A DNA stretch of 55,155 bases from a virus. The stretch's first letter is position 1; the number at the start of each line of letters is the position of its first letter. Below, in pieces: positions 1 to 55,155 of the stretch. The translations under genes and the position numbers were made by a program. The notes beneath the pieces are model-generated. The model did no database searches, was not told the DNA's origin, and saw only the letters and a list, made by a program, of their open reading frames with translations. Location: positions 1 to 55,155 of the IMG/VR virus record IMGVR_UViG_3300050343_000224; one strand, 5' to 3'.

Positions 1-813
1 GCACAGACGGCTGCAAATTATTTGCTCGACCTAGTGATTCGTAATGGCAAGTTTGCGTTGGAACCTGTGGCCAGCTTCGATGCACCTGAAACTATTACGC
101 AGTTGTTTACAAGTGGCAATATTCTCGAAGATTCTTTCTCGCTTTCGTTTTCCGATGATCAAGATCGCATACCGCCAAAGGTTTCCGTGATTTGGCGTGA
201 AGAGCGCGAGACAAGCGGAACCGTTGGAAAAGGTCTTTTCCCAGTTTCGCGGGAAGTGACAGTACGGGAAAGCAGCACACCTGAAGATGCTCCATTGGAG
301 AAAATTGATTTAAGTGATTACTGCACTAGTCAGCGTCATGCAATTGATCGCGCCAAGTGGGAATGCTTGACGCGACGACTTGTCACTCATAGCGTTACTT
401 TTAAAACCACGCCTACAGAGGCAGCATTGGACATTGGTTCGGTTTTCAAGCTAGGCATGGAAACGATCAGTTACAACCAGCCACAAAACGGCGCTATCAC
501 CGAGGACGGAACCGTAACGTCATGGCCCGAGATTGCAGACGGCACCTATGACGTGTTGCTTTGGGACGGAAAGGATAATGCAATCAAGGAGGCATCGCTG
601 ACGATTGCCAGCGGCAAATGCACTCAAAGTTCTGCTGTTTTCTGTTTAAAAAATTCCATCAGCAGTGTCCAAAGCTATAAGACCCAATCTCTTTCATTTG
701 ACGAGGACGGTAACATAGATGTTGTAGCAACTTACTACCCAACTGCTGACAGCGGTTACTCTCAAATGGTGGCCGAATTTGACGACAGCAACTTTGTAAT
801 TGAGGGGACGTAA
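1..813 (+). CDS. Tail tip / host-specificity protein (lambda gpJ-like), C-terminal part
   Basis: The reading frame is open from base 1 and ends with TAA at 811-813, giving about 270 residues without a start of its own. It continues the frame that leaves the right end of the window, so this is the C-terminal quarter of a roughly 1,160-residue protein. Near the join the sequence reads like the gpJ region with a conserved Trp followed by a hydrophobic stretch and NGKFALEP. In the family this protein closes the tail tip and contacts the host receptor. The next tail gene follows after two bases, so they are probably co-transcribed. Assignment to the J family is by recognised pattern, not by a search. 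Confidence 0.8.
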   Translation, partial: AQTAANYLLDLVIRNGKFALEPVASFDAPETITQLFTSGNILEDSFSLSFSDDQDRIPPKVSVIWREERETSGTVGKGLFPVSREVTVRESSTPEDAPLEKIDLSDYCTSQRHAIDRAKWECLTRRLVTHSVTFKTTPTEAALDIGSVFKLGMETISYNQPQNGAITEDGTVTSWPEIADGTYDVLLWDGKDNAIKEASLTIASGKCTQSSAVFCLKNSISSVQSYKTQSLSFDEDGNIDVVATYYPTADSGYSQMVAEFDDSNFVIEGT

Positions 814-815
814 GA

Positions 816-1190
816 ATGATCAATTTTCCAGCAGTAAGGCCAACACGGCGTAGCTTTACACCGGGCGAGTACCCAACCAAGCGTTTTGACAGTATTAGCG
901 GTGCAGGTACGACCCGGCTATATGGGAGTAAGGCATTTAATGCAACGCTGAATCTAGAATTTTTGCTTGATGATACCAATACTGCAGCAGTTCTTCAAAG
1001 CTGGCACGACAGTCGTGGTGGGGCAAAAATCTTGACGTTACCTGCGACAGTGTTTGAAGGTATGGCCGGACCAGAGAATCAAATACCAAGTTATTTGAAC
1101 TGGAGGTGGTCTGAAATGCCAAGCGTCGAGTCTTTGGTGCCTGGTCGATCTAGAATACGTGTAACGTTGGTAGCAACTCTGGACGGCTAA
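816..1190 (+). CDS. Putative minor tail protein, 124 aa
   Basis: ATG lies two bases after the stop of the tip protein, and the TAA stop overlaps the ATG of the next gene (TAATG). The product is 124 residues, beta-rich in appearance, with no signal peptide or membrane segment. Aromatic and Arg-rich ends (FPAVRPTRRSF and RSRIRVTLVATLDG) suggest a small strand-rich structural subunit. No named family was recognised. Position between the tip protein and a tail-tube-like protein makes a tail role likely. Function beyond that is not claimed. Confidence 0.75.
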   Translation: MINFPAVRPTRRSFTPGEYPTKRFDSISGAGTTRLYGSKAFNATLNLEFLLDDTNTAAVLQSWHDSRGGAKILTLPATVFEGMAGPENQIPSYLNWRWSEMPSVESLVPGRSRIRVTLVATLDG

Positions 1191-1585
1191 TGGGAGTCTT
1201 AACAGGAAGCGATGGCGAATTAAGATTCAACGGCAGTGCTGTAGGCAAGTGCCGAGAGTGGAGTCTTAGCGTTTCAAAAGACGCATTAGAGGATACATCG
1301 ATTGGCAGCTACGACAGGACATATGTCGAAGGCATGAGGGGTACAACTGGATCAGCGACTGTTTTGTACGACCCCGGCAACAACCCTGCGACTACATTGC
1401 TCAATTCTGTTTTTAAAAACAACGAGGCGAGTGACTCCGTAGATTTTGTGCTTCGCCGTCAGGATGGTACGAAGCTTAGCTGTTCTGCCTTTGTAACCAG
1501 CGTCAGCCCAAGCGTTTCGGTGGGTGCAGTGCAAGCAGTATCTGTGAGCTTTCAAGTGAATGGGAAACCCGTCGGTAATTTCTAA
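1190..1585 (+). CDS. Tail tube-like protein, 131 aa
   Basis: The 131-residue product has the repeating strand pattern of phage tail-tube subunits: an N-terminal GSDGELRFNG turn, the central RTYVEGMRGTTGSATVLYD, and a C-terminal VSFQVNGKPVGNF. Proteins of this type form stacked hexameric rings in the tail lumen. The gene is coupled by TAATG overlaps to both neighbours. It is odd because a second, larger tail-tube candidate lies in the canonical place before the tape measure (44479-45417). This one may be a tube-related component of the distal tail or a decoration protein. Confidence 0.7.
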   Translation: MGVLTGSDGELRFNGSAVGKCREWSLSVSKDALEDTSIGSYDRTYVEGMRGTTGSATVLYDPGNNPATTLLNSVFKNNEASDSVDFVLRRQDGTKLSCSAFVTSVSPSVSVGAVQAVSVSFQVNGKPVGNF

Positions 1586-2595
1586 TGGCTGTACTTGGTG
1601 TTGGCGGAAAGCTGCTTTTAAAACGAGCAGCCCCGGAGTTGTTTATTATTTCAGACTCGGCTTTGGATGTCGGAAACAACCTTTACACTGCGTCTAAATC
1701 AGGCTATTGGAATGGAGATCGTGTAACTGTTGACTGCTTACCGACAGCAACGGGCCCGTTTCCTCCAAGGGTTGACGGATATGCAAGTTATTACGGGAGT
1801 AACTGGTTTTTAGGACCAAACAGAACCCAAATAAGCAGCAACAGCGACAGGTTTTATAAAACTTCAACAGAACAGTATCCTGACGGCGACGGGTTTGTTG
1901 TAACTCAAGCAGGAGATCAGCTTATTACTCAGTCTGGTGACGATTTTTTTGCTTCGACAACTGTGGGTGACGCTTCGCAGTTTTATTCACGCGAAGGTGA
2001 CACTTCTGTGGGTAACGTCATTCCGCCTTGCGCCTCTGGTGAATATTACATACACATCGACAGTTTGGACCGCGTAAGCTTTTACCTTGAACGATGCGAT
2101 GCCCTTGCTGGGTGTCTGCCTAACCGGATTAATCTATTCTCTGTTGCGGGGGACGTTACTGTTTCCCCGTATGAAGCGGCTTGGCAGCAACTTTGTGACC
2201 TTGCTCAATGGTCGCTTGAATTAAATGCTCCAAGCGTAGAGACTACCTCCGTATCAGAAAAATTCGGCAATGCAGTCAAGTCGTTGGTCACGGGTGGCGG
2301 TTCTGCTGAGTTTCTCATCGACCGTAAGTGTTACACCAACGAAAAGGACAGCGGCCTTGCGCTGTTCCAATTACTGATGATGACGGAGAAAGGATGCGAA
2401 GCTACTGCACAATTCTGGATGGTTGACAGAGGAGGTAGCTGTGGCGATATTAACGGATCGATCCAAGGCGGTCTGTACTATGAAGCCAACATCTTGGTCA
2501 CTGCTAGCGCCGTAAACCTGCGCCCGGCGGAAATCGTGGCAGGCACTGTGCAGTTTGTGACGACAGAAGACATTAAACTATTGGTAACATCCTGA
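1585..2595 (+). CDS. Putative tail protein, 336 aa
   Basis: The product is 336 residues, cysteine-containing and rich in Ser, Thr, Gly and Tyr, without a signal peptide or clear membrane helix. It starts with MAVLGVGGKLLLKRAAPE and follows the tail-tube-like gene with a TAATG overlap. No enzyme motif was found. The C-terminal half (VETTSVSEKFGNAVKSLVTG onwards) looks like a tail-tube or baseplate type fold because it describes a mostly beta protein. Location between tube-like and fibre genes supports a distal tail structural role. Family is unknown to me. Confidence 0.7.
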   Translation: MAVLGVGGKLLLKRAAPELFIISDSALDVGNNLYTASKSGYWNGDRVTVDCLPTATGPFPPRVDGYASYYGSNWFLGPNRTQISSNSDRFYKTSTEQYPDGDGFVVTQAGDQLITQSGDDFFASTTVGDASQFYSREGDTSVGNVIPPCASGEYYIHIDSLDRVSFYLERCDALAGCLPNRINLFSVAGDVTVSPYEAAWQQLCDLAQWSLELNAPSVETTSVSEKFGNAVKSLVTGGGSAEFLIDRKCYTNEKDSGLALFQLLMMTEKGCEATAQFWMVDRGGSCGDINGSIQGGLYYEANILVTASAVNLRPAEIVAGTVQFVTTEDIKLLVTS

Positions 2596-2605
2596 TTCTA
2601 AAAAC

Positions 2606-5600
2606 GTGACTGAGATCAGCCGTGCGGGCCAAGCTGGTTCTTTGGGACATATTGATACCACCCAGGCTCAGTTTCGTGGGCAGGTGGATCTAGTCGCAGA
2701 TGAACTGAGGCAGTTAGCTGGTAACGCGGATTTGCCGTCAGACCCACTGTCTGCTCCATATGTTCTTTATGTAAATGGGTATACCGGACAAGATACCTTT
2801 GTTGGTGGAGCGTACCAAGCAACCGAAGTTGAAATCGAGCGGCGTATAAGCCTGCAAAAACTTGAATGCGGATATTCCGAGGCGCGGCCATTTAAAACCA
2901 TTAACCGCGCGGCGATTGAAGCAGCCATTATCACCAGCCGCGACTGGTTCACTACACAACGCCAGAAAGACCGTGCCCTGGTTTCAATTGTTGTTGCGCC
3001 GGGTGAGTATATTGTCCTGAACGACGATGGTAAGACATTTAGCCCTGCCGACTTCCCGGCAAGGAGCAGTTCCTATGAACCAACTGATGCAGATCTGATT
3101 AGCTTTAACGATCCATCGGGCGGGGTGATACTGCCCAGAGGGTGCAGCGTCGTCAGCCTGGATCTACGTAAAACACTGTTGCGCCCCAATGCTGTACCAG
3201 CATCTGCTAACGAAGCAGCAGATTACAGCAACCGAAGATCAATTTTTAAAGTCAGTGGAACAGGTTACTACTATGGTTTTACGTTCAAGGACCAGTTAAA
3301 CGCTACCCACAGTCACCATTTGCTGCATTGTTTTGAATTTTGCAGCCAAGCCGAACTTGATTTGTTTTATCAAAAAATTCTGGCAAGTTTTGCGGCTGCT
3401 GACCTATCTGCAAGCAATACGGTTTCAAGCGAAACGGAATATCAAATTGTTGGACCGTTACCCAGCACCCCTACGTCAGCCACAGACACCGTAGGTTCTG
3501 CGAGCCCATATATCTACAACACAAGTGTCCGCTCAGTGTGGGGCATGGGCGGTGTTTTTGCGAACGGGAACAAGCCAGAAGGCTTCCGCAGCATGGTGAT
3601 TGCTCAGTTCACATCTGTGTCCCTCCAGCAGGACATGGGCTGCTGGCAGCTGTATTCCAGTGGGGCATGGGGAACAGTTGCTAACTACACGACGTATATC
3701 AACGCATCGCCTGACAACATCAGGATGAACCCCGACCGCAGATCGTTTCATATTCGTGCAATTAATAACGCTGTTATTCAAGAGGTAAGTGTATTCGCTA
3801 TCGGACAAGGGGTTCACCATTGGACTCAATCAGGCGGTGAATTGACTATTACTAACAGCAATAGTAATTTCGGTGGCTGTGCGGCTTTATCCGAAGACTA
3901 TAGAACATATGCGTTTAATAATGACCAGGACTGGACGACGGGACGTTTACGTGTTGCAAGCAACCTCGCAGAAAAAAGAGGAAACGTAGTTAAAATCTAT
4001 GTTGGTGATGTTGCTGACGGTCAAACCGATGCTGCAATCCAAAGCCAAAATTGGTTCAACTTGGGTGAGTCTTTAGAAGAAAGTGTTGTAACACCTGGCG
4101 AACCCAATATTTTACGTGAACGGGATTACACGTTTCGCCAAGGATCTTGGCTATGGATTGAGAATCCTACAGGCGCTGACTACAGAGTACAGCTGCCTGC
4201 TAGCACTTGGGACGTAACTGATCCTGACAAGTTAAATTTCTTGGGGACCGTTGAAAACGAAGACGGCATTCAGCCTGGTCAAGCTATTTTGGCACCTTCA
4301 GGAGTACCAACAGGCCAATACTATCCATCACTTGCAGGCCGGAGAGTTTACATCCGCCGTTTGCGAGATAACCGTTCTAGCGAGGCAAGACGCTTCAGTT
4401 TAATTTTAAACAACACGAATAATCAGTGCCGTTTACCTGTTCGGGATTATGTAGCGCAAACGCCAACCTCAGGAATCCCAAACACCAAAATACTTACAGT
4501 TTTGCAAGTCGGTGGCGAACCAGCCAGTGGCGCTGGCGTGAAGAGAACCGCGAGTGTTGTATTACGTCGTCAAAATCCTGCGGCACCGTGGACTGCTGGA
4601 CAGTATTACCGTCCTGGCGACAATGCTACGGCAAACGGAAAGCACTATATGTGCGTTAAGGAAACAACTGATACCTCATTCCTAGATAGCGAATGGCAAG
4701 AAGCATTCGTCCACATGGAACAGGCTTATAACAACGAAGATTTCCTGCCTAATGCACAGCCAGAAATTGCTTTTGACAATGACACTGATGGAAGTGGGAC
4801 ATCCGTAACTTGTGGCTATGACTTAGCGACCGTATGGAGCACTGACCCGCTAATTATTAATCAATACCGCACGGCCACTGATTACCTGGGGATACATTCG
4901 TTTCTTGTGAGCATAGGTTTTAGCGACAGCGATGCACACACAATTCTGCTGCCACGAGCATTTGACGACCGCGACCGTAACCCTGGAACGCAGTTAGATG
5001 GCATTGCGCCACCAAGCGGAGCTGCAACTTCGTGGGCAAATTGGCCACTAGAGTTCCGTCGCCCCAGCATTATTAGATTGTTTGGCCACGCTTGGGAATG
5101 GGCCGGTTATTTAAACTACACCAAGGCCATGCCTCAGTACCAGCAAGAGCTGGGCAACATTAACCGCTTTACTTATTACTTCACGCATCAAAACGGCGGA
5201 CGAGTTTACGCATCTGGTTTTAACCAAGAGGGGTTCCTTGTCAATAACCGAGGATTAGAAGATCTAGCAACCGGATCAGTTTTAAGTGTTGATCAGCTAG
5301 GAAGTGATGACTACACAATTGATTTCCCTACCTATTACGAGAACCTTTCTGTTGACAATTTAGCTGTTAATTCCCAGTTAAATCTAACCAGTGCTGAAGT
5401 CGTTGGCAGGCCCACATGGCAAGAGAGCGGTTCTAAGCCCTATCTAGCCACTGTAGATAAAATCAGCATGGGGCCATTTGGTGGACCGTTACCTGAATTG
5501 CCGCTTTCCACCCAAACGCAAGAGGGCGTGATTCGTCTCGCTACAGCATCAGAAGCTCAAGCTTTTGTGCGTAATGACCTAGCAATCAGCCCCGCCACGT

Positions 5601-6523
5601 TGATTGAAGCGCTGGGGGATGCAGTTAAATCTGTAGTCAACTGCCGGATCAGTCTTAGCTCCACCAGCGCAATCCTGGATAGCAATCAAAGCGGTAGCAC
5701 GGTTTACCTGCACCCATACAGCGGAAATGAACTTGCGTTGTACGACAACATCACCGGGCGGTGGCGCGTCCGACGCTTTAGCAGCGTACTTTCGTTTAGC
5801 TTGGCGACGGCAAATGTAGCCAATACAAATTACGACGTTTATCTCTACGACACAAATCCAACTGATTCCCTCAACGGAACATTTGCGTTGGAGTATACGG
5901 CGTGGTCCGGTGACCGAACACCGCCTGCAAGAGGCAATCAAGATGGAATCCTGGTTAAAAATGGCGAGGCAACCAAACGACTGATCGGCGTGATACGCAC
6001 TACATCAGCAGGAAACAGCATTGTTAGTTTAGGGGGAGTAATTACAGGCGCAAATTCAGCTAATTACCCAAGGGTGTATATCGCAAACCTGTATAACCTC
6101 TATGACGTAAGTAGCCGTTACTTCTTTGGCAACTCTTGGGGTGTTGTGAGTTCAGCCTGGAGTACAGTGCCAGCCAGTGTTTATCCAACAACCCCTCGCT
6201 GCTCATTTGTGCAAGCTAGCGAAACACTGGTAACGGCTTTCCTGGACATCTATTCAAATTATCAGGGAAGCAATTGGCCAACTGATTATTCATTTTGCTA
6301 TGTAGCACCAGGCATTGACTCAGTTTCATCACCACCAGATGATGCTTTTTACGGTGAAACGATAGGCATGAATGATACCGCTGGTTCGCAATGGGCAAGG
6401 ACTTTGGGTTCAGGTATGCACGATATTTACTATTTATACAAAATGCGGCTTAATGGTGGTGTAGCTTCTAACGAGATCAACCAGCACGCTGCCCACGGCC
6501 TGATAATTACGACTAAAGCCTGA
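2606..6523 (+). CDS. Large tail fibre / tailspike protein, 1305 aa
   Basis: The start is GTG at 2606, eleven bases after the preceding stop. The N-terminal third (about residues 50-330) has a beta-helix, pectin-lyase-like look: PYVLYVNGYTG, a SEARPFKTINRAAIEAA segment and VVAPGEYIVLND. This arrangement is typical of tailspikes in cyanophages. Mid and C-terminal parts are Asn/Ser/Tyr rich, and a linker near residue 960 (TQTQEGVIRLATASEA) resembles the collagen-free joints of fibre proteins. The C-terminal 250 residues form a separate module probably used for receptor contact. It follows tail genes in the same direction. Role is inferred from length, composition and position. Confidence 0.8.
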   Translation: MTEISRAGQAGSLGHIDTTQAQFRGQVDLVADELRQLAGNADLPSDPLSAPYVLYVNGYTGQDTFVGGAYQATEVEIERRISLQKLECGYSEARPFKTINRAAIEAAIITSRDWFTTQRQKDRALVSIVVAPGEYIVLNDDGKTFSPADFPARSSSYEPTDADLISFNDPSGGVILPRGCSVVSLDLRKTLLRPNAVPASANEAADYSNRRSIFKVSGTGYYYGFTFKDQLNATHSHHLLHCFEFCSQAELDLFYQKILASFAAADLSASNTVSSETEYQIVGPLPSTPTSATDTVGSASPYIYNTSVRSVWGMGGVFANGNKPEGFRSMVIAQFTSVSLQQDMGCWQLYSSGAWGTVANYTTYINASPDNIRMNPDRRSFHIRAINNAVIQEVSVFAIGQGVHHWTQSGGELTITNSNSNFGGCAALSEDYRTYAFNNDQDWTTGRLRVASNLAEKRGNVVKIYVGDVADGQTDAAIQSQNWFNLGESLEESVVTPGEPNILRERDYTFRQGSWLWIENPTGADYRVQLPASTWDVTDPDKLNFLGTVENEDGIQPGQAILAPSGVPTGQYYPSLAGRRVYIRRLRDNRSSEARRFSLILNNTNNQCRLPVRDYVAQTPTSGIPNTKILTVLQVGGEPASGAGVKRTASVVLRRQNPAAPWTAGQYYRPGDNATANGKHYMCVKETTDTSFLDSEWQEAFVHMEQAYNNEDFLPNAQPEIAFDNDTDGSGTSVTCGYDLATVWSTDPLIINQYRTATDYLGIHSFLVSIGFSDSDAHTILLPRAFDDRDRNPGTQLDGIAPPSGAATSWANWPLEFRRPSIIRLFGHAWEWAGYLNYTKAMPQYQQELGNINRFTYYFTHQNGGRVYASGFNQEGFLVNNRGLEDLATGSVLSVDQLGSDDYTIDFPTYYENLSVDNLAVNSQLNLTSAEVVGRPTWQESGSKPYLATVDKISMGPFGGPLPELPLSTQTQEGVIRLATASEAQAFVRNDLAISPATLIEALGDAVKSVVNCRISLSSTSAILDSNQSGSTVYLHPYSGNELALYDNITGRWRVRRFSSVLSFSLATANVANTNYDVYLYDTNPTDSLNGTFALEYTAWSGDRTPPARGNQDGILVKNGEATKRLIGVIRTTSAGNSIVSLGGVITGANSANYPRVYIANLYNLYDVSSRYFFGNSWGVVSSAWSTVPASVYPTTPRCSFVQASETLVTAFLDIYSNYQGSNWPTDYSFCYVAPGIDSVSSPPDDAFYGETIGMNDTAGSQWARTLGSGMHDIYYLYKMRLNGGVASNEINQHAAHGLIITTKA

Positions 6524-6534
6524 TTACAATAGAG
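6518..6534 (+). promoter_or_regulatory. TACAATAG motif after fibre gene, copy 1
   Basis: The stop of the fibre gene is followed directly by TTACAATAGAG, with TACAAT at 6525-6530. A near-identical string follows the next stop. No -35 element at 16-18 bases is visible. It may be a late -10-only promoter or a duplicated gene-boundary sequence. Confidence 0.3.
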
Positions 6535-6554
6535 ACTTAGTAAGGGGCATCGCT

Positions 6555-6722
6555 ATGAAAGTTGTTTCAGCAGAATCTGATCAAACGGGCCTTATCCGCG
6601 TACAGTTTGATGATGGCACTGGATGGGCAACCTATCCAGATTCACTAAATGAAGCTCACAATTACCTGCACGACTTGCTGGAAGAGTTTGTTGCTGCTGG
6701 CGGAACAGTTACCGAAGCTTGA
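6555..6722 (+). CDS. Small acidic protein, 55 aa
   Basis: ATG at 6555 is preceded by AAGGGG at about nine bases, a fair ribosome site. The product is 55 residues: it starts MKVVSAESDQTG and ends GGTVTEA, with a helical DSLNEAHNYLHDLLEEFV segment. It lies between the large fibre and a second fibre-type gene, and each boundary carries a TACAATAG motif. Such small proteins beside fibre genes are sometimes fibre chaperones, but no family was recognised and that is only an inference. Confidence 0.65.
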   Translation: MKVVSAESDQTGLIRVQFDDGTGWATYPDSLNEAHNYLHDLLEEFVAAGGTVTEA

Positions 6723-6733
6723 CTACAATAGGG
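6717..6733 (+). promoter_or_regulatory. TACAATAG motif, copy 2
   Basis: The sequence after this stop reads GACTACAATAGGGGC, matching copy 1 at AAGCYTGAYTACAATAGRG. A weaker third copy, TTACAGTAGAA, lies at 6783-6793 just before the next gene. Recurrence at three successive boundaries suggests a promoter-like or duplicated element. Confidence 0.3.
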
Positions 6734-6810
6734 GCACGGCGAATGTCCGTGTCCTTTCGATAAAGCTTGACTAGAGCTAGGCTTACAGTAGAACCCACCG
6801 TAGCAAGCGA

Positions 6811-7506
6811 ATGGCTGACATCAAAATTACTGATCTGGCTGCTTACACAGATCCGGTCAGCACTGACGTGTTGCCGATTGTTGATGTTGGCAGTGATCTG
6901 ACCAAAAAAGTCAGCATTGCGGATCTGCTGAAGAATGCTCTGCTCGTTGACAGCAATGGCGACGTAGAGATCGGAGGGGGAAATACTCAGCTGAATGCTG
7001 ATGGCGAAGCTCTGTTCTCTGGCCCCGTATCAATCGGCGGCACTGCTTCTGCTAACACGATTGATGAATACGAGGAAGGTAATTGGACGCCAGGAATCAG
7101 TGCGCAAAGTGGTTCGTTTACGGCTTTGAATGTAGAAGTTATTGCAGCTACATACACAAAGATTGGCAGAATTGTTACTGTTGCATGTTTTATACGCACT
7201 GATGCATACGACCCAACTGGAACCTCTGGAAGATTAGTAATTACGGGACTTCCTTTTAATCATCGCAGTGAAGTCGGTCGCACTATAGGGACACCCCTTC
7301 TGCTGGAATACAACAGTGAATCAACATACAGTGGCACCTTTGCGGCTTTTACGGCTTCTTCAGCATCTAATCAAGTTTACTTTGTAAAAGTTGACGAAGG
7401 AACTAATTCTGGTGCGGTTACTTATTTGCAGACGAGTCAACTACAGACGCATTCCGTTACGAACCGTAACTGGTTCCAATTTGCTCTCACCTATATGACA
7501 GTTTGA
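6811..7506 (+). CDS. Tail fibre / receptor-binding protein, 231 aa
   Basis: The N-terminal 60 residues (MADIKITDLAAYTDPVSTDV with VLPIVDVG) are a short adaptor common in phage fibre proteins of aquatic phages. Residues about 85-95 contain YEEGNWTPG, the signature that opens the C-terminal receptor-binding beta-sandwich of many phage fibres. The remainder is Thr/Ser/Tyr rich and ends in ALTYMTV, a typical hydrophobic trimer-end strand. It is downstream of the main fibre and upstream of other surface proteins, so a host-recognition accessory fibre is the best reading. Confidence 0.75.
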   Translation: MADIKITDLAAYTDPVSTDVLPIVDVGSDLTKKVSIADLLKNALLVDSNGDVEIGGGNTQLNADGEALFSGPVSIGGTASANTIDEYEEGNWTPGISAQSGSFTALNVEVIAATYTKIGRIVTVACFIRTDAYDPTGTSGRLVITGLPFNHRSEVGRTIGTPLLLEYNSESTYSGTFAAFTASSASNQVYFVKVDEGTNSGAVTYLQTSQLQTHSVTNRNWFQFALTYMTV

Positions 7507-7571
7507 TCAGCAGCAGCCCGTAACGGCTCAAAACTACGACCTAAACCTGTTTTGTCTGGAGGACAATCCTA

Positions 7572-7817
7572 ATGGCCTTTACTGAACGTCAAGAATACAG
7601 GATGGAAATCATCCCGCCTTACAACATCATCCAATGCCGTCGTGCTGACATCGTTGAAAAAGATGGTGTAGAAGTTGGTCGCACCTACCATCGTCATGTA
7701 CGAGTGCCTGGTGATGATGTGCGTGAAGATTGCGCTGAACTGCAAGCGATTGCGGTCACATTGTGGACACAGGAAGTAATTGATGCGTATCAAGCGTCAC
7801 TCACGCCTGATGAGTAG
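7572..7817 (+). CDS. Conserved-looking small phage protein, 81 aa
   Basis: A strong GGAGGA ribosome site lies in the loop of a small hairpin (TTGTC and GACAA arms) just before the ATG. The product is 81 residues with RQEYRMEIIPPYNIIQCRRA at the N-terminus and a basic/acidic mix after it. No signal peptide or membrane segment is seen. Proteins of this look accompany fibre genes in marine phages, but I cannot name a family. A structural or fibre-assembly role is inferred from location only. Confidence 0.7.
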   Translation: MAFTERQEYRMEIIPPYNIIQCRRADIVEKDGVEVGRTYHRHVRVPGDDVREDCAELQAIAVTLWTQEVIDAYQASLTPDE

Positions 7818-7854
7818 CATTGCCAGTTAATTTTCTCCAAAAAAAAAATAAGTC

Positions 7855-7875
7855 GGCGCATTAGGCGGATGCGCC
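7855..7875. other. Hairpin GGCGCA/TGCGCC beside A-tract
   Basis: Arms GGCGCA (7855-7860) and TGCGCC (7870-7875) can pair across nine bases. A run of nine A lies five bases to the left, so on the minus strand it would resemble a weak terminator, though no minus-strand gene is present here. Confidence 0.3.
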
Positions 7876-7952
7876 GTGCTATCCGTCGTGAAGAGCGGCG
7901 GCTCGGGAGGAAGCGTAAACGGCTGTTGGCGCGTAAGGTCAGGAGGTTGTAG
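7869..7952 (+). CDS. Candidate Arg-rich micropeptide, 27 aa
   Basis: A 27-residue frame runs from ATG at 7869 to TAG at 7950-7952. More than half of the residues are Arg or Lys (MRRAIRREERRLGRKRKRL, then LARKVRRL). The start sits inside the preceding hairpin and AGGCGG abuts it, which is too close for a good ribosome site. It could be a tiny nucleic-acid-binding peptide or chance coding in GC-rich sequence. The 200-base gap around it otherwise holds only a promoter-like pair. Confidence 0.3.
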   Translation: MRRAIRREERRLGRKRKRLLARKVRRL

Positions 7953-7963
7953 TTATTTACCTT

Positions 7964-7993
7964 TTGCCACAGTCGACCATCCTGCGCTAGAAT
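7964..7993 (+). promoter_or_regulatory. Possible sigma70-type promoter
   Basis: TTGCCA (7964-7969) and TAGAAT (7988-7993) are separated by 18 bases, and the next gene starts 26 bases downstream. This is a reasonable but not perfect match to the consensus. Confidence 0.4.
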
Positions 7994-8019
7994 TCATATA
8001 GCAGATCTTTTGCAGTGAA

Positions 8020-8349
8020 ATGATTGGCTTGACAAGCGGTTTTGAAGTTCACCAATTCGGCGATCTAACATCTACAGGGGTAAGTGACTCTGTTGAAACC
8101 GCAGGTACAAACCTACTGTTTCAGGTTACCACTGCAAATGTGGGAACAAGTGTAGTTTTCAGGCTAGAGGGGAGTCTCGACAATGTTAACTTCTTCAATT
8201 TGGATGATGACGAGCAAGATATAGTTTCAACCGTTGACAACACAACTGGATACGCTTTAAATGGTTGTCCAATTAAATTTGCCAGGGTTCGACTGGTAAG
8301 TATCAGCGGAGGAACTCCTACAGTTGCGTCCAAACTAGGCTCTGCATAA
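8020..8349 (+). CDS. Small beta-rich virion protein, 109 aa
   Basis: The product has a beta-sandwich pattern with VVFRLEGSLDNVNFFNLDDD in the middle. The same arrangement, a hydrophobic strand followed by EGSLxGTxWFxL, occurs in the protein at 43596-43919 next to the head genes, so the two look like distant relatives. Such domains decorate capsids or tails. The TAA stop overlaps the next ATG (TAATG). The gene is 26 bases downstream of a promoter-like pair. Confidence 0.7.
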   Translation: MIGLTSGFEVHQFGDLTSTGVSDSVETAGTNLLFQVTTANVGTSVVFRLEGSLDNVNFFNLDDDEQDIVSTVDNTTGYALNGCPIKFARVRLVSISGGTPTVASKLGSA

Positions 8350-9167
8350 TGGCAAAAAACCTGCGGAACAGCATTGCCACCAGCCTCAATATTGGGCTGC
8401 GCCAAAGCTTGACTAGCGGTCTAGTCGAAACTTGGACGCCTGCTCTACTCAGTGGTTTGCAGTTATGGCTAGATGCCGACGATGCGTCAACAATCACAGA
8501 AAGCAGCGGCAGCGTAAGTCAATGGGATGACAAGAGCGGCAATGGTAACGATGCAGTTCAAGGAACCGGAATAAGCAGGCCAAACTACGGATCTCAAACT
8601 ATTAACTCAAAGAATGTTGTAAATTTTTCCGGTGGTAAATTTATGACTACAGGTTATCCACCTGCGCTAAATAGAACCATTGCCATGGTTGTTCAATACA
8701 GCAGTTTAGCTCAATTAAGGGTCGCAATGGGTGCTAGGGAATCAGTCGACGAAAGATCATACTTTGGGATTAATCAGGGTCGCGTAAGAGCTGGTGTTGC
8801 CAACTTATCCTCGCTAAACGGAACTGGCGGTATCGCAACCTATACAACATACACTCAAATCTTAAAACACGGTCAAGGAGCAGTAAATAGAGAGGTCCAT
8901 CATTATCTTGATGGGACAGAGGATATTGACCAAACCTTCACGGGAGACATTGGCAGCGGTCAGAATTACATGATCGGGGGGTTCAACGACCGAGGTGGAG
9001 TTCATAATCAACAATACAGCGGTCTAATGGGTGAGATGATAATTACAGGCAACATGCTGGGCGATTCAGATCGTCAAAAACTTGAGGGTTATCTGGCTCA
9101 TAAATGGGGGCACACAGCAAGTCTTCCTGCTGACCACCCGTATAAAAGCTCGACTCCTATAGCTTGA
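8349..9167 (+). CDS. Concanavalin A-like lectin (LamG-type) protein, 272 aa
   Basis: Residues about 35-70 contain LSGLQLWLDADDASTI and WDDKSGNGNDA, the entry motif of LamG-like jelly-roll domains. The C-terminus carries RQKLEGYLAHKWG followed by LPADHPY, a tail found on many such aquatic phage and bacterial lectin proteins. The fold binds carbohydrate, so the protein probably helps attach the virion to cell-surface glycans. It is in the fibre gene cluster, consistent with this. No signal peptide is seen. Confidence 0.8.
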   Translation: MAKNLRNSIATSLNIGLRQSLTSGLVETWTPALLSGLQLWLDADDASTITESSGSVSQWDDKSGNGNDAVQGTGISRPNYGSQTINSKNVVNFSGGKFMTTGYPPALNRTIAMVVQYSSLAQLRVAMGARESVDERSYFGINQGRVRAGVANLSSLNGTGGIATYTTYTQILKHGQGAVNREVHHYLDGTEDIDQTFTGDIGSGQNYMIGGFNDRGGVHNQQYSGLMGEMIITGNMLGDSDRQKLEGYLAHKWGHTASLPADHPYKSSTPIA

Positions 9168-9502
9168 TGACCTACGTTCTTTTCAATACTGAGCAAGAAG
9201 CACTAGCAGCAGAGTCGCAGGCTGTGGCCAATGTTCGTGCGTTTGCATCGGTTCATGCTCCTGAACGGCTATCTGCTGATGGCAGTTTGATTGGATTCAA
9301 TGCAGCATCAGGTAATCTTGCTCCTGAAGCACAACATGTTGAAAAATGGGCAGTGCCGCAGCAGTATGTAGAAGGTTGGGCGTGGCCGGTGCCTACGCGG
9401 GGGGATATTGATCTAATGCCGGTTGAGTCATTTATGGAGAATGTTGGTGGTGTGATTGTTGATGATGTAACGCCGCTATTTTCTTCCAGTAAGATTGAGT
9501 AG
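9167..9502 (+). CDS. Hypothetical protein, 111 aa
   Basis: ATG at 9167 overlaps the TGA of the lectin gene, and is preferred over a TTG three bases earlier. The sequence starts MTYVLFNTEQEALAAESQAV and has several Trp residues (EKWAVPQQYVEGWAWPVPTR). No membrane segment or enzyme motif is seen. It belongs to the fibre-to-lysis transition. Small proteins with this look occur beside cyanophage fibre genes, possibly as fibre-assembly factors. Function unknown. Confidence 0.7.
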   Translation: MTYVLFNTEQEALAAESQAVANVRAFASVHAPERLSADGSLIGFNAASGNLAPEAQHVEKWAVPQQYVEGWAWPVPTRGDIDLMPVESFMENVGGVIVDDVTPLFSSSKIE

Positions 9503-9520
9503 ACGCCTGTCGATCAAGTA

Positions 9521-9649
9521 ATGGATTCCCGCACTTACGAGAATTGGAGAAAAGTAAAAAAAGCCTTAGAAATTGCTGGTAAAACTGATTGCATGTTTTA
9601 CAAACGTGCTGTGACGATATTGGCTGGCAAGCCAGATCCGCTAAAATGA
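9521..9649 (+). CDS. Small basic protein, 42 aa
   Basis: The 42-residue frame starts at ATG 9521 and ends at TGA 9647-9649: MDSRTYENWRKVKKALEIAG, then a KTDCMFYKRAVTILAGKP segment. It is too short for a usual length cut-off but has a clear helical, compact look and fits between neighbours. I recall similar short proteins in marine cyanophages and cyanobacteria, without a known function. A weak AGTA spacer precedes the start. Confidence 0.6.
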   Translation: MDSRTYENWRKVKKALEIAGKTDCMFYKRAVTILAGKPDPLK

Positions 9650-9670
9650 CAAGACAGAAGCGCGTAAGTC

Positions 9671-9952
9671 GTGATTGAAATCTACGCAGCCATTCTGGGC
9701 GCGACTCTTGGTATCGCAGGGATGAACATCTCTGGATTTACCAGGCGCACCAGTGAAAGTCGTGAAGCGGTTATTCGCCTCACTGCCGGGGTCGAGTCTA
9801 TTGCAACCAAGCTTGAAGATTTACATCAAGACATGAAGGCCGAAAAGGTTCAGGCCACTGCTGATCGTCGTGAAATCTACGAACGGTTGAATGATCACGG
9901 CAACCGAATAATTGTGCTGGAAAGTACTAGAGCTAGAATCAACGCAGATTAA
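9671..9952 (+). CDS. Membrane-anchored coiled-coil protein (holin or spanin candidate), 93 aa
   Basis: The GTG start gives one N-terminal hydrophobic segment (IYAAILGATLGIAGM) followed by a charged helix rich in Glu, Arg and Leu. The topology, one membrane anchor plus coiled coil, occurs in inner spanins and in some holin-associated proteins. It precedes another small membrane peptide and the endolysin, which supports a lysis role. No definite family was recognised. Confidence 0.6.
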   Translation: MIEIYAAILGATLGIAGMNISGFTRRTSESREAVIRLTAGVESIATKLEDLHQDMKAEKVQATADRREIYERLNDHGNRIIVLESTRARINAD

Positions 9953-9963
9953 TGGAGTGACCA

Positions 9964-10113
9964 ATGGGCATCGAAGAAGTTTTGGCGCACCCAGCCTTCT
10001 GGATCGTCGTCGCTGCAGCTAGTGAGCTGATCGGCATGAGCAAGCTTAAGGATAATTCTGTTGTCCAGTTGCTGTTTCATGCGCTTCAAGCGTTAAAGCC
10101 AAAAAAGGGCTGA
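9964..10113 (+). CDS. Small membrane protein (holin candidate), 49 aa
   Basis: ATG at 9964, TGA at 10111-10113. The 49-residue product begins MGIEEVLAHPAFWIVVAAAS, has a single hydrophobic helix, then a basic C-terminus ending KPKKG. Size, one helix and a lysine-rich tail fit small class-III-like holins, and the endolysin is 200 bases downstream. It may act with the preceding membrane protein. The lysis assignment is an inference from topology and location. Confidence 0.6.
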   Translation: MGIEEVLAHPAFWIVVAAASELIGMSKLKDNSVVQLLFHALQALKPKKG

Positions 10114-10133
10114 TCCCCGCTGACGGGCGGTGG

Positions 10134-10325
10134 TTGCTGAGATTCTCGACAAGATCGCCGCTTGAAGGATTGAAGCGCGAGATTCAACGTCGCAAGTTTG
10201 AGGCAACATTACAGCCTCGAATCGATGCTGAGGTTAAGCGATGGCATGAATCACAGCCGCCAGTCATGCCACCCGCCAAAATCGACGACCTGCATATCAA
10301 ATCGCCCTGGAATGATGAACAGTAA
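10134..10325 (+). CDS. Small basic protein, 63 aa
   Basis: The frame starts at TTG 10134 since no ATG or GTG is available, and ends with TAA at 10323-10325, overlapping the start of the endolysin by about ten bases. The product is helical and basic at the start (LKREIQRRKFEATLQPRIDA) and proline-rich near the end. The tight overlap suggests translational coupling with the endolysin. No family is recognised and the start is uncertain. Confidence 0.5.
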   Translation: MLRFSTRSPLEGLKREIQRRKFEATLQPRIDAEVKRWHESQPPVMPPAKIDDLHIKSPWNDEQ

Positions 10326-11382
10326 ACCGATCACATTTGATCAACTTTTCAGATATTACAGAGGCTTGCCCCATCAAATGGCGGCAATTCAGCTTTTGGA
10401 AGCTGATATTAAAGAGAACGGGTACGACGTTGCAATGCGGCGAGACAGGCCGTGGTTCGCGGTTTGGAGCCAGTCCGGCAAACAACGCAACTATCAAGCT
10501 GGAATTGAGCTTATAAAGCACTTTGAATCGTTTCACCATGACGCATACATATGTCCTGCCGGGGTGTGGTCACTGGGCTGGGGGAATACGACGAAGGCTG
10601 ACGGTTCACCGGTAGTTCCTGGCGACCGGATCAGCCAAGAAGACGGGGATGCGCTGCTACAAAAAACGATTGATGGCATCATCGTAAACCTGGCTAGATC
10701 CATCCCTTACTGGTCAGCCATGAAGGAGCATCAGCAATCGGCGCTGATCAGTTTTGCATTTAATCTGGGAAGCTACTTTTACGGCCAAGACGGCTTCGAG
10801 ACGATCAGCCGTTGCTTGCGTGAGCGGACTTACAAAAGCGTGCCGGCGGCATTGCTGCTCTACTGTAATCCGGGCAGCACGTTTGAAGCTGGCCTAACCC
10901 GCAGGCGCAAAGCAGAAGGCCAGCTATGGGCTGGTGAACAAGCTGCAGCACCAGAACCCGCCAAGATCCGGCCTGAGTCACCATTTAGCACCCGGCTGAC
11001 ACCACACATCACGCTAGGTGAGTTTGCGCTTGGCCAAGAGGCAAGGCGTTTTGAGCATCAATACCAAGTGGACATGGCCGCTGAACTGGCGGCATTCTTA
11101 GAGCGTGTTCGCGTCAAATTTGGCGGCAAGCCAATCATTATCACGTCTGGTTACAGGCCACCAGAGATAAACAGATCGGTTGGTGGTGCTAGCGGGTCAG
11201 AGCACCTCTACCCAGTGCCGGGAGAGGGCGCTGTTGATTTCTATGTGCAAGGCGCTGACATTTATGCAGTACAAGAATGGTGTGACCAAAATTGGCCGCA
11301 CAGCCTTGGCTATGGCTCTAGCAAGGGATTCGTCCATCTAGGCATTCGAGAGGGCGGTCCTAAGGTACGCTGGAACTACTAA
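10315..11382 (+). CDS. Two-domain endolysin: GH24-like lysozyme plus M15 peptidase
   Basis: Residues about 60-205 resemble GH24 (T4/P22-type) lysozymes: IKHFESFHHDAY holds the likely catalytic Glu and GVWSLGWGNTT is the conserved beta-hairpin. Residues about 230-355 match zinc peptidases of the M15 family: SGYRPP, then SEHLYPVPGEGAVDFYV with metal-binding His and Asp, then GFVHLGIR with the last His. One domain would cut the glycan strand and the other the peptide stem of the cell wall. Two ATGs in tandem (10312, 10315) open the domain; a longer upstream extension overlaps the previous gene and is rejected. No signal peptide, so holin-dependent export is expected. Confidence 0.88.
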   Translation: MNSKPITFDQLFRYYRGLPHQMAAIQLLEADIKENGYDVAMRRDRPWFAVWSQSGKQRNYQAGIELIKHFESFHHDAYICPAGVWSLGWGNTTKADGSPVVPGDRISQEDGDALLQKTIDGIIVNLARSIPYWSAMKEHQQSALISFAFNLGSYFYGQDGFETISRCLRERTYKSVPAALLLYCNPGSTFEAGLTRRRKAEGQLWAGEQAAAPEPAKIRPESPFSTRLTPHITLGEFALGQEARRFEHQYQVDMAAELAAFLERVRVKFGGKPIIITSGYRPPEINRSVGGASGSEHLYPVPGEGAVDFYVQGADIYAVQEWCDQNWPHSLGYGSSKGFVHLGIREGGPKVRWNY

Positions 11383-11394
11383 TTTGATTTGTTT

Positions 11395-11913
11395 TTGACT
11401 GTTCTTTGTGATTTCGAGATTGTATCGCTTTGCCACGGCGGAGCGATGGAAGACTGGTCTGAAGATCTAATTAACCCGGCCTCGCTTGACGTAAGGCTGG
11501 GCAGTGGGCTGATGATTGAAGTTGCTGGGCAAAAAGACCTGCTCCATGTGGATATTTCCAATAGAACAGAAAAGAACCCTTATCGATTGACGCCAGGTGA
11601 GTTTGTCTTGGCCGAAACGTATGAAACATTTAAGAAAATACCTGATCACATTTGTGCTCAGTTTGCGCTGAAATCAAGCAGGGCTAGGGAAGGATACGAT
11701 GCTCTTCTTGCCGGGTGGATAGATCCAGGCTTCTGCAACAGCAAACTTACCCTCGAATTGGTAAACGTAAGGCGTCATTACGATCTTCCGCTATACCCTG
11801 GGCTGAAGATCGGGCAGATTGTGTTTATGAGAATGAGCGAGGTTCCTGTAAATAGTTATTCAAAAACGGGTCGCTACAACGGTGACGCAGCGGTTCAGGG
11901 CAGTAAAGGTTAA
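11395..11913 (+). CDS. dcd: dCTP deaminase
   Basis: The 172-residue product carries the family signatures: LINPASLDVRLG near the start, ALKSSRAREG with the nucleotide-binding Ser and Arg, GWIDPGFCNSKLTLELVN with the catalytic Glu, and GRYNGDAAVQGSKG at the C-terminus. It converts dCTP to dUTP, feeding dTMP synthesis by the ThyX encoded nearby. I choose TTG at 11395 because MTVLCDFEI fits the usual family start; TTG at 11389 is an alternative. It lies alone between lysis genes and an HNH gene. Bifunctional deaminase/dUTPase activity cannot be excluded. Confidence 0.85.
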   Translation: MTVLCDFEIVSLCHGGAMEDWSEDLINPASLDVRLGSGLMIEVAGQKDLLHVDISNRTEKNPYRLTPGEFVLAETYETFKKIPDHICAQFALKSSRAREGYDALLAGWIDPGFCNSKLTLELVNVRRHYDLPLYPGLKIGQIVFMRMSEVPVNSYSKTGRYNGDAAVQGSKG

Positions 11914-11958
11914 AGCAAACCCCTTGGCTAGCATTAAGAAGCCTGATGGCAGCAGTGA

Positions 11959-12591
11959 GTGGCAGCTGAGTTCAGGCAATGCAGAAGGAGCAGTCTGTGC
12001 AGAGAATATCTGCCTATAGACCAGATGACTCACGGGAAAAACGGATGGGTGTGTGATCCCAGAAAGTGTCCCATGAGATCAGCCGAGAATGGCGTCTCTT
12101 ATCAAGTAGAAAAACGCTACCTAACGACTGCAACAATCATGTTCCTGACCTCAGCAAAGGAAGACCAGGATCCCGAAGAGTTCAGTGAAATCTTCGCATC
12201 AAGATTAGAGGAACTTACGGAAGAAATAGTAAGTTTCGATATGCAAGTCGTTCCACTAAGTGGTGGATTCGTTGGCCATGAAATCATAGGGTCAGAGCTT
12301 GTACCCAAAAAAGTAAGCAAGCATAGGTTTAGGCGTCAAATACTTGACGAGTGGGACAATCGCTGCGCCTACTGTGGCCAGCCCGGTGACACGCTGGATC
12401 ACATTCTCGCTAGATCTAAGGGAGGCAGCATGAGCGTTGTAAACAACCTTGTTTGTTGCTGCAAATTCTGCAATGGATCAAAATCTGACCGACCAATGAA
12501 GAAATGGTTTCGTGAGCAACCATTCTGGACCCAAGAGCAGGAAGACCTTATCAGCTACTGGATGGAACATGGAACACTGGACGGGCTTTAG
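11959..12591 (+). CDS. HNH endonuclease, 210 aa
   Basis: The C-terminal part contains the HNH core: RCAYCGQPGDTLDHILARSK, then VVNNLVCCCKFCNGSKSD. Paired cysteines bind zinc and DHI plus NN form the catalytic loop. The N-terminus has another Cys cluster (QCRRSSLCREY, then VCDPRKC). This is likely a free-standing homing or nicking endonuclease. The 3' end overlaps a minus-strand gene by four bases, marking a convergent junction. A GTG start is used; the true start could be the ATG at 11946 only if the frame differed, which it does. Confidence 0.82.
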   Translation: MAAEFRQCRRSSLCREYLPIDQMTHGKNGWVCDPRKCPMRSAENGVSYQVEKRYLTTATIMFLTSAKEDQDPEEFSEIFASRLEELTEEIVSFDMQVVPLSGGFVGHEIIGSELVPKKVSKHRFRRQILDEWDNRCAYCGQPGDTLDHILARSKGGSMSVVNNLVCCCKFCNGSKSDRPMKKWFREQPFWTQEQEDLISYWMEHGTLDGL

Positions 12592-12830
12592 GGCTCCATC
12601 ATGTGATACAGGTAAGTTTTTGCACGCCAAAAATCATCTGAATACCTGCAGGTAGCTCCGCCTGGACTGCAAGACCTGTAATAAACGCCTTGCTTGCTAT
12701 CGTGCAAAATTTCAATGTAAAACCCATTGCCAAAATTTATTGCCCAGCTGGGTACGTCAGTCGTCGAACCAGAACGCCGAGCATTGGCTGGCAAATCTTC
12801 CGCCACTTGATTTACCCTCGGCAAAACCAA
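12588..12830 (-). CDS. Hypothetical protein, up to 80 aa
   Basis: This is the last gene of the long minus-strand operon. The longest frame starts inside the preceding gene, with internal GTG and TTG starts available nearer its end, so the N-terminus is uncertain. The C-terminal part is convincing in composition: SWAINFGNGFYIEILHDSKQ, a pair of cysteines, and YSDDFWRAKTYLYHMM. No family is recognised. It converges on the HNH gene. Confidence 0.45.
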   Translation of the reverse strand: MVLPRVNQVAEDLPANARRSGSTTDVPSWAINFGNGFYIEILHDSKQGVYYRSCSPGGATCRYSDDFWRAKTYLYHMMEP

Positions 12831-13065
12831 GACTGCACTCTGATTTTACAAGCTTCCAGTGCAAGCACTGCCAGCAACGCGGTTTTGGATCAGCAACTGC
12901 TCGCAAATCAGCAAAAAGTTGCTCACCCTGCAGTATCGCGCTTTCAGCTGTTACAGCATTAAGAGCTATCTCGAAAATATCGGCGTTTGTTTTTATAGTG
13001 GCTATCCACTCGCCGCTGTTGTCAGAAACGTTTAACTTTCCAGAATGCGAGCGATGACTGGTCAT
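12757..13065 (-). CDS. Cys-rich small protein, 102 aa
   Basis: The ATG overlaps the TGA of the upstream gene (ATGA). The C-terminal 40 residues hold a four-Cys pattern, CWQCLHW, then ECSLGFAEG, then ASQCSAFWF, which looks like a small zinc-binding or disulphide knot seen in phage hypothetical proteins. The N-terminal half is helical. The gene is in the minus-strand early operon. Function unknown. Confidence 0.65.
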   Translation of the reverse strand: MTSHRSHSGKLNVSDNSGEWIATIKTNADIFEIALNAVTAESAILQGEQLFADLRAVADPKPRCWQCLHWKLVKSECSLGFAEGKSSGGRFASQCSAFWFDD

Positions 13066-13235
13066 TCGGGGCGATTGAGAAAAAAAGCTTTTAGTTCTTG
13101 AGCTGCTGCCTGTGCGTCTGACTCAGTTTGCTCCGGGTTGCCCCAATAAACAACTTTTCCATCAAAATACCAGGGATTGAAGTAGGGTTCTACCCCGTGT
13201 GCGATTAATTTTACGCCTGTTTCGGAAGTGTTCAT
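13062..13235 (-). CDS. Hypothetical protein, 57 aa
   Basis: A 57-residue frame runs from the ATG at 13235 to TGA at 13062-13064 and is coupled to the next gene by a four-base overlap. The sequence starts MNTSETGVKLIAHGVEPYF, contains the aromatic NPWYFDGKVVYWGNPEQ stretch and ends LNRPE. It is a plausible compact phage protein of unknown function. The AT-rich 40 bases before it could hold its promoter, since the next gene upstream is on the opposite strand. Confidence 0.6.
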   Translation of the reverse strand: MNTSETGVKLIAHGVEPYFNPWYFDGKVVYWGNPEQTESDAQAAAQELKAFFLNRPE

Positions 13236-13277
13236 TAAAATAAAACCGTAAAAACATTAAAATGAGATTGGTTTGAG

Positions 13278-13478
13278 ATGACAGCGGACGCAAGCAACAC
13301 CAATGAGCCAGTCGTCCAAATTTTAGCGTCAGAGTACATAGTGAAACTTTTACTTGAATCTGTCACTCTCAAGCTAGAAAAATGGCCTGGGGGTGATCCT
13401 GCAGAGCAAGAAGAGTTGATACGCCTCAAGAGTGTGCTTTTTGCGGCATCAATGGATTTGTTGTTAGATCGCAGTTGA
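13278..13478 (+). CDS. Small acidic helical protein, 66 aa
   Basis: This plus-strand gene is isolated inside the minus-strand early region. The product is 66 residues, mostly helical (QILASEYIVKLLLESVTLKL) with a conserved-looking KWPGGDPAEQEELIRLKSV segment. The frame on the opposite strand is poorer in composition. Directly after its stop is an extended -10 element and a structured intergenic sequence. Function unknown. Confidence 0.62.
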   Translation: MTADASNTNEPVVQILASEYIVKLLLESVTLKLEKWPGGDPAEQEELIRLKSVLFAASMDLLLDRS

Positions 13479-13483
13479 CAGCC

Positions 13484-13492
13484 TGATATAAT
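13484..13492 (+). promoter_or_regulatory. Extended -10 element TGATATAAT
   Basis: TGATATAAT is a perfect extended -10 (TGnTATAAT) lying 6-14 bases after the stop of the preceding gene. No good -35 is present at the usual spacing. The expected start point near 13499 is just ahead of the paired hairpins described next, so it could drive a small RNA. Confidence 0.45.
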
Positions 13493-13506
13493 TTTTCTTC
13501 AAACCA

Positions 13507-13587
13507 ATCTCAGGGTTGGCTTGTCCTGAGGTGCATGGGGATCGCCTGAACCAAGCCACGCAGGCGCGAGAGCCGGTGGCGTCCCCC
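13507..13587 (+). ncRNA. Candidate structured RNA with two kissing hairpins
   Basis: Hairpin 1 pairs CTCAGG (13509-13514) with CCTGAG (13525-13530) around the loop GTTGGCTTGT. Hairpin 2 pairs CGCCTG (13543-13548) with CAGGCG (13561-13566) around AACCAAGCCACG. The loops contain TGGCTTG and CAAGCCA, perfectly complementary over seven bases, so they can form a kissing or pseudoknot contact. GGGGA (13537-13541) can also pair with TCCCC (13582-13586) to enclose hairpin 2. The segment lies in a 116-base gap between convergent genes. The same pairs exist on the other strand, where it would be a 3' untranslated region; the -10 element favours the plus strand. No known RNA family was recognised. Confidence 0.5.
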
Positions 13588-13594
13588 CTTTACT

Positions 13595-13891
13595 TCAATC
13601 GTGATTTAAGATCACGTCTTGCTCCAAGGTCTGCAGCTCTTCAGCAGCGCAAATTCGCATCTGTTCATGCTCTGACGGGGTGGTAAAGCCATCCCAGCGA
13701 ACAGCAAGATACTTGCGCTGATGACCGTCTTTTCTGGCCTTGATCCTAAGCTCTGTTACTGTACCAAGCCGCGACGAGTAACGGCGTTGATTCTCCTGCT
13801 TAACAGCAAGCCCTAAGTGGATACGAGGCTTTTCAGCAACTCGATCACCAACGGCAAACTTAAACGGAGTGCGGCGCGATTCTTTTGTCAC
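13595..13891 (-). CDS. Hypothetical SH3/KOW-like protein, 98 aa
   Basis: I choose GTG at 13891, whose GTGA overlaps the ThyX stop; a longer frame would run into thyX. The product reads as a small beta-barrel: KFAVGDRVAEKPRIHLG, a variable loop, RLGTVTELRIKARKDG and KYLAVRWDGF, which resembles SH3 or KOW-type folds binding nucleic acid or protein. It is the last gene of this part of the minus operon. Function unknown. Confidence 0.65.
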   Translation of the reverse strand: MTKESRRTPFKFAVGDRVAEKPRIHLGLAVKQENQRRYSSRLGTVTELRIKARKDGHQRKYLAVRWDGFTTPSEHEQMRICAAEELQTLEQDVILNHD

Positions 13892-14613
13892 GGTGCTAAA
13901 CGGGCCTTGCCCCAGCGATTTTTCATGTACCAGGCGTGAACTGATGGAAACCACTGCTCAAAATGTGGAACCATAAGCTGGCACATCTGATGAATTTCTA
14001 TCTGTGCATCGGCTTTGCCCCGCAAGTCAAGGAAGTGCATAAGGGAGCGCAGGTTGAACGTTACGACAAAATGTTGGCGGTAGTCAAACGGCAGCACTCC
14101 TCTGGCGTGCTCCTCAGAGATACCGGCATCCAAAGCTTGCTTGTACCGGAGCGCAGAATCTTCACAGTGCTGCAGATCCTTAGCTCGTAGTCTCTCGTCG
14201 TATGTGTATCGCTTACCCTGGCGATTAGTGTAATCACCTACGGGACGCAGATAAAAAGCCTCTTCAACATCAACAATGCCCTCGGCCACGGCAGCAATGC
14301 GCTGGCCGGTGTAACGCATCGACTGGACATCCCAGCTGGTGCCTACCCGGTGCGTTCGTGCCTGTTGGATCACCGAGTGGGGAAAATAGCCAACAGCGAA
14401 CGTGATGCTTGCGTGTTCGAGTGGGCCATAATGGCCGCGACCTCCCAGCAGTAGGTGCTTGACAATTCGATCACCCGCATCTGGCTCGCTTAGGGGCTCG
14501 TCATGAAAGACCCAGCCCTCACAGTAATCCTGGTGCATGGCCTGCCAGCAGAGCGTGGCGGGATCCTTGGTTTGGCTTAGAACGCCAACCTGAAAACGTG
14601 GGTCAATTTTCAT
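13888..14613 (-). CDS. thyX: Flavin-dependent thymidylate synthase
   Basis: The 241-residue product carries the ThyX motif in the form ARTHRVGTSWDVQSMRYTG (about residues 84-103), a variant of the classical RHRxxSxNxxSxR and typical of cyanobacterial enzymes. The C-terminal FNLRSLMHFLDLRG is also diagnostic. It methylates dUMP to dTMP with methylene-tetrahydrofolate and FAD. dUMP would arise from the dUTP made by the phage dCTP deaminase. The start overlaps the preceding small gene and its stop overlaps the following GTG, so it is operonic. Confidence 0.93.
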   Translation of the reverse strand: MKIDPRFQVGVLSQTKDPATLCWQAMHQDYCEGWVFHDEPLSEPDAGDRIVKHLLLGGRGHYGPLEHASITFAVGYFPHSVIQQARTHRVGTSWDVQSMRYTGQRIAAVAEGIVDVEEAFYLRPVGDYTNRQGKRYTYDERLRAKDLQHCEDSALRYKQALDAGISEEHARGVLPFDYRQHFVVTFNLRSLMHFLDLRGKADAQIEIHQMCQLMVPHFEQWFPSVHAWYMKNRWGKARLAP

Positions 14614-14773
14614 TGCTGATATCCTTTACGAACATTCTCAGTTCATCATCATCTAATGAATCAACGGCTGACAAGAATCCAGCTGTGATTGCTGTAACCA
14701 GGCGTTGAGGGCTGATGACAGCCAGTAAGGCAAACTGCAAGCGAGTAAAAAGGCTGAATTTGACCCTAGTCAT
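14603..14773 (-). CDS. Small protein with hydrophobic N-terminus, 56 aa
   Basis: ATG at 14773 overlaps the stop of the Ala-rich gene (ATGA), and its TGA overlaps the first codons of thyX. The product starts MTRVKFSLFTRLQFALLAVI, a basic-hydrophobic stretch, then an acidic DSLDDDELRMFVKD tail. It may associate with a membrane or with ThyX, but nothing more can be said. Overlap on both sides argues that it is translated. Confidence 0.6.
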   Translation of the reverse strand: MTRVKFSLFTRLQFALLAVISPQRLVTAITAGFLSAVDSLDDDELRMFVKDISNEN

Positions 14774-15543
14774 TCGTTTTCCTCTTGGGTGTTAATTGGA
14801 GCTTCTTTGATTAGCTGTAGCAGAGTGTTGCGTTGACGGAGACGGACTGCGGCGTCGGCGGCGTCGGCGGCGTCGTCGGCGGCGTCGGCGGCGAAGGCAG
14901 CGGCGGCGTCGGCGGCGAAGGCAGCGGCGGCGTCGGCGACGTCGGCGGCGAAGGTGGCGGCGTCGGCGGCGCGGGCGGCGGAGGAGAAGGCGGCGGCTTC
15001 GGCGGCGGCGAAGGCGGCGTCGGCGGCGAAGGCGAAGGCGGCGGCGAAGGCGGCGAAGGCGAAGGCGTCGGCGGCGCGGGCGGCGCGGGCGGCGGACCGG
15101 GCAGCGGCGGCGGCGCGGGCGGCGGACCGGGCAGCGGCAACTGCTTCAGACCACTCTTTGCCATCTGCCAGTAAATCCATCCCTTCAATGACTGAGTCAA
15201 TACAGGCTTGAATATCATCAGGGACGGGCGGCAACGCTCGCAGTTCTGCAGCTAGGGATTGCCAGCTAACTCGCGTTAAATCTTTACCGTCAGAGCCAAC
15301 AGCTTCAGGCAGCGCAGCGAAGAAATCCGCCGCTTCATTAGAACAAAGCCCCTCAAAAATGGATTCAGCGATGAGGGTGACTATCAACGGGATACCATAT
15401 TCGGTCTCAATAAATCCAGGGTTGTTTGTACCGTTGGCGAGGCAACCTATGAAACAGGTTTTGTAGCTACCTTGAGCAACGCGATCAGCTGCTACGTGAG
15501 CTGCTACTTCGGCTTTGAGTTTTTGAAAGTTTTTAGTAAGCAT
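14770..15543 (-). CDS. Ala-rich helical repeat protein, 257 aa
   Basis: ATG at 15543 has a GGAG ribosome site eight bases upstream and is preferred over an upstream TTG-type start. Residues 1-130 form a normal globular domain (KLKAEVAAHVAADRVAQG, then CFIGCLANGTNN and an acidic helix). Residues about 133-240 are a run of Ala with Arg, Asp, Phe and Ser at intervals, expected to be one very long helix, followed by a normal C-terminus. N-terminal domains like this coupled to Ala-rich tails occur in phages and cyanobacteria, function unknown to me. The gene is in the early minus operon directly before a 56-aa gene and thyX. Confidence 0.75.
   Translation of the reverse strand: MLTKNFQKLKAEVAAHVAADRVAQGSYKTCFIGCLANGTNNPGFIETEYGIPLIVTLIAESIFEGLCSNEAADFFAALPEAVGSDGKDLTRVSWQSLAAELRALPPVPDDIQACIDSVIEGMDLLADGKEWSEAVAAARSAARAAAAARSAARAARAADAFAFAAFAAAFAFAADAAFAAAEAAAFSSAARAADAATFAADVADAAAAFAADAAAAFAADAADDAADAADAAVRLRQRNTLLQLIKEAPINTQEENE
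14860..15140 (-). repeat. GCN-codon low-complexity tract
   Basis: This tract is an irregular triplet repeat dominated by GCC/GAC codons on the minus strand (GGC/GTC on the plus strand), coding the Ala-rich helix. The other frames give Gly-rich and Pro-rich artefactual reading frames. Unit lengths vary, suggesting expansion and slippage. Confidence 0.8.
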
Positions 15544-15716
15544 TAGCCTGCTCCGATGATTGGAAAGATTGGTGAAGTGTGTAGGAGAGTTTGACAATAC
15601 TTAACCAGAGAAATGATGACAGACATGATGCGATGAATAGGGAAAGTCCCCCATCCGATTCTTATGCGGGCGTAATTGATTCTTTGTTTTTGGTCAGTCA
15701 GTGGGTGGTTAGTCAC
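15543..15716 (-). CDS. HPLTD-family protein, third and possibly degenerate copy, 57 aa
   Basis: GTG at 15716 overlaps the upstream stop (GTGA) and the TAA overlaps the next ATG. The product begins with TNHPLTDQ, the same opening as the proteins at 19964-20251 and 21054-21284 (HPLTDD). After that the similarity is lost: the conserved AADWQLxQV helix is absent and a hydrophobic tail appears. At nucleotide level the shared start includes CACCCACTGACTG in all three. It may be a frameshifted remnant kept in a coupled operon, or a new protein. Confidence 0.45.
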   Translation of the reverse strand: MTNHPLTDQKQRINYARIRIGWGTFPIHRIMSVIISLVKYCQTLLHTSPIFPIIGAG

Positions 15717-15877
15717 TGATCGTGCATCTCCAGAACGTGTTGAATACCGCGAATGTAGCCATCCCAATACCGGGAATCACCTTGACGGTGTTGAAGGCTT
15801 TTTTCATAGTTGTTGTAACCTTCAATAAGCAAGCCTTTGACTGATTCAATGCTGACTTCAAGTAGTTTTTCATTCAT
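15713..15877 (-). CDS. Hypothetical protein, 54 aa
   Basis: ATG at 15877 overlaps the end of the preceding gene. The product is 54 residues: MNEKLLEVSIESVKGLLIEG, then a YNNYEKSLQHRQGDSRYWDG linker and a C-terminal YIRGIQHVLEMH helix. It looks like a small two-helix protein. It is coupled to genes on both sides. No family is recognised. Confidence 0.6.
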   Translation of the reverse strand: MNEKLLEVSIESVKGLLIEGYNNYEKSLQHRQGDSRYWDGYIRGIQHVLEMHDQ

Positions 15878-16259
15878 TGGATTCTGAGCGAGCGATTGTT
15901 GAAGCTTCGGATTGGATTTTCTTGAGTGCAGTAGGACCAAGCTCTTCTAAAAGTATGCGTATAAAGTGATCCTGGTATCGCTGGTCGTAGCTTTTAGGTA
16001 GAGGTTTCTTTATGGTCTCAATTTTAGTCGCAAACTGCATCGAAATCCGTAACTTTTTCTTGGCCCGGTACTCCCATGCACTGTCAGGGGCGTGGCCGTG
16101 CTTTTTTTCAAAAGCTGAAACCTCTTCAAGTTGAGTTGCGATTTCATTGATACATTCAATAAGCTCCTGATAAAAAACTTGCAATTCATTGATCGTTAGA
16201 CTCGGAAGCTCAGTTGTTAAAACTGGCCTGTCAAGGGAAGTGCTGTTGTAAATTGCCAT
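15870..16259 (-). CDS. Helical hypothetical protein, 129 aa
   Basis: ATG at 16259 is chosen; an upstream TTG would overlap the previous stop. The product is helical with coiled-coil character (ELIECINEIATQLEEVSAFE) and a basic segment RAKKKLRISMQFATKIE. The 3' end overlaps the next gene by eight bases. There is no recognised motif. Its place between other small genes of the early operon suggests a regulatory or host-modifying role, but this is speculative. Confidence 0.62.
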   Translation of the reverse strand: MAIYNSTSLDRPVLTTELPSLTINELQVFYQELIECINEIATQLEEVSAFEKKHGHAPDSAWEYRAKKKLRISMQFATKIETIKKPLPKSYDQRYQDHFIRILLEELGPTALKKIQSEASTIARSESNE

Positions 16260-16297
16260 TTTAAAATAAGGGCAGAATAAATCTGCCCCGGTAGGGT

Positions 16298-16666
16298 TCA
16301 AAAGATGTAGTCTATGACGTTGCCGTCAGTGGCCTTGGCCATAGACTGGGCAGCGTCATTGACAGCGCCTTCAGTGTTCTTTTCGTACTTGTAGTGAGGC
16401 TTGAAACTCAGGCTGATGTAAGTTTTGCCGCTTGCTGATTGCTTCTTCCAGCCGCTAATAGCGAGTGGAATTTCATTGCGCTCACCAATAGGCTTGCCCT
16501 GCATGATGTACTCCGCTAAAGCGTAAGCCTGGTCAGCAGGAATATTGATCACTCCATCCACCGTGGGGTAGTTCTTAGAAGGATCGTACTTGTCTTTCAT
16601 CCGGGCCTTCATGTCCTCAGCGGTCTGAGGAAACAATGCTCCGTTTACTGAAAATGAATCGGTCAT
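16298..16666 (-). CDS. Hypothetical protein with DUF736-like strand pattern, 122 aa
   Basis: Residues about 70-90 read IPLAISGWKKQSASGKTY followed by ISLSFKP, an arrangement reminiscent of small phage/plasmid proteins of the DUF736 type, in which a WxKxxxxGKxYxSLxF segment forms a beta sheet. N-terminally it has SVNGALFPQ and a helical region. It overlaps the upstream gene by four bases. It lies downstream of the recombination nuclease, so a nucleic-acid-binding accessory role is possible but not shown. Confidence 0.6.
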   Translation of the reverse strand: MTDSFSVNGALFPQTAEDMKARMKDKYDPSKNYPTVDGVINIPADQAYALAEYIMQGKPIGERNEIPLAISGWKKQSASGKTYISLSFKPHYKYEKNTEGAVNDAAQSMAKATDGNVIDYIF

Positions 16667-16938
16667 GATTTTGTTTTGCAGATGATGTAGCAGCCTTGTT
16701 TGGCTGCTTCGGTTTGAACTGAGTACTTGTACTGATTAGATTCCTTGGTCATGCGACCAGCAATCTGAGCGATGGTGCTTGCTTTGTAGCCTTCGTCAAG
16801 CTCTTCGCAGTAATAAAGGACGAAAAGACTGGTTTCAGGCGTTAAAGCAGCAATTTTCTCCCGCAATGGAGTCGTTTTACTGTGTCGGCTTGTGCGTGCT
16901 GGAATATCAGCAGCACTGACAACCTTAATAGAAGACAT
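16663..16938 (-). CDS. Hypothetical protein, 91 aa
   Basis: The product is 91 residues with a basic N-terminus (ARTSRHSKTTPLREKIAAL) and a helical core (CEELDEGYKASTIAQIAGRM) that could include a helix-turn-helix-like segment. The stop overlaps the next start. It follows the 185-residue protein paired with the RecE-like exonuclease. No family is recognised. DNA binding is a guess from composition. Confidence 0.6.
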   Translation of the reverse strand: MSSIKVVSAADIPARTSRHSKTTPLREKIAALTPETSLFVLYYCEELDEGYKASTIAQIAGRMTKESNQYKYSVQTEAAKQGCYIICKTKS

Positions 16939-16965
16939 AAAAGGTCTTGGCTTGCGAGAAATACT

Positions 16966-17523
16966 TTAACTCAAGCTTGCGATTTTAGCAATAAGCTGAT
17001 TGTGCTCCTCCTCTGAAAGATCATTCGATGCCCTAAGTTCAAGAATGCGCTGACGGATCGAATCAAGCTGCGATGGGTCAGCCTCCTCGATCTTTTTCAT
17101 TGCAGGCTTAAAAACACCTGTGGGGTGCAGCTTCTGCACGATTTTGCGTCGTTTGGGCGGTGCCCAGGCACAGCTGATCTCTTCGTCAATCTCAGGGCTG
17201 CCATAAACACGGATGCAAGGTTCATCTTTGCGAAGCGGGTGAGGCATAACCTGATTGGTCGCGTAGAAAGTTACACGCCGTCCAGGCCACAACGCCACAT
17301 CGTTACCCAAAAGCTTGATCAATGGAATGGCATTGATTTTGGCCAAGGTCAGCTCAGAATTAATTTCCTGAAACGACATAATCGTCTGGAGTTTTGGCTC
17401 TTGATCGTCAAACGCAACCTCTGCTTTGCGAACGCCTTTGACGGTCAGTGTCATGCGCCCAGATGCCGGGAACATGAAAGCTTTTAGCCAAGGCTCATTC
17501 ATTAGATCACCTACGAATTCCAT
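16966..17523 (-). CDS. Recombination-associated protein, 185 aa
   Basis: The product starts MEFVGDLMNEPWLKAFMFPA and has the pattern of a phage protein that commonly sits next to RecE-like exonucleases: an OB-like beta domain (LTVKGVRKAEVAF, then WPGRRVTFYATNQVM) and a C-terminal helical pair with acidic residues. The gene shares its ATG region with the stop of the exonuclease gene. A single-strand binding or annealing partner is the natural guess, but no motif proves it. Confidence 0.65.
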   Translation of the reverse strand: MEFVGDLMNEPWLKAFMFPASGRMTLTVKGVRKAEVAFDDQEPKLQTIMSFQEINSELTLAKINAIPLIKLLGNDVALWPGRRVTFYATNQVMPHPLRKDEPCIRVYGSPEIDEEISCAWAPPKRRKIVQKLHPTGVFKPAMKKIEEADPSQLDSIRQRILELRASNDLSEEEHNQLIAKIASLS

Positions 17524-18353
17524 CAGACTCCCTGCAATAAATCAGCAACATCAGTGTCATTGGCTGGATCTTCGACTTGATACCAACGCGGAGCTTCCAT
17601 TGTGTTGATGCCCCAAGACGGCCATTCGTTCGTGCCACGACAGGCTTTGATGCCTTCAATAGCCTCATTGCGGCGTTGACGACCAACCTCCAGCAGCTCG
17701 TCGCTAACGATATTTACCGAGTAGTTGAAAGGGAACGCCCACTCGTAAGCCAGCAGGACCATCTGTTTCGGGTAAGCGCCGTGACGGTCTAAATAGCCCT
17801 CACAATAATGTGCAATCTGGAGATCGTACCCAAGTGCAAATGACTGCCTAGCAAAATCGCGTGGGTTCGCACTCCGGGCTTTCTTCAGATCCACAAGCAA
17901 ACCGTCCTCTGGCTGCTCCAAGTCAGGCAAGTAACGGCACTCAACATCGTTCTCTGGGTCGTGCCAGAAATGAGGCACCTGCCCTGAACCCTGCAGGAAC
18001 TCAGAAGCGATTGGATCGTTTTTGAGCTTGCTGACGATCAGCTGTGCAGTGTGGTGCCACTCCTCGGTGATCAGGTCCGCGCACTTGGAGCGAGCAAGTT
18101 CTTGGGCCTCTGCCCAGATTTCCTTGCCTGCTTTTGTGCGACGGTCCGCTCTAGGAGCGACAACATATTTACGGCTAAACTTTTCAGGCTCTGTGATCAA
18201 ACAGTCAACCAAGCTGCCCTGTTTCATCGGATCAGATGGCACCATTGGCATACGGTCTGGATCTTCATAAGCAGCCCAATAGTCAACTGCTGTGCCGCAA
18301 GCGTATTTCTTGAGCTTGCTGGCAGATAAAGCTGGATGATCGTGGTAGTTCAT
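17523..18353 (-). CDS. RecE-like PD-(D/E)XK exonuclease, 276 aa
   Basis: The nuclease core is clear: RYLPDLEQPEDGLLVDLKKA gives Asp144 and the Asp155-x-Lys157 motif, and LGYDLQIAHYCEGY holds the conserved Gln and Tyr. The N-terminal LSASKLKKYACGTAVDYW and QGSLVDCLITEPEKF are also typical of the RecE/exonuclease VIII group. It would resect double-stranded ends to leave 3' single strands for annealing. ATGA overlaps link it to the upstream small gene, and it overlaps the next gene by one base. The downstream 185-aa protein may be its partner. Confidence 0.82.
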   Translation of the reverse strand: MNYHDHPALSASKLKKYACGTAVDYWAAYEDPDRMPMVPSDPMKQGSLVDCLITEPEKFSRKYVVAPRADRRTKAGKEIWAEAQELARSKCADLITEEWHHTAQLIVSKLKNDPIASEFLQGSGQVPHFWHDPENDVECRYLPDLEQPEDGLLVDLKKARSANPRDFARQSFALGYDLQIAHYCEGYLDRHGAYPKQMVLLAYEWAFPFNYSVNIVSDELLEVGRQRRNEAIEGIKACRGTNEWPSWGINTMEAPRWYQVEDPANDTDVADLLQGV

Positions 18354-18544
18354 TGGTTTGGTAATTCAAGTTCCATTTCAATCCAGTGCTGACGAATTTC
18401 ACCATCGCCAGCCAAAAGTCGAGCGTCTTCAACAAGGGCTTCATCGGTGACGCCTGGATAACCAATTACGCACCAACTACCGTCTTGAGCGGTTGCAGCT
18501 AAGGCTCGCACCTTGACCGCTACGGGTACAGCTTTGCTTGTCAT
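18350..18544 (-). CDS. Hypothetical protein, 64 aa
   Basis: ATG at 18544; the TGA overlaps the ATG of the exonuclease gene. The product is 64 residues, MTSKAVPVAVKVRALAATAQ at the start and an acidic C-terminus (IEMELELPNQ). It has the features of a small soluble protein, not a membrane peptide. Translational coupling suggests a link with the nuclease. The 47 bases between it and the next gene upstream hold nothing recognisable. Confidence 0.6.
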   Translation of the reverse strand: MTSKAVPVAVKVRALAATAQDGSWCVIGYPGVTDEALVEDARLLAGDGEIRQHWIEMELELPNQ

Positions 18545-18591
18545 TCAAAAACGCAACGATGTTTGCAAGACGAATGGTATCACTGTTTCGA

Positions 18592-19275
18592 CTAATCGGC
18601 AATAGAGACAGAGAAATCCAGTGCCGCAGCTTCATGCTCTGTCATTTTTTTGGCCCACATCTTCGGAACCAGATTGTTCCAAGTGAACCCAGCGTCTTTG
18701 CAGTGCTGGCGCTGCTCGTAGCCCAAATTACTGACGTAGACATGTCTCGGTAGCAAGGCATTCTCAATCAGCTGCTCTAGCTGTGGCTCACGCTTCATCA
18801 CTTCTGCAAGATATATGCAGTCAGTCAGCGCACGGTGGGCCTGCCAAACTGGAACGCCATAGTCGACGCACAGCGACATAACAGAGCTACGACCCCGCTT
18901 ACTGTTCAGCGGCCATGAGATTTCGTCCATTGAACAGATCCATGGCAGCGGCATCGACGGCAGGCAGCCAGAACCACCGAACCACTGCCGGTCGAATGCA
19001 GAGTTATGTGCGACGGCATAATCAGCCTCAGCAACCATCGCCCAAAATGACGCCGCCATTGGGCTCGTCAGATCAGGCGCTTTCATGGTCAACGCAGGCT
19101 GAATCCGATTCACGAACTCAGCCTCGTTTGTCAGTGTCGGCAGCAGAAACGAGACCTGACAAATAACAGATCGCAGCTCAACATCAAACAGGACAGCTCC
19201 CAGTTCGATCACGGTGCTGTCGGCTGGACTTAAGCCAGTCGTTTCAGTATCGATGATCAATAGTTTCATGCTCAT
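18592..19275 (-). CDS. DEDDh 3'-5' exonuclease (DnaQ-like), 227 aa
   Basis: The three Exo motifs are present: IIDTETTG near residue 8 (Exo I), VAHNSAFDRQWF (Exo II) and AHRALTDCIYLAEVM (Exo III with His and Asp). Such proteins remove nucleotides from 3' ends as proofreading or RNA/DNA turnover factors. The C-terminal 60 residues (LGYEQRQHCKDAGFTWNNLV) form a small extra domain like that often fused to phage and bacterial DnaQ-like proteins. It sits in the replication operon. No polymerase gene is present, so it may act with host polymerase or in recombination. Confidence 0.87.
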   Translation of the reverse strand: MSMKLLIIDTETTGLSPADSTVIELGAVLFDVELRSVICQVSFLLPTLTNEAEFVNRIQPALTMKAPDLTSPMAASFWAMVAEADYAVAHNSAFDRQWFGGSGCLPSMPLPWICSMDEISWPLNSKRGRSSVMSLCVDYGVPVWQAHRALTDCIYLAEVMKREPQLEQLIENALLPRHVYVSNLGYEQRQHCKDAGFTWNNLVPKMWAKKMTEHEAAALDFSVSIAD

Positions 19276-19357
19276 GAGGGTTTAATCTCCAGTGATAAAT
19301 TTCAAGTAATCGTTGGTCTGATTCGGCGATCAGACGCTTTGCCTCAGCATTAGTCAT
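19244..19357 (-). CDS. Short protein, 37 aa
   Basis: A 37-residue frame starts at ATG 19357, which overlaps the stop of the upstream gene (ATGACTAA), and ends inside the first codons of the exonuclease gene. The product starts MTNAEAKRLIAESDQRLLEI and is helical and charged. Overlap at both ends and an even codon composition make it a plausible coupled gene. No family is recognised. Confidence 0.5.
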   Translation of the reverse strand: MTNAEAKRLIAESDQRLLEIYHWRLNPHEHETIDHRY

Positions 19358-19562
19358 TAATAATGCACAGCGAATACAAGGTCTTGGACCTACCCTTAAG
19401 TTTCTTCAATGCACCGTGATAGCTCATTGCATCAATAATTTCAACGTGCTCCCATCCGCTTTTTTCGCGAAAGGTTGCCTCAAATCGCTGCATCTTGCAC
19501 GCTTCAGCTCTACCAGGCGAATCGGCAATACCAGCATCACGCATCATCCTGCTCCAGTCCAT
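19350..19562 (-). CDS. Hypothetical protein, 70 aa
   Basis: ATG at 19562 is preferred over an upstream start that would overlap the previous gene more deeply. The product is 70 residues: it begins MDWSRMMRDAGIADSPGRAE and holds FREKSGWEHVEIIDAMSYHG with a basic LKKLKGRSKTLY. The start overlaps the preceding gene by 26 bases. It is one of a run of tiny early genes of unknown function. Confidence 0.55.
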   Translation of the reverse strand: MDWSRMMRDAGIADSPGRAEACKMQRFEATFREKSGWEHVEIIDAMSYHGALKKLKGRSKTLYSLCIIND

Positions 19563-19788
19563 GCTCCCTAAGAGTTGCAGACACTGCATCAATCATCGTC
19601 GAGCTGGCATGATAATGGCCACCACGACAGTTCACCAACATCCGGTCAATTACAAACTCAGACGTAAAATACAAATAATTGCACGATCTACATTTGATCT
19701 GGCGTGTAACAGTACCGCCATGTGAATGCCGGGTACTGAAAACCTTTTTAGTGCCCCTCCCAGAGGCACCACAATTAGGGCAGATCAA
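19537..19788 (-). CDS. Zinc-ribbon protein, 83 aa
   Basis: The N-terminal 45 residues contain two cysteine pairs, CPNCGASGRGT and IKCRSCNYLYF, separated by a basic beta-hairpin. This is a zinc ribbon of the kind found in NrdR, TFIIS-like and phage transcription factors. The start is TTG, overlapping the upstream TGA. DNA or RNA polymerase binding is possible. There is no ATP-cone, so it is not NrdR. Confidence 0.65.
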   Translation of the reverse strand: MICPNCGASGRGTKKVFSTRHSHGGTVTRQIKCRSCNYLYFTSEFVIDRMLVNCRGGHYHASSTMIDAVSATLREHGLEQDDA

Positions 19789-19967
19789 AAGCTGCGCTCC
19801 TGAAACCTGACAACTGATTCAGGAACCAATAGCCGATAGCTTTTCCGGTTGCGATGAATACGAGATGCCTTATGTATTGCCTGCTCTTCAGACCGGGCCA
19901 ATACCTCGACATACTGCCGATGCTGCCCTGGGGACTCGCAGGCCACGCAAAAATAGAGACTACTCAT
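19785..19967 (-). CDS. Hypothetical protein, 60 aa
   Basis: The 60-residue product begins MSSLYFCVACESPGQHRQYV and contains RSEEQAIHKASRIHRNRKSY, so it is basic and probably a small beta-alpha protein. ATG overlaps the previous stop (ATGA) and its TGA overlaps the TTG start of the zinc-ribbon gene. The family is not recognised. Confidence 0.6.
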   Translation of the reverse strand: MSSLYFCVACESPGQHRQYVEVLARSEEQAIHKASRIHRNRKSYRLLVPESVVRFQERSF

Positions 19968-20251
19968 TTGTTGTTTGACTGCTTCCCTGATCTCCTCCGT
20001 GGGCGCATTGCTTGCTTGAGGTCGTCAATGACGGAATCGGTAATTATGTAACCCCTAAGATTGTCGTAGTCTTCTTGACAGGCATCTGCATAAATCTCAT
20101 TGCCAAGATTATCGTGAAGCCATTTCGTAACCTGCTGCAACTGCCAATCAGCAGCAGAACGCATGTTGTCTTTCTCAACATCATCTTCGGGAGGCCAATC
20201 CTCACAAACCGTATAGCATAAGTCGTCAGTCAGTGGGTGCTGGTCAGTCAT
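19964..20251 (-). CDS. HPLTD-family protein, copy 1, 95 aa
   Basis: The product starts MTDQHPLTDDLCYTV and carries NMRSAADWQLQQVTKWLHD, matching the protein at 21054-21284 (SMRAAADWQLEQVMKWLNE). The family looks like a small helical protein of cyanophages, function unknown. The C-terminus ends PRRRSGKQSNNK, a basic tail absent from copy 2. The gene is coupled to its neighbours by short overlaps. Confidence 0.7.
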   Translation of the reverse strand: MTDQHPLTDDLCYTVCEDWPPEDDVEKDNMRSAADWQLQQVTKWLHDNLGNEIYADACQEDYDNLRGYIITDSVIDDLKQAMRPRRRSGKQSNNK

Positions 20252-20675
20252 TTAATTTCTCCTGTGTGGTCGTGGTGGTGGGGTCAATAGATAGCGCCGC
20301 GTAGGCTTTCTCAAGCAATTCGAGCGTGTGCTCAAGCTGTTCTAATGTGACAACCTTGCTTGTTTTTTTTGCTCTCTGAATATAATCACAAAAATCGTAG
20401 ATTTCCCCTTTTACACGCGCATACTTAGTGTCATACTTTATCCGAGCTATTTTCTCCTCAGTAGCTACGAATATACGTTCATAATACTCCTGGCTACCAA
20501 CGAGCATACCATCTGACTTCCTAAAGCGATCTCCCCCGTGAATAATAATCAGCGTCGGAGTCGTGCGGTCAACGCTTACGATTTTACCCTTAGGATCAAA
20601 AAAGCCGATAGCATGAATTACCTTGTCACCTTTTTTGATGTCATAAAGTGTCTTCCGTTGTTGTTGATCAGTCAT
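20244..20675 (-). CDS. Hypothetical protein, 143 aa
   Basis: ATG at 20675 overlaps the upstream stop; an upstream extension is rejected. Residues 10-50 form a small beta-barrel (IKKGDKVIHAIGFFDPKG, KIVSVDRTTPTLIIIHGGD) and the rest is helical with a Leu-rich repeat-like EQLEHTLELLEKAY. It could be a KOW/Tudor-like interaction protein. No family is certain. Confidence 0.65.
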   Translation of the reverse strand: MTDQQQRKTLYDIKKGDKVIHAIGFFDPKGKIVSVDRTTPTLIIIHGGDRFRKSDGMLVGSQEYYERIFVATEEKIARIKYDTKYARVKGEIYDFCDYIQRAKKTSKVVTLEQLEHTLELLEKAYAALSIDPTTTTTQEKLND

Positions 20676-21054
20676 GAGTTTTCCTCTTCTTTTCGGGAAT
20701 AAAAACAAGAGTAGGTTCTTGATGTTCTTCGTAACGGTGGTATCCAACAAAGTTGCCAGGGAGTTCGTCGACCCATGGCATCAGCCAATTAAAGAAGTGC
20801 TCAACCTCCCCGCTGTAATTCTTAAGATCACCTTTGCCGAGAAATGACCATCGCTGTAAGATCTTGTCGTATGTCAACGAGCGCACACACGTAGACGGCG
20901 TGTAGTAACTGCTGTTATTAAATAGCATCCCACTTCTTTCTGGAAAACCATTCGGCTGCACACCGTTGCACAGCTTCTTAAGTGTGTTAATGATTTCTTG
21001 TGGGGTCTCTTCCTTTAGATCCACGTTGACGTAGATTTCTGTGTACATTCCCAT
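20668..21054 (-). CDS. Conserved phage protein, 128 aa
   Basis: The N-terminus MGMYTEIYVNVDLKEETPQE and the central GDLKNYSGEVEHFFNWLMP with LPGNFVGYHRYEEHQEPT match a protein widely seen in phages of many hosts and known only as hypothetical. Its beta-alpha character suggests a small enzyme-like or binding fold. It lies between the two intact HPLTD-family genes, with one-base and eight-base overlaps. Confidence 0.72.
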   Translation of the reverse strand: MGMYTEIYVNVDLKEETPQEIINTLKKLCNGVQPNGFPERSGMLFNNSSYYTPSTCVRSLTYDKILQRWSFLGKGDLKNYSGEVEHFFNWLMPWVDELPGNFVGYHRYEEHQEPTLVFIPEKKRKTHD

Positions 21055-21284
21055 TAGATTTTCTCCTGTGTTGGGCGCATTGCTTCAGCAAGTTCTTCGG
21101 GGATGTTTACCGCTTCCAAGCAACTCCCACGCTCGAAGATTGTTTCGTTAAGCCATTTCATCACCTGCTCCAACTGCCAATCAGCAGCGGCTCGCATAGA
21201 TTTTTTCCAATCGAAACACATGTAGGCGATGGACGGATTGTCGTCAATGGCAAGACAAATATCGTCAGTCAGTGGGTGGCTCAT
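21054..21284 (-). CDS. HPLTD-family protein, copy 2, 76 aa
   Basis: The product starts MSHPLTDDICLAIDDN and has RAAADWQLEQVMKWLNE, aligning with copy 1. It lacks the long C-terminal part of copy 1 and ends AEAMRPTQEKI, while copy 1 has the matching KQAMRPRRR segment. The gene is in the same operon 0.8 kb upstream of copy 1, so tandem duplication is likely. Function unknown. Confidence 0.7.
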   Translation of the reverse strand: MSHPLTDDICLAIDDNPSIAYMCFDWKKSMRAAADWQLEQVMKWLNETIFERGSCLEAVNIPEELAEAMRPTQEKI

Positions 21285-21685
21285 GATTCCTCTTCAAGCT
21301 TTTCTTCAAGTTGCTCAATCTGAAGCTTCAAAGATGCAATCTCTTTCTCTAAGCGTTCATTTCTCTGAGCAAAAAGGCTCTTTGCTTTATCGTAACTTGC
21401 CTTTACCTGAGCGGTATCGATAGAAAAGTGTGGATCAAGTACACAGTCGCTTGATGCGACCGTGACTTCCATCGACTCGTAACCAGAACTGAACTCATGC
21501 TTGTCACCGAGGATAACGCTCATCTGCGGGTTTACAATCTCGAAAGATTTATATCCGACGTTGTAGAAAGTGGCATTGTGTTCAAGCATCAGGGTCAACT
21601 GCTTCAACGATTCCGAGCAATTATCATCACTGGGAATGTAAATAGCAATTTCCGTTACGTTTTGCGTGTTGACTAAGGCGAACAT
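21281..21685 (-). CDS. Hypothetical protein with C-terminal coiled coil, 134 aa
   Basis: Residues 1-90 form a globular domain of no recognised family (TEIAIYIPSDDNCSESLKQL, then MSVILGDKHEFSSG). Residues about 95-134 are a strong coiled coil (FAQRNERLEKEIASLKLQIE, then LEEKLEEES). The architecture suggests an oligomer-forming regulator or adaptor. The stop overlaps the next gene by four bases. Confidence 0.65.
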   Translation of the reverse strand: MFALVNTQNVTEIAIYIPSDDNCSESLKQLTLMLEHNATFYNVGYKSFEIVNPQMSVILGDKHEFSSGYESMEVTVASSDCVLDPHFSIDTAQVKASYDKAKSLFAQRNERLEKEIASLKLQIEQLEEKLEEES

Positions 21686-21707
21686 AAACTTGGCTGCGCG
21701 AACTCCT

Positions 21708-22055
21708 CTAGTCTAGCAGTATGGATTTAGCTTCGTCAACCGATCTAGCCACTCCTGCAATTCCTCCTACGTTTCGGATGTGTTCAATGAACGCTTTCTG
21801 CTGTTCCGTAGCCCTGCCCTTGGCAGTCTTGACCTCGATCGCCGCGAACACTGGCACTTCCATTCCCACCATCTCTGGCGTAATCGTCACCTTCCGGTAG
21901 CCAATCAGGTCACTTCCGCCGGGACTACCGACACCAAATTGCACATACCTGCCAGTCCTTGGATCCGGCAAACTGCCACTGTTATTTCTCCACAACCTTA
22001 CCGGGCCGCGACTACACGCCAGTCTGATCTCTTGCTGGATTTTGCTTTCGCTCAA
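21708..22055 (-). CDS. VRR-NUC nuclease, 115 aa
   Basis: The PD-(D/E)XK core of the VRR-NUC family is present: QFGVGSPGGSDLIG with Asp49, FAAIEVKTAKGRATEQQ with Glu74, Lys76 and Gln85/86, and GGIAGVARSVDEA. Stand-alone phage VRR-NUC proteins cut structured DNA such as Holliday junctions. The TTG start follows the helicase stop by one base. With the SF2 helicase this makes a likely replication or recombination pair. Confidence 0.85.
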   Translation of the reverse strand: MSESKIQQEIRLACSRGPVRLWRNNSGSLPDPRTGRYVQFGVGSPGGSDLIGYRKVTITPEMVGMEVPVFAAIEVKTAKGRATEQQKAFIEHIRNVGGIAGVARSVDEAKSILLD

Positions 22056-22056
22056 G

Positions 22057-23448
22057 TCAGAAATGGCGCGATGCCATTATTTTCTTCGCCCATGGTACTG
22101 GGTATTTGTAGCCTCGACTTTTGCCTAGCTCAATCAGTTGCTCCAGCGTTTTAGCTCTACCCTGCTCCGCACGCTTGGCAATATGGGCTTTCTGCTTTTG
22201 TAGTCTCTCCAATGCAGCCGCCTGTCTTGAATCAATCTCACCCAATTCACCATCAACCTCAGCTGGTCCACCACGAGTCGGAGCCGGATACCGATACCCG
22301 CATTCAGGGCAAACCGGCGCTGGAACATGAGCACAGAAACAAGCAGGACACTGCCTGACGGGAGGTGCCTGTTCCCCACGCCTCTTCCGGCCCTCCAGGC
22401 TCCATTGCCGTTCCATTTCCGGGGGACCATGCTCGAAAATCGAACCGGCATGATCTAAAACCGTCAAATGCTTCTTGCCACTAACCGGCGACGTTCGCAG
22501 TCCACGGCCTACGGACTGAAGAAAAAATGTCAAACTCTTTGTCGGGCGAAGCAAAATAATGCACTCGATCTGCGGCACATCAACACCGGCCACCCACAGC
22601 TGGGCATTGCATACAACCTGCAAACTGCCGTCCCTAAGGCCAGTCAAGGCCGCGACTCTCTCTGATCGTTTGCTCTTGCCTGAAATTGCCACTGCCTTGT
22701 AACCCTGAGCCTGGAACTCAGCAGCAACATGCTCGGCATGGCTAATCGACGTGCAAAATGCCACCGCTCTTTTGCCATTGCAATGCTTCTGATAATGCTT
22801 GATCACGTCACCCGTGATGGTCGAACGGTCCATCTCACCATCGATGTCCGACTGCCTGTAGTCACCGGCTTGCATCCTTAGCCCGGTCAGGTCCGGGCGA
22901 TGCGGCGCGAAATACTTGATCGGGGCCAAAAGCCCCTCTTGGATTAATGCGTTAGTGCTGCACGTTGGCACGATCTCATCAAAGATCTCACCCAATCCCT
23001 TACCGTCCAGCCTGCATGGAGTGCCGGTCAGCCCCAGCAGCGGTGGGTTGCCAATCTTGCCCATCACCTTGAGGTAAGTCGTCGCCACCGCCAAGTGACA
23101 CTCATCCACAATCACAAGGTCAGGTGGCGGGAACCCATCACGCCTCGCAGCAGTTTGAACGCTCACGACCTGAACCCGGCGGTGATACTCCATTGGCTTG
23201 CCAGCAGCAATCTCGCCAAAAGGAATCTTCACCGAACGCAGCCGGTTGGCCGTGTCATCCAAAATCTCCCTCAGATGAGCAAGGAACCAGACAGTTTTGC
23301 CCTTATCGAGCGCAGACTGGATAATCGCTGCACTGGTATGGGTCTTGCCAAAACCAGTGGCAGCACAAAGAATCGGTGCCCGATATCCAGACCGGTACGC
23401 AACCCTGATGTCATTTATCGCCTGAGTTTGGCGGGGGCGGAGGGTCAT
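22057..23448 (-). CDS. SF2 DEAD/DEAH-type helicase, 463 aa
   Basis: Motifs in order are ATGFGKTHT (Walker A, residues 30-38), VIVDECH (Walker B, 112-118), GLTGTP (motif III), AVAFCTSISHAEHVA (IV), then VAGVDVP (V) and QSVGRGLR (VI). The C-terminal region has a zinc ribbon CPACFCAHV/CPECGYRYP. It is a probable DNA-unwinding helicase of the phage UvsW/RecG-like early type. ATGA overlap links it to the HTH gene upstream; the VRR nuclease follows at once. Length is standard for the group. Confidence 0.88.
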   Translation of the reverse strand: MTLRPRQTQAINDIRVAYRSGYRAPILCAATGFGKTHTSAAIIQSALDKGKTVWFLAHLREILDDTANRLRSVKIPFGEIAAGKPMEYHRRVQVVSVQTAARRDGFPPPDLVIVDECHLAVATTYLKVMGKIGNPPLLGLTGTPCRLDGKGLGEIFDEIVPTCSTNALIQEGLLAPIKYFAPHRPDLTGLRMQAGDYRQSDIDGEMDRSTITGDVIKHYQKHCNGKRAVAFCTSISHAEHVAAEFQAQGYKAVAISGKSKRSERVAALTGLRDGSLQVVCNAQLWVAGVDVPQIECIILLRPTKSLTFFLQSVGRGLRTSPVSGKKHLTVLDHAGSIFEHGPPEMERQWSLEGRKRRGEQAPPVRQCPACFCAHVPAPVCPECGYRYPAPTRGGPAEVDGELGEIDSRQAAALERLQKQKAHIAKRAEQGRAKTLEQLIELGKSRGYKYPVPWAKKIMASRHF

Positions 23449-24284
23449 GCCTCGTCCCTATCAAGTTGCAACAGGCGCAGCGATTCAGTGGCAAACTTTC
23501 TGACCGACTCCGCTTCGCGAGCAACTTCTTCCAATGTCTCCCTGATACTAGGATTGCCATCCTTGGCCAACTGTCTTTCAGCTGCCATTACGTCTTGATA
23601 AACGATACCTCGCCCGAAGCGAAACTCCTTTGACGCTGCTGTCATTGTTTTCTCTAACGGAATTTGGATTTCTTTCAATGCCGCTACAATCTTCAGCCGA
23701 TCTTTGCTGCTTTTGCTTTCACGTTTAACAAGAGCTTTCATGTGATCGTTGAGTTCGCCTGTTGGCGTAACTTGAATGTCCTCTCTAAGAGTTGAGTGTC
23801 CCGAACTTGGGACACTTGTCGTTGGCTCCGGTGTTGGAGTCGTTTCAGGAGCACTGGGGGTCAGTGCTGGCTCAGGTGCTGACGTAGGCTCTACCTGAAC
23901 TTCAGCTCCTTTCCTGCGTTTGATTTCCTTGGTGATTGTTTCGCGGTTGCGACCCGTTTTCTTGTGAATGGCGTTGGTGGTCAATCCTTCTTGAGTGTGC
24001 AGCCTCCACCATTCCTGCCGCTCTTCATCTGTCGGCTTTTTTCGGGAGGGCTCGGATCCTTGAGTTGTATGGTTCGCCATTTGGCGAACGTCATCAGCTG
24101 GTTTCAGCTTGCGGCGCAACGACGTTTCAGCAACGCCAAACCGCTTGGCTGCACCCAATACGCTGATGTTTCCAGTCTGAACCGCAGCGATAGCATTTTC
24201 CATTGATTGTTCTTCAGATGTTCTGCTTGCGAGCATTTCAACAAGTTTGCAGTCGTCTCCGCATTTAGGCTCTTCGCTGTTCAT
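23445..24284 (-). CDS. DNA-binding protein with two HTH segments, 279 aa
   Basis: Residues about 28-60 form a psq-like HTH (AIAAVQTGNISVLGAAKRFG, then VAETSLRRKL) and about 100-130 a second HTH-like segment (WWRLHTQEGLTTNAIHKKTG). A Pro/Thr/Ser-rich linker and a C-terminal helical region with acidic residues follow. It probably regulates early transcription or binds an origin. It sits directly behind a terminator, so it is likely first in a separate or read-through transcript. It is the best candidate regulator in the genome. Confidence 0.72.
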   Translation of the reverse strand: MNSEEPKCGDDCKLVEMLASRTSEEQSMENAIAAVQTGNISVLGAAKRFGVAETSLRRKLKPADDVRQMANHTTQGSEPSRKKPTDEERQEWWRLHTQEGLTTNAIHKKTGRNRETITKEIKRRKGAEVQVEPTSAPEPALTPSAPETTPTPEPTTSVPSSGHSTLREDIQVTPTGELNDHMKALVKRESKSSKDRLKIVAALKEIQIPLEKTMTAASKEFRFGRGIVYQDVMAAERQLAKDGNPSIRETLEEVAREAESVRKFATESLRLLQLDRDEA

Positions 24285-24286
24285 GG

Positions 24287-24311
24287 AATAAAAAACCCGC
24301 TTAAAAGCGGG
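24287..24311 (-). terminator. Intrinsic terminator behind the ParB-like gene
   Basis: On the minus strand CCCGCTTTTAAGCGGG folds into a perfect hairpin and is followed by TTTTTT. It lies between the ParB-like gene and the HTH gene, so it should limit read-through into the operon. Confidence 0.8.
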
Positions 24312-24338
24312 GTGATAAAGTTCAATTCAAAAGTAAAG

Positions 24339-25328
24339 TCAAAAGCATCGCTCAATCACTGTGGGTGACAACGCTCTAGCGACTTTTCCTGCTTTTGAGC
24401 CATTTTGCGGGTTATGCTGTGCAGTAACAACTGCCAGCGGAAGAGCTGCCTTGACGGATGACATTACTTTTTCAAACCTTCCAGGCTTGTCTGCCTTGAT
24501 CCATTTGAGAAAAGTGCCTCCTTCTGGCCTTGCTTTCTCAAGCTGATTCCAGAGACTATTTCCTGCGTCGGAATACTGCGCGGGGGTAAAATGATTTAAG
24601 TCAAGATCTGCTGCTAAAAGTTTTACATAGCAGGAGAAGGCTGCCTTAAAGTCTTTAGCGTTCCCTGCGTGCAAGATTGAATCTTGAATGCTTTCGCAGC
24701 TAAACAGTTCAACTCCACTCGTAGAGCCAACCCTTTCACGAATCTCTGCGCGAGAAAAATCCCTAGAGCCAGTATTGGCTGAAATAATTCGAGCCTGTAC
24801 TTCTTCTTGAAGAGAGCAATTAATAACCGAGCAACGTACCTTTACGCTTTGATAACCATTAAAGCCAGCTGCTTTTAACATTATTTGCAACGCTAATGTG
24901 CGGTGACGGCCTGACGTAATGATTGGGCCAGCAACTGATCCTGCTCGTAAGTCGTGAATGTAAGCGACTTCAATATCTTCCATCAGCCTTTTCTCTCTAC
25001 CGCCTCCTGACTTGCGGATTAGCCCGTACCGCCCAAACAAGATGTCATTAACCGCTGAAGGGTCAACGGCTTGAGCTGTTACTTCGTGCTTTGAACTTTC
25101 AGCTAGTTCGGCGAAAGTAAAACAACGTAGAGCAGAACCACCGTCCGGTTTTTGAACTTGAAACTCGCTTTCTAAGCTTTGAGTCGAAGAAACAACTCTT
25201 TCGATGTTTTTCTTTAGCTCAGAGGAGCCGGTCTTTGAACTGTTTAGAACCTCAGTGGCTTTTTTGATCACAGGAGCGAGAGACGGGATCAAGCAGGGGT
25301 CGTAGTTGGTTGAAGTGCTGGCGTTCAT
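24339..25328 (-). CDS. ParB-like / DNA-binding protein, 329 aa
   Basis: The middle of the protein has IITSGRHRTLALQIMLKA, which resembles the ParB/Srx-like domain (GxRR loop) used by partition proteins and some phage regulators, followed by ARIISANTGSRDFSRAEIRE, resembling the region after the ParB box. Such domains bind CTP or nick DNA in some members. The N-terminus is Ser-rich and unstructured-looking. The gene is divergent from the primase gene and separated by a regulatory region with two dyads. Exact function is unresolved; replication or segregation is likely. Confidence 0.65.
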   Translation of the reverse strand: MNASTSTNYDPCLIPSLAPVIKKATEVLNSSKTGSSELKKNIERVVSSTQSLESEFQVQKPDGGSALRCFTFAELAESSKHEVTAQAVDPSAVNDILFGRYGLIRKSGGGREKRLMEDIEVAYIHDLRAGSVAGPIITSGRHRTLALQIMLKAAGFNGYQSVKVRCSVINCSLQEEVQARIISANTGSRDFSRAEIRERVGSTSGVELFSCESIQDSILHAGNAKDFKAAFSCYVKLLAADLDLNHFTPAQYSDAGNSLWNQLEKARPEGGTFLKWIKADKPGRFEKVMSSVKAALPLAVVTAQHNPQNGSKAGKVARALSPTVIERCF

Positions 25329-25333
25329 TTGAA

Positions 25334-25355
25334 CTCAGTAAACAAAAGGACTGAG
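25334..25355. promoter_or_regulatory. Dyad CTCAGT-N10-ACTGAG
   Basis: A perfect six-base inverted repeat with ten-base spacer lies 6-27 bases upstream of the ParB-like gene start. It could be an operator or an RNA hairpin at the ribosome site, which otherwise lacks a clear Shine-Dalgarno. Confidence 0.4.
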
Positions 25356-25398
25356 CTAAAATGGAAAGCGGATAGGCAAACCATTTAGCCATTGCATG

Positions 25399-25423
25399 AC
25401 CCCGATTGGCGTCGGGGTTTTTT
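25399..25423 (+). terminator. Intrinsic terminator in the divergent control region
   Basis: ACCCCGA (25399-25405) pairs with TCGGGGT (25412-25418), followed by T6. It would stop plus-strand transcription starting upstream and precedes the primase start by about 170 bases, so it could act as a leader attenuator or insulator for the divergent pair. Confidence 0.75.
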
Positions 25424-25523
25424 CATGCTGCAAGAACCATAGCAGTCAAACGCCTGTGTTGTCGAATTTGCGGTATATACCCGCCCCTCAGAGTGTGCGC
25501 ACAAAGAATCACGGCCAGATGTT

Positions 25524-25531
25524 GTGTACAC
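25524..25531. promoter_or_regulatory. Palindrome GTGTACAC near primase gene
   Basis: An eight-base palindrome followed by GTACATACAC lies about 60 bases upstream of the primase start. With TATATA at about 25473 it makes a possible control region for the plus-strand transcript. The adjacent ParB-like and HTH proteins are candidate ligands. Confidence 0.3.
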
Positions 25532-25589
25532 GTACATACACGCCAAGCTCGCAGCTTTCGTGTACTCTCAGTCCCTACAACAAAATTAA

Positions 25590-28256
25590 ATGCCTAACTC
25601 TGTTCTTATCGACTGGTCAATCACCGAAGACTTCCTTGAAGCCATCGGTCGCAGTACCGGCCCAATAGTTTTCGCTGTCTATCCCTCAGATCCGTCGCGG
25701 CCTTGCATCCACATCAAGGCCGACGCAGAGGACATACCGCGCAACAAAATCGAACGCATCCTTGCCCGAAATTCAGGCAGCAGCCTTGGCTTCGTCGTCA
25801 ATCCACCCTCAGACCAGCCTGCCGTATGGGGGACCAAGCCGGAGCACATCAACCGGGCTGGTGACATCAAAGCCTGGGGCGCATCCAATGCCCACATCGA
25901 GCACGCAATCGCCTGCTTTGCAGAGTGCGACGGTAATCTCGACCGCGAAGCTCAAGCAGCACTGCCTGCAATGGCGGGACTCCCAGAACCAACAGTCTCG
26001 GTCTGGACTGGTGGCAAATCCTTGCACCACTACTGGCTTTTCACTCCAGGCCAAGAGCCTGACATCCAAGACTTCTCCGACCTGCAACGCCGGATCGCAA
26101 CCGCAATCGAGATCGTTGCGCCTGATTCCAAGCCAGACAAGGCGATTTCCAACGGCAGCCGTGTCATGCGCCTGCCCGGTGGTATCCACCCCAGCACTGG
26201 CGAACGCACGGTTATCGCCTCAACCAGAACTGAAACATTCACCCCAGACGAGATCGGCGCTGCTGCTCCAACGATTTTTCAACGTGGCACCCGCCCAGCA
26301 GAACCGTCTCACCACTGGTTTTCTAAACTCCCACCCGCAGAGCAGCGCACACTTGCTGTCGAAATACTCCGCAACTACATCCCGCTCCGCACTGAAGCAG
26401 GCCAAGGCACATACCCCACATGCTTTGCCTGCCTCGCAGCCCTAACCCACCATTTCGGACAGTCCCTTGCACAGGACATCGTTCTGGAGGCTGACTGGCA
26501 ATCACCCGGCACATGGGAGCCAGCCAAGAAAATTCTCTCAATTGGTGATGCGCCAATCAGGGCGTCAATCAGCAAACTAATCAACACTGCAATAGCAAAC
26601 GGCTGGGAATTACCCCAAAATGTTGATGCCGAAGAGCCAAACGAAGCACCAGAAGAACATCATGCAGTAATACCTTTTCAATTCCTTGGTTATGAACACG
26701 GCAAGCATTACTACATGCCTAGAGCAAGTTCACAAGCCATTGAACTGACAATATCTTCACATACCAAACTGCACTTAATCTCACTAACCAGCTCCTTAGA
26801 GTTCTGGCAACGTAACTTCACAGTCAACGACAAACTTGACTGGGATCTTGCTACCGAATGGCTAATGCAAGAATCACACAAGAAAGGTGTATTTGATCCT
26901 GATCGTATTAGAGGCCGGGGTGCTTGGGTGGATGCTAATCGCGTTATCTTTCACCTTGGCATGAGAATGATAGTTGATAATCGCGAGCAAAAAGTATCAG
27001 ACGGAATATCGAGCTATTACTTTTATGAACACGCCAAACCCCTTGATGGGCCTAGTGAAGTCCCGCTAGAAGACGATGTTTCGGTTCAGCTTTTTAGACT
27101 TGCAAAGTCTTTCTCCTGGGAATCACCTTCCTATGCGTTCCTGCTTGCTGGCTGGGTTGCTCTTGCTCCTATCTGTGGCGCACTTGAGTGGCGCTCACAT
27201 ATCTGGGTCACCGGAGGCAAGGGCACGGGTAAGACAACAATCCTCAGTCGTTTCCTTAAGCCTTTACTAGGCGGCATTTATCAATCAGCCACAGGTGGCA
27301 CCACTGAACCCGGCCTTCGCGCTGCACTCCGGTCTGATGCAATACCTGTTCTGTTCGATGAATTTGAACAGAACGACTCCCGCGAAAAACAAAATCGTGA
27401 CAACGTGCTGGCCATGGCACGGATTGCATCATCTGAAGGCGGCAAAATCATCAAAGGCTCCGCTGGTGGTGGTGCAGCTAATCAATACGAAATCCGCAGT
27501 ATGTTCTGCGTTTCATCAATCAACGCCTCCCTTGTTCAAGGTGCTGATCGTGATCGATTCTGTGTCCTTACCTTGCAGAAGGGTGAGGGGGACTGGCTTC
27601 CGCTTGAGGCACAGATCGCCAAGCTCTGCACTCCCGAAACAGGTCGCAGCCTGGTGGCACGAACACTGGCACGGGTGCCGACTATTAGGGCCAATGCGCG
27701 GAAGTTTGCAGCAGCCCTAGCTGTCGAGCACGGCCAGCGTTTTGGTGATCAGCACGGCACACTCTTGGCAGGTGCGTTCAGCTTGCTCCCAGGCAGTGAT
27801 CGTGAGCTGTCTGATGTAGAGGCTGCTGAGTTTTGCGCTGGCATTGACTGGACATCACAGCGGCGCGATGAACGTGACGCTGATGAAGATCAATGCCTTG
27901 CGCGGATCCTTGAATCAATGATCACCGTGGAGGGCGGCAGAAGGTTCACGATCATGAATCTCGTTGAGAGTCTTTGCGGTCCCAAAATGGGAACAATTGA
28001 AGGTTCGGATGAAACTTGCGAAAAAGTGTTAGGCAGATATGGAATCAGACTTATGTCCGGCTCAATGATGATTGCGAACTCAAATACGAATTTGGAGCGG
28101 CTTTTGGATGAAACGGCATGGTCTGGAGGGGCTCATAAGCAAGCACTGAAGCGGGTTTTGGGCGCTACCAAGTCCCCGGCGATGGTGAGATTCTGCGGAA
28201 GCAAGCAATCACGAGCTACAGTGATTCCACTGACGGCAATTATCGACACGGATTAG
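25590..28256 (+). CDS. Primase-helicase, 888 aa
   Basis: Residues about 1-230 have archaeo-eukaryotic-primase/RepB-like features: an acidic ECDGN motif near 112, SVWTGGKSLHHYWLF near 145, and RVMRLPGGIHP near 190. Residues about 530-700 are a P-loop helicase domain: GGKGTGKTT (Walker A near 541), PVLFDEFEQ (Walker B near 587) and SSINASLVQGADRDRF (sensor). This makes a self-sufficient primase-helicase such as replication proteins of plasmids and phages that use a host polymerase. It is the first gene of the plus-strand replication block and is followed by a terminator and a repeat-rich region. Confidence 0.85.
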   Translation: MPNSVLIDWSITEDFLEAIGRSTGPIVFAVYPSDPSRPCIHIKADAEDIPRNKIERILARNSGSSLGFVVNPPSDQPAVWGTKPEHINRAGDIKAWGASNAHIEHAIACFAECDGNLDREAQAALPAMAGLPEPTVSVWTGGKSLHHYWLFTPGQEPDIQDFSDLQRRIATAIEIVAPDSKPDKAISNGSRVMRLPGGIHPSTGERTVIASTRTETFTPDEIGAAAPTIFQRGTRPAEPSHHWFSKLPPAEQRTLAVEILRNYIPLRTEAGQGTYPTCFACLAALTHHFGQSLAQDIVLEADWQSPGTWEPAKKILSIGDAPIRASISKLINTAIANGWELPQNVDAEEPNEAPEEHHAVIPFQFLGYEHGKHYYMPRASSQAIELTISSHTKLHLISLTSSLEFWQRNFTVNDKLDWDLATEWLMQESHKKGVFDPDRIRGRGAWVDANRVIFHLGMRMIVDNREQKVSDGISSYYFYEHAKPLDGPSEVPLEDDVSVQLFRLAKSFSWESPSYAFLLAGWVALAPICGALEWRSHIWVTGGKGTGKTTILSRFLKPLLGGIYQSATGGTTEPGLRAALRSDAIPVLFDEFEQNDSREKQNRDNVLAMARIASSEGGKIIKGSAGGGAANQYEIRSMFCVSSINASLVQGADRDRFCVLTLQKGEGDWLPLEAQIAKLCTPETGRSLVARTLARVPTIRANARKFAAALAVEHGQRFGDQHGTLLAGAFSLLPGSDRELSDVEAAEFCAGIDWTSQRRDERDADEDQCLARILESMITVEGGRRFTIMNLVESLCGPKMGTIEGSDETCEKVLGRYGIRLMSGSMMIANSNTNLERLLDETAWSGGAHKQALKRVLGATKSPAMVRFCGSKQSRATVIPLTAIIDTD

Positions 28257-28391
28257 CTAAACATTCTCGACATACTGCTGAAGACTGCGTATTGTTTGAT
28301 AGCTAGTGACTGGCCCCCTTCCTTGGACAAGAGGGTGCGGAACTCCGCTAGCGTTTGTCCACCAATGAAAAGCCTGCACTCAAAGGCACTC

Positions 28392-28462
28392 TGACCCACG
28401 ACCCACACCCTGACCCGCGAGATCCGTTGCGGCGCAAGGGCGGGTCGGTTGGGTCATTTTTT
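28392..28462 (+). terminator. Compound terminator after primase-helicase
   Basis: Nested inverted repeats are TGACCCA (28392-28398)/TGGGTCA (28450-28456), GACCCGC (28412-28418)/GCGGGTC (28440-28446) and TTGC/GCAA (28427-28437). TTTTTT follows at 28457. This would terminate the primase transcript. Confidence 0.7.
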
Positions 28463-28500
28463 ATGCCACACGAGTAAGTATGTGTGTGTAAGTAAGAGAG

Positions 28501-28521
28501 TATATATATATATATATATAT
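28501..28521. repeat. TA dinucleotide tract
   Basis: Ten TA dinucleotides plus one T lie between the terminator and the next gene. Such tracts melt easily. Confidence 0.9.
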
Positions 28522-28671
28522 TTAGTGATACATTTATTATTATTGACCCATCCCAGTCATACCAAGGGATTTGGCCGGGTCAACGACCGACCCGTTTGCA
28601 TACAGTTACTGCGCCGCAAGGGATCTCAGCGACCCGCTGTCTGAAAAGAGCCTTCCAGCTAGCCTTATCTC

Positions 28672-29427
28672 ATGGCAATTACCTTCGACGCTGAGGAAAT
28701 AACCGGCAAGCTGGATGCCATCAGGCTCACCCAGCTTCCATTCGCTGCATCGAGAGCAGCTAACCAGCTCGGCTGGGAGCTAAAGAACTCGGCATGGCCT
28801 GCTTTTGCGCGTAGAGCTTTCACAGCATCAGGGCCACCAGTGCCATTCACGACTGGCGGGAGTGGGGTTACTGGCGGTTTGCTCTACAAGCACAATCGCG
28901 GAGACGCCAGGGTAGAGATAAGCCTTGATCGCCCTGCCCCTAAAGGGCAAGACCCTGCTCGCTACCTAGCACCTACGGAATCAGGTGGCTCGATTTACAT
29001 CACTCGCTTTTCGCGAGCTTTGGGCAACCAAGGCTACATGCCGTCAAATTTCAAATACGCAGCGCATTTGAAAGGCAGCAACGGTTTTGCTGGGCAGATG
29101 AACGGCAAGGTCATCAAACCTGGGTACTACAAATCAATTCTTGCTGGGCTAACTAGAGGTTCGACTCCAACAAAAACAGCATCAGGTAATCGGTCTAGGG
29201 CTAAGTTCACCGGCTACAGGTTTTTCTCCGTGCCAGAAGCTCGCGGCAGCCTTAAGCCTGGTATTTACAGGGCAAAAGGCCGTGGCGAGCTTCAACAGCT
29301 ATTTACCTTTTTAGATTCAGTGCCTAGCGTTCCCTCGATATGGAATTTTGAGGAGTTTGCAGAACGCGAATCACTACCCATACTGGAGCGCATACTCCCC
29401 CAGTTCATTGAGGAAGCCTTGAAGTGA
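28672..29427 (+). CDS. Minor tail protein Z-like protein, 251 aa
   Basis: The N-terminus LTQLPFAASRAANQLGWELK resembles the opening of gpZ-type minor tail proteins, where LPFAaarALN is conserved. The rest has basic, Gly-rich loops and a C-terminal acidic helix (ILERILPQFIEEAL), also fitting gpZ. In lambda gpZ helps finish the tail, yet here the gene is among replication and metabolism genes, 15 kb from its structural relatives. The GTGA overlap couples it to the NblA-like gene. The assignment is by pattern only. Confidence 0.55.
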   Translation: MAITFDAEEITGKLDAIRLTQLPFAASRAANQLGWELKNSAWPAFARRAFTASGPPVPFTTGGSGVTGGLLYKHNRGDARVEISLDRPAPKGQDPARYLAPTESGGSIYITRFSRALGNQGYMPSNFKYAAHLKGSNGFAGQMNGKVIKPGYYKSILAGLTRGSTPTKTASGNRSRAKFTGYRFFSVPEARGSLKPGIYRAKGRGELQQLFTFLDSVPSVPSIWNFEEFAERESLPILERILPQFIEEALK

Positions 29428-29606
29428 TTGAGCCCTGCCAGCAGACTGAGTTCTTCATGGAGCGACTTAGAAGGCAGTCCCAGGACATGAGCCGTGAAGA
29501 GCTGCTGGTCGTGGTCGACAGTCTCAGCCGCCTGTACTGCACCACAAAGGCTGGAGCTAACTGGTTGGCAAAAGAAGCGTCTCGAAATATGACAGCCGGT
29601 TGTTGA
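29424..29606 (+). CDS. NblA-like phycobilisome degradation protein candidate, 60 aa
   Basis: The core reads EFFMERLRRQSQDMSREE, which lines up residue by residue with the NblA signature E-F-x7-Q-x3-M-S-R-E, followed by a Leu/Arg helix (VVVDSLSRLYCTTKA). NblA proteins dock on phycobilisomes and target them for proteolysis in starved cyanobacteria; phage copies may release amino acids or stop light harvesting. Length of 60 aa is family-typical. GTG start overlaps the upstream stop. The match is short, so small helical proteins of other kinds remain possible. Confidence 0.5.
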   Translation: MIEPCQQTEFFMERLRRQSQDMSREELLVVVDSLSRLYCTTKAGANWLAKEASRNMTAGC

Positions 29607-29630
29607 CAAGATGCGCTTAAGGGCTATATT
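29603..29630 (+). promoter_or_regulatory. Sigma70-type promoter before ligase gene
   Basis: TTGACA (29603-29608) and TATATT (29625-29630) are 16 bases apart, with the next start codon 27 bases downstream. A perfect -35 makes this one of the clearest promoters in the window. It overlaps the end of the preceding gene. Confidence 0.7.
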
Positions 29631-29657
29631 GCCGTTGCAAACAGAAATGCGTTTTAA

Positions 29658-30407
29658 ATGCCATCTATTGCTTCGCTAAGAAAACAGGTCAAGCAAGCCG
29701 ATGACGCTTACAGGTCTGGCAATGCAGTTATGAGTGACCAAGATTTTGACCATTTGGCTGCCGAGTTGCGAGCTGTTGCACCATTTGCTCCTGAACTGAC
29801 GCTTCCCGGAGGGGGATCTGCGCTTTTGAGCTTGAACAATGGGGACAGCGAGGAGCTGGACCACTGGCTTTCGATGAGCGGCGCTCAGGAGCCGCTGTGC
29901 GTGTCCGAGAAGGTTGACGGGTGTGCAATAGCCATTCAGTACGTGGAGGGCCGCTTGCAGGCCGCTTGGACGCGATCTGGCGCTGACGCGACTGCTCTCG
30001 TATCGCGAGTCGCTCCCGCGACTCTTTCGCAACCTCTCTCTATCGAGGTTCGGGGTGAGCTTTATGACTCAGTAACTGGCAAGCAAAGCGTCCCGGCTCA
30101 GGCTCTTCGCAGGCCAAACCACACTGGCGACGGTCTGGGCTTTATCGCTTACACGCTTATGGATGCTGATGGTGATGAGTTCTTGACGCTTGAGCGTTTA
30201 GCAGCTCTTGGATTCGACACCGTGTCAGCCGTTTGCTGCACTACTGTCGCTGACGTGATTGCTTGTCATCGGCAGTGGAAGGCTGGCTGCTTTGGCCGGT
30301 CGGAGCTACCTACTGATGGCATCGTGATCCGAATCGCGGATCATGCTGCACAACAAGCTTTGGGATCTAGTAGCAAAGCGCCTAACTATGCTTTTGCTAT
30401 GAAGTGA
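29658..30407 (+). CDS. NAD-dependent DNA ligase adenylation domain only, 249 aa
   Basis: The product has a trimmed Ia-like N-terminus (ADDAYRSGNAVMSDQDFDHL) and a full nucleotidyltransferase core: SEKVDGCAI with the adenylated Lys85, LQAAWTRSGAD, IEVRGELYD, and finally APNYAFAMK where it stops. Bacterial LigA continues with OB, zinc, helix-hairpin and BRCT domains; all are missing. The frame ends where LigA would enter the OB fold. It might need a partner for the missing domains, repair special nicks or transfer AMP to something else. The next genes do not look like ligase parts. Confidence 0.82.
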   Translation: MPSIASLRKQVKQADDAYRSGNAVMSDQDFDHLAAELRAVAPFAPELTLPGGGSALLSLNNGDSEELDHWLSMSGAQEPLCVSEKVDGCAIAIQYVEGRLQAAWTRSGADATALVSRVAPATLSQPLSIEVRGELYDSVTGKQSVPAQALRRPNHTGDGLGFIAYTLMDADGDEFLTLERLAALGFDTVSAVCCTTVADVIACHRQWKAGCFGRSELPTDGIVIRIADHAAQQALGSSSKAPNYAFAMK

Positions 30408-30664
30408 TGGGTTCTCTGATGCGCTGGTACACCAGATTTTGGGAGCGATTCGCTATCGGGATACTTGTTAGATCCAGCAACATTTCGTTGCTTGCGTTTA
30501 AAGACGTAGAGGTTGATCAGGTGATCATGGCTGGCTCGATTGATGATCCTGCCGCCATGGCCTTCATCGATGCCAACACTCCTAGTGATGAGCACTATGC
30601 AGACCCAGACAGTTTGATGCTGGAACGCTTATTTCATGCTCCCGATGGGGAGAAACCAAACTAA
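30407..30664 (+). CDS. Hypothetical protein, 85 aa
   Basis: ATG at 30407 overlaps the ligase TGA; a GTG three bases earlier is possible. The N-terminus is basic and amphipathic (MGSLMRWYTRFWERFAIGIL), followed by SSNISLLAFKDVEVDQVIMA and an acidic tail. It could be membrane-peripheral. Coupling to the ligase gene suggests joint expression but not necessarily joint function. Confidence 0.55.
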   Translation: MGSLMRWYTRFWERFAIGILVRSSNISLLAFKDVEVDQVIMAGSIDDPAAMAFIDANTPSDEHYADPDSLMLERLFHAPDGEKPN

Positions 30665-30669
30665 AAAAC

Positions 30670-30870
30670 ATGCAAACAGTTCACCTCAAAAAGTCCCATG
30701 ACTTCGCAATTTTCATCGAGAACCCCGGAGGAAGCTGGTTTGAAATCTCAGGAAAAGGGCGAGTTGCCCTCACTCCCGGCAGGTACATCAGCGCCTCCGA
30801 CGCTAAAGGCAAGATTCAAAGCCTGCGCTCAATGGGTTACAGGCGACAACAACTCGCCAGTGATTCGTGA
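30670..30870 (+). CDS. Hypothetical protein, 66 aa
   Basis: ATG at 30670 gives a 66-residue product with a beta-type core: MQTVHLKKSHDFAIFIENPG, then a GRVALTPGRYISASDAKGKI segment and a basic Arg/Gln C-terminus. A frame overlapping out of phase (from 30698) is poorer and its useful part is treated as the next gene. The family is not recognised. Confidence 0.55.
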   Translation: MQTVHLKKSHDFAIFIENPGGSWFEISGKGRVALTPGRYISASDAKGKIQSLRSMGYRRQQLASDS

Positions 30871-31000
30871 AATCGTTGGGACGATCAGCTGCATGGCTGT
30901 AATTACTTACGTTTCCGGCTACACGCTTGGAACTTGGTTTCACAAGACTAAAAAACAACTAATCGAGAGAATCAATGACAAGACTGATCGGCCTTTATAG
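30860..31000 (+). CDS. Small single-helix membrane protein, 46 aa
   Basis: GTG at 30860 overlaps the end of the previous gene by eleven bases. The product is 46 residues with a hydrophobic segment (GTISCMAVITYVSGYTLG) and a basic tail (HKTKKQLIERINDKTDRPL). It overlaps the kinase start by 26 bases. A longer frame upstream (from 30698) is low-complexity and shares codons with the previous gene, so the GTG is preferred. It may be an inner-membrane peptide of unknown role. Confidence 0.5.
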   Translation: MIREIVGTISCMAVITYVSGYTLGTWFHKTKKQLIERINDKTDRPL

Positions 31001-31502
31001 CCATGCTCCCGGCTCTGGGAAAAGCACTGTGGCGGAAATGATTGACGGCGAAACTGTTTCGTTTGCGGCTCCGCTGAAAAGATTCGTGACAAGCATTATC
31101 TTTGGGCTTGGTCACGATGGGTTTTCAGCAGTAAGAGAGCATAAGGAAGATAAGATCCCTGAGATTGGGGTTTCTCCACGTCAAATGATGCAGACACTGG
31201 GAACGGAATGGGGACGGTCTTGCGTGCATCCGGATGTATGGGAAATGCTCGCGGAGTCTCAGGCTAAAGGCTTGATCAGTTCTGGCTTTAGCGTGGTTTT
31301 TGATGATGTGCGCTTCCCGAACGAAGCGAAAATGATCCGCAGGCTGGGCGGCGAGCTATGGCTTGTGGACCGGCCTGGTGTCGTTTACGAAGGCAGTCAT
31401 GCCAGCGAGGGTGCCTTGCACGGCATCGTGCCTGACGCTGTGATCAATAACAGTGGAAATCTAGAGCAGCTCCGAGAAGTAGTCGTTGGCCTGCTCGAAT
31501 GA
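30975..31502 (+). CDS. Deoxynucleoside monophosphate kinase, 175 aa
   Basis: The P-loop GLYSHAPGSGKSTVAEMI (residues 6-23) and the downstream FDDVRFPNEAKMI are diagnostic of T4 gp1/T5-type dNMP kinases. The enzyme phosphorylates dTMP, dGMP or modified dNMPs and would complete the dTMP to dTDP step after ThyX. It overlaps its neighbours on both sides. The length of 175 aa is slightly short for the family. Confidence 0.85.
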   Translation: MTRLIGLYSHAPGSGKSTVAEMIDGETVSFAAPLKRFVTSIIFGLGHDGFSAVREHKEDKIPEIGVSPRQMMQTLGTEWGRSCVHPDVWEMLAESQAKGLISSGFSVVFDDVRFPNEAKMIRRLGGELWLVDRPGVVYEGSHASEGALHGIVPDAVINNSGNLEQLREVVVGLLE

Positions 31503-31573
31503 CACTCACTATCAATTTTCTTGTATCTGGTTTTTGCTTATGGCTTGTTTTAGTCGCATTGTTCCTTTTCTAG
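31499..31573 (+). CDS. Hydrophobic micropeptide, 24 aa
   Basis: ATG overlaps the kinase TGA (ATGA) and the frame ends at TAG 31571-31573. The 24 residues (MTLTINFLVSGFCLWLVLVA, then LFLF) form one membrane helix. Four-base overlap and a reasonable length for a membrane peptide support translation, yet no family is known and a chance frame is possible. Confidence 0.4.
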   Translation: MTLTINFLVSGFCLWLVLVALFLF

Positions 31574-31609
31574 TTGTCACCTTTTTTGTTTCTATTTCTT
31601 TACATCAAG

Positions 31610-31819
31610 ATGCCCTTATTTTTCCTGCTGGCACTGGTAACGGGATCACCGATCCAGCGAGTCGGTGAGACCTGTCCGCTGGGGTACTGGCGAAGCGGTG
31701 GATACTGTGTCGTTTCGCCTGGAGCTGTTGAGGTTCGAGATACGCTGCCAAACCCGGCCCTTGATACCTGCCCCGTGGGTTGGTATCGGGCGAAGGGTTA
31801 TTGCCTGAGGACTCGCTAG
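31610..31819 (+). CDS. Exported Cys-rich repeat protein, 69 aa
   Basis: ATG at 31610 gives a signal peptide (MPLFFLLALVTGSPIQRVGE) followed by two copies of a 12-residue motif, CPLGYWRSGGYC and CPVGWYRAKGYC, joined by a short linker. The pairs of Cys probably form disulphides, so the protein is likely periplasmic or secreted. Similar small proteins with CPxGYxRSGGYC repeats occur in cyanobacteria. A role in the cell envelope is inferred from the signal peptide. Confidence 0.65.
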   Translation: MPLFFLLALVTGSPIQRVGETCPLGYWRSGGYCVVSPGAVEVRDTLPNPALDTCPVGWYRAKGYCLRTR

Positions 31820-31828
31820 AGTCAAGCC

Positions 31829-31996
31829 ATGACAGGATTCAAATCAGAAGCCGCTGCTGCAGCGCATGAGCAGTACATGAGGAGTGTTCACCTCGACGTT
31901 TTGTACGAGCTAGACAAGCGCGACGACCCTGACCATGAGTTCAGAGGTTGCTTCACGGGCTTGTCTCAGAAATATGGAGCGAAGCATGACCGTTGA
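31829..31996 (+). CDS. Small protein, 55 aa
   Basis: The 55-residue product opens MTGFKSEAAAAAHEQYMRSV, then DVLYELDKRDDPDHEFRGCF and GLSQKYG. It resembles tiny cyanophage proteins that begin MTGFKS. The stop overlaps the next gene by eleven bases. Function unknown. Confidence 0.65.
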   Translation: MTGFKSEAAAAAHEQYMRSVHLDVLYELDKRDDPDHEFRGCFTGLSQKYGAKHDR

Positions 31997-32210
31997 GATT
32001 GCGAATACTGAGGACGGGCTTGGCTTGAACGTGAGGGTCTGCGAGGATTCGATTTGCCTTACCGGTTTTTGTAGCAGTATGCACCTCGTTGAAAAGAAGG
32101 CCAATGAGCTGCGAGCTGCTATCCGAAAGCAGGCTGCTGACACGTTTAAGGAGATCCAACAGCTAGAAGCTGAAGCGATGGGAGCCCCTGGGCCGATTCA
32201 TGACTGCTAG
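31986..32210 (+). CDS. Hypothetical helical protein, 74 aa
   Basis: ATG at 31986 is chosen within a longer frame because it lies directly after the previous gene's final codons. The product has an N-terminal beta-rich part (TVEIANTEDGLGLNVRV, CEDSICLTGFCSSMHL) with several cysteines and a helix (VEKKANELRAAIRKQAADTF). No family is known. This is the last gene before the one-kilobase repeat-rich gap. Confidence 0.6.
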   Translation: MTVEIANTEDGLGLNVRVCEDSICLTGFCSSMHLVEKKANELRAAIRKQAADTFKEIQQLEAEAMGAPGPIHDC

Positions 32211-32214
32211 CCAA

Positions 32215-32427
32215 GGACTGGCAAGCCTCCGGTTTTTACCGTGGGACTTGCACGCACCCAGTTTTTAAGGGGCAGAGGACTTGCAAGCACCCGGTTTTCT
32301 TTATGTTTTCTTACCGTCACGAGACTCAAATAGTTCTGAGCTGACAATCAAGGGCCACACGCAAAAGCACACACAAATACGTCGCAAGCATCTGGTTCTT
32401 GCACACACCCGGTTTTCTTTATGTTTT
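32215..32427 (+). repeat. Four imperfect repeats ending in T-rich tails
   Basis: Copies start at 32215, 32244, 32277 and 32394. The last two share CACCCGGTTTTCTTTATG and all share a GCAAG/GCACGC-type head followed by CCGGTTTT or CCAGTTTT. Each resembles a half-terminator. The gap they occupy has no convincing gene. Confidence 0.6.
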
Positions 32428-32443
32428 TGCGTGTGTGCTTTTT
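32363..32443 (+). terminator. Long inverted repeat terminator at end of gene block
   Basis: AAAAGCACACAC (32363-32374) and GTGTGTGCTTTT (32431-32442) are perfectly complementary over twelve bases with a 56-base loop, and the right arm continues as T5. It probably ends the transcript of the 29658-32210 block. An overlapping alternative pairing, CACACGCAAAA with TTTTGCGTGTG, also exists. Confidence 0.55.
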
Positions 32444-32558
32444 AATGGAATACCTGACCGAGAAAAATATTTCCTGAGCTATTCGCCCAAGTCCAAGAAA
32501 AAATCGTTCTTGCGAACACTTCTCAATAGGCAAATAAGGTCACTAAATATCATAATCT

Positions 32559-32575
32559 TAACTCGACGCGAGTTA
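32559..32575. promoter_or_regulatory. Dyad TAACTCG-ACG-CGAGTTA
   Basis: A perfect seven-base inverted repeat lies in AT-rich sequence. Its half-site GAGTTA recurs in every unit of the tandem array that begins 130 bases downstream, so one protein could bind both. Confidence 0.4.
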
Positions 32576-32704
32576 GCATCAAATAGCGATACCTTACTTT
32601 AGATTTAGCGATCACTATTCTAAACATTGCTAAACGCATTGTTTAAGCGAACTCAAAAAGCAAGTGTTAGCTACTCTGTGAGTTTGTTTTGAATAGCGTT
32701 GTTT

Positions 32705-33048
32705 TAGTTAGTGAGGTTCACCGCCCCGCTGAGTTAGTGAGGTTCACCGCGTTGAGTTAGTGAGGTTCACCGCTGAGTTAGTGAGGTTCACCGCCCCGCT
32801 GAGTTAGTGAGGTTCACCGCGCTGAGTTAGTGAGGTTCCCGCTGAGTTAGTGAGGTTCACCGCCCCGCTGAGTTAGTGAGGTTCACCGCCCCGCTGAGTT
32901 AGTGAGGTTCACCGCCCCGCTGAGTTAGTGAGGTTCACCGCCCCGCTGAGTTAGTGAGGTTCACCGCCCCGCTGAGTTAGTGAGGTTCACCGCCCCGCTG
33001 AGTTAGTGAGGTTCACCGCCCCGCTGAGTTAGTGAGGTTCACCGCCCG
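32705..33048. repeat. Tandem array of 14 units, 26 bp each with shorter variants
   Basis: The unit starts GAGTTAGTGAGGTTCACC and ends GCCCCGCT. Eight final units from 32844 to 33046 are spaced exactly 26 bases; earlier units of 20-23 bases are truncated variants at the GC-rich end. There are no unique spacers, so it is not CRISPR. Stops in all frames exclude coding. Iteron-like binding or recombination-prone growth are candidate explanations. Confidence 0.85.
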
Positions 33049-33049
33049 A

Positions 33050-33070
33050 CCCATAGGCTGAGCCTATGGG
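33050..33070. promoter_or_regulatory. Perfect inverted repeat CCCATAGGCT/AGCCTATGGG
   Basis: Ten-base arms with one central base lie immediately after the tandem array and 160 bases before the first gene of the GAG/CTC block. The leader that follows holds further hairpins such as GAGAGG-GGCT-CCTCTC (near 33192-33207) and ACCGAT/ATCGGT, so the mRNA leader may be strongly structured. Confidence 0.55.
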
Positions 33071-33231
33071 CGAGAGCCTGAGGGGCTCCTGATAAGGCTA
33101 TCTGTTTATGAATGGCTGATTCTCCATTAACCGATCAGCTCTCTTTATCGGTCTGGCCATCCTCTCTTTTTATAAGGCAGACTCTGAAGCGTGAGAGGGG
33201 CTCCTCTCGCTTCTAACATTGCTTCCATTCG

Positions 33232-33978
33232 ATGACAAATTTTTCTATTGCTCTCTCTCAGTTTCTCTCCTCCTTTGAGAGGAGCTCTCGCGATTCAGGC
33301 TCTGAGTTCTGGAAGCTCTCCTCAGACTCTCCTGAGTGGATGACTGATGCATTGATGGCAGCTCACGATGGAGAGCTTCCAAACGATTCTAGGTATGAAC
33401 TGATTAGAGATTGTCTCCAGGCTCTCTCGGATGATGTAGTGGAGAGTCTGGAGGAGGCTCTTGAAGCCAGTCTGGAGCTCTCCCTTGAGCTCGTTCCAAC
33501 TTTCACGGGTGATCTCATCGACTGGTTTTCTCAGATGCCCCGAAGACTGGGAGACTGTGATGAGGCTCTAGATCAAGGGAGAGTCTCCGAGTTGACTGGT
33601 TACGAAGTCCTTTCGGAAGGCTTCAGAGTTGCCGCTGAAGAGGTGATCTCCTCTTTAGCTGATTCTCTGGAGGATGCTGCGGATTCTCTTTTTGATTCAG
33701 ACAATGATTGTGAGCTCCTCCTCTCTGACTCCCATGGGATCTACATCCCGAAAATATGGGCCGATGAGCTCTCAGAGGAGGAGGCAGAGAATTTTAGTGT
33801 TAGCTGGGAGAGCACTCTCCTCTGCCAGGCTGGGCCCGATGAGGAGCAATACTGGGAGGCATGGCAGGAGATCCTGGACTCTGCCCAGTGGGAGGAGGAC
33901 GGTGTTGAATGGAGGCTCCATCAAAATGGCGATCTCTGGAGAGTCAGAGTTGACGCTCAACTCCCTGAGGGCTTTTGA
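33232..33978 (+). CDS. Acidic Ser/Leu/Glu-rich protein of the GAG/CTC block, 248 aa
   Basis: The product is highly acidic. The C-terminal 90 residues look conserved: GIYIPKIWADELSEEEA, then QAGPDEEQYWEAWQEILDSA and WRLHQNGDLWRVRV. I recall similar domains in uncharacterised phage proteins. Codon use differs sharply from the rest of the genome: GAG far exceeds GAA and AGA/AGG exceed CGN. AGAG and CTCT words crowd both strands. No enzyme motif or membrane segment is seen. It starts after a structured leader and shares the block with two further genes. Confidence 0.72.
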   Translation: MTNFSIALSQFLSSFERSSRDSGSEFWKLSSDSPEWMTDALMAAHDGELPNDSRYELIRDCLQALSDDVVESLEEALEASLELSLELVPTFTGDLIDWFSQMPRRLGDCDEALDQGRVSELTGYEVLSEGFRVAAEEVISSLADSLEDAADSLFDSDNDCELLLSDSHGIYIPKIWADELSEEEAENFSVSWESTLLCQAGPDEEQYWEAWQEILDSAQWEEDGVEWRLHQNGDLWRVRVDAQLPEGF

Positions 33979-33979
33979 G

Positions 33980-34228
33980 ATGAGGCTCTCTATCTCTGAG
34001 GAGGAGGCTCTCTGCCTCCTCTGGAGCCTAGAGGAGGCTCTCCTCATCTCAGAGCCTGAGGAGGAGGAGCTTATCTCCTCCCTTGTCTCCAGGCTTTCAG
34101 TCTCTCTCTCTGGATTCTCGACAGCTTCAGAGCTGAGGGCTTACAGGTTCCAGAGGCCGCTCCTCCCTGGAGAGCCTCTGCCTCCTCTGCCTCTCTATTC
34201 TCACAACCTCTATTCTTTAAATTCATGA
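33980..34228 (+). CDS. Small acidic protein of the GAG/CTC block, 82 aa
   Basis: ATG at 33980 follows the previous stop by one base. The product begins MRLSISEEEALCLLWSLEEA and has a Pro-rich tail (FQRPLLPGEPLPPLPLY). GAG and CTC codons dominate as in the neighbours. Its stop overlaps the next ATG. Short proteins of this pattern occur in cyanophages. Function unknown. A longer in-frame extension into the previous gene is rejected because it is out of frame overlap. Confidence 0.65.
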   Translation: MRLSISEEEALCLLWSLEEALLISEPEEEELISSLVSRLSVSLSGFSTASELRAYRFQRPLLPGEPLPPLPLYSHNLYSLNS

Positions 34229-35055
34229 ACTTTTTAGATTCTCGCCTTCATGTCAACGTCCAAGCTCTCTCCGAGCTCTCTGGAGAATTTTATTTTTATG
34301 AACCTTCCAGGGAGATTGTCAGGAGTGGCTCTCTCTCTTCGCCCATAGAGTGGAGGCATCCATGCCCTAATGAGGCAGATTCTCTCAGTTTTGGAGGGCT
34401 CTCTACTTACTCTCTGGAGCTCTGTAGAGAGCTGGGATCCTCTCTCTCTAAGGCTTCTCCTGAGGAAGCGGCAGAGCTCCTTTGTCAACGTAAGCTCTGG
34501 AGGCATTGCTCTCTAGTTTGGATCTCTTCGCATTGTCAGGGAGGAGACTATGCAGGAGGTACTCACAACGTCAGCAATGCCAGAGTCCTGATCGATCAAT
34601 TCTCATCTCCAGAGCTTCGGGAGATAGGGGGAGGCTATGGGGCTCTAGGAGTCGTGATTGATCCTCGGTATCTGTCTGACGATCTTTTAGAGAGCCTCCA
34701 GAGCCTGGAGGGCTATCCGGTTTTGGATGAGGATGACCTTTCTCATTATGAAATAGAGCTCCAATCTGAAGCCTGGGAGAGCTGGGCCGAGAGAGAGTTT
34801 AGGTGCGCAATGGAGAATCGACTCTCTGAGATCTCCTCAGAGGATCAGGCAGAGAGAGCTGCTGAGGCAATCTCGTCGGAGCCTCTTTTTGAGATCTTTT
34901 GTCAGGCTCTGGAGGTTGGCAACCTTTATTGGAGCCACGAGTGTGCTACCTCTGCCTGGATTGACTGTAAGGAGGTGGCTTCAGAGATCCCTGATGAGAG
35001 TCTGAGAGATCTCCTCCCTGTAGGCTCTGCCATTCAGGCTCCTCTGCCTCTCTGA
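34225..35055 (+). CDS. Protein of the GAG/CTC block, 276 aa
   Basis: The start is ATG 34225, overlapping the previous stop. The sequence begins MNFLDSRLHVNVQALSELSG and includes GGTHNVSNARVLIDQFSSPE plus IGGGYGALGVVIDPRYLSDD, segments that I associate with hypothetical phage proteins. GAG/CTC bias continues to its end. Charged helices dominate the C-terminal half. No catalytic motif is certain. Terminator-like hairpins follow 40-110 bases after its stop. Confidence 0.7.
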   Translation: MNFLDSRLHVNVQALSELSGEFYFYEPSREIVRSGSLSSPIEWRHPCPNEADSLSFGGLSTYSLELCRELGSSLSKASPEEAAELLCQRKLWRHCSLVWISSHCQGGDYAGGTHNVSNARVLIDQFSSPELREIGGGYGALGVVIDPRYLSDDLLESLQSLEGYPVLDEDDLSHYEIELQSEAWESWAEREFRCAMENRLSEISSEDQAERAAEAISSEPLFEIFCQALEVGNLYWSHECATSAWIDCKEVASEIPDESLRDLLPVGSAIQAPLPL

Positions 35056-35098
35056 GAGTCTCTCCCATAAATTCAGAGCCTCCCCAGAGAGGCATTAT

Positions 35099-35118
35099 GG
35101 AAGACTTTGCAGTCTTCC
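35099..35118 (+). terminator. Hairpin GGAAGACT-TTGC-AGTCTTCC
   Basis: Eight-base perfect stem with four-base loop lies 43 bases after the last gene of the block. No T-run follows directly, so it may be an mRNA-stabilising hairpin or part of a double terminator with the next. Confidence 0.6.
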
Positions 35119-35146
35119 ATCCCCTGACCAGTTCTGTTAATCACTT

Positions 35147-35168
35147 GCCCCGTATGGGGCTTTTTTTT
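35147..35168 (+). terminator. Intrinsic terminator
   Basis: GCCCC-GTAT-GGGGC (35147-35160) followed by eight T is a textbook terminator. It closes the GAG/CTC block transcript right before the second repeat array. Confidence 0.88.
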
Positions 35169-35420
35169 CGCCCTGGCGGCTGATCGCCCTGGCGGCTGAT
35201 CGCCCTGGCGGCTGATCGCCTTGGCGCCGATCGCCCTGGCGGCTGATCGCCCTGGCGCCGATCGCCCTGGCGCCGATCGCCCTGGCGCCGATCGCCCTGG
35301 CGCCGATCGCCCTGGCGCCGATCGCCCTGGCGCCGATCGCCCTGGCGGCTGATCGCCCTGGCGGCTGATCGCCCTGGCGCCGATCGCCCTGGCGCCGATC
35401 GCCCTGGCGCCGATCGCCTT
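35169..35420. repeat. Tandem array of 16 units, 15-16 bp, with near-HIP1 sequence
   Basis: Two unit types alternate: CGCCCTGGCGGCTGAT (16 bp, six copies) and CGCCCTGGCGCCGAT (15 bp, ten copies including one with a single base change). Junctions create TGATCGCC or CGATCGCC, one base from the cyanobacterial HIP1 palindrome GCGATCGC. The short type also contains GGCGCC. The array ends in a partial unit. It has no spacers and is not coding. Confidence 0.88.
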
Positions 35421-35693
35421 AAAATATATCGTAAAATCCTATTCTTAAGTTGATGCGCTACTTTTTCTAGTCTATTAATCGTAGCAAAATATTATTGACA
35501 ATAGCAGTCTGCTAAAAAAATATTTCAATAAAAAAAGTCAAGGTATTCGGATCGCACCATAAAAGTAGGCAATACGTTATAAGGTTGTTTCGATAATGCA
35601 AGACACACCTCGCCCAGTAACCGAAATAGCGAAATCGGATATTTTATCATTTTTATTCTTATCGCGCTATCTTCGTATTATCGTATTTGAATC
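35421..35693. other. AT-rich region between repeat array and terminase genes (expected cos/packaging site)
   Basis: These 273 bases are rich in A and T and have no gene. They contain TTGACA at 35495-35500 without a good -10, the dyad TAGCAG-T-CTGCTA at 35502-35514, and several AATATT words. Because the terminase pair is lambda-like, a cos site with TerS-binding repeats is expected just before terS. The array next to it is the obvious candidate for repeats, but no overhang sequence can be identified from sequence alone. Confidence 0.4.
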
Positions 35694-36251
35694 ATGGCTC
35701 TCATTAGCAGGTCCGAAGCCGCACGCGCATTGGGCGTATCGCCTGAAGCTGTCTACGCAGCAGTAAAAAGCGGAAGATTATCGGTCAAGAAAGACGCATA
35801 TGGCAAGCCTGTTGTGGATAGCGAAACAATGCGAGAGGAATGGGCCAAAAACACGCAGACGAGAATCGGTATCGGCCCTAAAGCCGCCGGGCAAGGTAAA
35901 GAAAAGAAGCCTTTGCGCAGTCGCGAGGAGAGGATGGCTTCAGGATCGGAGCAGCCAAGGATCAGCAAGACCCAGGAGTCGATCCCTGACTATGACGAAT
36001 CTCGCGCTCGAACGGAGCATTTAAAAGCAGAGCTGCTCGAACTTGATCGACAGCAAAAAGAGGGACTCTTGGTCAAAGCAGAAGACATTGCGCTTGAGTG
36101 GTCAGAAATTATCACTCGCGCAAGAACGAAGCTATTAGGGATACCAACCAAGGCGAAACAACGAATACCAGACTTAGATACAGACGCTATTGGTGTTTTG
36201 GATGATATTGTGCGCGAAGCCTTAGAAGATTTAGCTGGTGACAGCGAATAA
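35694..36251 (+). CDS. terS: Terminase small subunit (Nu1-like), 185 aa
   Basis: The N-terminus SRSEAARALGVSPEAVYAAV is a MerR/Nu1-type winged-HTH, followed by KDAYGKPVVDSETMREEWAK. The middle is basic and disordered; the C-terminal half is a helical oligomerisation region (TEHLKAELLELDRQQKEG). This subunit recognises the packaging site and loads the large subunit. Its end overlaps the large-subunit start by 14 bases. The AT-rich, repeat-flanked region upstream is the likely target. Confidence 0.82.
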   Translation: MALISRSEAARALGVSPEAVYAAVKSGRLSVKKDAYGKPVVDSETMREEWAKNTQTRIGIGPKAAGQGKEKKPLRSREERMASGSEQPRISKTQESIPDYDESRARTEHLKAELLELDRQQKEGLLVKAEDIALEWSEIITRARTKLLGIPTKAKQRIPDLDTDAIGVLDDIVREALEDLAGDSE

Positions 36252-38097
36252 CGTAGAGAAACTAAGAAAGTCAGCCGCTTTAGCGTTTAAACCGCCAAAG
36301 AAGATGACTTTAAGCGAGTGGGCGGACTCTTATGCCTACTTAAGTGCAGAATCGAGCGCAGAAGGCGGAAGATGGCACACGCTGCCTTACCAGAAGGGGA
36401 TAATGGATGCGATCACGAATCCCAAGATCGAGCAGATCAGCGTGATGAAAAGTGCCCGTGTCGGGTACAGCAAAATTCTTAATCACGTCGCGGCCTTTCA
36501 TATTCATCAGGATCCGTGCCCGATCATGATTGTGCAGCCCACCATTGAGGATGCACAGGGCTATTCAAAGGAAGAGATCGCGCCAATGTTGCGTGACACG
36601 CCTTGCCTCAAGGGTGTAGTGAGCGAGGCCAAGTCAAAAGACGGAGCCAACACGATCCTGCAGAAGCAGTTTCCTGGCGGGAGCCTGAGTCTGGTGGGCG
36701 CTAACAGTCCGCGTGGCTTCAGGCGGGTCAGTAGGCGAGTGGTGCTATTTGATGAGGTTGATGGTTATCCACCTTCAGCTGGGACCGAGGGCGACCAGAT
36801 CAAGCTTGGGATTAGGCGTACTGAGTATTACTGGAACAGAAAGATCGTGGCGGGGTCAACGCCAACGGTTAAGGACTTCAGCCGTGTCGAGCGAATGTTT
36901 CTGCAGGGTGATCAGAGGCGTTATTTCGTGCCGTGCCCTGATTGCGGTCATATGCAGTATCTGAAATGGGCAAATATGAAGTGGCACGACAATGATCCAG
37001 ATACAGCCAGTTACTGTTGCGAAAGCTGTGGCGTATGGATCCCGGCAGCGAAGAAGCGTTGGATGGTTGAACGCGGTGAGTGGCGGCCCACCGCGCCTGG
37101 CAATGGTAAACATGTTTCGTTTCATATTTGGGCGGCGTATAGCTATAGCCCCAATGCGAGCTGGTCAACGCTGGTTGAGGAGTTTCTTGATGCGAAAAAC
37201 GACGCAGAGCAGCTGAAGACATTCGTGAACACTGTTCTGGGCGAGACGTGGGAAGACGAGTATGCGTCGAAGGTTAATGCCGACGGTCTCAGCGAACGTT
37301 CAGCTGATGAAAAGTACAAGCAGGGCGTTGTGCCTGCAGAGGCATTGTTGCTCACTGTTGGCTGTGATACGCAGGACACCTGGCTCTCACTCAGTGTCTG
37401 GGGATGGGGCCGCGAAGAGCAGGGGTGGTTGATCGACAGGGTGAAAATTTACGGCGACCCGTCGCGGAAAGACGTGTGGAAGCAGTTGGACGAGATTGTG
37501 CAGACGCCTTACAAGTCTGAGGATGGTCGTGAGTTGAAGCCAATAGTGGTAGCCATTGATAGCGGCGGCCACCACACCAGTGAGGTTTATCAGTACGCAA
37601 GAGAGCGTCAGAGCTTGGGCGTCGTTGCGATCAAGGGCATGTCAACCAAGAACAAGCCGCCAATTGGCAAGGCAAGCAAGGTTGACCTGAACTCGCAGGG
37701 TAAAACGCTCAAGAAAGGCGCTCAGGTCTTCCCTGTTGGATCGGACACGATCAAGTCACTTTTGTTCGGCAGGCTGAAGCACAACGATGTCGGCCCAGGG
37801 TATTTGCATTTTTATCCAACAGTCGAGAAAGATTATTTTGAAGAATTGACGGCAGAAAAGCAGATCCTTAAGTACAAGAATGGGTTCCCTGTGAGGGTTT
37901 GGGTCAAAAGCAGCAGTGCAAGAAACGAGGCGTTGGACGAGCTTGTCTACGCTTACGCGGCATTAAATCGTGTGTATCAAATCAAAGACCGCAGGACGTT
38001 ATGGGATCAGATGGAAAGAACACCTGAAGAACGGAAAGAGTCTAAGCGTGCAGTTTCGGCTAAGCGAACTCAGAGAAGTTTTGTTAATCAGTGGTAA
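36238..38097 (+). CDS. terL: Terminase large subunit (GpA family), 619 aa
   Basis: ATPase motifs are VMKSARVGYSKI (Walker A variant, residues 69-80), VVLFDEVDG (Walker B, 168-176) and AGSTPT (coupling motif). A zinc finger CPDCGHM/CCESCG follows. Nuclease residues lie in VGCDTQDTWLS, VVAIDSGGHHT and NEALDELVYAYAA. It cuts and translocates the genome into proheads. The start is GTG 36238 overlapping terS. Length and motif order are standard for lambda gpA-type enzymes, which implies packaging from cos-type ends. Confidence 0.95.
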   Translation: MTANNVEKLRKSAALAFKPPKKMTLSEWADSYAYLSAESSAEGGRWHTLPYQKGIMDAITNPKIEQISVMKSARVGYSKILNHVAAFHIHQDPCPIMIVQPTIEDAQGYSKEEIAPMLRDTPCLKGVVSEAKSKDGANTILQKQFPGGSLSLVGANSPRGFRRVSRRVVLFDEVDGYPPSAGTEGDQIKLGIRRTEYYWNRKIVAGSTPTVKDFSRVERMFLQGDQRRYFVPCPDCGHMQYLKWANMKWHDNDPDTASYCCESCGVWIPAAKKRWMVERGEWRPTAPGNGKHVSFHIWAAYSYSPNASWSTLVEEFLDAKNDAEQLKTFVNTVLGETWEDEYASKVNADGLSERSADEKYKQGVVPAEALLLTVGCDTQDTWLSLSVWGWGREEQGWLIDRVKIYGDPSRKDVWKQLDEIVQTPYKSEDGRELKPIVVAIDSGGHHTSEVYQYARERQSLGVVAIKGMSTKNKPPIGKASKVDLNSQGKTLKKGAQVFPVGSDTIKSLLFGRLKHNDVGPGYLHFYPTVEKDYFEELTAEKQILKYKNGFPVRVWVKSSSARNEALDELVYAYAALNRVYQIKDRRTLWDQMERTPEERKESKRAVSAKRTQRSFVNQW

Positions 38098-38132
38098 GAG
38101 TTAGACTGCTCAATATCAAGTGACTTATGTAG

Positions 38133-38720
38133 ATGGCAATCCCTCCATCCATAACAAGCGGCGTGGATGCGGTATGGGTTGATGCCGAAACTGTTGACGT
38201 GTTTGGTGATGCTGTAACCAGCTCCACTCACTCTCTGGTTTACTATTTTCGCCTTAACACCAATTCGCAGGGCTTAACAGCAACGGCGGTTGCTTACAAC
38301 AGCGGCTGGAAGACTACGCTGACTGCTGCCGCGACTGGTTCAGCAGACCCCAGTCCTAGCTGGTTTTTTCAGGCTGTTCTCACGAAGACCGGTGATAGCA
38401 CTGTTCAGGAATACAGCCGAGGCCAGATTGAGATTCGCCCTTCTTTGGCGTATACGGGCACACCTGGAGCGTTTGACGGCAGGACGCAGGCTCAACAGGA
38501 CTTGGATGCAGTAAAAGCAGCCATCAGGTCCATCGTTTCTGGCGGCGCTGTCTCTGAGTATAAAATCGGGAGTCGTAATTTAAAGCGATACGATCTCTCA
38601 GAATTAATCGAACTTGAGTCAAGATTAAAGTCTATCGTGGCTAAAGAGAATAAAGCCAAACTGATTGCCTCAGGGCTTGGCGATCCACATAATCTCTACG
38701 TTCGATTTAACGGAAGCTGA
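38133..38720 (+). CDS. gpW-like head-tail joining protein with N-terminal domain, 195 aa
   Basis: The C-terminal 80 residues match the gpW helix-loop-helix (RTQAQQDLDAVKAAIRSI, then YKIGSRNLKRYDLSELI and ESRLKSIV), which caps the filled head under the portal. The N-terminal 110 residues form an extra beta-sandwich absent from lambda gpW. Placement between large terminase and portal is the lambda W position. The TGATGG overlap leads straight into the portal. Confidence 0.72.
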   Translation: MAIPPSITSGVDAVWVDAETVDVFGDAVTSSTHSLVYYFRLNTNSQGLTATAVAYNSGWKTTLTAAATGSADPSPSWFFQAVLTKTGDSTVQEYSRGQIEIRPSLAYTGTPGAFDGRTQAQQDLDAVKAAIRSIVSGGAVSEYKIGSRNLKRYDLSELIELESRLKSIVAKENKAKLIASGLGDPHNLYVRFNGS

Positions 38721-40204
38721 TGGGACTTCGTACACGATTTCTAAGAACGCTGGGGCTCCAGCGAGTGCCACGGGATAAGCCTCGTCGCCGTCGCCGTAGC
38801 TATGCGGGTGCGATTGTTTCGCGTCTTACTAGCGACTGGATGAGCACTAGGGCCAGTGCTGATGCCGAGATTCGGAACAGCCTGAGCAAGCTGCGCGACC
38901 GTTCGCGTGAGATGGTGCGGAATAATCCGTATGCAAAGCAGGCGAAGCGCACCACTCAAGTCAATGTCGTTGGCAGTGGTATCAAGCTCCAGTCCCAGGT
39001 TCAGCAGGTTCGTGGCCGGAAACCCAGTGAAGCGATTAATCGCCTCATTGAAGAGAAGTGGCATTTATGGACCCGTGCGCAGTATTGCGATGTTGCGGGG
39101 CGACATAGCTTCCACATGATGGAATGGCTGGCGACTGGTGCTTTGCCTGAATCAGGCGAAGCGTTGTTTCGCATCATCCGGCGTCCGTTTGGGGGCAGCA
39201 GGGTGCCATTGGCCCTTGAAATGATCGAGTCTGATGTGCTTGATGAGGAGTATCAGGGACCAACGCTCGCGAAGCTCAATGAGTGGAGGATGGGCGTTGA
39301 GATCAACGAATGGGGTCGCCCTGTTCGTTATGCGTTCTTAACTCGTCATCCTGGCGACTATTGGTTCCAGAATGCACCTCAGAAAGGTGACAAGCATGTT
39401 TTCCTGCCTGCGGAAGACGTAATTCACTTGTTTCTTCCAGAGCGTCCGCAACAGCATCGCGGAGTGCCCTGGTTCCATTCAGTGATGGCTGATGCTCATC
39501 AGTTGCAGGGTTACGAAGAAGCCGCTGTGATTCGCGCTCGCGCTGGTGCTTCTGTGATGGGATTTGTCACAAGCCCAGAGGGTGAGCTTGAGGGCGATGA
39601 TGTCGAAGCTGATCGCAGAATTAGCGAGTTTGAACCTGGTATGTGGAAATATTTAGAGCCTGGTCAGAATGTTGAGGTTCCAAACATCAGTTCACCTGAT
39701 CAGCAGTACGAGATGTTTGTGAAGAATAAGGTTCGGCGTTTTGCGTCAGGTTTTGGTTGTTCTTACGAGACGTTATCGCGTGATTTCAGCGAGACGAATT
39801 ACAGCAGCAGCCGGTTGAGTTTGCTTGAAGATCGTGAGCACTGGAAGGTTATTCAGTCTTATTTGATCGAAAACTTTCATAATCGGGTATTCCGCGAGTG
39901 GCTTGACTTAGCTGTATTGGCTGGTGAGCTTCCGTTCGATGATTACGATTCACGTCCTGAGCGTTATGACACTCCGCGATGGATGGCTCGCGGATGGGAT
40001 TGGGTTGATCCATTGAAGGAAGCAAAAGCTTATCGCCAGATGGAGCAGGCTGGTTACATGACCAAGGCTCAGATCGTCGCGAAGCTTGGCGGAGACTTCT
40101 TTGACAACCTCACTGAGTTCTCTCGTGAACAGCAAGCAGCCGAAGAGCTTAACGTTGAGCTTGATCGTGACATTATTGATGAACTCCCAGAGGAGGTTGA
40201 GTGA
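38720..40204 (+). CDS. Portal protein (lambda gpB family), 494 aa
   Basis: The sequence has the lambda-type portal features: a basic N-terminus (RRRRRSYAGAIVSRLTSDWM), RDRSREMVRNNPYAKQAKRT near residue 60, AGASVMGFVTSPEGE in the middle and FASGFGCSYETLSRDFSETN in the stem/crown region. It forms the dodecameric ring through which DNA enters. The C-terminal helix is acidic. It overlaps the gpW-like gene and the next gene, in the usual order. Confidence 0.93.
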   Translation: MGLRTRFLRTLGLQRVPRDKPRRRRRSYAGAIVSRLTSDWMSTRASADAEIRNSLSKLRDRSREMVRNNPYAKQAKRTTQVNVVGSGIKLQSQVQQVRGRKPSEAINRLIEEKWHLWTRAQYCDVAGRHSFHMMEWLATGALPESGEALFRIIRRPFGGSRVPLALEMIESDVLDEEYQGPTLAKLNEWRMGVEINEWGRPVRYAFLTRHPGDYWFQNAPQKGDKHVFLPAEDVIHLFLPERPQQHRGVPWFHSVMADAHQLQGYEEAAVIRARAGASVMGFVTSPEGELEGDDVEADRRISEFEPGMWKYLEPGQNVEVPNISSPDQQYEMFVKNKVRRFASGFGCSYETLSRDFSETNYSSSRLSLLEDREHWKVIQSYLIENFHNRVFREWLDLAVLAGELPFDDYDSRPERYDTPRWMARGWDWVDPLKEAKAYRQMEQAGYMTKAQIVAKLGGDFFDNLTEFSREQQAAEELNVELDRDIIDELPEEVE

Positions 40205-42660
40205 TGCCTGCAATGCCAACTGAAGGTATGCGCGAAGAAGCGCAACGTTATAGAGATTGGAAAGAGGATGGCCGCGATGGTGGTACTGAAGTAGCCGCTC
40301 GTCGCGCCACTCAAATTCTCAGCGGCAACGAACTCAGTGATGACACAATCGTCGAGATGAGTGCTTGGTTTGCTCGCCACGAAGTAGACAAAAAGGCTGA
40401 GGGGTTCAGCCCTGGAGAGGAAGGTTATCCTTCTCCAGGCCGTGTTGCCTGGGCTGCCTGGGGTGGTGACGCTGGCAAGGCTTTTTCTGATCGCACTGTT
40501 GAATCCATGGACCGCTCAATCGATGAAGAGACCAGGGCCGAACCTGACGGCCTGAAGGTTGGTGATTTTGTTCGCTGGAGTTCGTCTGGCGGCAGCGCAC
40601 AAGGCAAGATCACAAGAATTGTTCGCGATGGTCAGATCGACGTTCCTGATAGCGAGGTTGTCATCAATGGCGAAGAAGATGACCCTGCAGCTTTAATTCA
40701 AATTTATCGCGAAGGCGATGATGGCTGGGAACAAACTGATGTTTATGTAGGACATAGATTCAGTACACTGACAAAGATCGAAGCCTTACGCGCAATGGAA
40801 CTTACTTCGGAGGTGCCTGATGTTGTTGCAGAAGAGAGTTCTAAAAAAGAATTGTCTCGCGATCTTGAAGGTACAAAATTCAAGCGTGTTGAAGCGACAA
40901 GTTTCAACATGGTTGACGAAAGGAGCATGGAATTTCCATTCAGCTCTGAATATCCCGTGGCTCGTTACTTTGGAAACGAGATCTTGAGCCATGGCATGGA
41001 GTCTGCGAATCTTTCGCGACTCAATGATGGCGCACCGCTTCTTTATAACCATGATCCAGATCGCATGATCGGCGTTGTCGAACGTGCTTGGGTTGATGGT
41101 GAGAAGAAACGCGGTTACGCCAAGGTGCGCTTTTCGCGCAATAAATTTGCGCAAGAAGTGCTCCAAGACGTTCGCGATGGAATCCTTCGCGGCGTTTCTT
41201 TCGGCTACTCCATTGATAAAATGGAGGAGCGTGAAGATGGCCTCGTAGCTACCAATTGGTCGCCTTACGAGGTTTCGTTAGCTGTTATCCCAGCTGACCC
41301 CACTGTCGGAGTTGGGCGTTCTCTTGAGATCGACGACTCTGACCTAAATGTTGAGGTTGAGCGTTCTTTACAGGACGCCGACCCTGACACTGCGGCTTCG
41401 ACCGCATCTCCCGTAAACACAGTGACTGAAGTCATGGAAAGCACCACAACTGATGTGGAGGTGATCCGGTCTGAGGCCGTAGAGGCCGAACGTAACCGGA
41501 TTGCATCCATCAACAAACTCGGCGAGCGTTATAACCTCTCCGATCTTGCACGCGAATTAATCTCTGGCGGCCAGTCTGTCGATGAGGCTCGCGCTGCTGT
41601 CCTCGAAAAAATCGGAACTCAACCCGTGGAACACAGCATCACCGCCAACGACATCGGCCTCTCTGATAAGGAGACCCGTAGCTTCAGCTTCGTCAAAGCT
41701 CTGAACTATCTCTCTAACCAGGGTGATGCTCAGGCTCGTCGCGATGCAGCATTTGAGATTGAAGTTGGCGAGGCTGCTGCCAAGCAGTACGAGCGTTCTT
41801 CAAACGGCATCGTCATTCCTAACGAAGTCCTCCGTCGCGACTTGGTTGTAGGTACACCTACAGCTGGTGGCGACTTGGTTGACGACGTGCTTCTGGCTGG
41901 AAGCTTCATCGACCTGCTTCGTAACCGCTTGTCAATCGCTCAGGCTGGCGCAACGATGCTGACCGGGCTGCAGGGCAATGTGTCAATTCCGCGATTGACA
42001 TCCAGTGCGACGGCGTACTGGGTCGGCGAGAACGCTGCTCCTAGCGAGTCACAGCAGGCCATCGATCAGGTCAATATGACACCCAAGACCGTGGGTGCAT
42101 TCGTTGATTACAGCCGTCGCCTGTTGCTTCAAAGCAGCATCGACGTTGAAGGCATGGTTCGCAACGACCTTGCCCGTGTGATCGCACTGGAAATCGACCG
42201 CGCTGCCATCTACGGCACCGGCTCTTCCAACCAGCCTCAAGGCTTGACCAACGTGAGCGGTATTGGCTCCGAGACCCTTACGGGCACCGGCACCTTCACT
42301 GAGTACATCGCGATGGAGACCGACGTTGCTGCAGCCAACGCTGATGCTGGCGCTCTTCGTTACATCGTCAACGCCACCACTCGTGGCGGCCTGAAAGGCA
42401 CCAAGAAGGACGCTGGAAGCGGCGAGTTCGTCTTCGCTGATAACGAGATCAACGGTTATCCCGTGATCGTTTCCAACCAGCTTGCTTCTAACGACGCACT
42501 GTTCGGTGACTTCTCCATGTTCATCATGGGCATGTGGTCTGGCTTGGATCTCACTGTTGATCCTTACGCTGGCGCTACTGCTGGCACCGTTCGCGTCATC
42601 GCTCTTCAGGATGTTGACTTTGCTGTCAAGCAGCCTTCTGCCTTCTGCTTCGCTAGCTGA
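40204..42660 (+). CDS. Prohead protease - major capsid fusion with Tudor-like insert, 818 aa
   Basis: The start is ATG 40204 overlapping the portal stop. Residues 1-115 hold a small domain (EEAQRYRDWKEDGRDGG). About 118-200 form a barrel like the hypervirulence/Tudor-type domain (KVGDFVRWSSSGGSAQGKIT, then DDPAALIQIYREGDDGWEQ). About 240-390 is the HK97-type protease with His in LLYNHDPDRMIG and Ser in GVSFGYSI. A charged scaffold-like segment follows. About 500-818 is the HK97-fold shell protein (RRDLVVGTPTAGGDLVDDVL, ENAAPSESQQ). The protease must cut itself free and then release the shell domain. Confidence 0.92.
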   Translation: MPAMPTEGMREEAQRYRDWKEDGRDGGTEVAARRATQILSGNELSDDTIVEMSAWFARHEVDKKAEGFSPGEEGYPSPGRVAWAAWGGDAGKAFSDRTVESMDRSIDEETRAEPDGLKVGDFVRWSSSGGSAQGKITRIVRDGQIDVPDSEVVINGEEDDPAALIQIYREGDDGWEQTDVYVGHRFSTLTKIEALRAMELTSEVPDVVAEESSKKELSRDLEGTKFKRVEATSFNMVDERSMEFPFSSEYPVARYFGNEILSHGMESANLSRLNDGAPLLYNHDPDRMIGVVERAWVDGEKKRGYAKVRFSRNKFAQEVLQDVRDGILRGVSFGYSIDKMEEREDGLVATNWSPYEVSLAVIPADPTVGVGRSLEIDDSDLNVEVERSLQDADPDTAASTASPVNTVTEVMESTTTDVEVIRSEAVEAERNRIASINKLGERYNLSDLARELISGGQSVDEARAAVLEKIGTQPVEHSITANDIGLSDKETRSFSFVKALNYLSNQGDAQARRDAAFEIEVGEAAAKQYERSSNGIVIPNEVLRRDLVVGTPTAGGDLVDDVLLAGSFIDLLRNRLSIAQAGATMLTGLQGNVSIPRLTSSATAYWVGENAAPSESQQAIDQVNMTPKTVGAFVDYSRRLLLQSSIDVEGMVRNDLARVIALEIDRAAIYGTGSSNQPQGLTNVSGIGSETLTGTGTFTEYIAMETDVAAANADAGALRYIVNATTRGGLKGTKKDAGSGEFVFADNEINGYPVIVSNQLASNDALFGDFSMFIMGMWSGLDLTVDPYAGATAGTVRVIALQDVDFAVKQPSAFCFAS

Positions 42661-42665
42661 AGCTC

Positions 42666-42908
42666 ATGAGAGTTGAAATCACACGCAATGTGATGATCAA
42701 CGGGGAGCCTGTGAAAGCAGGCTCTTTTGTTGAAGTCGAACAAGGCATTGCCACACTGCTGATTAACAGTGATAAGGCCAAAGTGGCCGCAGATCTTAAG
42801 CCGCTGGCTGAGGCCGCTCCATCGTGCCCTCCGAAGGCACCGTCCTGTCCGCCTAAGCCTCCTGCACGGCGTGCCAGTAAAAAGCAAACCCTTGGAGAAG
42901 ACCAATGA
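42666..42908 (+). CDS. Hypothetical head-region protein, 80 aa
   Basis: The product has an N-terminal beta part (MRVEITRNVMINGEPVKAGS, VEVEQGIATLLINSDK) and a Cys/Pro-rich C-terminus with two SCPPKxP repeats. It follows the capsid gene by a few bases and overlaps the next gene. Small head proteins of this type occur downstream of capsid genes in cyanophages. A decoration or adaptor role is inferred from location. Confidence 0.65.
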   Translation: MRVEITRNVMINGEPVKAGSFVEVEQGIATLLINSDKAKVAADLKPLAEAAPSCPPKAPSCPPKPPARRASKKQTLGEDQ

Positions 42909-43276
42909 CCATCCTTTCTGTTGGCTTAGAAAAGCTTTCGCATTTTGCGTTAGCACCAACAGCTTCACGAACTTCTGCTCTTGACGGAACAGCTGTTGAC
43001 CTGAATGACTACGAAGGCGACATTTGCGTAATTCTCGATGTCGAGAATGGCGGAACTTCAACTTTGGATGTCAAGATTCAATCGGCTGACACGTCTGGTG
43101 GAACTTACTCTGACGTTACCGATGCTGCGTTTACTCAAGTGAGCACGAGCGCAAGTAAGCAGACGTTAGTTTTTGACAAAGGAAGCGCAAAGCGTTTCAT
43201 CAAGGCTGTTTCAACAGTATCTACTTCAACCCACACCTATAGCGTCAATGCTTTTGGTGCTCTGAAGTACGCCTGA
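42905..43276 (+). CDS. Small virion protein, probable head decoration or joining factor, 123 aa
   Basis: The protein has a strand-rich pattern (DICVILDVENGGTSTLDVK, SADTSGGTYSDVTDAAF) and ends in a YSVNAFGALKYA hydrophobic strand, similar in style to small beta-sandwich phage head proteins. It is linked by a four-base overlap to the previous gene and followed by an intrinsic terminator. Distant relatedness to the 43596 and 8020 proteins is possible. Function is inferred from location. Confidence 0.65.
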   Translation: MTILSVGLEKLSHFALAPTASRTSALDGTAVDLNDYEGDICVILDVENGGTSTLDVKIQSADTSGGTYSDVTDAAFTQVSTSASKQTLVFDKGSAKRFIKAVSTVSTSTHTYSVNAFGALKYA

Positions 43277-43287
43277 TAGCTGTATGT

Positions 43288-43308
43288 GCCCGGTTCGTCC
43301 GGGCTTTT
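43288..43308 (+). terminator. Intrinsic terminator between head genes
   Basis: GCCCGG (43288-43293) pairs with CCGGGC (43299-43304), followed by TTTT. It lies three bases before the start codon of the next gene, so it may cut head-gene expression relative to downstream genes. Confidence 0.8.
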
Positions 43309-43311
43309 CTC

Positions 43312-43599
43312 ATGGCATTTACAGAAGACTTAAGCGTTTTTTTGAGTAGTGCTGATTTTGCTGTTCCTGTTGTTGCTGGCTCCACTACTGGGCTAGGGAT
43401 ACTGGACATGCCAAGCGAGATCATTGCTGACGGAGTGGTGCTGACAACTGATTACAAGCTGACTTGTGAATCTTCAAAGTTTGGAGGCTTGCTGCATAGC
43501 GATGCAGTGTCTGTTGATGGAGCCAACTATACTGTCAGGACGGCTAGTCTTATCGATGACGGCAAGTTCGTCGAGTTGATGCTGATGAAGGACTCATGA
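43312..43599 (+). CDS. Head-tail joining protein (gpFII-like) candidate, 95 aa
   Basis: The start MAFTEDLSVFLSSADFAV and the short beta-rich body (LTCESSKFGGLLHSDAVSVD, VELMLMKDS) resemble gpFII-type connectors that join the filled head and tail. It sits in the right place, after the capsid genes and before the tail terminator. The assignment is based on pattern and order. Confidence 0.65.
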   Translation: MAFTEDLSVFLSSADFAVPVVAGSTTGLGILDMPSEIIADGVVLTTDYKLTCESSKFGGLLHSDAVSVDGANYTVRTASLIDDGKFVELMLMKDS

Positions 43600-43919
43600 C
43601 CATTGAAATTGGTTATTTCGCTGACAACTCTAAGAACATTCATTTCTGGGATCCTCTCACGGCTGATGGCTCAACGCCTGCGGTGAAGATCGCTGGCATT
43701 AACTTTGTATTTGTTCATAAGATTGTTGGTGCAAATGTAACTGTTATTGACGAGGGTTCTTTAAATGGGACTGATTGGTTTCCTCTTGAGCCTCATTCTC
43801 ATTCTGGTAGCGGTATCGACGCTCATTTTTACTCCAACTCTCCTGTACTTTATGTCAGATGCACTGCGAGTAATGTATCCAATAGCGAATCTTTCTACGG
43901 CTCTGTGATGTGTGACTGA
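43596..43919 (+). CDS. Small beta-rich virion protein, 107 aa
   Basis: The product contains VTVIDEGSLNGTDWFPLEPH and ends in YGSVMCD, with a histidine-rich EPHSHSGSGIDAHF loop. It matches the pattern of the 8020-8349 protein. ATGA and TGATGA overlaps link it to both neighbours. The location suggests a head-tail connector or head fibre. No enzyme motif is seen. Confidence 0.65.
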   Translation: MTIEIGYFADNSKNIHFWDPLTADGSTPAVKIAGINFVFVHKIVGANVTVIDEGSLNGTDWFPLEPHSHSGSGIDAHFYSNSPVLYVRCTASNVSNSESFYGSVMCD

Positions 43920-44347
43920 TGACTACTAGACGCGAGCAAATCTTGGCCCAGATCGCCACAACCTTAGCCAGTACCGCTGGCGTCAATGGGAGGGTTTATC
44001 GGTCGCGAGTGACGGCTGCTGCCAGAGCTGAGACGCCAATGATCGTGATCGAGCCCGTAAATGATGTCGCACAGCAGCAAACATCATTACCAAAACTTGA
44101 CTGGACAATGCGGGTAAGAATAGTCGTAATCACAAGGTCAACAACTCCTTACACGGATGCGGATTCAGTGATTGAATCGATGCACTCAAAAATAATGGCT
44201 GACTTGACTGTTGGAGGATATGCAATTGATGTTCAGCCCGTGCTAACAAGCTTTGAGTTTCTTGATGCAGACCAACCTGCTGGGGTCTTTTCTAATGAGT
44301 ACGACGTTAAATACAGAACAGCATTAGCAGACCTTACTGTCTACTAA
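43919..44347 (+). CDS. Tail terminator protein (gpU-like), 142 aa
   Basis: The protein has the features of the gpU/tail-terminator group: MTTRREQILAQIATTLASTA start, AETPMIVIEPVNDVA, a RIVVITRSTTPYTDADSVIE segment and a C-terminal strand (YDVKYRTALADLTVY). It stops tail-tube growth and binds the connector. Its place between joining proteins and tube protein supports this. Overlap with the previous gene is one base. Confidence 0.75.
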   Translation: MTTRREQILAQIATTLASTAGVNGRVYRSRVTAAARAETPMIVIEPVNDVAQQQTSLPKLDWTMRVRIVVITRSTTPYTDADSVIESMHSKIMADLTVGGYAIDVQPVLTSFEFLDADQPAGVFSNEYDVKYRTALADLTVY

Positions 44348-44372
44348 GGTTTAAGCAGTTGCAAGGATTACG

Positions 44373-44609
44373 ATGAAAGACGAGTACAGCGGTCAAGGTG
44401 GGTCGTATCTTCTCGATCCAGAAACCGGAAAACGCACTCTGATTCAGCGAACACTTCCCGCCGACCCCCAACAAGAAAATGGCACCACTTCTTCTACGGA
44501 AACGACTAATTCTGATCGAAACAGAGTCGAGCTACGGAGTCGATCCGACTCCAACAGGAACCGACGCGGTTTTGGTGAGGGATCTGAACATCACTCCACA
44601 GCAGAGTGA
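44373..44609 (+). CDS. Small protein overprinting the tail tube gene, 78 aa
   Basis: ATG at 44373. The first 36 residues (MKDEYSGQGGSYLLDPETGK, RTLIQRTLPADPQQE) look like a genuine small protein seen in cyanophage tail clusters. The last 42 residues are Arg/Ser-rich and overlap the start of the tail-tube gene out of frame for 131 bases. Either a true overprinted tail exists or a shorter product is made. Function unknown. Confidence 0.5.
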   Translation: MKDEYSGQGGSYLLDPETGKRTLIQRTLPADPQQENGTTSSTETTNSDRNRVELRSRSDSNRNRRGFGEGSEHHSTAE

Positions 44610-45417
44610 TGTTGTTAATCGCGATCTGATTCGTCCTTACTTGGGCGCTTCTGAGCAACTGTTGGCTAACACTCGCGTTGAATGTACATTCAGCGTTGAG
44701 CTAGCAGGATCTGGTACTGCTGGCACCGCTCCTCAGTACGGCAAAGCGCTTCAAGCTTGCGGCCTTAGTGAAACTGTCGCGGCTGGCGTTTCAGTAACTT
44801 ATGCGCCAGTAAGTGCATCTTTCAGTTCAGTCACTATTCACTACAACATTGATGGTGTTCGTCACAAGGTGACTGGGGCCAGGGGAACGTTTACCTTAAA
44901 TGCAAACGTTGGCGAAATCCCTTCGATTGATTTTACCTTCACTGGCATCTATAACGCTCCTGATGATTCAGCATTGCCTAGTGTCACTTACGCAAACCAG
45001 GCAACACCGCTGATCTTTAAGAACGGCAACACAGACACCTTCTCCTTGCTTTCTTACTCTGGCTGCTTGCAGTCAGTGAGCATGGACATAGGAAATTCTG
45101 TTGTTTACCGCGAGTTGATTGGCTGTGACAAGGAAGTGATCATTACTGATCGCAACGCAAGCGGTAGTGTGACCATCGAGATGATTTCGATTGCCACGAA
45201 GGATTACTTCACCGCTGCTTTGACTGACGGCACGCTGGGCAACCTTACGTTCCAGCACGGCACCACTGCTGGGAACATCGTTGATTTTGCTAGCACCCAG
45301 GTCGACATCGGGGACGTGAGTTATGGCGATCAGGACGGCATTGCGATGCTGAACATCCCATACACCGCGATTCCATCAACAGCGGGCAATGACGAGTTTT
45401 CGGTCGTGTATAGTTGA
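44479..45417 (+). CDS. Major tail tube protein, 312 aa
   Basis: Placement before the chaperone and tape measure is canonical. The start MAPLLLRKRLILIETESSYG leads to YGVDPTPTGTDAVLVRDLN, typical of major tail proteins of this size. Repeated beta segments follow (VSVTYAPVSASFSSVTIHYN, GSVTIEMISIATKDY) and a final VVYS strand. It polymerises around the tape measure. An intrinsic terminator follows 36 bases after the stop, so the gene may be expressed at high level separately. Confidence 0.82.
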   Translation: MAPLLLRKRLILIETESSYGVDPTPTGTDAVLVRDLNITPQQSDVVNRDLIRPYLGASEQLLANTRVECTFSVELAGSGTAGTAPQYGKALQACGLSETVAAGVSVTYAPVSASFSSVTIHYNIDGVRHKVTGARGTFTLNANVGEIPSIDFTFTGIYNAPDDSALPSVTYANQATPLIFKNGNTDTFSLLSYSGCLQSVSMDIGNSVVYRELIGCDKEVIITDRNASGSVTIEMISIATKDYFTAALTDGTLGNLTFQHGTTAGNIVDFASTQVDIGDVSYGDQDGIAMLNIPYTAIPSTAGNDEFSVVYS

Positions 45418-45453
45418 TTCGAGGGAGTCATAGCCCTTGGAAGAAAGCACTGA

Positions 45454-45481
45454 GGCCGTGTTGGAGAGCACGGCCTTTTTT
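45454..45481 (+). terminator. Intrinsic terminator after tail tube gene
   Basis: GGCCGTG (45454-45460) pairs with CACGGCC (45469-45475) across eight bases, followed by six T. It separates the abundant tube protein from the chaperone and tape-measure transcript. Confidence 0.88.
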
Positions 45482-45515
45482 ATTGCTGTAAGCTAATTGC
45501 AGTTAAATTTGCTCA

Positions 45516-45842
45516 ATGGCTTTCGTTCGCAAAAAGGTCAAGACTTTCAAATGGCCTGTAACCGTGGAAGAACCTGCTGACGGTGGGGTCTTTGATGACT
45601 CTAGTTTTGACGCAGTATTCAAAAGAGTTCCACGGTCTGAGTTCCAAAAGCTTGCGGATAAAGGCGATTTTGACTTGCTTAAAGCAGTGATGACTGGATG
45701 GGAAGGAATCGAGGACGAAGACGGAAAACCGTTGCCGTTCTCCCAAGCAGCAATGAAAGAGTTTGCTGATGATCCATATTGGATTCGTGGTGTCCTGAAG
45801 GCTTACACCGAAACGTTTGAAGGCGCGAAGCTGGGAAACTAA
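45516..45842 (+). CDS. Tail assembly chaperone, short product (gpG-like), 108 aa
   Basis: The product begins MAFVRKKVKTFKWPVTVEEP and ends EGAKLGN, and resembles lambda gpG-type chaperones in size and place. These proteins keep the tape measure soluble and recruit tube subunits. The stop TAA directly follows a GGGAAAC heptamer in the correct phase, so a fraction of ribosomes should shift to the -1 frame and make a longer protein. Confidence 0.82.
   Translation: MAFVRKKVKTFKWPVTVEEPADGGVFDDSSFDAVFKRVPRSEFQKLADKGDFDLLKAVMTGWEGIEDEDGKPLPFSQAAMKEFADDPYWIRGVLKAYTETFEGAKLGN
45833..45839 (+). promoter_or_regulatory. Slippery heptamer GGGAAAC for -1 frameshift
   Basis: The heptamer is read as G GGA AAC in the chaperone frame, with the stop codon TAA next. 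Shifting back one base opens a frame of 115 codons. Lambda uses the closely related GGGAAAG for gpG-gpT. No downstream structure was verified. Confidence 0.82.
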
Positions 45843-46186
45843 AAGATGCCGTCAAGTATTGGGCGAATGGCGGCAAAAGAGTAGAGGACAAGAGTGCAGA
45901 TGACGCTGCGGCATTTGGATTGAAGCCGCAGCGTCAGGCCGCTCCTGAAGAGGAGCACTTTGAGGTGTGGGAAGAGAATTGGGATGCGTTGATGATGTTC
46001 TTGCGAATGCAAACGCAATGGACCGTCACGATGGGAGGTTACGTTGGATTGAAGTATGAGGTTTTGCTAGGTGCGTCAGGACTGATGTCCCTTTATGATG
46101 TAAGCAATCCCCGTGAGATGCTGGAGAGCCTTCAAGTAATGGAAGCTGCTGCACTCTCTGAGCTGAACAAGAAAAATGGCAAGTAA
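45839..46186 (+). CDS. Frameshift extension of tail assembly chaperone (gpT-like part), 115 aa
   Basis: Reading in the -1 frame from 45839 gives an acidic segment (EEEHFEVWEENWDALMMFL), then a hydrophobic helix region and NPREMLESLQVMEAAALSEL, ending at TAA 46184-46186. Fused to the 108-residue N-terminal product it makes about 223 residues, the size of lambda gpGT. It has a poor start of its own, which supports synthesis by frameshift. The tape-measure start overlaps its end by eleven bases. Confidence 0.75.
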   Translation, partial: LKDAVKYWANGGKRVEDKSADDAAAFGLKPQRQAAPEEEHFEVWEENWDALMMFLRMQTQWTVTMGGYVGLKYEVLLGASGLMSLYDVSNPREMLESLQVMEAAALSELNKKNGK

Positions 46187-49100
46187 AACCGTTTCGCCTG
46201 TTGATATTGTACTTGGCATTAAAGGCGGCGAAAAGCTGCAAAAATTAAATAGCTCGTTTCGCGATCTATCAAAACAGCTCAACAAGCTTTCAACCGGAGA
46301 TCTTCAGAAAGCAACTGATGATGTACGAAAGTTTGCCGCAGAGGCCGGTAATAGCGAAGCAGTAATAAAAGGTCAGATCAAGGCATTTGAAGGCTTGCGT
46401 TCTCAAGCCGCTATGGGCGGCAAGGTTTACCGCGAGCTTGGGAAAGGTATTGTCGATCTCAAAGCCTCGCTCGACGGGCTTGGTGCGAAATCACAGGCTC
46501 AGGCGAAGCGACTTGCGGAGATTGGCACAAGTGCTAAATCCTCTGTCTCTCAAATAAAAGACGCCACTGAAAAGCTAAAGCTTCTTTCAAAAGAAGCCAG
46601 GACAGGCTCTGACGCATTTGCTCGGCTGAAGGGCAACATTGTGGACATGGGGGAAGCGCTAGAACTAGCAGAAGCCAAGGCTAAAAAGCAAAAAGAAATA
46701 TCTAACTTGCTCAATGGCACGTTACGCAAAAGTTCAACCCTTATTGGCTTGCAAGCCAAGGCTTACAGAGAAAGGATTGCCGTAACAGAAAAAGAAATTC
46801 AATCTATTGATTTACTGTCAAGTAAAGAGAGGTCTACAGCAGCAAATACAGAGAAAAGGATTCGTCTGGAAAAGAAGCTTCAAGGGCAGCTTCTTAAGGT
46901 CGCTCAGACTGGATACCTTGAGTTTGTTGCGTCTAGTCGTAGTGAGACTATTAAGCTAGCGGAGGCTTTTAGCAACACAGACAAAAGCATTGCGTCCTTT
47001 GGAGTAAGACTAAAAGCTCTTGATCAAGATTTTGGTAAACTTCCAAACACTACAGCAGGGCTTAACCAAAAGCTAGCAGAGCTAAAAATTGAGCTTAACA
47101 ATACTGTCAGATCAAGCTCTGACTACACCCGTGTTTCCAATGAAATTATTGGTATTCAGAAAGAGCTTTCTAAAGAGACAGGTGAAAGTGCGCAAGCGTT
47201 TGAAAGGCTGAACAGAGCGCAAGAAGGAGCCGAGCGTAGAGCCGCCAAGTTTGCAGGCGTAGGCGAATATGTCGCTGGATTGTCCAGTTTAGGGGCTGGG
47301 ACCGCTACGCGCCGTCCTGAGGACTATGCGACAAGCACTCGCCGTGGAGAACCGCTTGTAGGACAAATGCGCTCTAGGGAGGGCTTTCCGCAAGCCTATA
47401 GAGATCCCGACTCTAAGGGAGCAATGATTTCGCCTGGTTCTGGTACTAGGCAGTCTAAGCGTTTGTTTGATCAGACATACAAAACGAAAGAAGAAACTCA
47501 AAAACTAGCTGCTGAACAAAAAAACCTAGAAACTGTTTTTGATTCAGTAATTGATTCCTATCGGCAAGGATTGGGAAAAATTCAGCAACAGCAGCAAAAA
47601 CGTCATGACGATTTAATGTCGCAGGTTGCAGAAGAGGATGCAGCCCAGCAAGAGTCTTTTAATGAGCAAGTTAAAAGAGAAGAAAACGCTTTTCAGCAAG
47701 AGCTGAAACGGCGCGACATTTTGCTGCAAGCGCGAAAGTCAGCTGAATCTGCGTTAGGTCTTGGCGGTAGAGACGACATCTCGTCTCTGTATCAGGGAAT
47801 CATTGGGCTTTCTACCGCTGACATCAGGCGTCAGCAGCAGATGATGGGCAAGTCCGCTACCGATGTTTTTAATGACATTGCTACGGGGTTTAGCAAAGGC
47901 GGTCAGGCCGTTGACCTTAAGGGCAAGAGCACCGACATTGGCGACAGCATTGCCGAAGGCGTTTCAAAAGGCGCTTCGAGTTCAAGCGAAATAAGCAAAG
48001 GTGCCAAAAGCTTTGCGGAAAAACTGATCAATGCTTATAAAGCTGCTTTTGGCATCAAGAGTCCATCTAAGCGTACTGAACAAAAAATTGGCATCCCTCT
48101 AGGGCTGGGCATTATTCGCGGCCTTTTGTCTGCTCTCAAGTCTGGGAAAAAAGAGATTCAGCGAGAGATTGAATCAATTGCAGATCCTGTTATCAACAAG
48201 TCTCGCCAACCGCGTCGCTTGATTGGGACTGTAAATCAACCAATAGCAACATTTACGGGTTATGGCACCAAGTCTCGGCCTGCTGATCGAAGCTACCGAC
48301 CGCTGGGGAAATCTCCTGTAAATCTTGACTCAGAAATTGATCGAATGTTTGATCGGTTTAGGGCAAGCATAGCTGCGCTGACTACTGACGCAGAAATTTA
48401 CTACAACCTCTTGCAGAGGCTTCCTACTTCTCGAATCACGACAACCCTGGCAGACTTAGCAAACAAAAGGTCTACGGCATTACAGGTCAGTGGGTTCATG
48501 GAGACCCAGCGACAAATTGGACCTGGAGATCTTGAACGCGAAATTGCATCCAGCGTTGCTGGGTACATGAAAGAGCTTCGTGCGCCAAATCCATGGGTCG
48601 GAATAGCCGGTGATTACAAAACATTCATAAATTCAGTTTCTACAGAAACACGCCGCTTAAGAAGCGATATTCCTGCGCTTCCCCCGTCGAAAGTGGCAGG
48701 CTTGCTGCCTCCGGCGGCTGGCTTGACACCCGCGCAGCAAGCGCGAGCCTCCGCTGCTTATAGCAGGTCTGATGAAAGGTCCAGGCGTGTATTTGAAGAA
48801 GATGCTTTGCGGGGGAGCGGACAGCCGCGTTCTCTTTCCAGCGGAGCAGGAGGCCGTGGCGGCGGCCCTGCGAAAAACGCTACCGCAAGTGCAGGTGACA
48901 GTTTCAAGGAATTAAATACAACCCTTCGTAAATTTGGCCGACTTAGCGATAGAAGTACAGCAGACGTTCGTGAGCTGGGGGCGAGTCTTGGGATGCTTGG
49001 CGAAACGCTTTCACCCCTTGATGCTGATTTCAAGAAAGTCAACAGAGCTATTGCCGATCAAACAGGATTGATTGAAAAGGAGCTTCAAAAACGCAGTCGC

Positions 49101-52010
49101 ACTCGCCGCAGGTTTTCACCCGGCAAGGCAGCCCAGGTCGCTGGTGCAACGATCTCCGGTGGTATTTTCGGTGGGCCTGAAGGGTTCCTTGGTGGCGCAA
49201 TTGGTGGCGCAGTTGGTGGTGTTGGCGGGTCTTTTGCTGGTGCTGCACTTGGCGCTCAGGTAGGTCAGCTCAGACAGCAGCTTGGTGGATTTGCTGAGTA
49301 TGCGGCGAGCATCGAGAAACTCAAAATTGCGTTGAATGGTATTGCAGGTGACGCAAGTAATTACAACCGAGCACTGCAAGCCGCTGCTGATGTCACAAAA
49401 GAATTAAATGTTCCGCAAGAAGTTGCTATCAGAGGAATCACTCGACTTACAGCAGCAGTAAAAGGTGCTGGTGGTGGCATTGCTGATGCAGAGCTTGCGT
49501 TCAAGAACATTAACTCTGCAATTATCGCTACGGGCGGCGGTGCAGAGCAGGTTGAAGGAGCCGTAACTGCGCTCGTTCAGATTTTCTCGAAGGGCAAAGT
49601 CAGCGCAGAAGAAATCAATCAAATCGCAGAAAGATTACCTGGCACATTTAACAAAATCGCCGAAGCGTCAGGCAGAACCGGGCCAGAGCTATCAAAGGCT
49701 TTACAGCAGGGCGAAGTTGGCCTGAATGACCTGATGAAGTTCTTGGTTCAACTGGGTGGTGAATACGGTGAATTGGCTGAAAAGATTGCTGGGTCTTCCG
49801 AGTCCGCTGGCGCAAGATTGACGGTTGCATATAACAATATGCGGATTGAGATAGGTAAAGCTCTTCAGCCGGTTGGCGCTGAATTTCAAGAGGCGTTTTT
49901 GGAATTTATTACTGATATTGGCCCAAGCCTGGTGGTTATGGCGAAGGCCGTTGGAGAGGGGATGCGTTTTATTATTCAAAACAGAGGCGCGATATTGACT
50001 ATTGCATCTTTCGCGGCAAAACTTGTCGCCGTGAATTTTGCACTAAAAGCGTTTGTTGCTTTAAGTGGGCCACTAAAACTTATGTTCGCATTAATAAGAA
50101 CTGGGTTTAGACAAACCACTCAGCAGGCGTCTCTTGCCGCGACAAAGCTGGCCAGGTTTGGAGCGACAGTGAAAACTTTAGCTGCATCCTTAGCAGCGCC
50201 AATCGTAATAACCTTTGCCATTGTTGGCGCAGAGCTGGTTATATCTTACTTCAATAGAATCAAGCAAGCAAAAGCTGACCTTGACGCTTCTGGTACAAAA
50301 CCTCAAGGTGAAGTTTTCTTCAGGTCAATCGGTGGAACGGCTGCAACGAAAGAAACTCTGAGATCAAACTTTAAGGATATTGTCAAGAATCTTGATATTG
50401 TCAGAGATAGGCTCGCGAAAACAAAGAAAAGTATTAAAGAGTTTAAGGCATCGCAATCAGATGGAGGCGAGCGGGCCATGGGGGGAAGTGCACCTTCTCT
50501 CGCTGGTGTAGCAGTCCCAGAAGACTTGACATCAAGACTAAAAGCAGACGAGGCAGAGCTAGCAAGACTTCGACTGAACTATAGAACTTTAATTAAAAAG
50601 TACCCTAGTGCTCCAGAAGCCACTAAAGGTCTAACCGACTTCGCTTCTCCTACCGGCACTGACACCGGCACCGGCAAGGTCAGGAAGTCGCGGCTGCCGC
50701 AACTCCAAGACAGGTACGACTCGCTGATTCGATCCGGCCCACTGGCGGGCATTCAAAGATTTCAGATCGCAAATTCACTTGCCCTAGTTCGGGCACAAAA
50801 AGATAACAATACAGAGCTAGTTTACACAATAAAAAATAACGCTATAAATCTTGACTTTGGGGAGAAAGAGCTTGGACTAAAAAACAAATACCTAGATGCC
50901 ATGAATGCTGCGAACAAAACGGAGGATATTGCAGAACGTCAATTGCAAGAAAAAATTGCAGGATTGGAACGAGACCTTGGTCTTGAAAAGCTAATTGTTT
51001 CGGCAAATGGTGAGCTACTTGCCCTTAATCAAGACCAAGCTATTGCATCGGAAATAATCGCGAAAGCTTCCGAAGACGAGCTGTTCAACTTGCGCGATCA
51101 GCTTGGTTTGGTGTCAAACGAGGACAGGATTAACAGGTTTAGGCAATCAAGGATAGACGCAGGGGATCCAAACGCTGAACAGCAAACCGACTTGTTCCGC
51201 CAAACAATAGATCCCACTTTGGCGGAAGGGTTGAGTCAAAACATCCGCAGTTTGAAAAAAGAACTGGAAGATCTAGTAAATCCAATCAACCAGATCACTG
51301 GCGCAGCAAACGCTATTGGCAGTGCTTTTTCGCAGTCGTTCACAAATGCAATCACTGGCGCAACTAGCGCCAAGCAGGCATTATCTGATTTCTTTAAAAG
51401 TGTTGGCAGTTATTTCTTGGATATGGCGGGGCAGATTATTGCAAAGATGGTGACAATGGCGATTTTAAATGCTGTTGTTGGTTTGCTGCCTGGTAGCAGC
51501 GGCGGCGGTGGGTTTAATCCCAACGCACCGAGCATTACAGGCAACTCCCTAGGCGACTTTGGTGGCGGTACGCCCTTTGCTGGAGCGTTTAGAGCCAACG
51601 GCGGCCCAGTAACCGCAAACACGCCTTACATCGTTGGAGAGCGTGGGAGAGAGCTTTTTATTCCACGCCAAAGCGGAGTCGTCACTAACAATGAACAGTT
51701 TGAGGCTGCTCGTAAAGCAATGGGCGGCGCGAAAAACAGCTCTAATAACGCCTTTGCCGAGAACGCTGAGGCCATCGGCACCTCAACCTCTTACACTAAG
51801 GAAAAAGTTATGGAGCGTGAACGCATCGCTTCAATAAACAGCAACCCGATTGATGTCAGGACTGAAACTACTGTTATCAATAACGTTGAGTATGTCACCG
51901 TCGAGCAGTTTTCACAGGGCATGAAATCGACAGCTCGCGATGCACAAGCAAAAGTTCTGAGTGATCTTCGCAATCGTCCTGCCACTCGCGCACAGGTGGG
52001 TATCAGATGA
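46176..52010 (+). CDS. Tape measure protein, 1944 aa
   Basis: Length (1,944 aa) and place are those of a tape measure, which fixes tail length and later enters the cell. Residues 1-460 are helical and Lys/Glu-rich. About 620-660 contain GIKSPSKRTEQKIG, a motif common in tape measures. A Gly-rich membrane-like stretch follows near 995-1015. About 1035-1240 match the conserved tape-measure domain (IAERLPGTFNKIAEASGRTG). Hydrophobic helices lie near 1268-1308 and 1335-1358. The C-terminus near 1811 has GGPVTANTPYIVGERGREL. Tail length from the protein (about 1.5 angstrom per residue) would be near 290 nm. Confidence 0.93.
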   Translation: MASKTVSPVDIVLGIKGGEKLQKLNSSFRDLSKQLNKLSTGDLQKATDDVRKFAAEAGNSEAVIKGQIKAFEGLRSQAAMGGKVYRELGKGIVDLKASLDGLGAKSQAQAKRLAEIGTSAKSSVSQIKDATEKLKLLSKEARTGSDAFARLKGNIVDMGEALELAEAKAKKQKEISNLLNGTLRKSSTLIGLQAKAYRERIAVTEKEIQSIDLLSSKERSTAANTEKRIRLEKKLQGQLLKVAQTGYLEFVASSRSETIKLAEAFSNTDKSIASFGVRLKALDQDFGKLPNTTAGLNQKLAELKIELNNTVRSSSDYTRVSNEIIGIQKELSKETGESAQAFERLNRAQEGAERRAAKFAGVGEYVAGLSSLGAGTATRRPEDYATSTRRGEPLVGQMRSREGFPQAYRDPDSKGAMISPGSGTRQSKRLFDQTYKTKEETQKLAAEQKNLETVFDSVIDSYRQGLGKIQQQQQKRHDDLMSQVAEEDAAQQESFNEQVKREENAFQQELKRRDILLQARKSAESALGLGGRDDISSLYQGIIGLSTADIRRQQQMMGKSATDVFNDIATGFSKGGQAVDLKGKSTDIGDSIAEGVSKGASSSSEISKGAKSFAEKLINAYKAAFGIKSPSKRTEQKIGIPLGLGIIRGLLSALKSGKKEIQREIESIADPVINKSRQPRRLIGTVNQPIATFTGYGTKSRPADRSYRPLGKSPVNLDSEIDRMFDRFRASIAALTTDAEIYYNLLQRLPTSRITTTLADLANKRSTALQVSGFMETQRQIGPGDLEREIASSVAGYMKELRAPNPWVGIAGDYKTFINSVSTETRRLRSDIPALPPSKVAGLLPPAAGLTPAQQARASAAYSRSDERSRRVFEEDALRGSGQPRSLSSGAGGRGGGPAKNATASAGDSFKELNTTLRKFGRLSDRSTADVRELGASLGMLGETLSPLDADFKKVNRAIADQTGLIEKELQKRSRTRRRFSPGKAAQVAGATISGGIFGGPEGFLGGAIGGAVGGVGGSFAGAALGAQVGQLRQQLGGFAEYAASIEKLKIALNGIAGDASNYNRALQAAADVTKELNVPQEVAIRGITRLTAAVKGAGGGIADAELAFKNINSAIIATGGGAEQVEGAVTALVQIFSKGKVSAEEINQIAERLPGTFNKIAEASGRTGPELSKALQQGEVGLNDLMKFLVQLGGEYGELAEKIAGSSESAGARLTVAYNNMRIEIGKALQPVGAEFQEAFLEFITDIGPSLVVMAKAVGEGMRFIIQNRGAILTIASFAAKLVAVNFALKAFVALSGPLKLMFALIRTGFRQTTQQASLAATKLARFGATVKTLAASLAAPIVITFAIVGAELVISYFNRIKQAKADLDASGTKPQGEVFFRSIGGTAATKETLRSNFKDIVKNLDIVRDRLAKTKKSIKEFKASQSDGGERAMGGSAPSLAGVAVPEDLTSRLKADEAELARLRLNYRTLIKKYPSAPEATKGLTDFASPTGTDTGTGKVRKSRLPQLQDRYDSLIRSGPLAGIQRFQIANSLALVRAQKDNNTELVYTIKNNAINLDFGEKELGLKNKYLDAMNAANKTEDIAERQLQEKIAGLERDLGLEKLIVSANGELLALNQDQAIASEIIAKASEDELFNLRDQLGLVSNEDRINRFRQSRIDAGDPNAEQQTDLFRQTIDPTLAEGLSQNIRSLKKELEDLVNPINQITGAANAIGSAFSQSFTNAITGATSAKQALSDFFKSVGSYFLDMAGQIIAKMVTMAILNAVVGLLPGSSGGGGFNPNAPSITGNSLGDFGGGTPFAGAFRANGGPVTANTPYIVGERGRELFIPRQSGVVTNNEQFEAARKAMGGAKNSSNNAFAENAEAIGTSTSYTKEKVMERERIASINSNPIDVRTETTVINNVEYVTVEQFSQGMKSTARDAQAKVLSDLRNRPATRAQVGIR

Positions 52011-52477
52011 CTATTGCAATTGGAACCTACATAAAGCTGCTGGATCACGCTGGCGCTTCAGCCGGATATGGATTCCAGAATTTTCATCATGGCGAAACAA
52101 GGACTTATAACGGCGAAAGTTATATCTTTGGGGCCTTCGGGTTTAGCGGTGGGACGGTTGACTTGCAAGCTGGAAATATCAGTGCCAGCCTTGTCTTTGC
52201 TGTTAATCAGCTTGACCTATTAGTTTTTCAGCAAGCAGCCCAAAATCGATGGTTGATTCAAATCCGCACGGTATGGCTTGACCCTGATACGTTGGATGAA
52301 GGGAGCACTTACGGAGAAGAAGTATATGCAGTTACAGGCTTAGAACATGACTCAAGCCGCTTATCGATTCGACTTGGCAGCCCATTGGATGCGGTAAGCC
52401 AGAACGCACCGCGCAGACTGTTGACACAAGCTCTTGTCGGGAGTCTTCCCTCTACAGGCAATATAAACCTCCAGTAA
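52007..52477 (+). CDS. Minor tail protein, 156 aa
   Basis: The product is beta-rich (MTIAIGTYIKLLDHAGASAG, FGFSGGTVDLQAGNISASLV) and resembles minor tail proteins of the lambda gpL/DUF1833 kind that sit between tape measure and tip protein. It overlaps the tape-measure stop by four bases and its TAA overlaps the ATG of the tip protein. It probably forms part of the tail tip baseplate. Confidence 0.7.
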   Translation: MTIAIGTYIKLLDHAGASAGYGFQNFHHGETRTYNGESYIFGAFGFSGGTVDLQAGNISASLVFAVNQLDLLVFQQAAQNRWLIQIRTVWLDPDTLDEGSTYGEEVYAVTGLEHDSSRLSIRLGSPLDAVSQNAPRRLLTQALVGSLPSTGNINLQ

Positions 52478-55155
52478 TGCTGAATCCAAACCGCCAAATT
52501 GCTTTACTGCCGCAGGATCGGCAGATCATGCAGCTCACGGGGATGAGCGAAAAGGATTACCGCTTTTTCATGCGGCAAGCAATTCTGCATTCCAAGTTGC
52601 GACCTGGAGAGCCAACAGCATTTGTTGACCCAGTGTCAATTCTGATTCAGCTAGTCATTGGCATTGCCTTAACTTATTTAGCGACATTATTGGCCCCAAA
52701 ACCAAAAGCACCAGAAGCGCAAAACCTCGATTCCAAGACGGTCCAGGGTCAGAATCTAGTCAATGGCTCACGTTTTACGCCTAAAAGCGGTTTTGACTCT
52801 GTTCAAAACGTAGTTGAGCTGGGCTCTGTTGTACCACTTGTATATGCAAATAGGCAGTTTATCGACGGCATCGCTTATGGCGGAGTAAGAGTTAATACGA
52901 ATTTAATTTGGTCGCAAATTTACAGCATTGGTGGCGGCCAACTATTAAGAGCAGTGTTTTTAATAGGTGAAGCCAGTATCACAAATTTGGATGCAGAGCA
53001 GTTTGCCATTGGTAACAACTTGATCAACGGTTATGACTTGAACAGTGACTTTGGGCGAATAACAATTTATTCGAGCCCTGATGGGGGGCGTCTTTCGTCT
53101 TCTGATCGCATTGCTGGGCAACTCGCTGCAAACGATACAGGCAACGCTCAAAATGCTGGCGGTGGTGACGTGTTTCAGGTTCGCGGTTTAGGTAATGCTT
53201 GGACAACTGATTTCTGTTATGTCTCCACCCCAAGCAACCAAACGGCATTTGGGGTTTATGGATTTATTGGAAACAACTTTTCATTTAGGGTAAACCCGTC
53301 ATTCCGTACCGCTCGTAAAGCCGAAACTAGATCCGATGGTGAACTTAACTGCGCCGCAGACTGGCAGCAAAGGGCCGAGCGCAATAAACAGAATTACATT
53401 TTCCCAGGGCGTGTTGGCGCTATTGGTGGCTCAGACACTCTGACCAGTCTGGCTGTCGGTGATGATGTAACTGTAACAATTTACTCAAGCTCCGACATAC
53501 AGCGAGTATTTCAGCAAGGTGGCGATGAAGGCGAGGCTAGTTGCGGCGACGTAGGTCAAGCTGTCGCTTCTCGTCAAAGATCCAATGACGAACAGATTAA
53601 CTACGGAGACCTTTACCGAATCGGCAGCGCATTAGCAATATGCAAGCAAAGGTCAGATGAAGTTTTCGTTTCTGATGCAGATAATGATCCTGTCGGTGGT
53701 GGGACGACAACCACTGCAATATTTGAAGTTATTCGTGCTGGTCAGGCGAACTTGTGGACCGCTGGGACGGTGCAGGCAGCTGGTGGTTATAACGCCACAC
53801 AGAGCAGCCACATTATGCAGGCGGCAGAAGCAATCTTTTCAACTGAACGTCAGGGACGTGTAGTTGAAGTCGGGATCCGCAGCAATCTTCAGGTAAACAT
53901 TTCAGGGCTTTGTAATTTCAAAGACGCTAGGGGCTACGAGCGCATTGATTTTGATGCTTGCGATAAAGATGATGGCAAAGACATTGATGATGCAAACCTG
54001 ACGAATTTTATTAGCGGTCAGTACAGCACATTCGAGACACGTTATTCATTTTTTCGTGTCAGCTACCGGGTTGCTGGATCCAATGACTCTTACACCGACT
54101 TGAATCAACTATTTGGCGTCAGGAGCACAACAGGAGTTGCAGTATATAACTATCTGCGTTTTGAATTTGCTGACGTTCGCCGCTGGGAGATTCGCATGAC
54201 CCCGATCAGCGGCTGGGAAATAAGAAACAATATTGCAACGGGGGATCTTGAGGTATTAGATCCGCACCTTGGCAATCTCAGGACCGTAACGAGTGGCAAC
54301 GTCAATGTGTCTTTCACAGGCGAACAGGTGGCGCGTAGCCAGGACACATTTGCTATTCAAAGTTTGTCCCCACTAGAGACCGAGATTTCTGGTGTTGATA
54401 CAGCGGGAATGACTGTCGGCAAGGGTTATCAAGCTGGCACGTATAACGTAACTCTTGATGCCACGACTGGTTCTGGTCGAAACGCACAAGCCACGATTGT
54501 GGTGACAGTGCCGTTAATTGGGGGATCGCCTGATCCCGCAGGCGGCAGCATCACAAGCTTCACTCTCACAGACGGCGGCAGTTTGTTCCAAGTGGGTAAC
54601 ACGCTACAGATTCGTGATCCACTTAGTGTGTCTGGGTTGATAGACCCAGCGGTTGCGATAAGCCCAGTATTCCAAATTAACGTCACAAGCGTCATTAAAA
54701 AAGATCTTGGGACAGGTTTTGATGATGATGATGAGTTCTACGCGGATGCCTACGCTCGTTTAGCCGAATCATTTATTTATAACGAAATCACTGCCAGTAC
54801 CAGCCAGCCAGAGCATCAAGTTGTTTACATCAATTCCATTACGACCAACACCAGCACGCCGAATTATGACAACATGGCGATTGTCGGCATGAACATTCGC
54901 AGCAGCAAAGAGATTAGGACACTGAATCAATTTAGTGTTTATGTGAATAGTGGGATCAATGCCACGTCAAGCTTTCCTGAAGTACTGCTAGACCTGCTGA
55001 CAAATGACAGGTACGGAACCGGACAAGTTTTAAGTTCTGCTCAAATTGATCAAGCGAGTTTTACTGCGGCGTCCACGTTCACTTACAACCGCCGATATTT
55101 CTTTGATGGAGCGGTCAGCGACAAAATCAATATCCGGTCATGGGGAGCACAGACG
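52477..55155 (+). CDS. Tail tip / host-specificity protein (gpJ-like), N-terminal part, 893 aa visible
   Basis: The frame starts with ATG at 52477 and is still open at the window end, with codon boundaries in step with the C-terminal part at base 1. Features include a hydrophobic helix (VSILIQLVIGIALTYLATLL) near residue 55, QNVVELGSVVPLVYANRQFI, the RIDFDACDKDDGKD region, and DAYARLAESFIYNEITASTS near residue 735, a signature of gpJ-type proteins. It forms the central tail tip that contacts the host surface. Joined product is about 1,160 residues. The N-terminal hydrophobic helix may mark a segment near the tube mouth. Confidence 0.85.
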   Translation, partial: MLNPNRQIALLPQDRQIMQLTGMSEKDYRFFMRQAILHSKLRPGEPTAFVDPVSILIQLVIGIALTYLATLLAPKPKAPEAQNLDSKTVQGQNLVNGSRFTPKSGFDSVQNVVELGSVVPLVYANRQFIDGIAYGGVRVNTNLIWSQIYSIGGGQLLRAVFLIGEASITNLDAEQFAIGNNLINGYDLNSDFGRITIYSSPDGGRLSSSDRIAGQLAANDTGNAQNAGGGDVFQVRGLGNAWTTDFCYVSTPSNQTAFGVYGFIGNNFSFRVNPSFRTARKAETRSDGELNCAADWQQRAERNKQNYIFPGRVGAIGGSDTLTSLAVGDDVTVTIYSSSDIQRVFQQGGDEGEASCGDVGQAVASRQRSNDEQINYGDLYRIGSALAICKQRSDEVFVSDADNDPVGGGTTTTAIFEVIRAGQANLWTAGTVQAAGGYNATQSSHIMQAAEAIFSTERQGRVVEVGIRSNLQVNISGLCNFKDARGYERIDFDACDKDDGKDIDDANLTNFISGQYSTFETRYSFFRVSYRVAGSNDSYTDLNQLFGVRSTTGVAVYNYLRFEFADVRRWEIRMTPISGWEIRNNIATGDLEVLDPHLGNLRTVTSGNVNVSFTGEQVARSQDTFAIQSLSPLETEISGVDTAGMTVGKGYQAGTYNVTLDATTGSGRNAQATIVVTVPLIGGSPDPAGGSITSFTLTDGGSLFQVGNTLQIRDPLSVSGLIDPAVAISPVFQINVTSVIKKDLGTGFDDDDEFYADAYARLAESFIYNEITASTSQPEHQVVYINSITTNTSTPNYDNMAIVGMNIRSSKEIRTLNQFSVYVNSGINATSSFPEVLLDLLTNDRYGTGQVLSSAQIDQASFTAASTFTYNRRYFFDGAVSDKINIRSWGAQT

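Follow-up and report, generated by a model that had tools for sequence, protein, structure and literature searches.

The GAG/CTC-saturated cassette and its setting

The window, the whole stretch of 55,155 nucleotides that we analysed, is a 55-kb viral record in which a three-gene block saturated with GAG and CTC lies ahead of a GpA-type large terminase gene, the latter serving as a context marker outside the block (Table 1). The three genes, g1, g2 and g3, are co-directional and follow an untranslated leader that opens with an inverted repeat, CCCATAGGCTGAGCCTATGGG, read from the sequence at about 33050–33070. The bias starts where the upstream tandem array ends and stops short of the terminator-like hairpin at 35147, whose assignment as a terminator rests on its position, because such sites in the region are not above chance number. 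An earlier, sequence-only reading of this DNA had described a three-gene block; the block is real, but its second gene starts at 33980, inside a longer, mechanically called ORF (33674–34228).

Table 1. Features in and around the GAG/CTC-saturated cassette of the window.
Feature	Position	Strand	Basis
Upstream tandem array, 26-bp unit AGTTAGTGAGGTTCACCGCCCCGCTG, 13.8 copies	32706–33047		Tandem Repeats Finder
GAG/CTC-saturated cassette, whole biased segment	33060–35089		maximum-scoring segment with the upstream array excluded; word counts
Untranslated leader, 93 words per kb	33060–33231	+	word counts
g1, 248 aa	33232–33978	+	C-terminal part matches phrog_21544 (E 2.5e-12, residues 159–245, 87 residues)
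g2, 82 aa	33980–34228	+	similar short gene in most cassettes
g3, 276 aa	34225–35055	+	matches phrog_3906 (E 3.9e-8, residues 142–215, 74 residues)
Terminator-like hairpin, GCCCCGTATGGGGC then TTTTTTTT	35147–35170	+	pattern scan; just past the biased segment
Downstream tandem array, 15-bp unit TCGCCCTGGCGCCGA, 16.3 copies	35168–35418		Tandem Repeats Finder
Predicted cos end AAGGTATTCGGAT, boundary of right and left virion genome ends	35542–35554		contig starts of relatives
Large terminase, GpA type	36238–38097	+	PF05876 (E 2.5e-84), PF20454 (E 2.6e-94)

The families matched by g1 and g3 have no assigned function, and both matches are of partial coverage. The AlphaFold models of g1 and g3 have mean pLDDT values of 91 and 87, respectively; structure searches found no PDB relative for either protein and, for g1, matched uncharacterised viral proteins only. 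Both proteins are acidic and almost free of lysine, which makes them poor DNA binders and weak candidates for a factor that binds the words. PADLOC, which lists defence and not anti-defence proteins, gave no match to the cassette genes; no anti-defence match was found for them, and Rfam returned a chance-level match only.

Among cultured phages, the terminase closest to that of the window belongs to the freshwater Synechococcus phage S-LBS1 (45% identity), so the window's phage likely infects cyanobacteria. About 30 terminase-related contigs all begin at one homologous base, about 680–705 bp ahead of the terminase gene, and one of them that runs from cos to cos, G014, has AAGGTATTCGGATC as its first letters and GAAGGTATTCTGA as its last, as cos ends would give. 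The homologous base corresponds to about 35542 in the window, so the genome would read left end, terminase, rest, array, cassette, array and right end. By this order, the cassette lies at the right end of the linear genome, next to the predicted cos site, a location that holds for the window's phage group only. In a second phage group, ribonucleotide reductase genes follow downstream of the GAG cassettes, which indicates that the end position is not essential. A role in packaging, one of the functions suggested by the sequence-only reading, is possible in the window's group, given the closeness of its cassette to cos; the location in the second group limits this reading.

Lambda is generally held to release its right end from the capsid first. 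Since a lambda-type right end is usually taken to enter the host first, the cassette end would by analogy enter first as well, and the cassette genes may act early. A recent in-vitro study questions right-end-first exit in lambda (PMC10287942).

The bias is in DNA words and not in codon choice alone

GAG and CTC together reach 125 per kb in 33060–35089 versus 26 per kb elsewhere in the window. The sequence-only reading had reported that the stretch 33090–35095 is crowded on both strands with AGAG, CTCT, GGAG and CTCC, that Glu is mostly GAG and that Arg is mostly AGA or AGG. This observation is correct and understates the case. Specifically, GAG and CTC occur at 58.8 and 68.3 per kb in that stretch versus 14.1 and 12.3 per kb in the rest, and AGAG, CTCT, GGAG and CTCC are enriched 5.7-, 12.3-, 7.3- and 6.3-fold. 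GAG encodes 86% of Glu in the block versus 48% outside it, 38% in the primase and 64% in the terminase; AGA and AGG encode 77% of Arg versus 29% outside, and CTC encodes 50% of Leu versus 11% outside. Among 3,433 windows of 1.5 kb taken from all the sequence compared, the most extreme are word-saturated cassettes of this kind. A second, ordinary compositional outlier of the window is a GGC-rich, low-complexity coding repeat at 14837–15138, with units of 9 to 33 bp.

Shuffling each gene among its own synonymous codons, a check that the sequence-only reading had proposed, fails to explain the excess. The words number 88 in g1 and 102 in g3, whereas own-codon shuffling yields 69.5 ± 3.6 and 76.0 ± 3.7, and the phage's usual codons would yield 34.5 and 38.6. 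The sum of AGAG, CTCT, GGAG and CTCC falls from 68 to 40 ± 4 in g1 and from 83 to 46 ± 4 in g3. For the short g2, the excess (45 words versus 42.7 ± 1.7 shuffled) is not significant in the window, but is significant in most relatives. Outside the cassette, GAG and CTC are at the level of codon shuffles (z −0.7). A test for depletion of GAG words in the remaining genome found none (AGAG/CTCT ratio 1.0).

The third base of a codon tracks the first base of the next codon so as to form GAG or CTC. Gly is encoded by GGA in 59% of cases before G and in 8% before T, and Ala by GCT in 86% of cases before C and in 21% before T. On the coding strand of nine cassettes, codon junctions form GAG 277 times versus 139 expected (z 18.9) and CTC 962 times versus 579 expected (z 28); both words are in excess on the one strand, which shows that the effect is truly strand-symmetric. 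Furthermore, the leader and intergenic DNA are about as word-dense as coding DNA in most cassettes, and the density drops at the borders. Codon usage as the sole cause is ruled out by the own-codon shuffles and the next-base context test; together with the bias on both strands and in untranslated DNA, this bears out the proposal of the sequence-only reading that the bias acts on nucleic-acid words.

GAG cassettes in other phages

Protein searches identified about a dozen other viral contigs carrying g1, g3 or both, at 33–59% identity to the proteins of the window; g1 as a single-protein query found nothing, and the relatives were reached by alignment queries. All these GAG cassettes are biased and sharp-bordered. 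They occur in relatives of the window and in phages without its terminase, several of the latter records being fragments, and thus stand in different backbones and at two genomic positions. Additional genes present in only some of them are likewise biased. The bias is retained even though protein identity has fallen to about 50% and the synonymous sites are near saturation.

All close relatives identified thus show the bias together with the proteins, a point that the sequence-only reading had proposed to check. Distant members of phrog_21544 and phrog_3906, the families to which parts of g1 and g3 match, are, by contrast, of ordinary composition, as in the Tunturi_5 homologue and L022–L038. 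These unbiased homologues also lack the rest of the cassette, and their ordinary composition indicates that the bias is a property of the cassette rather than of the protein family. A short protein matching the adenylation domain of NAD-dependent DNA ligase is encoded at 29658–30407 of the window and at 2113–2835 of L002, and an ORF resembling it precedes the GAG cassette of G001, a phage contig without the window's terminase.

Cassettes of other dialects

Close relatives of the window hold other cassettes at this locus, saturated with other word sets, or dialects: AAG/CTT, GCG/CGC or GGG/CCC. Specifically, the 3.8 kb downstream of the cassette are 97% identical between L113 and L116, and the two have the upstream array in common, but L116 carries a GAG cassette and L113 an AAG/CTT cassette. 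GCG/CGC cassettes are found in L108, L119 and L127, and L140, whose backbone and arrays are those of the window at 83–87% identity, has a GGG/CCC cassette; the AAG and GGG dialects are represented by one cassette each. GGC/GCC is probably a further dialect, judging by composition and modest shuffle scores. At the GP88 loci of L146, L149 and L150, ATC/GAT (z about 6) and CGA/TCG exceed codon shuffles, possibly a weak further dialect.

Gene content differs between cassettes too. The AAG/CTT cassette of L113 encodes, at 7077–8447, a protein matching a DNA polymerase processivity factor, or sliding clamp (phrog_947, E 3.8e-9), along with a g2-like ORF read by eye. Members of the GP88 protein family are encoded in the GCG, GGG and probably GGC dialects, and also in DNA of weak or no dialect.

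A dialect's own word fills 51–74% of the synonymous sites that allow it, and most words of the other dialects fall below background at the sites permitting them. GAG, for instance, takes up 4% of its permitting sites in the AAG cassette, and 5–7% in GCG cassettes, versus 20–27% in outside genes. The exception is AAG, which in GCG and GGG cassettes stays near the background of outside genes.

An array similar to the upstream array of the window is retained in relatives bearing other cassettes, and L140 has the same kind of array as the downstream one in the same place. On these sequence relations, the block is an exchangeable cassette, one allele of an accessory-gene locus. In the window's group, cassettes are likely swapped as units between the flanking tandem arrays, with the upstream array as the likely joint for the exchange.

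Word density is kept while word positions turn over

In the more diverged pairs, third bases at conserved residues match at frequencies of, for example, 0.56, 0.51 and 0.48, versus 0.54, 0.45 and 0.35 by context-matched chance. The match is little to moderately above chance, which indicates that word positions turn over and density stays. In closer pairs, with each pair counted in both directions here and in the comparison that follows, 0.081 of four-fold sites differ inside words versus 0.253 outside words, about threefold less. In the single pair with a matched control, the values in the cassette are 0.109 at word sites and 0.276 at other sites, a significant difference, and those in genes outside the cassette are 0.169 and 0.218, which is not significant; nor do word sites in the cassette differ significantly from those in outside genes when the two rates are compared directly (p 0.13). 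The overall divergence of the cassette and the clustering of its changes are ordinary, like those of the rest of the genome. Slower word sites at ordinary overall divergence speak more for purifying selection on words in double-stranded DNA than for codon choice, RNA structure, gene transfer or a hotspot of mutation, and suggest that selection maintains the word saturation of the alleles.

Slower word sites are also expected from context-biased mutation or repair, which counts against the reading by selection. Biased mutation or repair could make and keep the words, as has been proposed for the HIP words of cyanobacteria, or template switching could spread common words. Such a process would account, without any reader, for the arbitrariness of the words, the strand symmetry, the exclusivity of the dialects and the bias in non-coding DNA, and it has a precedent in the cyanobacterial HIP dialects with their model of methylation-directed mismatch repair (PMC4390886). 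In addition, 8–10-mers shared within the cassette are in slight excess, and the nearby tandem arrays show repeat-generating processes at work close by. However, divergence and substitution clustering are genome-like, the protein alignments have few gaps, and near-identical phages carry different words. Furthermore, the sharp borders and the persistence of one word across two genomic positions and different backbones require that the mutational process be intrinsic to the cassette. Local templated copying, considered on its own, has weak support; clustered substitutions match those outside. We consider a mutational or repair origin unlikely, and infer selection, rather than biased mutation or repair, as the cause.

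Restriction sites and vocabulary

Six-base palindromes number 95–100 per 2 kb in GCG cassettes versus 22.5 outside, a fourfold excess, and in most GAG cassettes they are about as frequent as outside. GAGCTC occurs 105 times in the GAG cassettes, above codon expectation, but elsewhere in the same phages 4 times versus 42 expected; in the window outside 33060–35089 it is missing from 52 kb, versus about 12 expected from a Markov model. Restriction-site minimisation is accordingly not supported as the cause, and the restriction evasion suggested by the sequence-only reading is a weak explanation.

Relative to expectation, GAGCTC is depleted about tenfold outside the cassettes of the window, G001, G004, G005, G014 and G018, and CTCGAG, CGGCCG, CCGCGG and TTCGAA are likewise depleted in several of these phages. 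The GAGCTC deficit is part of a general avoidance of palindromes, present also in phages with other dialects. The idea that a phage purges the palindrome of its own dialect outside the cassette fails for AAGCTT and GCGCGC.

Two palindromes are missing from the cassettes themselves. GAG cassettes contain no CTCGAG where about 55 would be expected, and GCG cassettes no CCGCGG where 20 would be; both are avoided elsewhere too. Their lack indicates that the cassettes feel site-specific pressure. Strong dialects also hold 684–860 distinct 6-mers per 2 kb, versus 1135 ± 41 outside. This reduction goes beyond the effect of the core word and points to a small set of words rather than a single one.

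The missing sites and the low number of 6-mers would both be expected if the vocabulary were compressed so that the DNA exposed first offers few k-mers, and hence few targets, to host defences, each dialect being a different bet. The palindromes are not reduced, however, and lie far above the outside level in GCG cassettes; GAG cassettes are rich in a site that their phages avoid elsewhere; and site avoidance in the remaining genome involves no dialect. This explanation is in our judgement rather improbable, and it ranks below a mutational origin.

Transcript-level selection and transfer

Selection on the transcript, through mRNA structure, stability or translation, would suit a biased segment that spans roughly from leader to terminator-like hairpin, like a transcription unit, and some cassettes do fold slightly better than their codon-shuffled versions. 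Their folding is not clearly above that of outside genes, which leads us to reject RNA structure as the cause, and in most sets it equals that of trinucleotide-preserving shuffles. In addition, the word and its complement are both enriched in one strand, and in L127 and L140 the words also occur upstream of predicted promoter-like TATAAA/TATATA boxes. We regard this reading as highly improbable.

The transferred module proposed by the sequence-only reading holds as an exchangeable unit, but recent transfer with the donor's composition still showing has next to no likelihood: the block stands out from its surroundings as foreign and is found in unrelated backbones, but no relative, and thus no chromosomal or plasmid source, was found among 84,980 bacterial and archaeal species genomes (searched with short peptide patterns, which reach fairly close relatives only) or in plasmids, blastn of a cassette against cultured phages gave no match, the GP88 family appears in several dialects, and the bias has outlasted the turnover of synonymous sites, so that transfer alone cannot explain it.

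A proposed density-read identity mark

Of the readings considered, we prefer one in which the cassette is an exchangeable allele, selection acts on word density, and the density is read as an identity mark; we advance it tentatively, at somewhat less than an even chance. Selection acting directly on the words would keep one word set, here GAG/CTC, dense in the double-stranded DNA of the cassette, whether coding or not and on either strand, with little regard to where exactly each word lies, and other alleles would use AAG/CTT, GCG/CGC, GGG/CCC and probably GGC/GCC in the same manner. The words would act jointly, with a postulated word-preferring DNA-binding factor of host or phage loading along the cassette, and the dialects would stay apart so that one factor avoids loading on the cassette of another. 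We place modest confidence in a density-read mark bound by such a factor. The shrinkage of vocabulary beyond the core word is not predicted by a reader of a single word and counts against this part of the proposal, and the ordinary use of AAG in GCG and GGG cassettes counts against strict exclusion between dialects.

Across entire genes, the word set determines how codons end and probably also which amino acids are used. Words that are allele-specific, conserved in density and little conserved in position are unlike the usual causes of compositional bias. If they are selected, they would constitute a new information layer superimposed on coding DNA and served by a putative reader; if they are mutational, they would reveal a strong local word-creating process. 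Both readings are testable, because one gene family spans several dialects and near-identical phages differ in the cassette.

Comparison with known systems

In the open-access literature, we found no description of allele-specific word saturation confined to an exchangeable cassette, and no precedent at such a scale. A cyanobacterial-phage locus with mutually exclusive trinucleotide dialects under selection, forming a density-coded identity signal for a postulated factor, is a claim we still rate as doubtful. The nearest known analogue is HIP1 (GCGATCGC) with its alternates, the HIP words that form dialects in the genomes of cyanobacteria; their cause is debated, and an origin driven by repair has been proposed (PMC4390886). 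Both involve short, strand-symmetric words far above chance that differ between lineages. HIP words, however, are mostly GC-rich palindromes, occur about once per kb throughout bacterial genomes and are tied to known methyltransferases. The cassette words GAG/CTC, AAG/CTT, GCG/CGC and GGG/CCC are non-palindromic trinucleotides, occur about once per 8 bp, are confined to a viral cassette of 2–3 kb and vary between alleles of one locus.

DNA uptake sequences exist as species dialects, which is a further likeness. Those of Neisseriaceae and Pasteurellaceae are also short words enriched in coding DNA and read by a protein (PMC1939737), but they comprise 9–12 bases, run through the genome, have a known orientation and role, and define no cassette, whereas the core of the cassette bias is a local trinucleotide.

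The cassette resembles the anti-defence islands in the leading regions of conjugative plasmids, described as variable accessory genes at the end thought to enter a new host first, in its gene variability and, in the window's group only, in its location at a genome end; word saturation is not known to be a feature of those islands (PMC11541004). Prokaryotic viruses are also known to avoid restriction sites (PMC6286503), and the phages studied here likewise shun many palindromes, CTCGAG in GAG cassettes included; avoidance, however, removes single sites, whereas the word set of a cassette is positively enriched, even for the otherwise avoided GAGCTC.

A protein encoded on the minus strand of the window at 23445–24284 has a Pfam HTH_psq match (E 2.4e-6), a generic helix-turn-helix. 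Eukaryotic Psq domains bind GAGAG, and the agreement with the GAG words is so far a mere coincidence of names.
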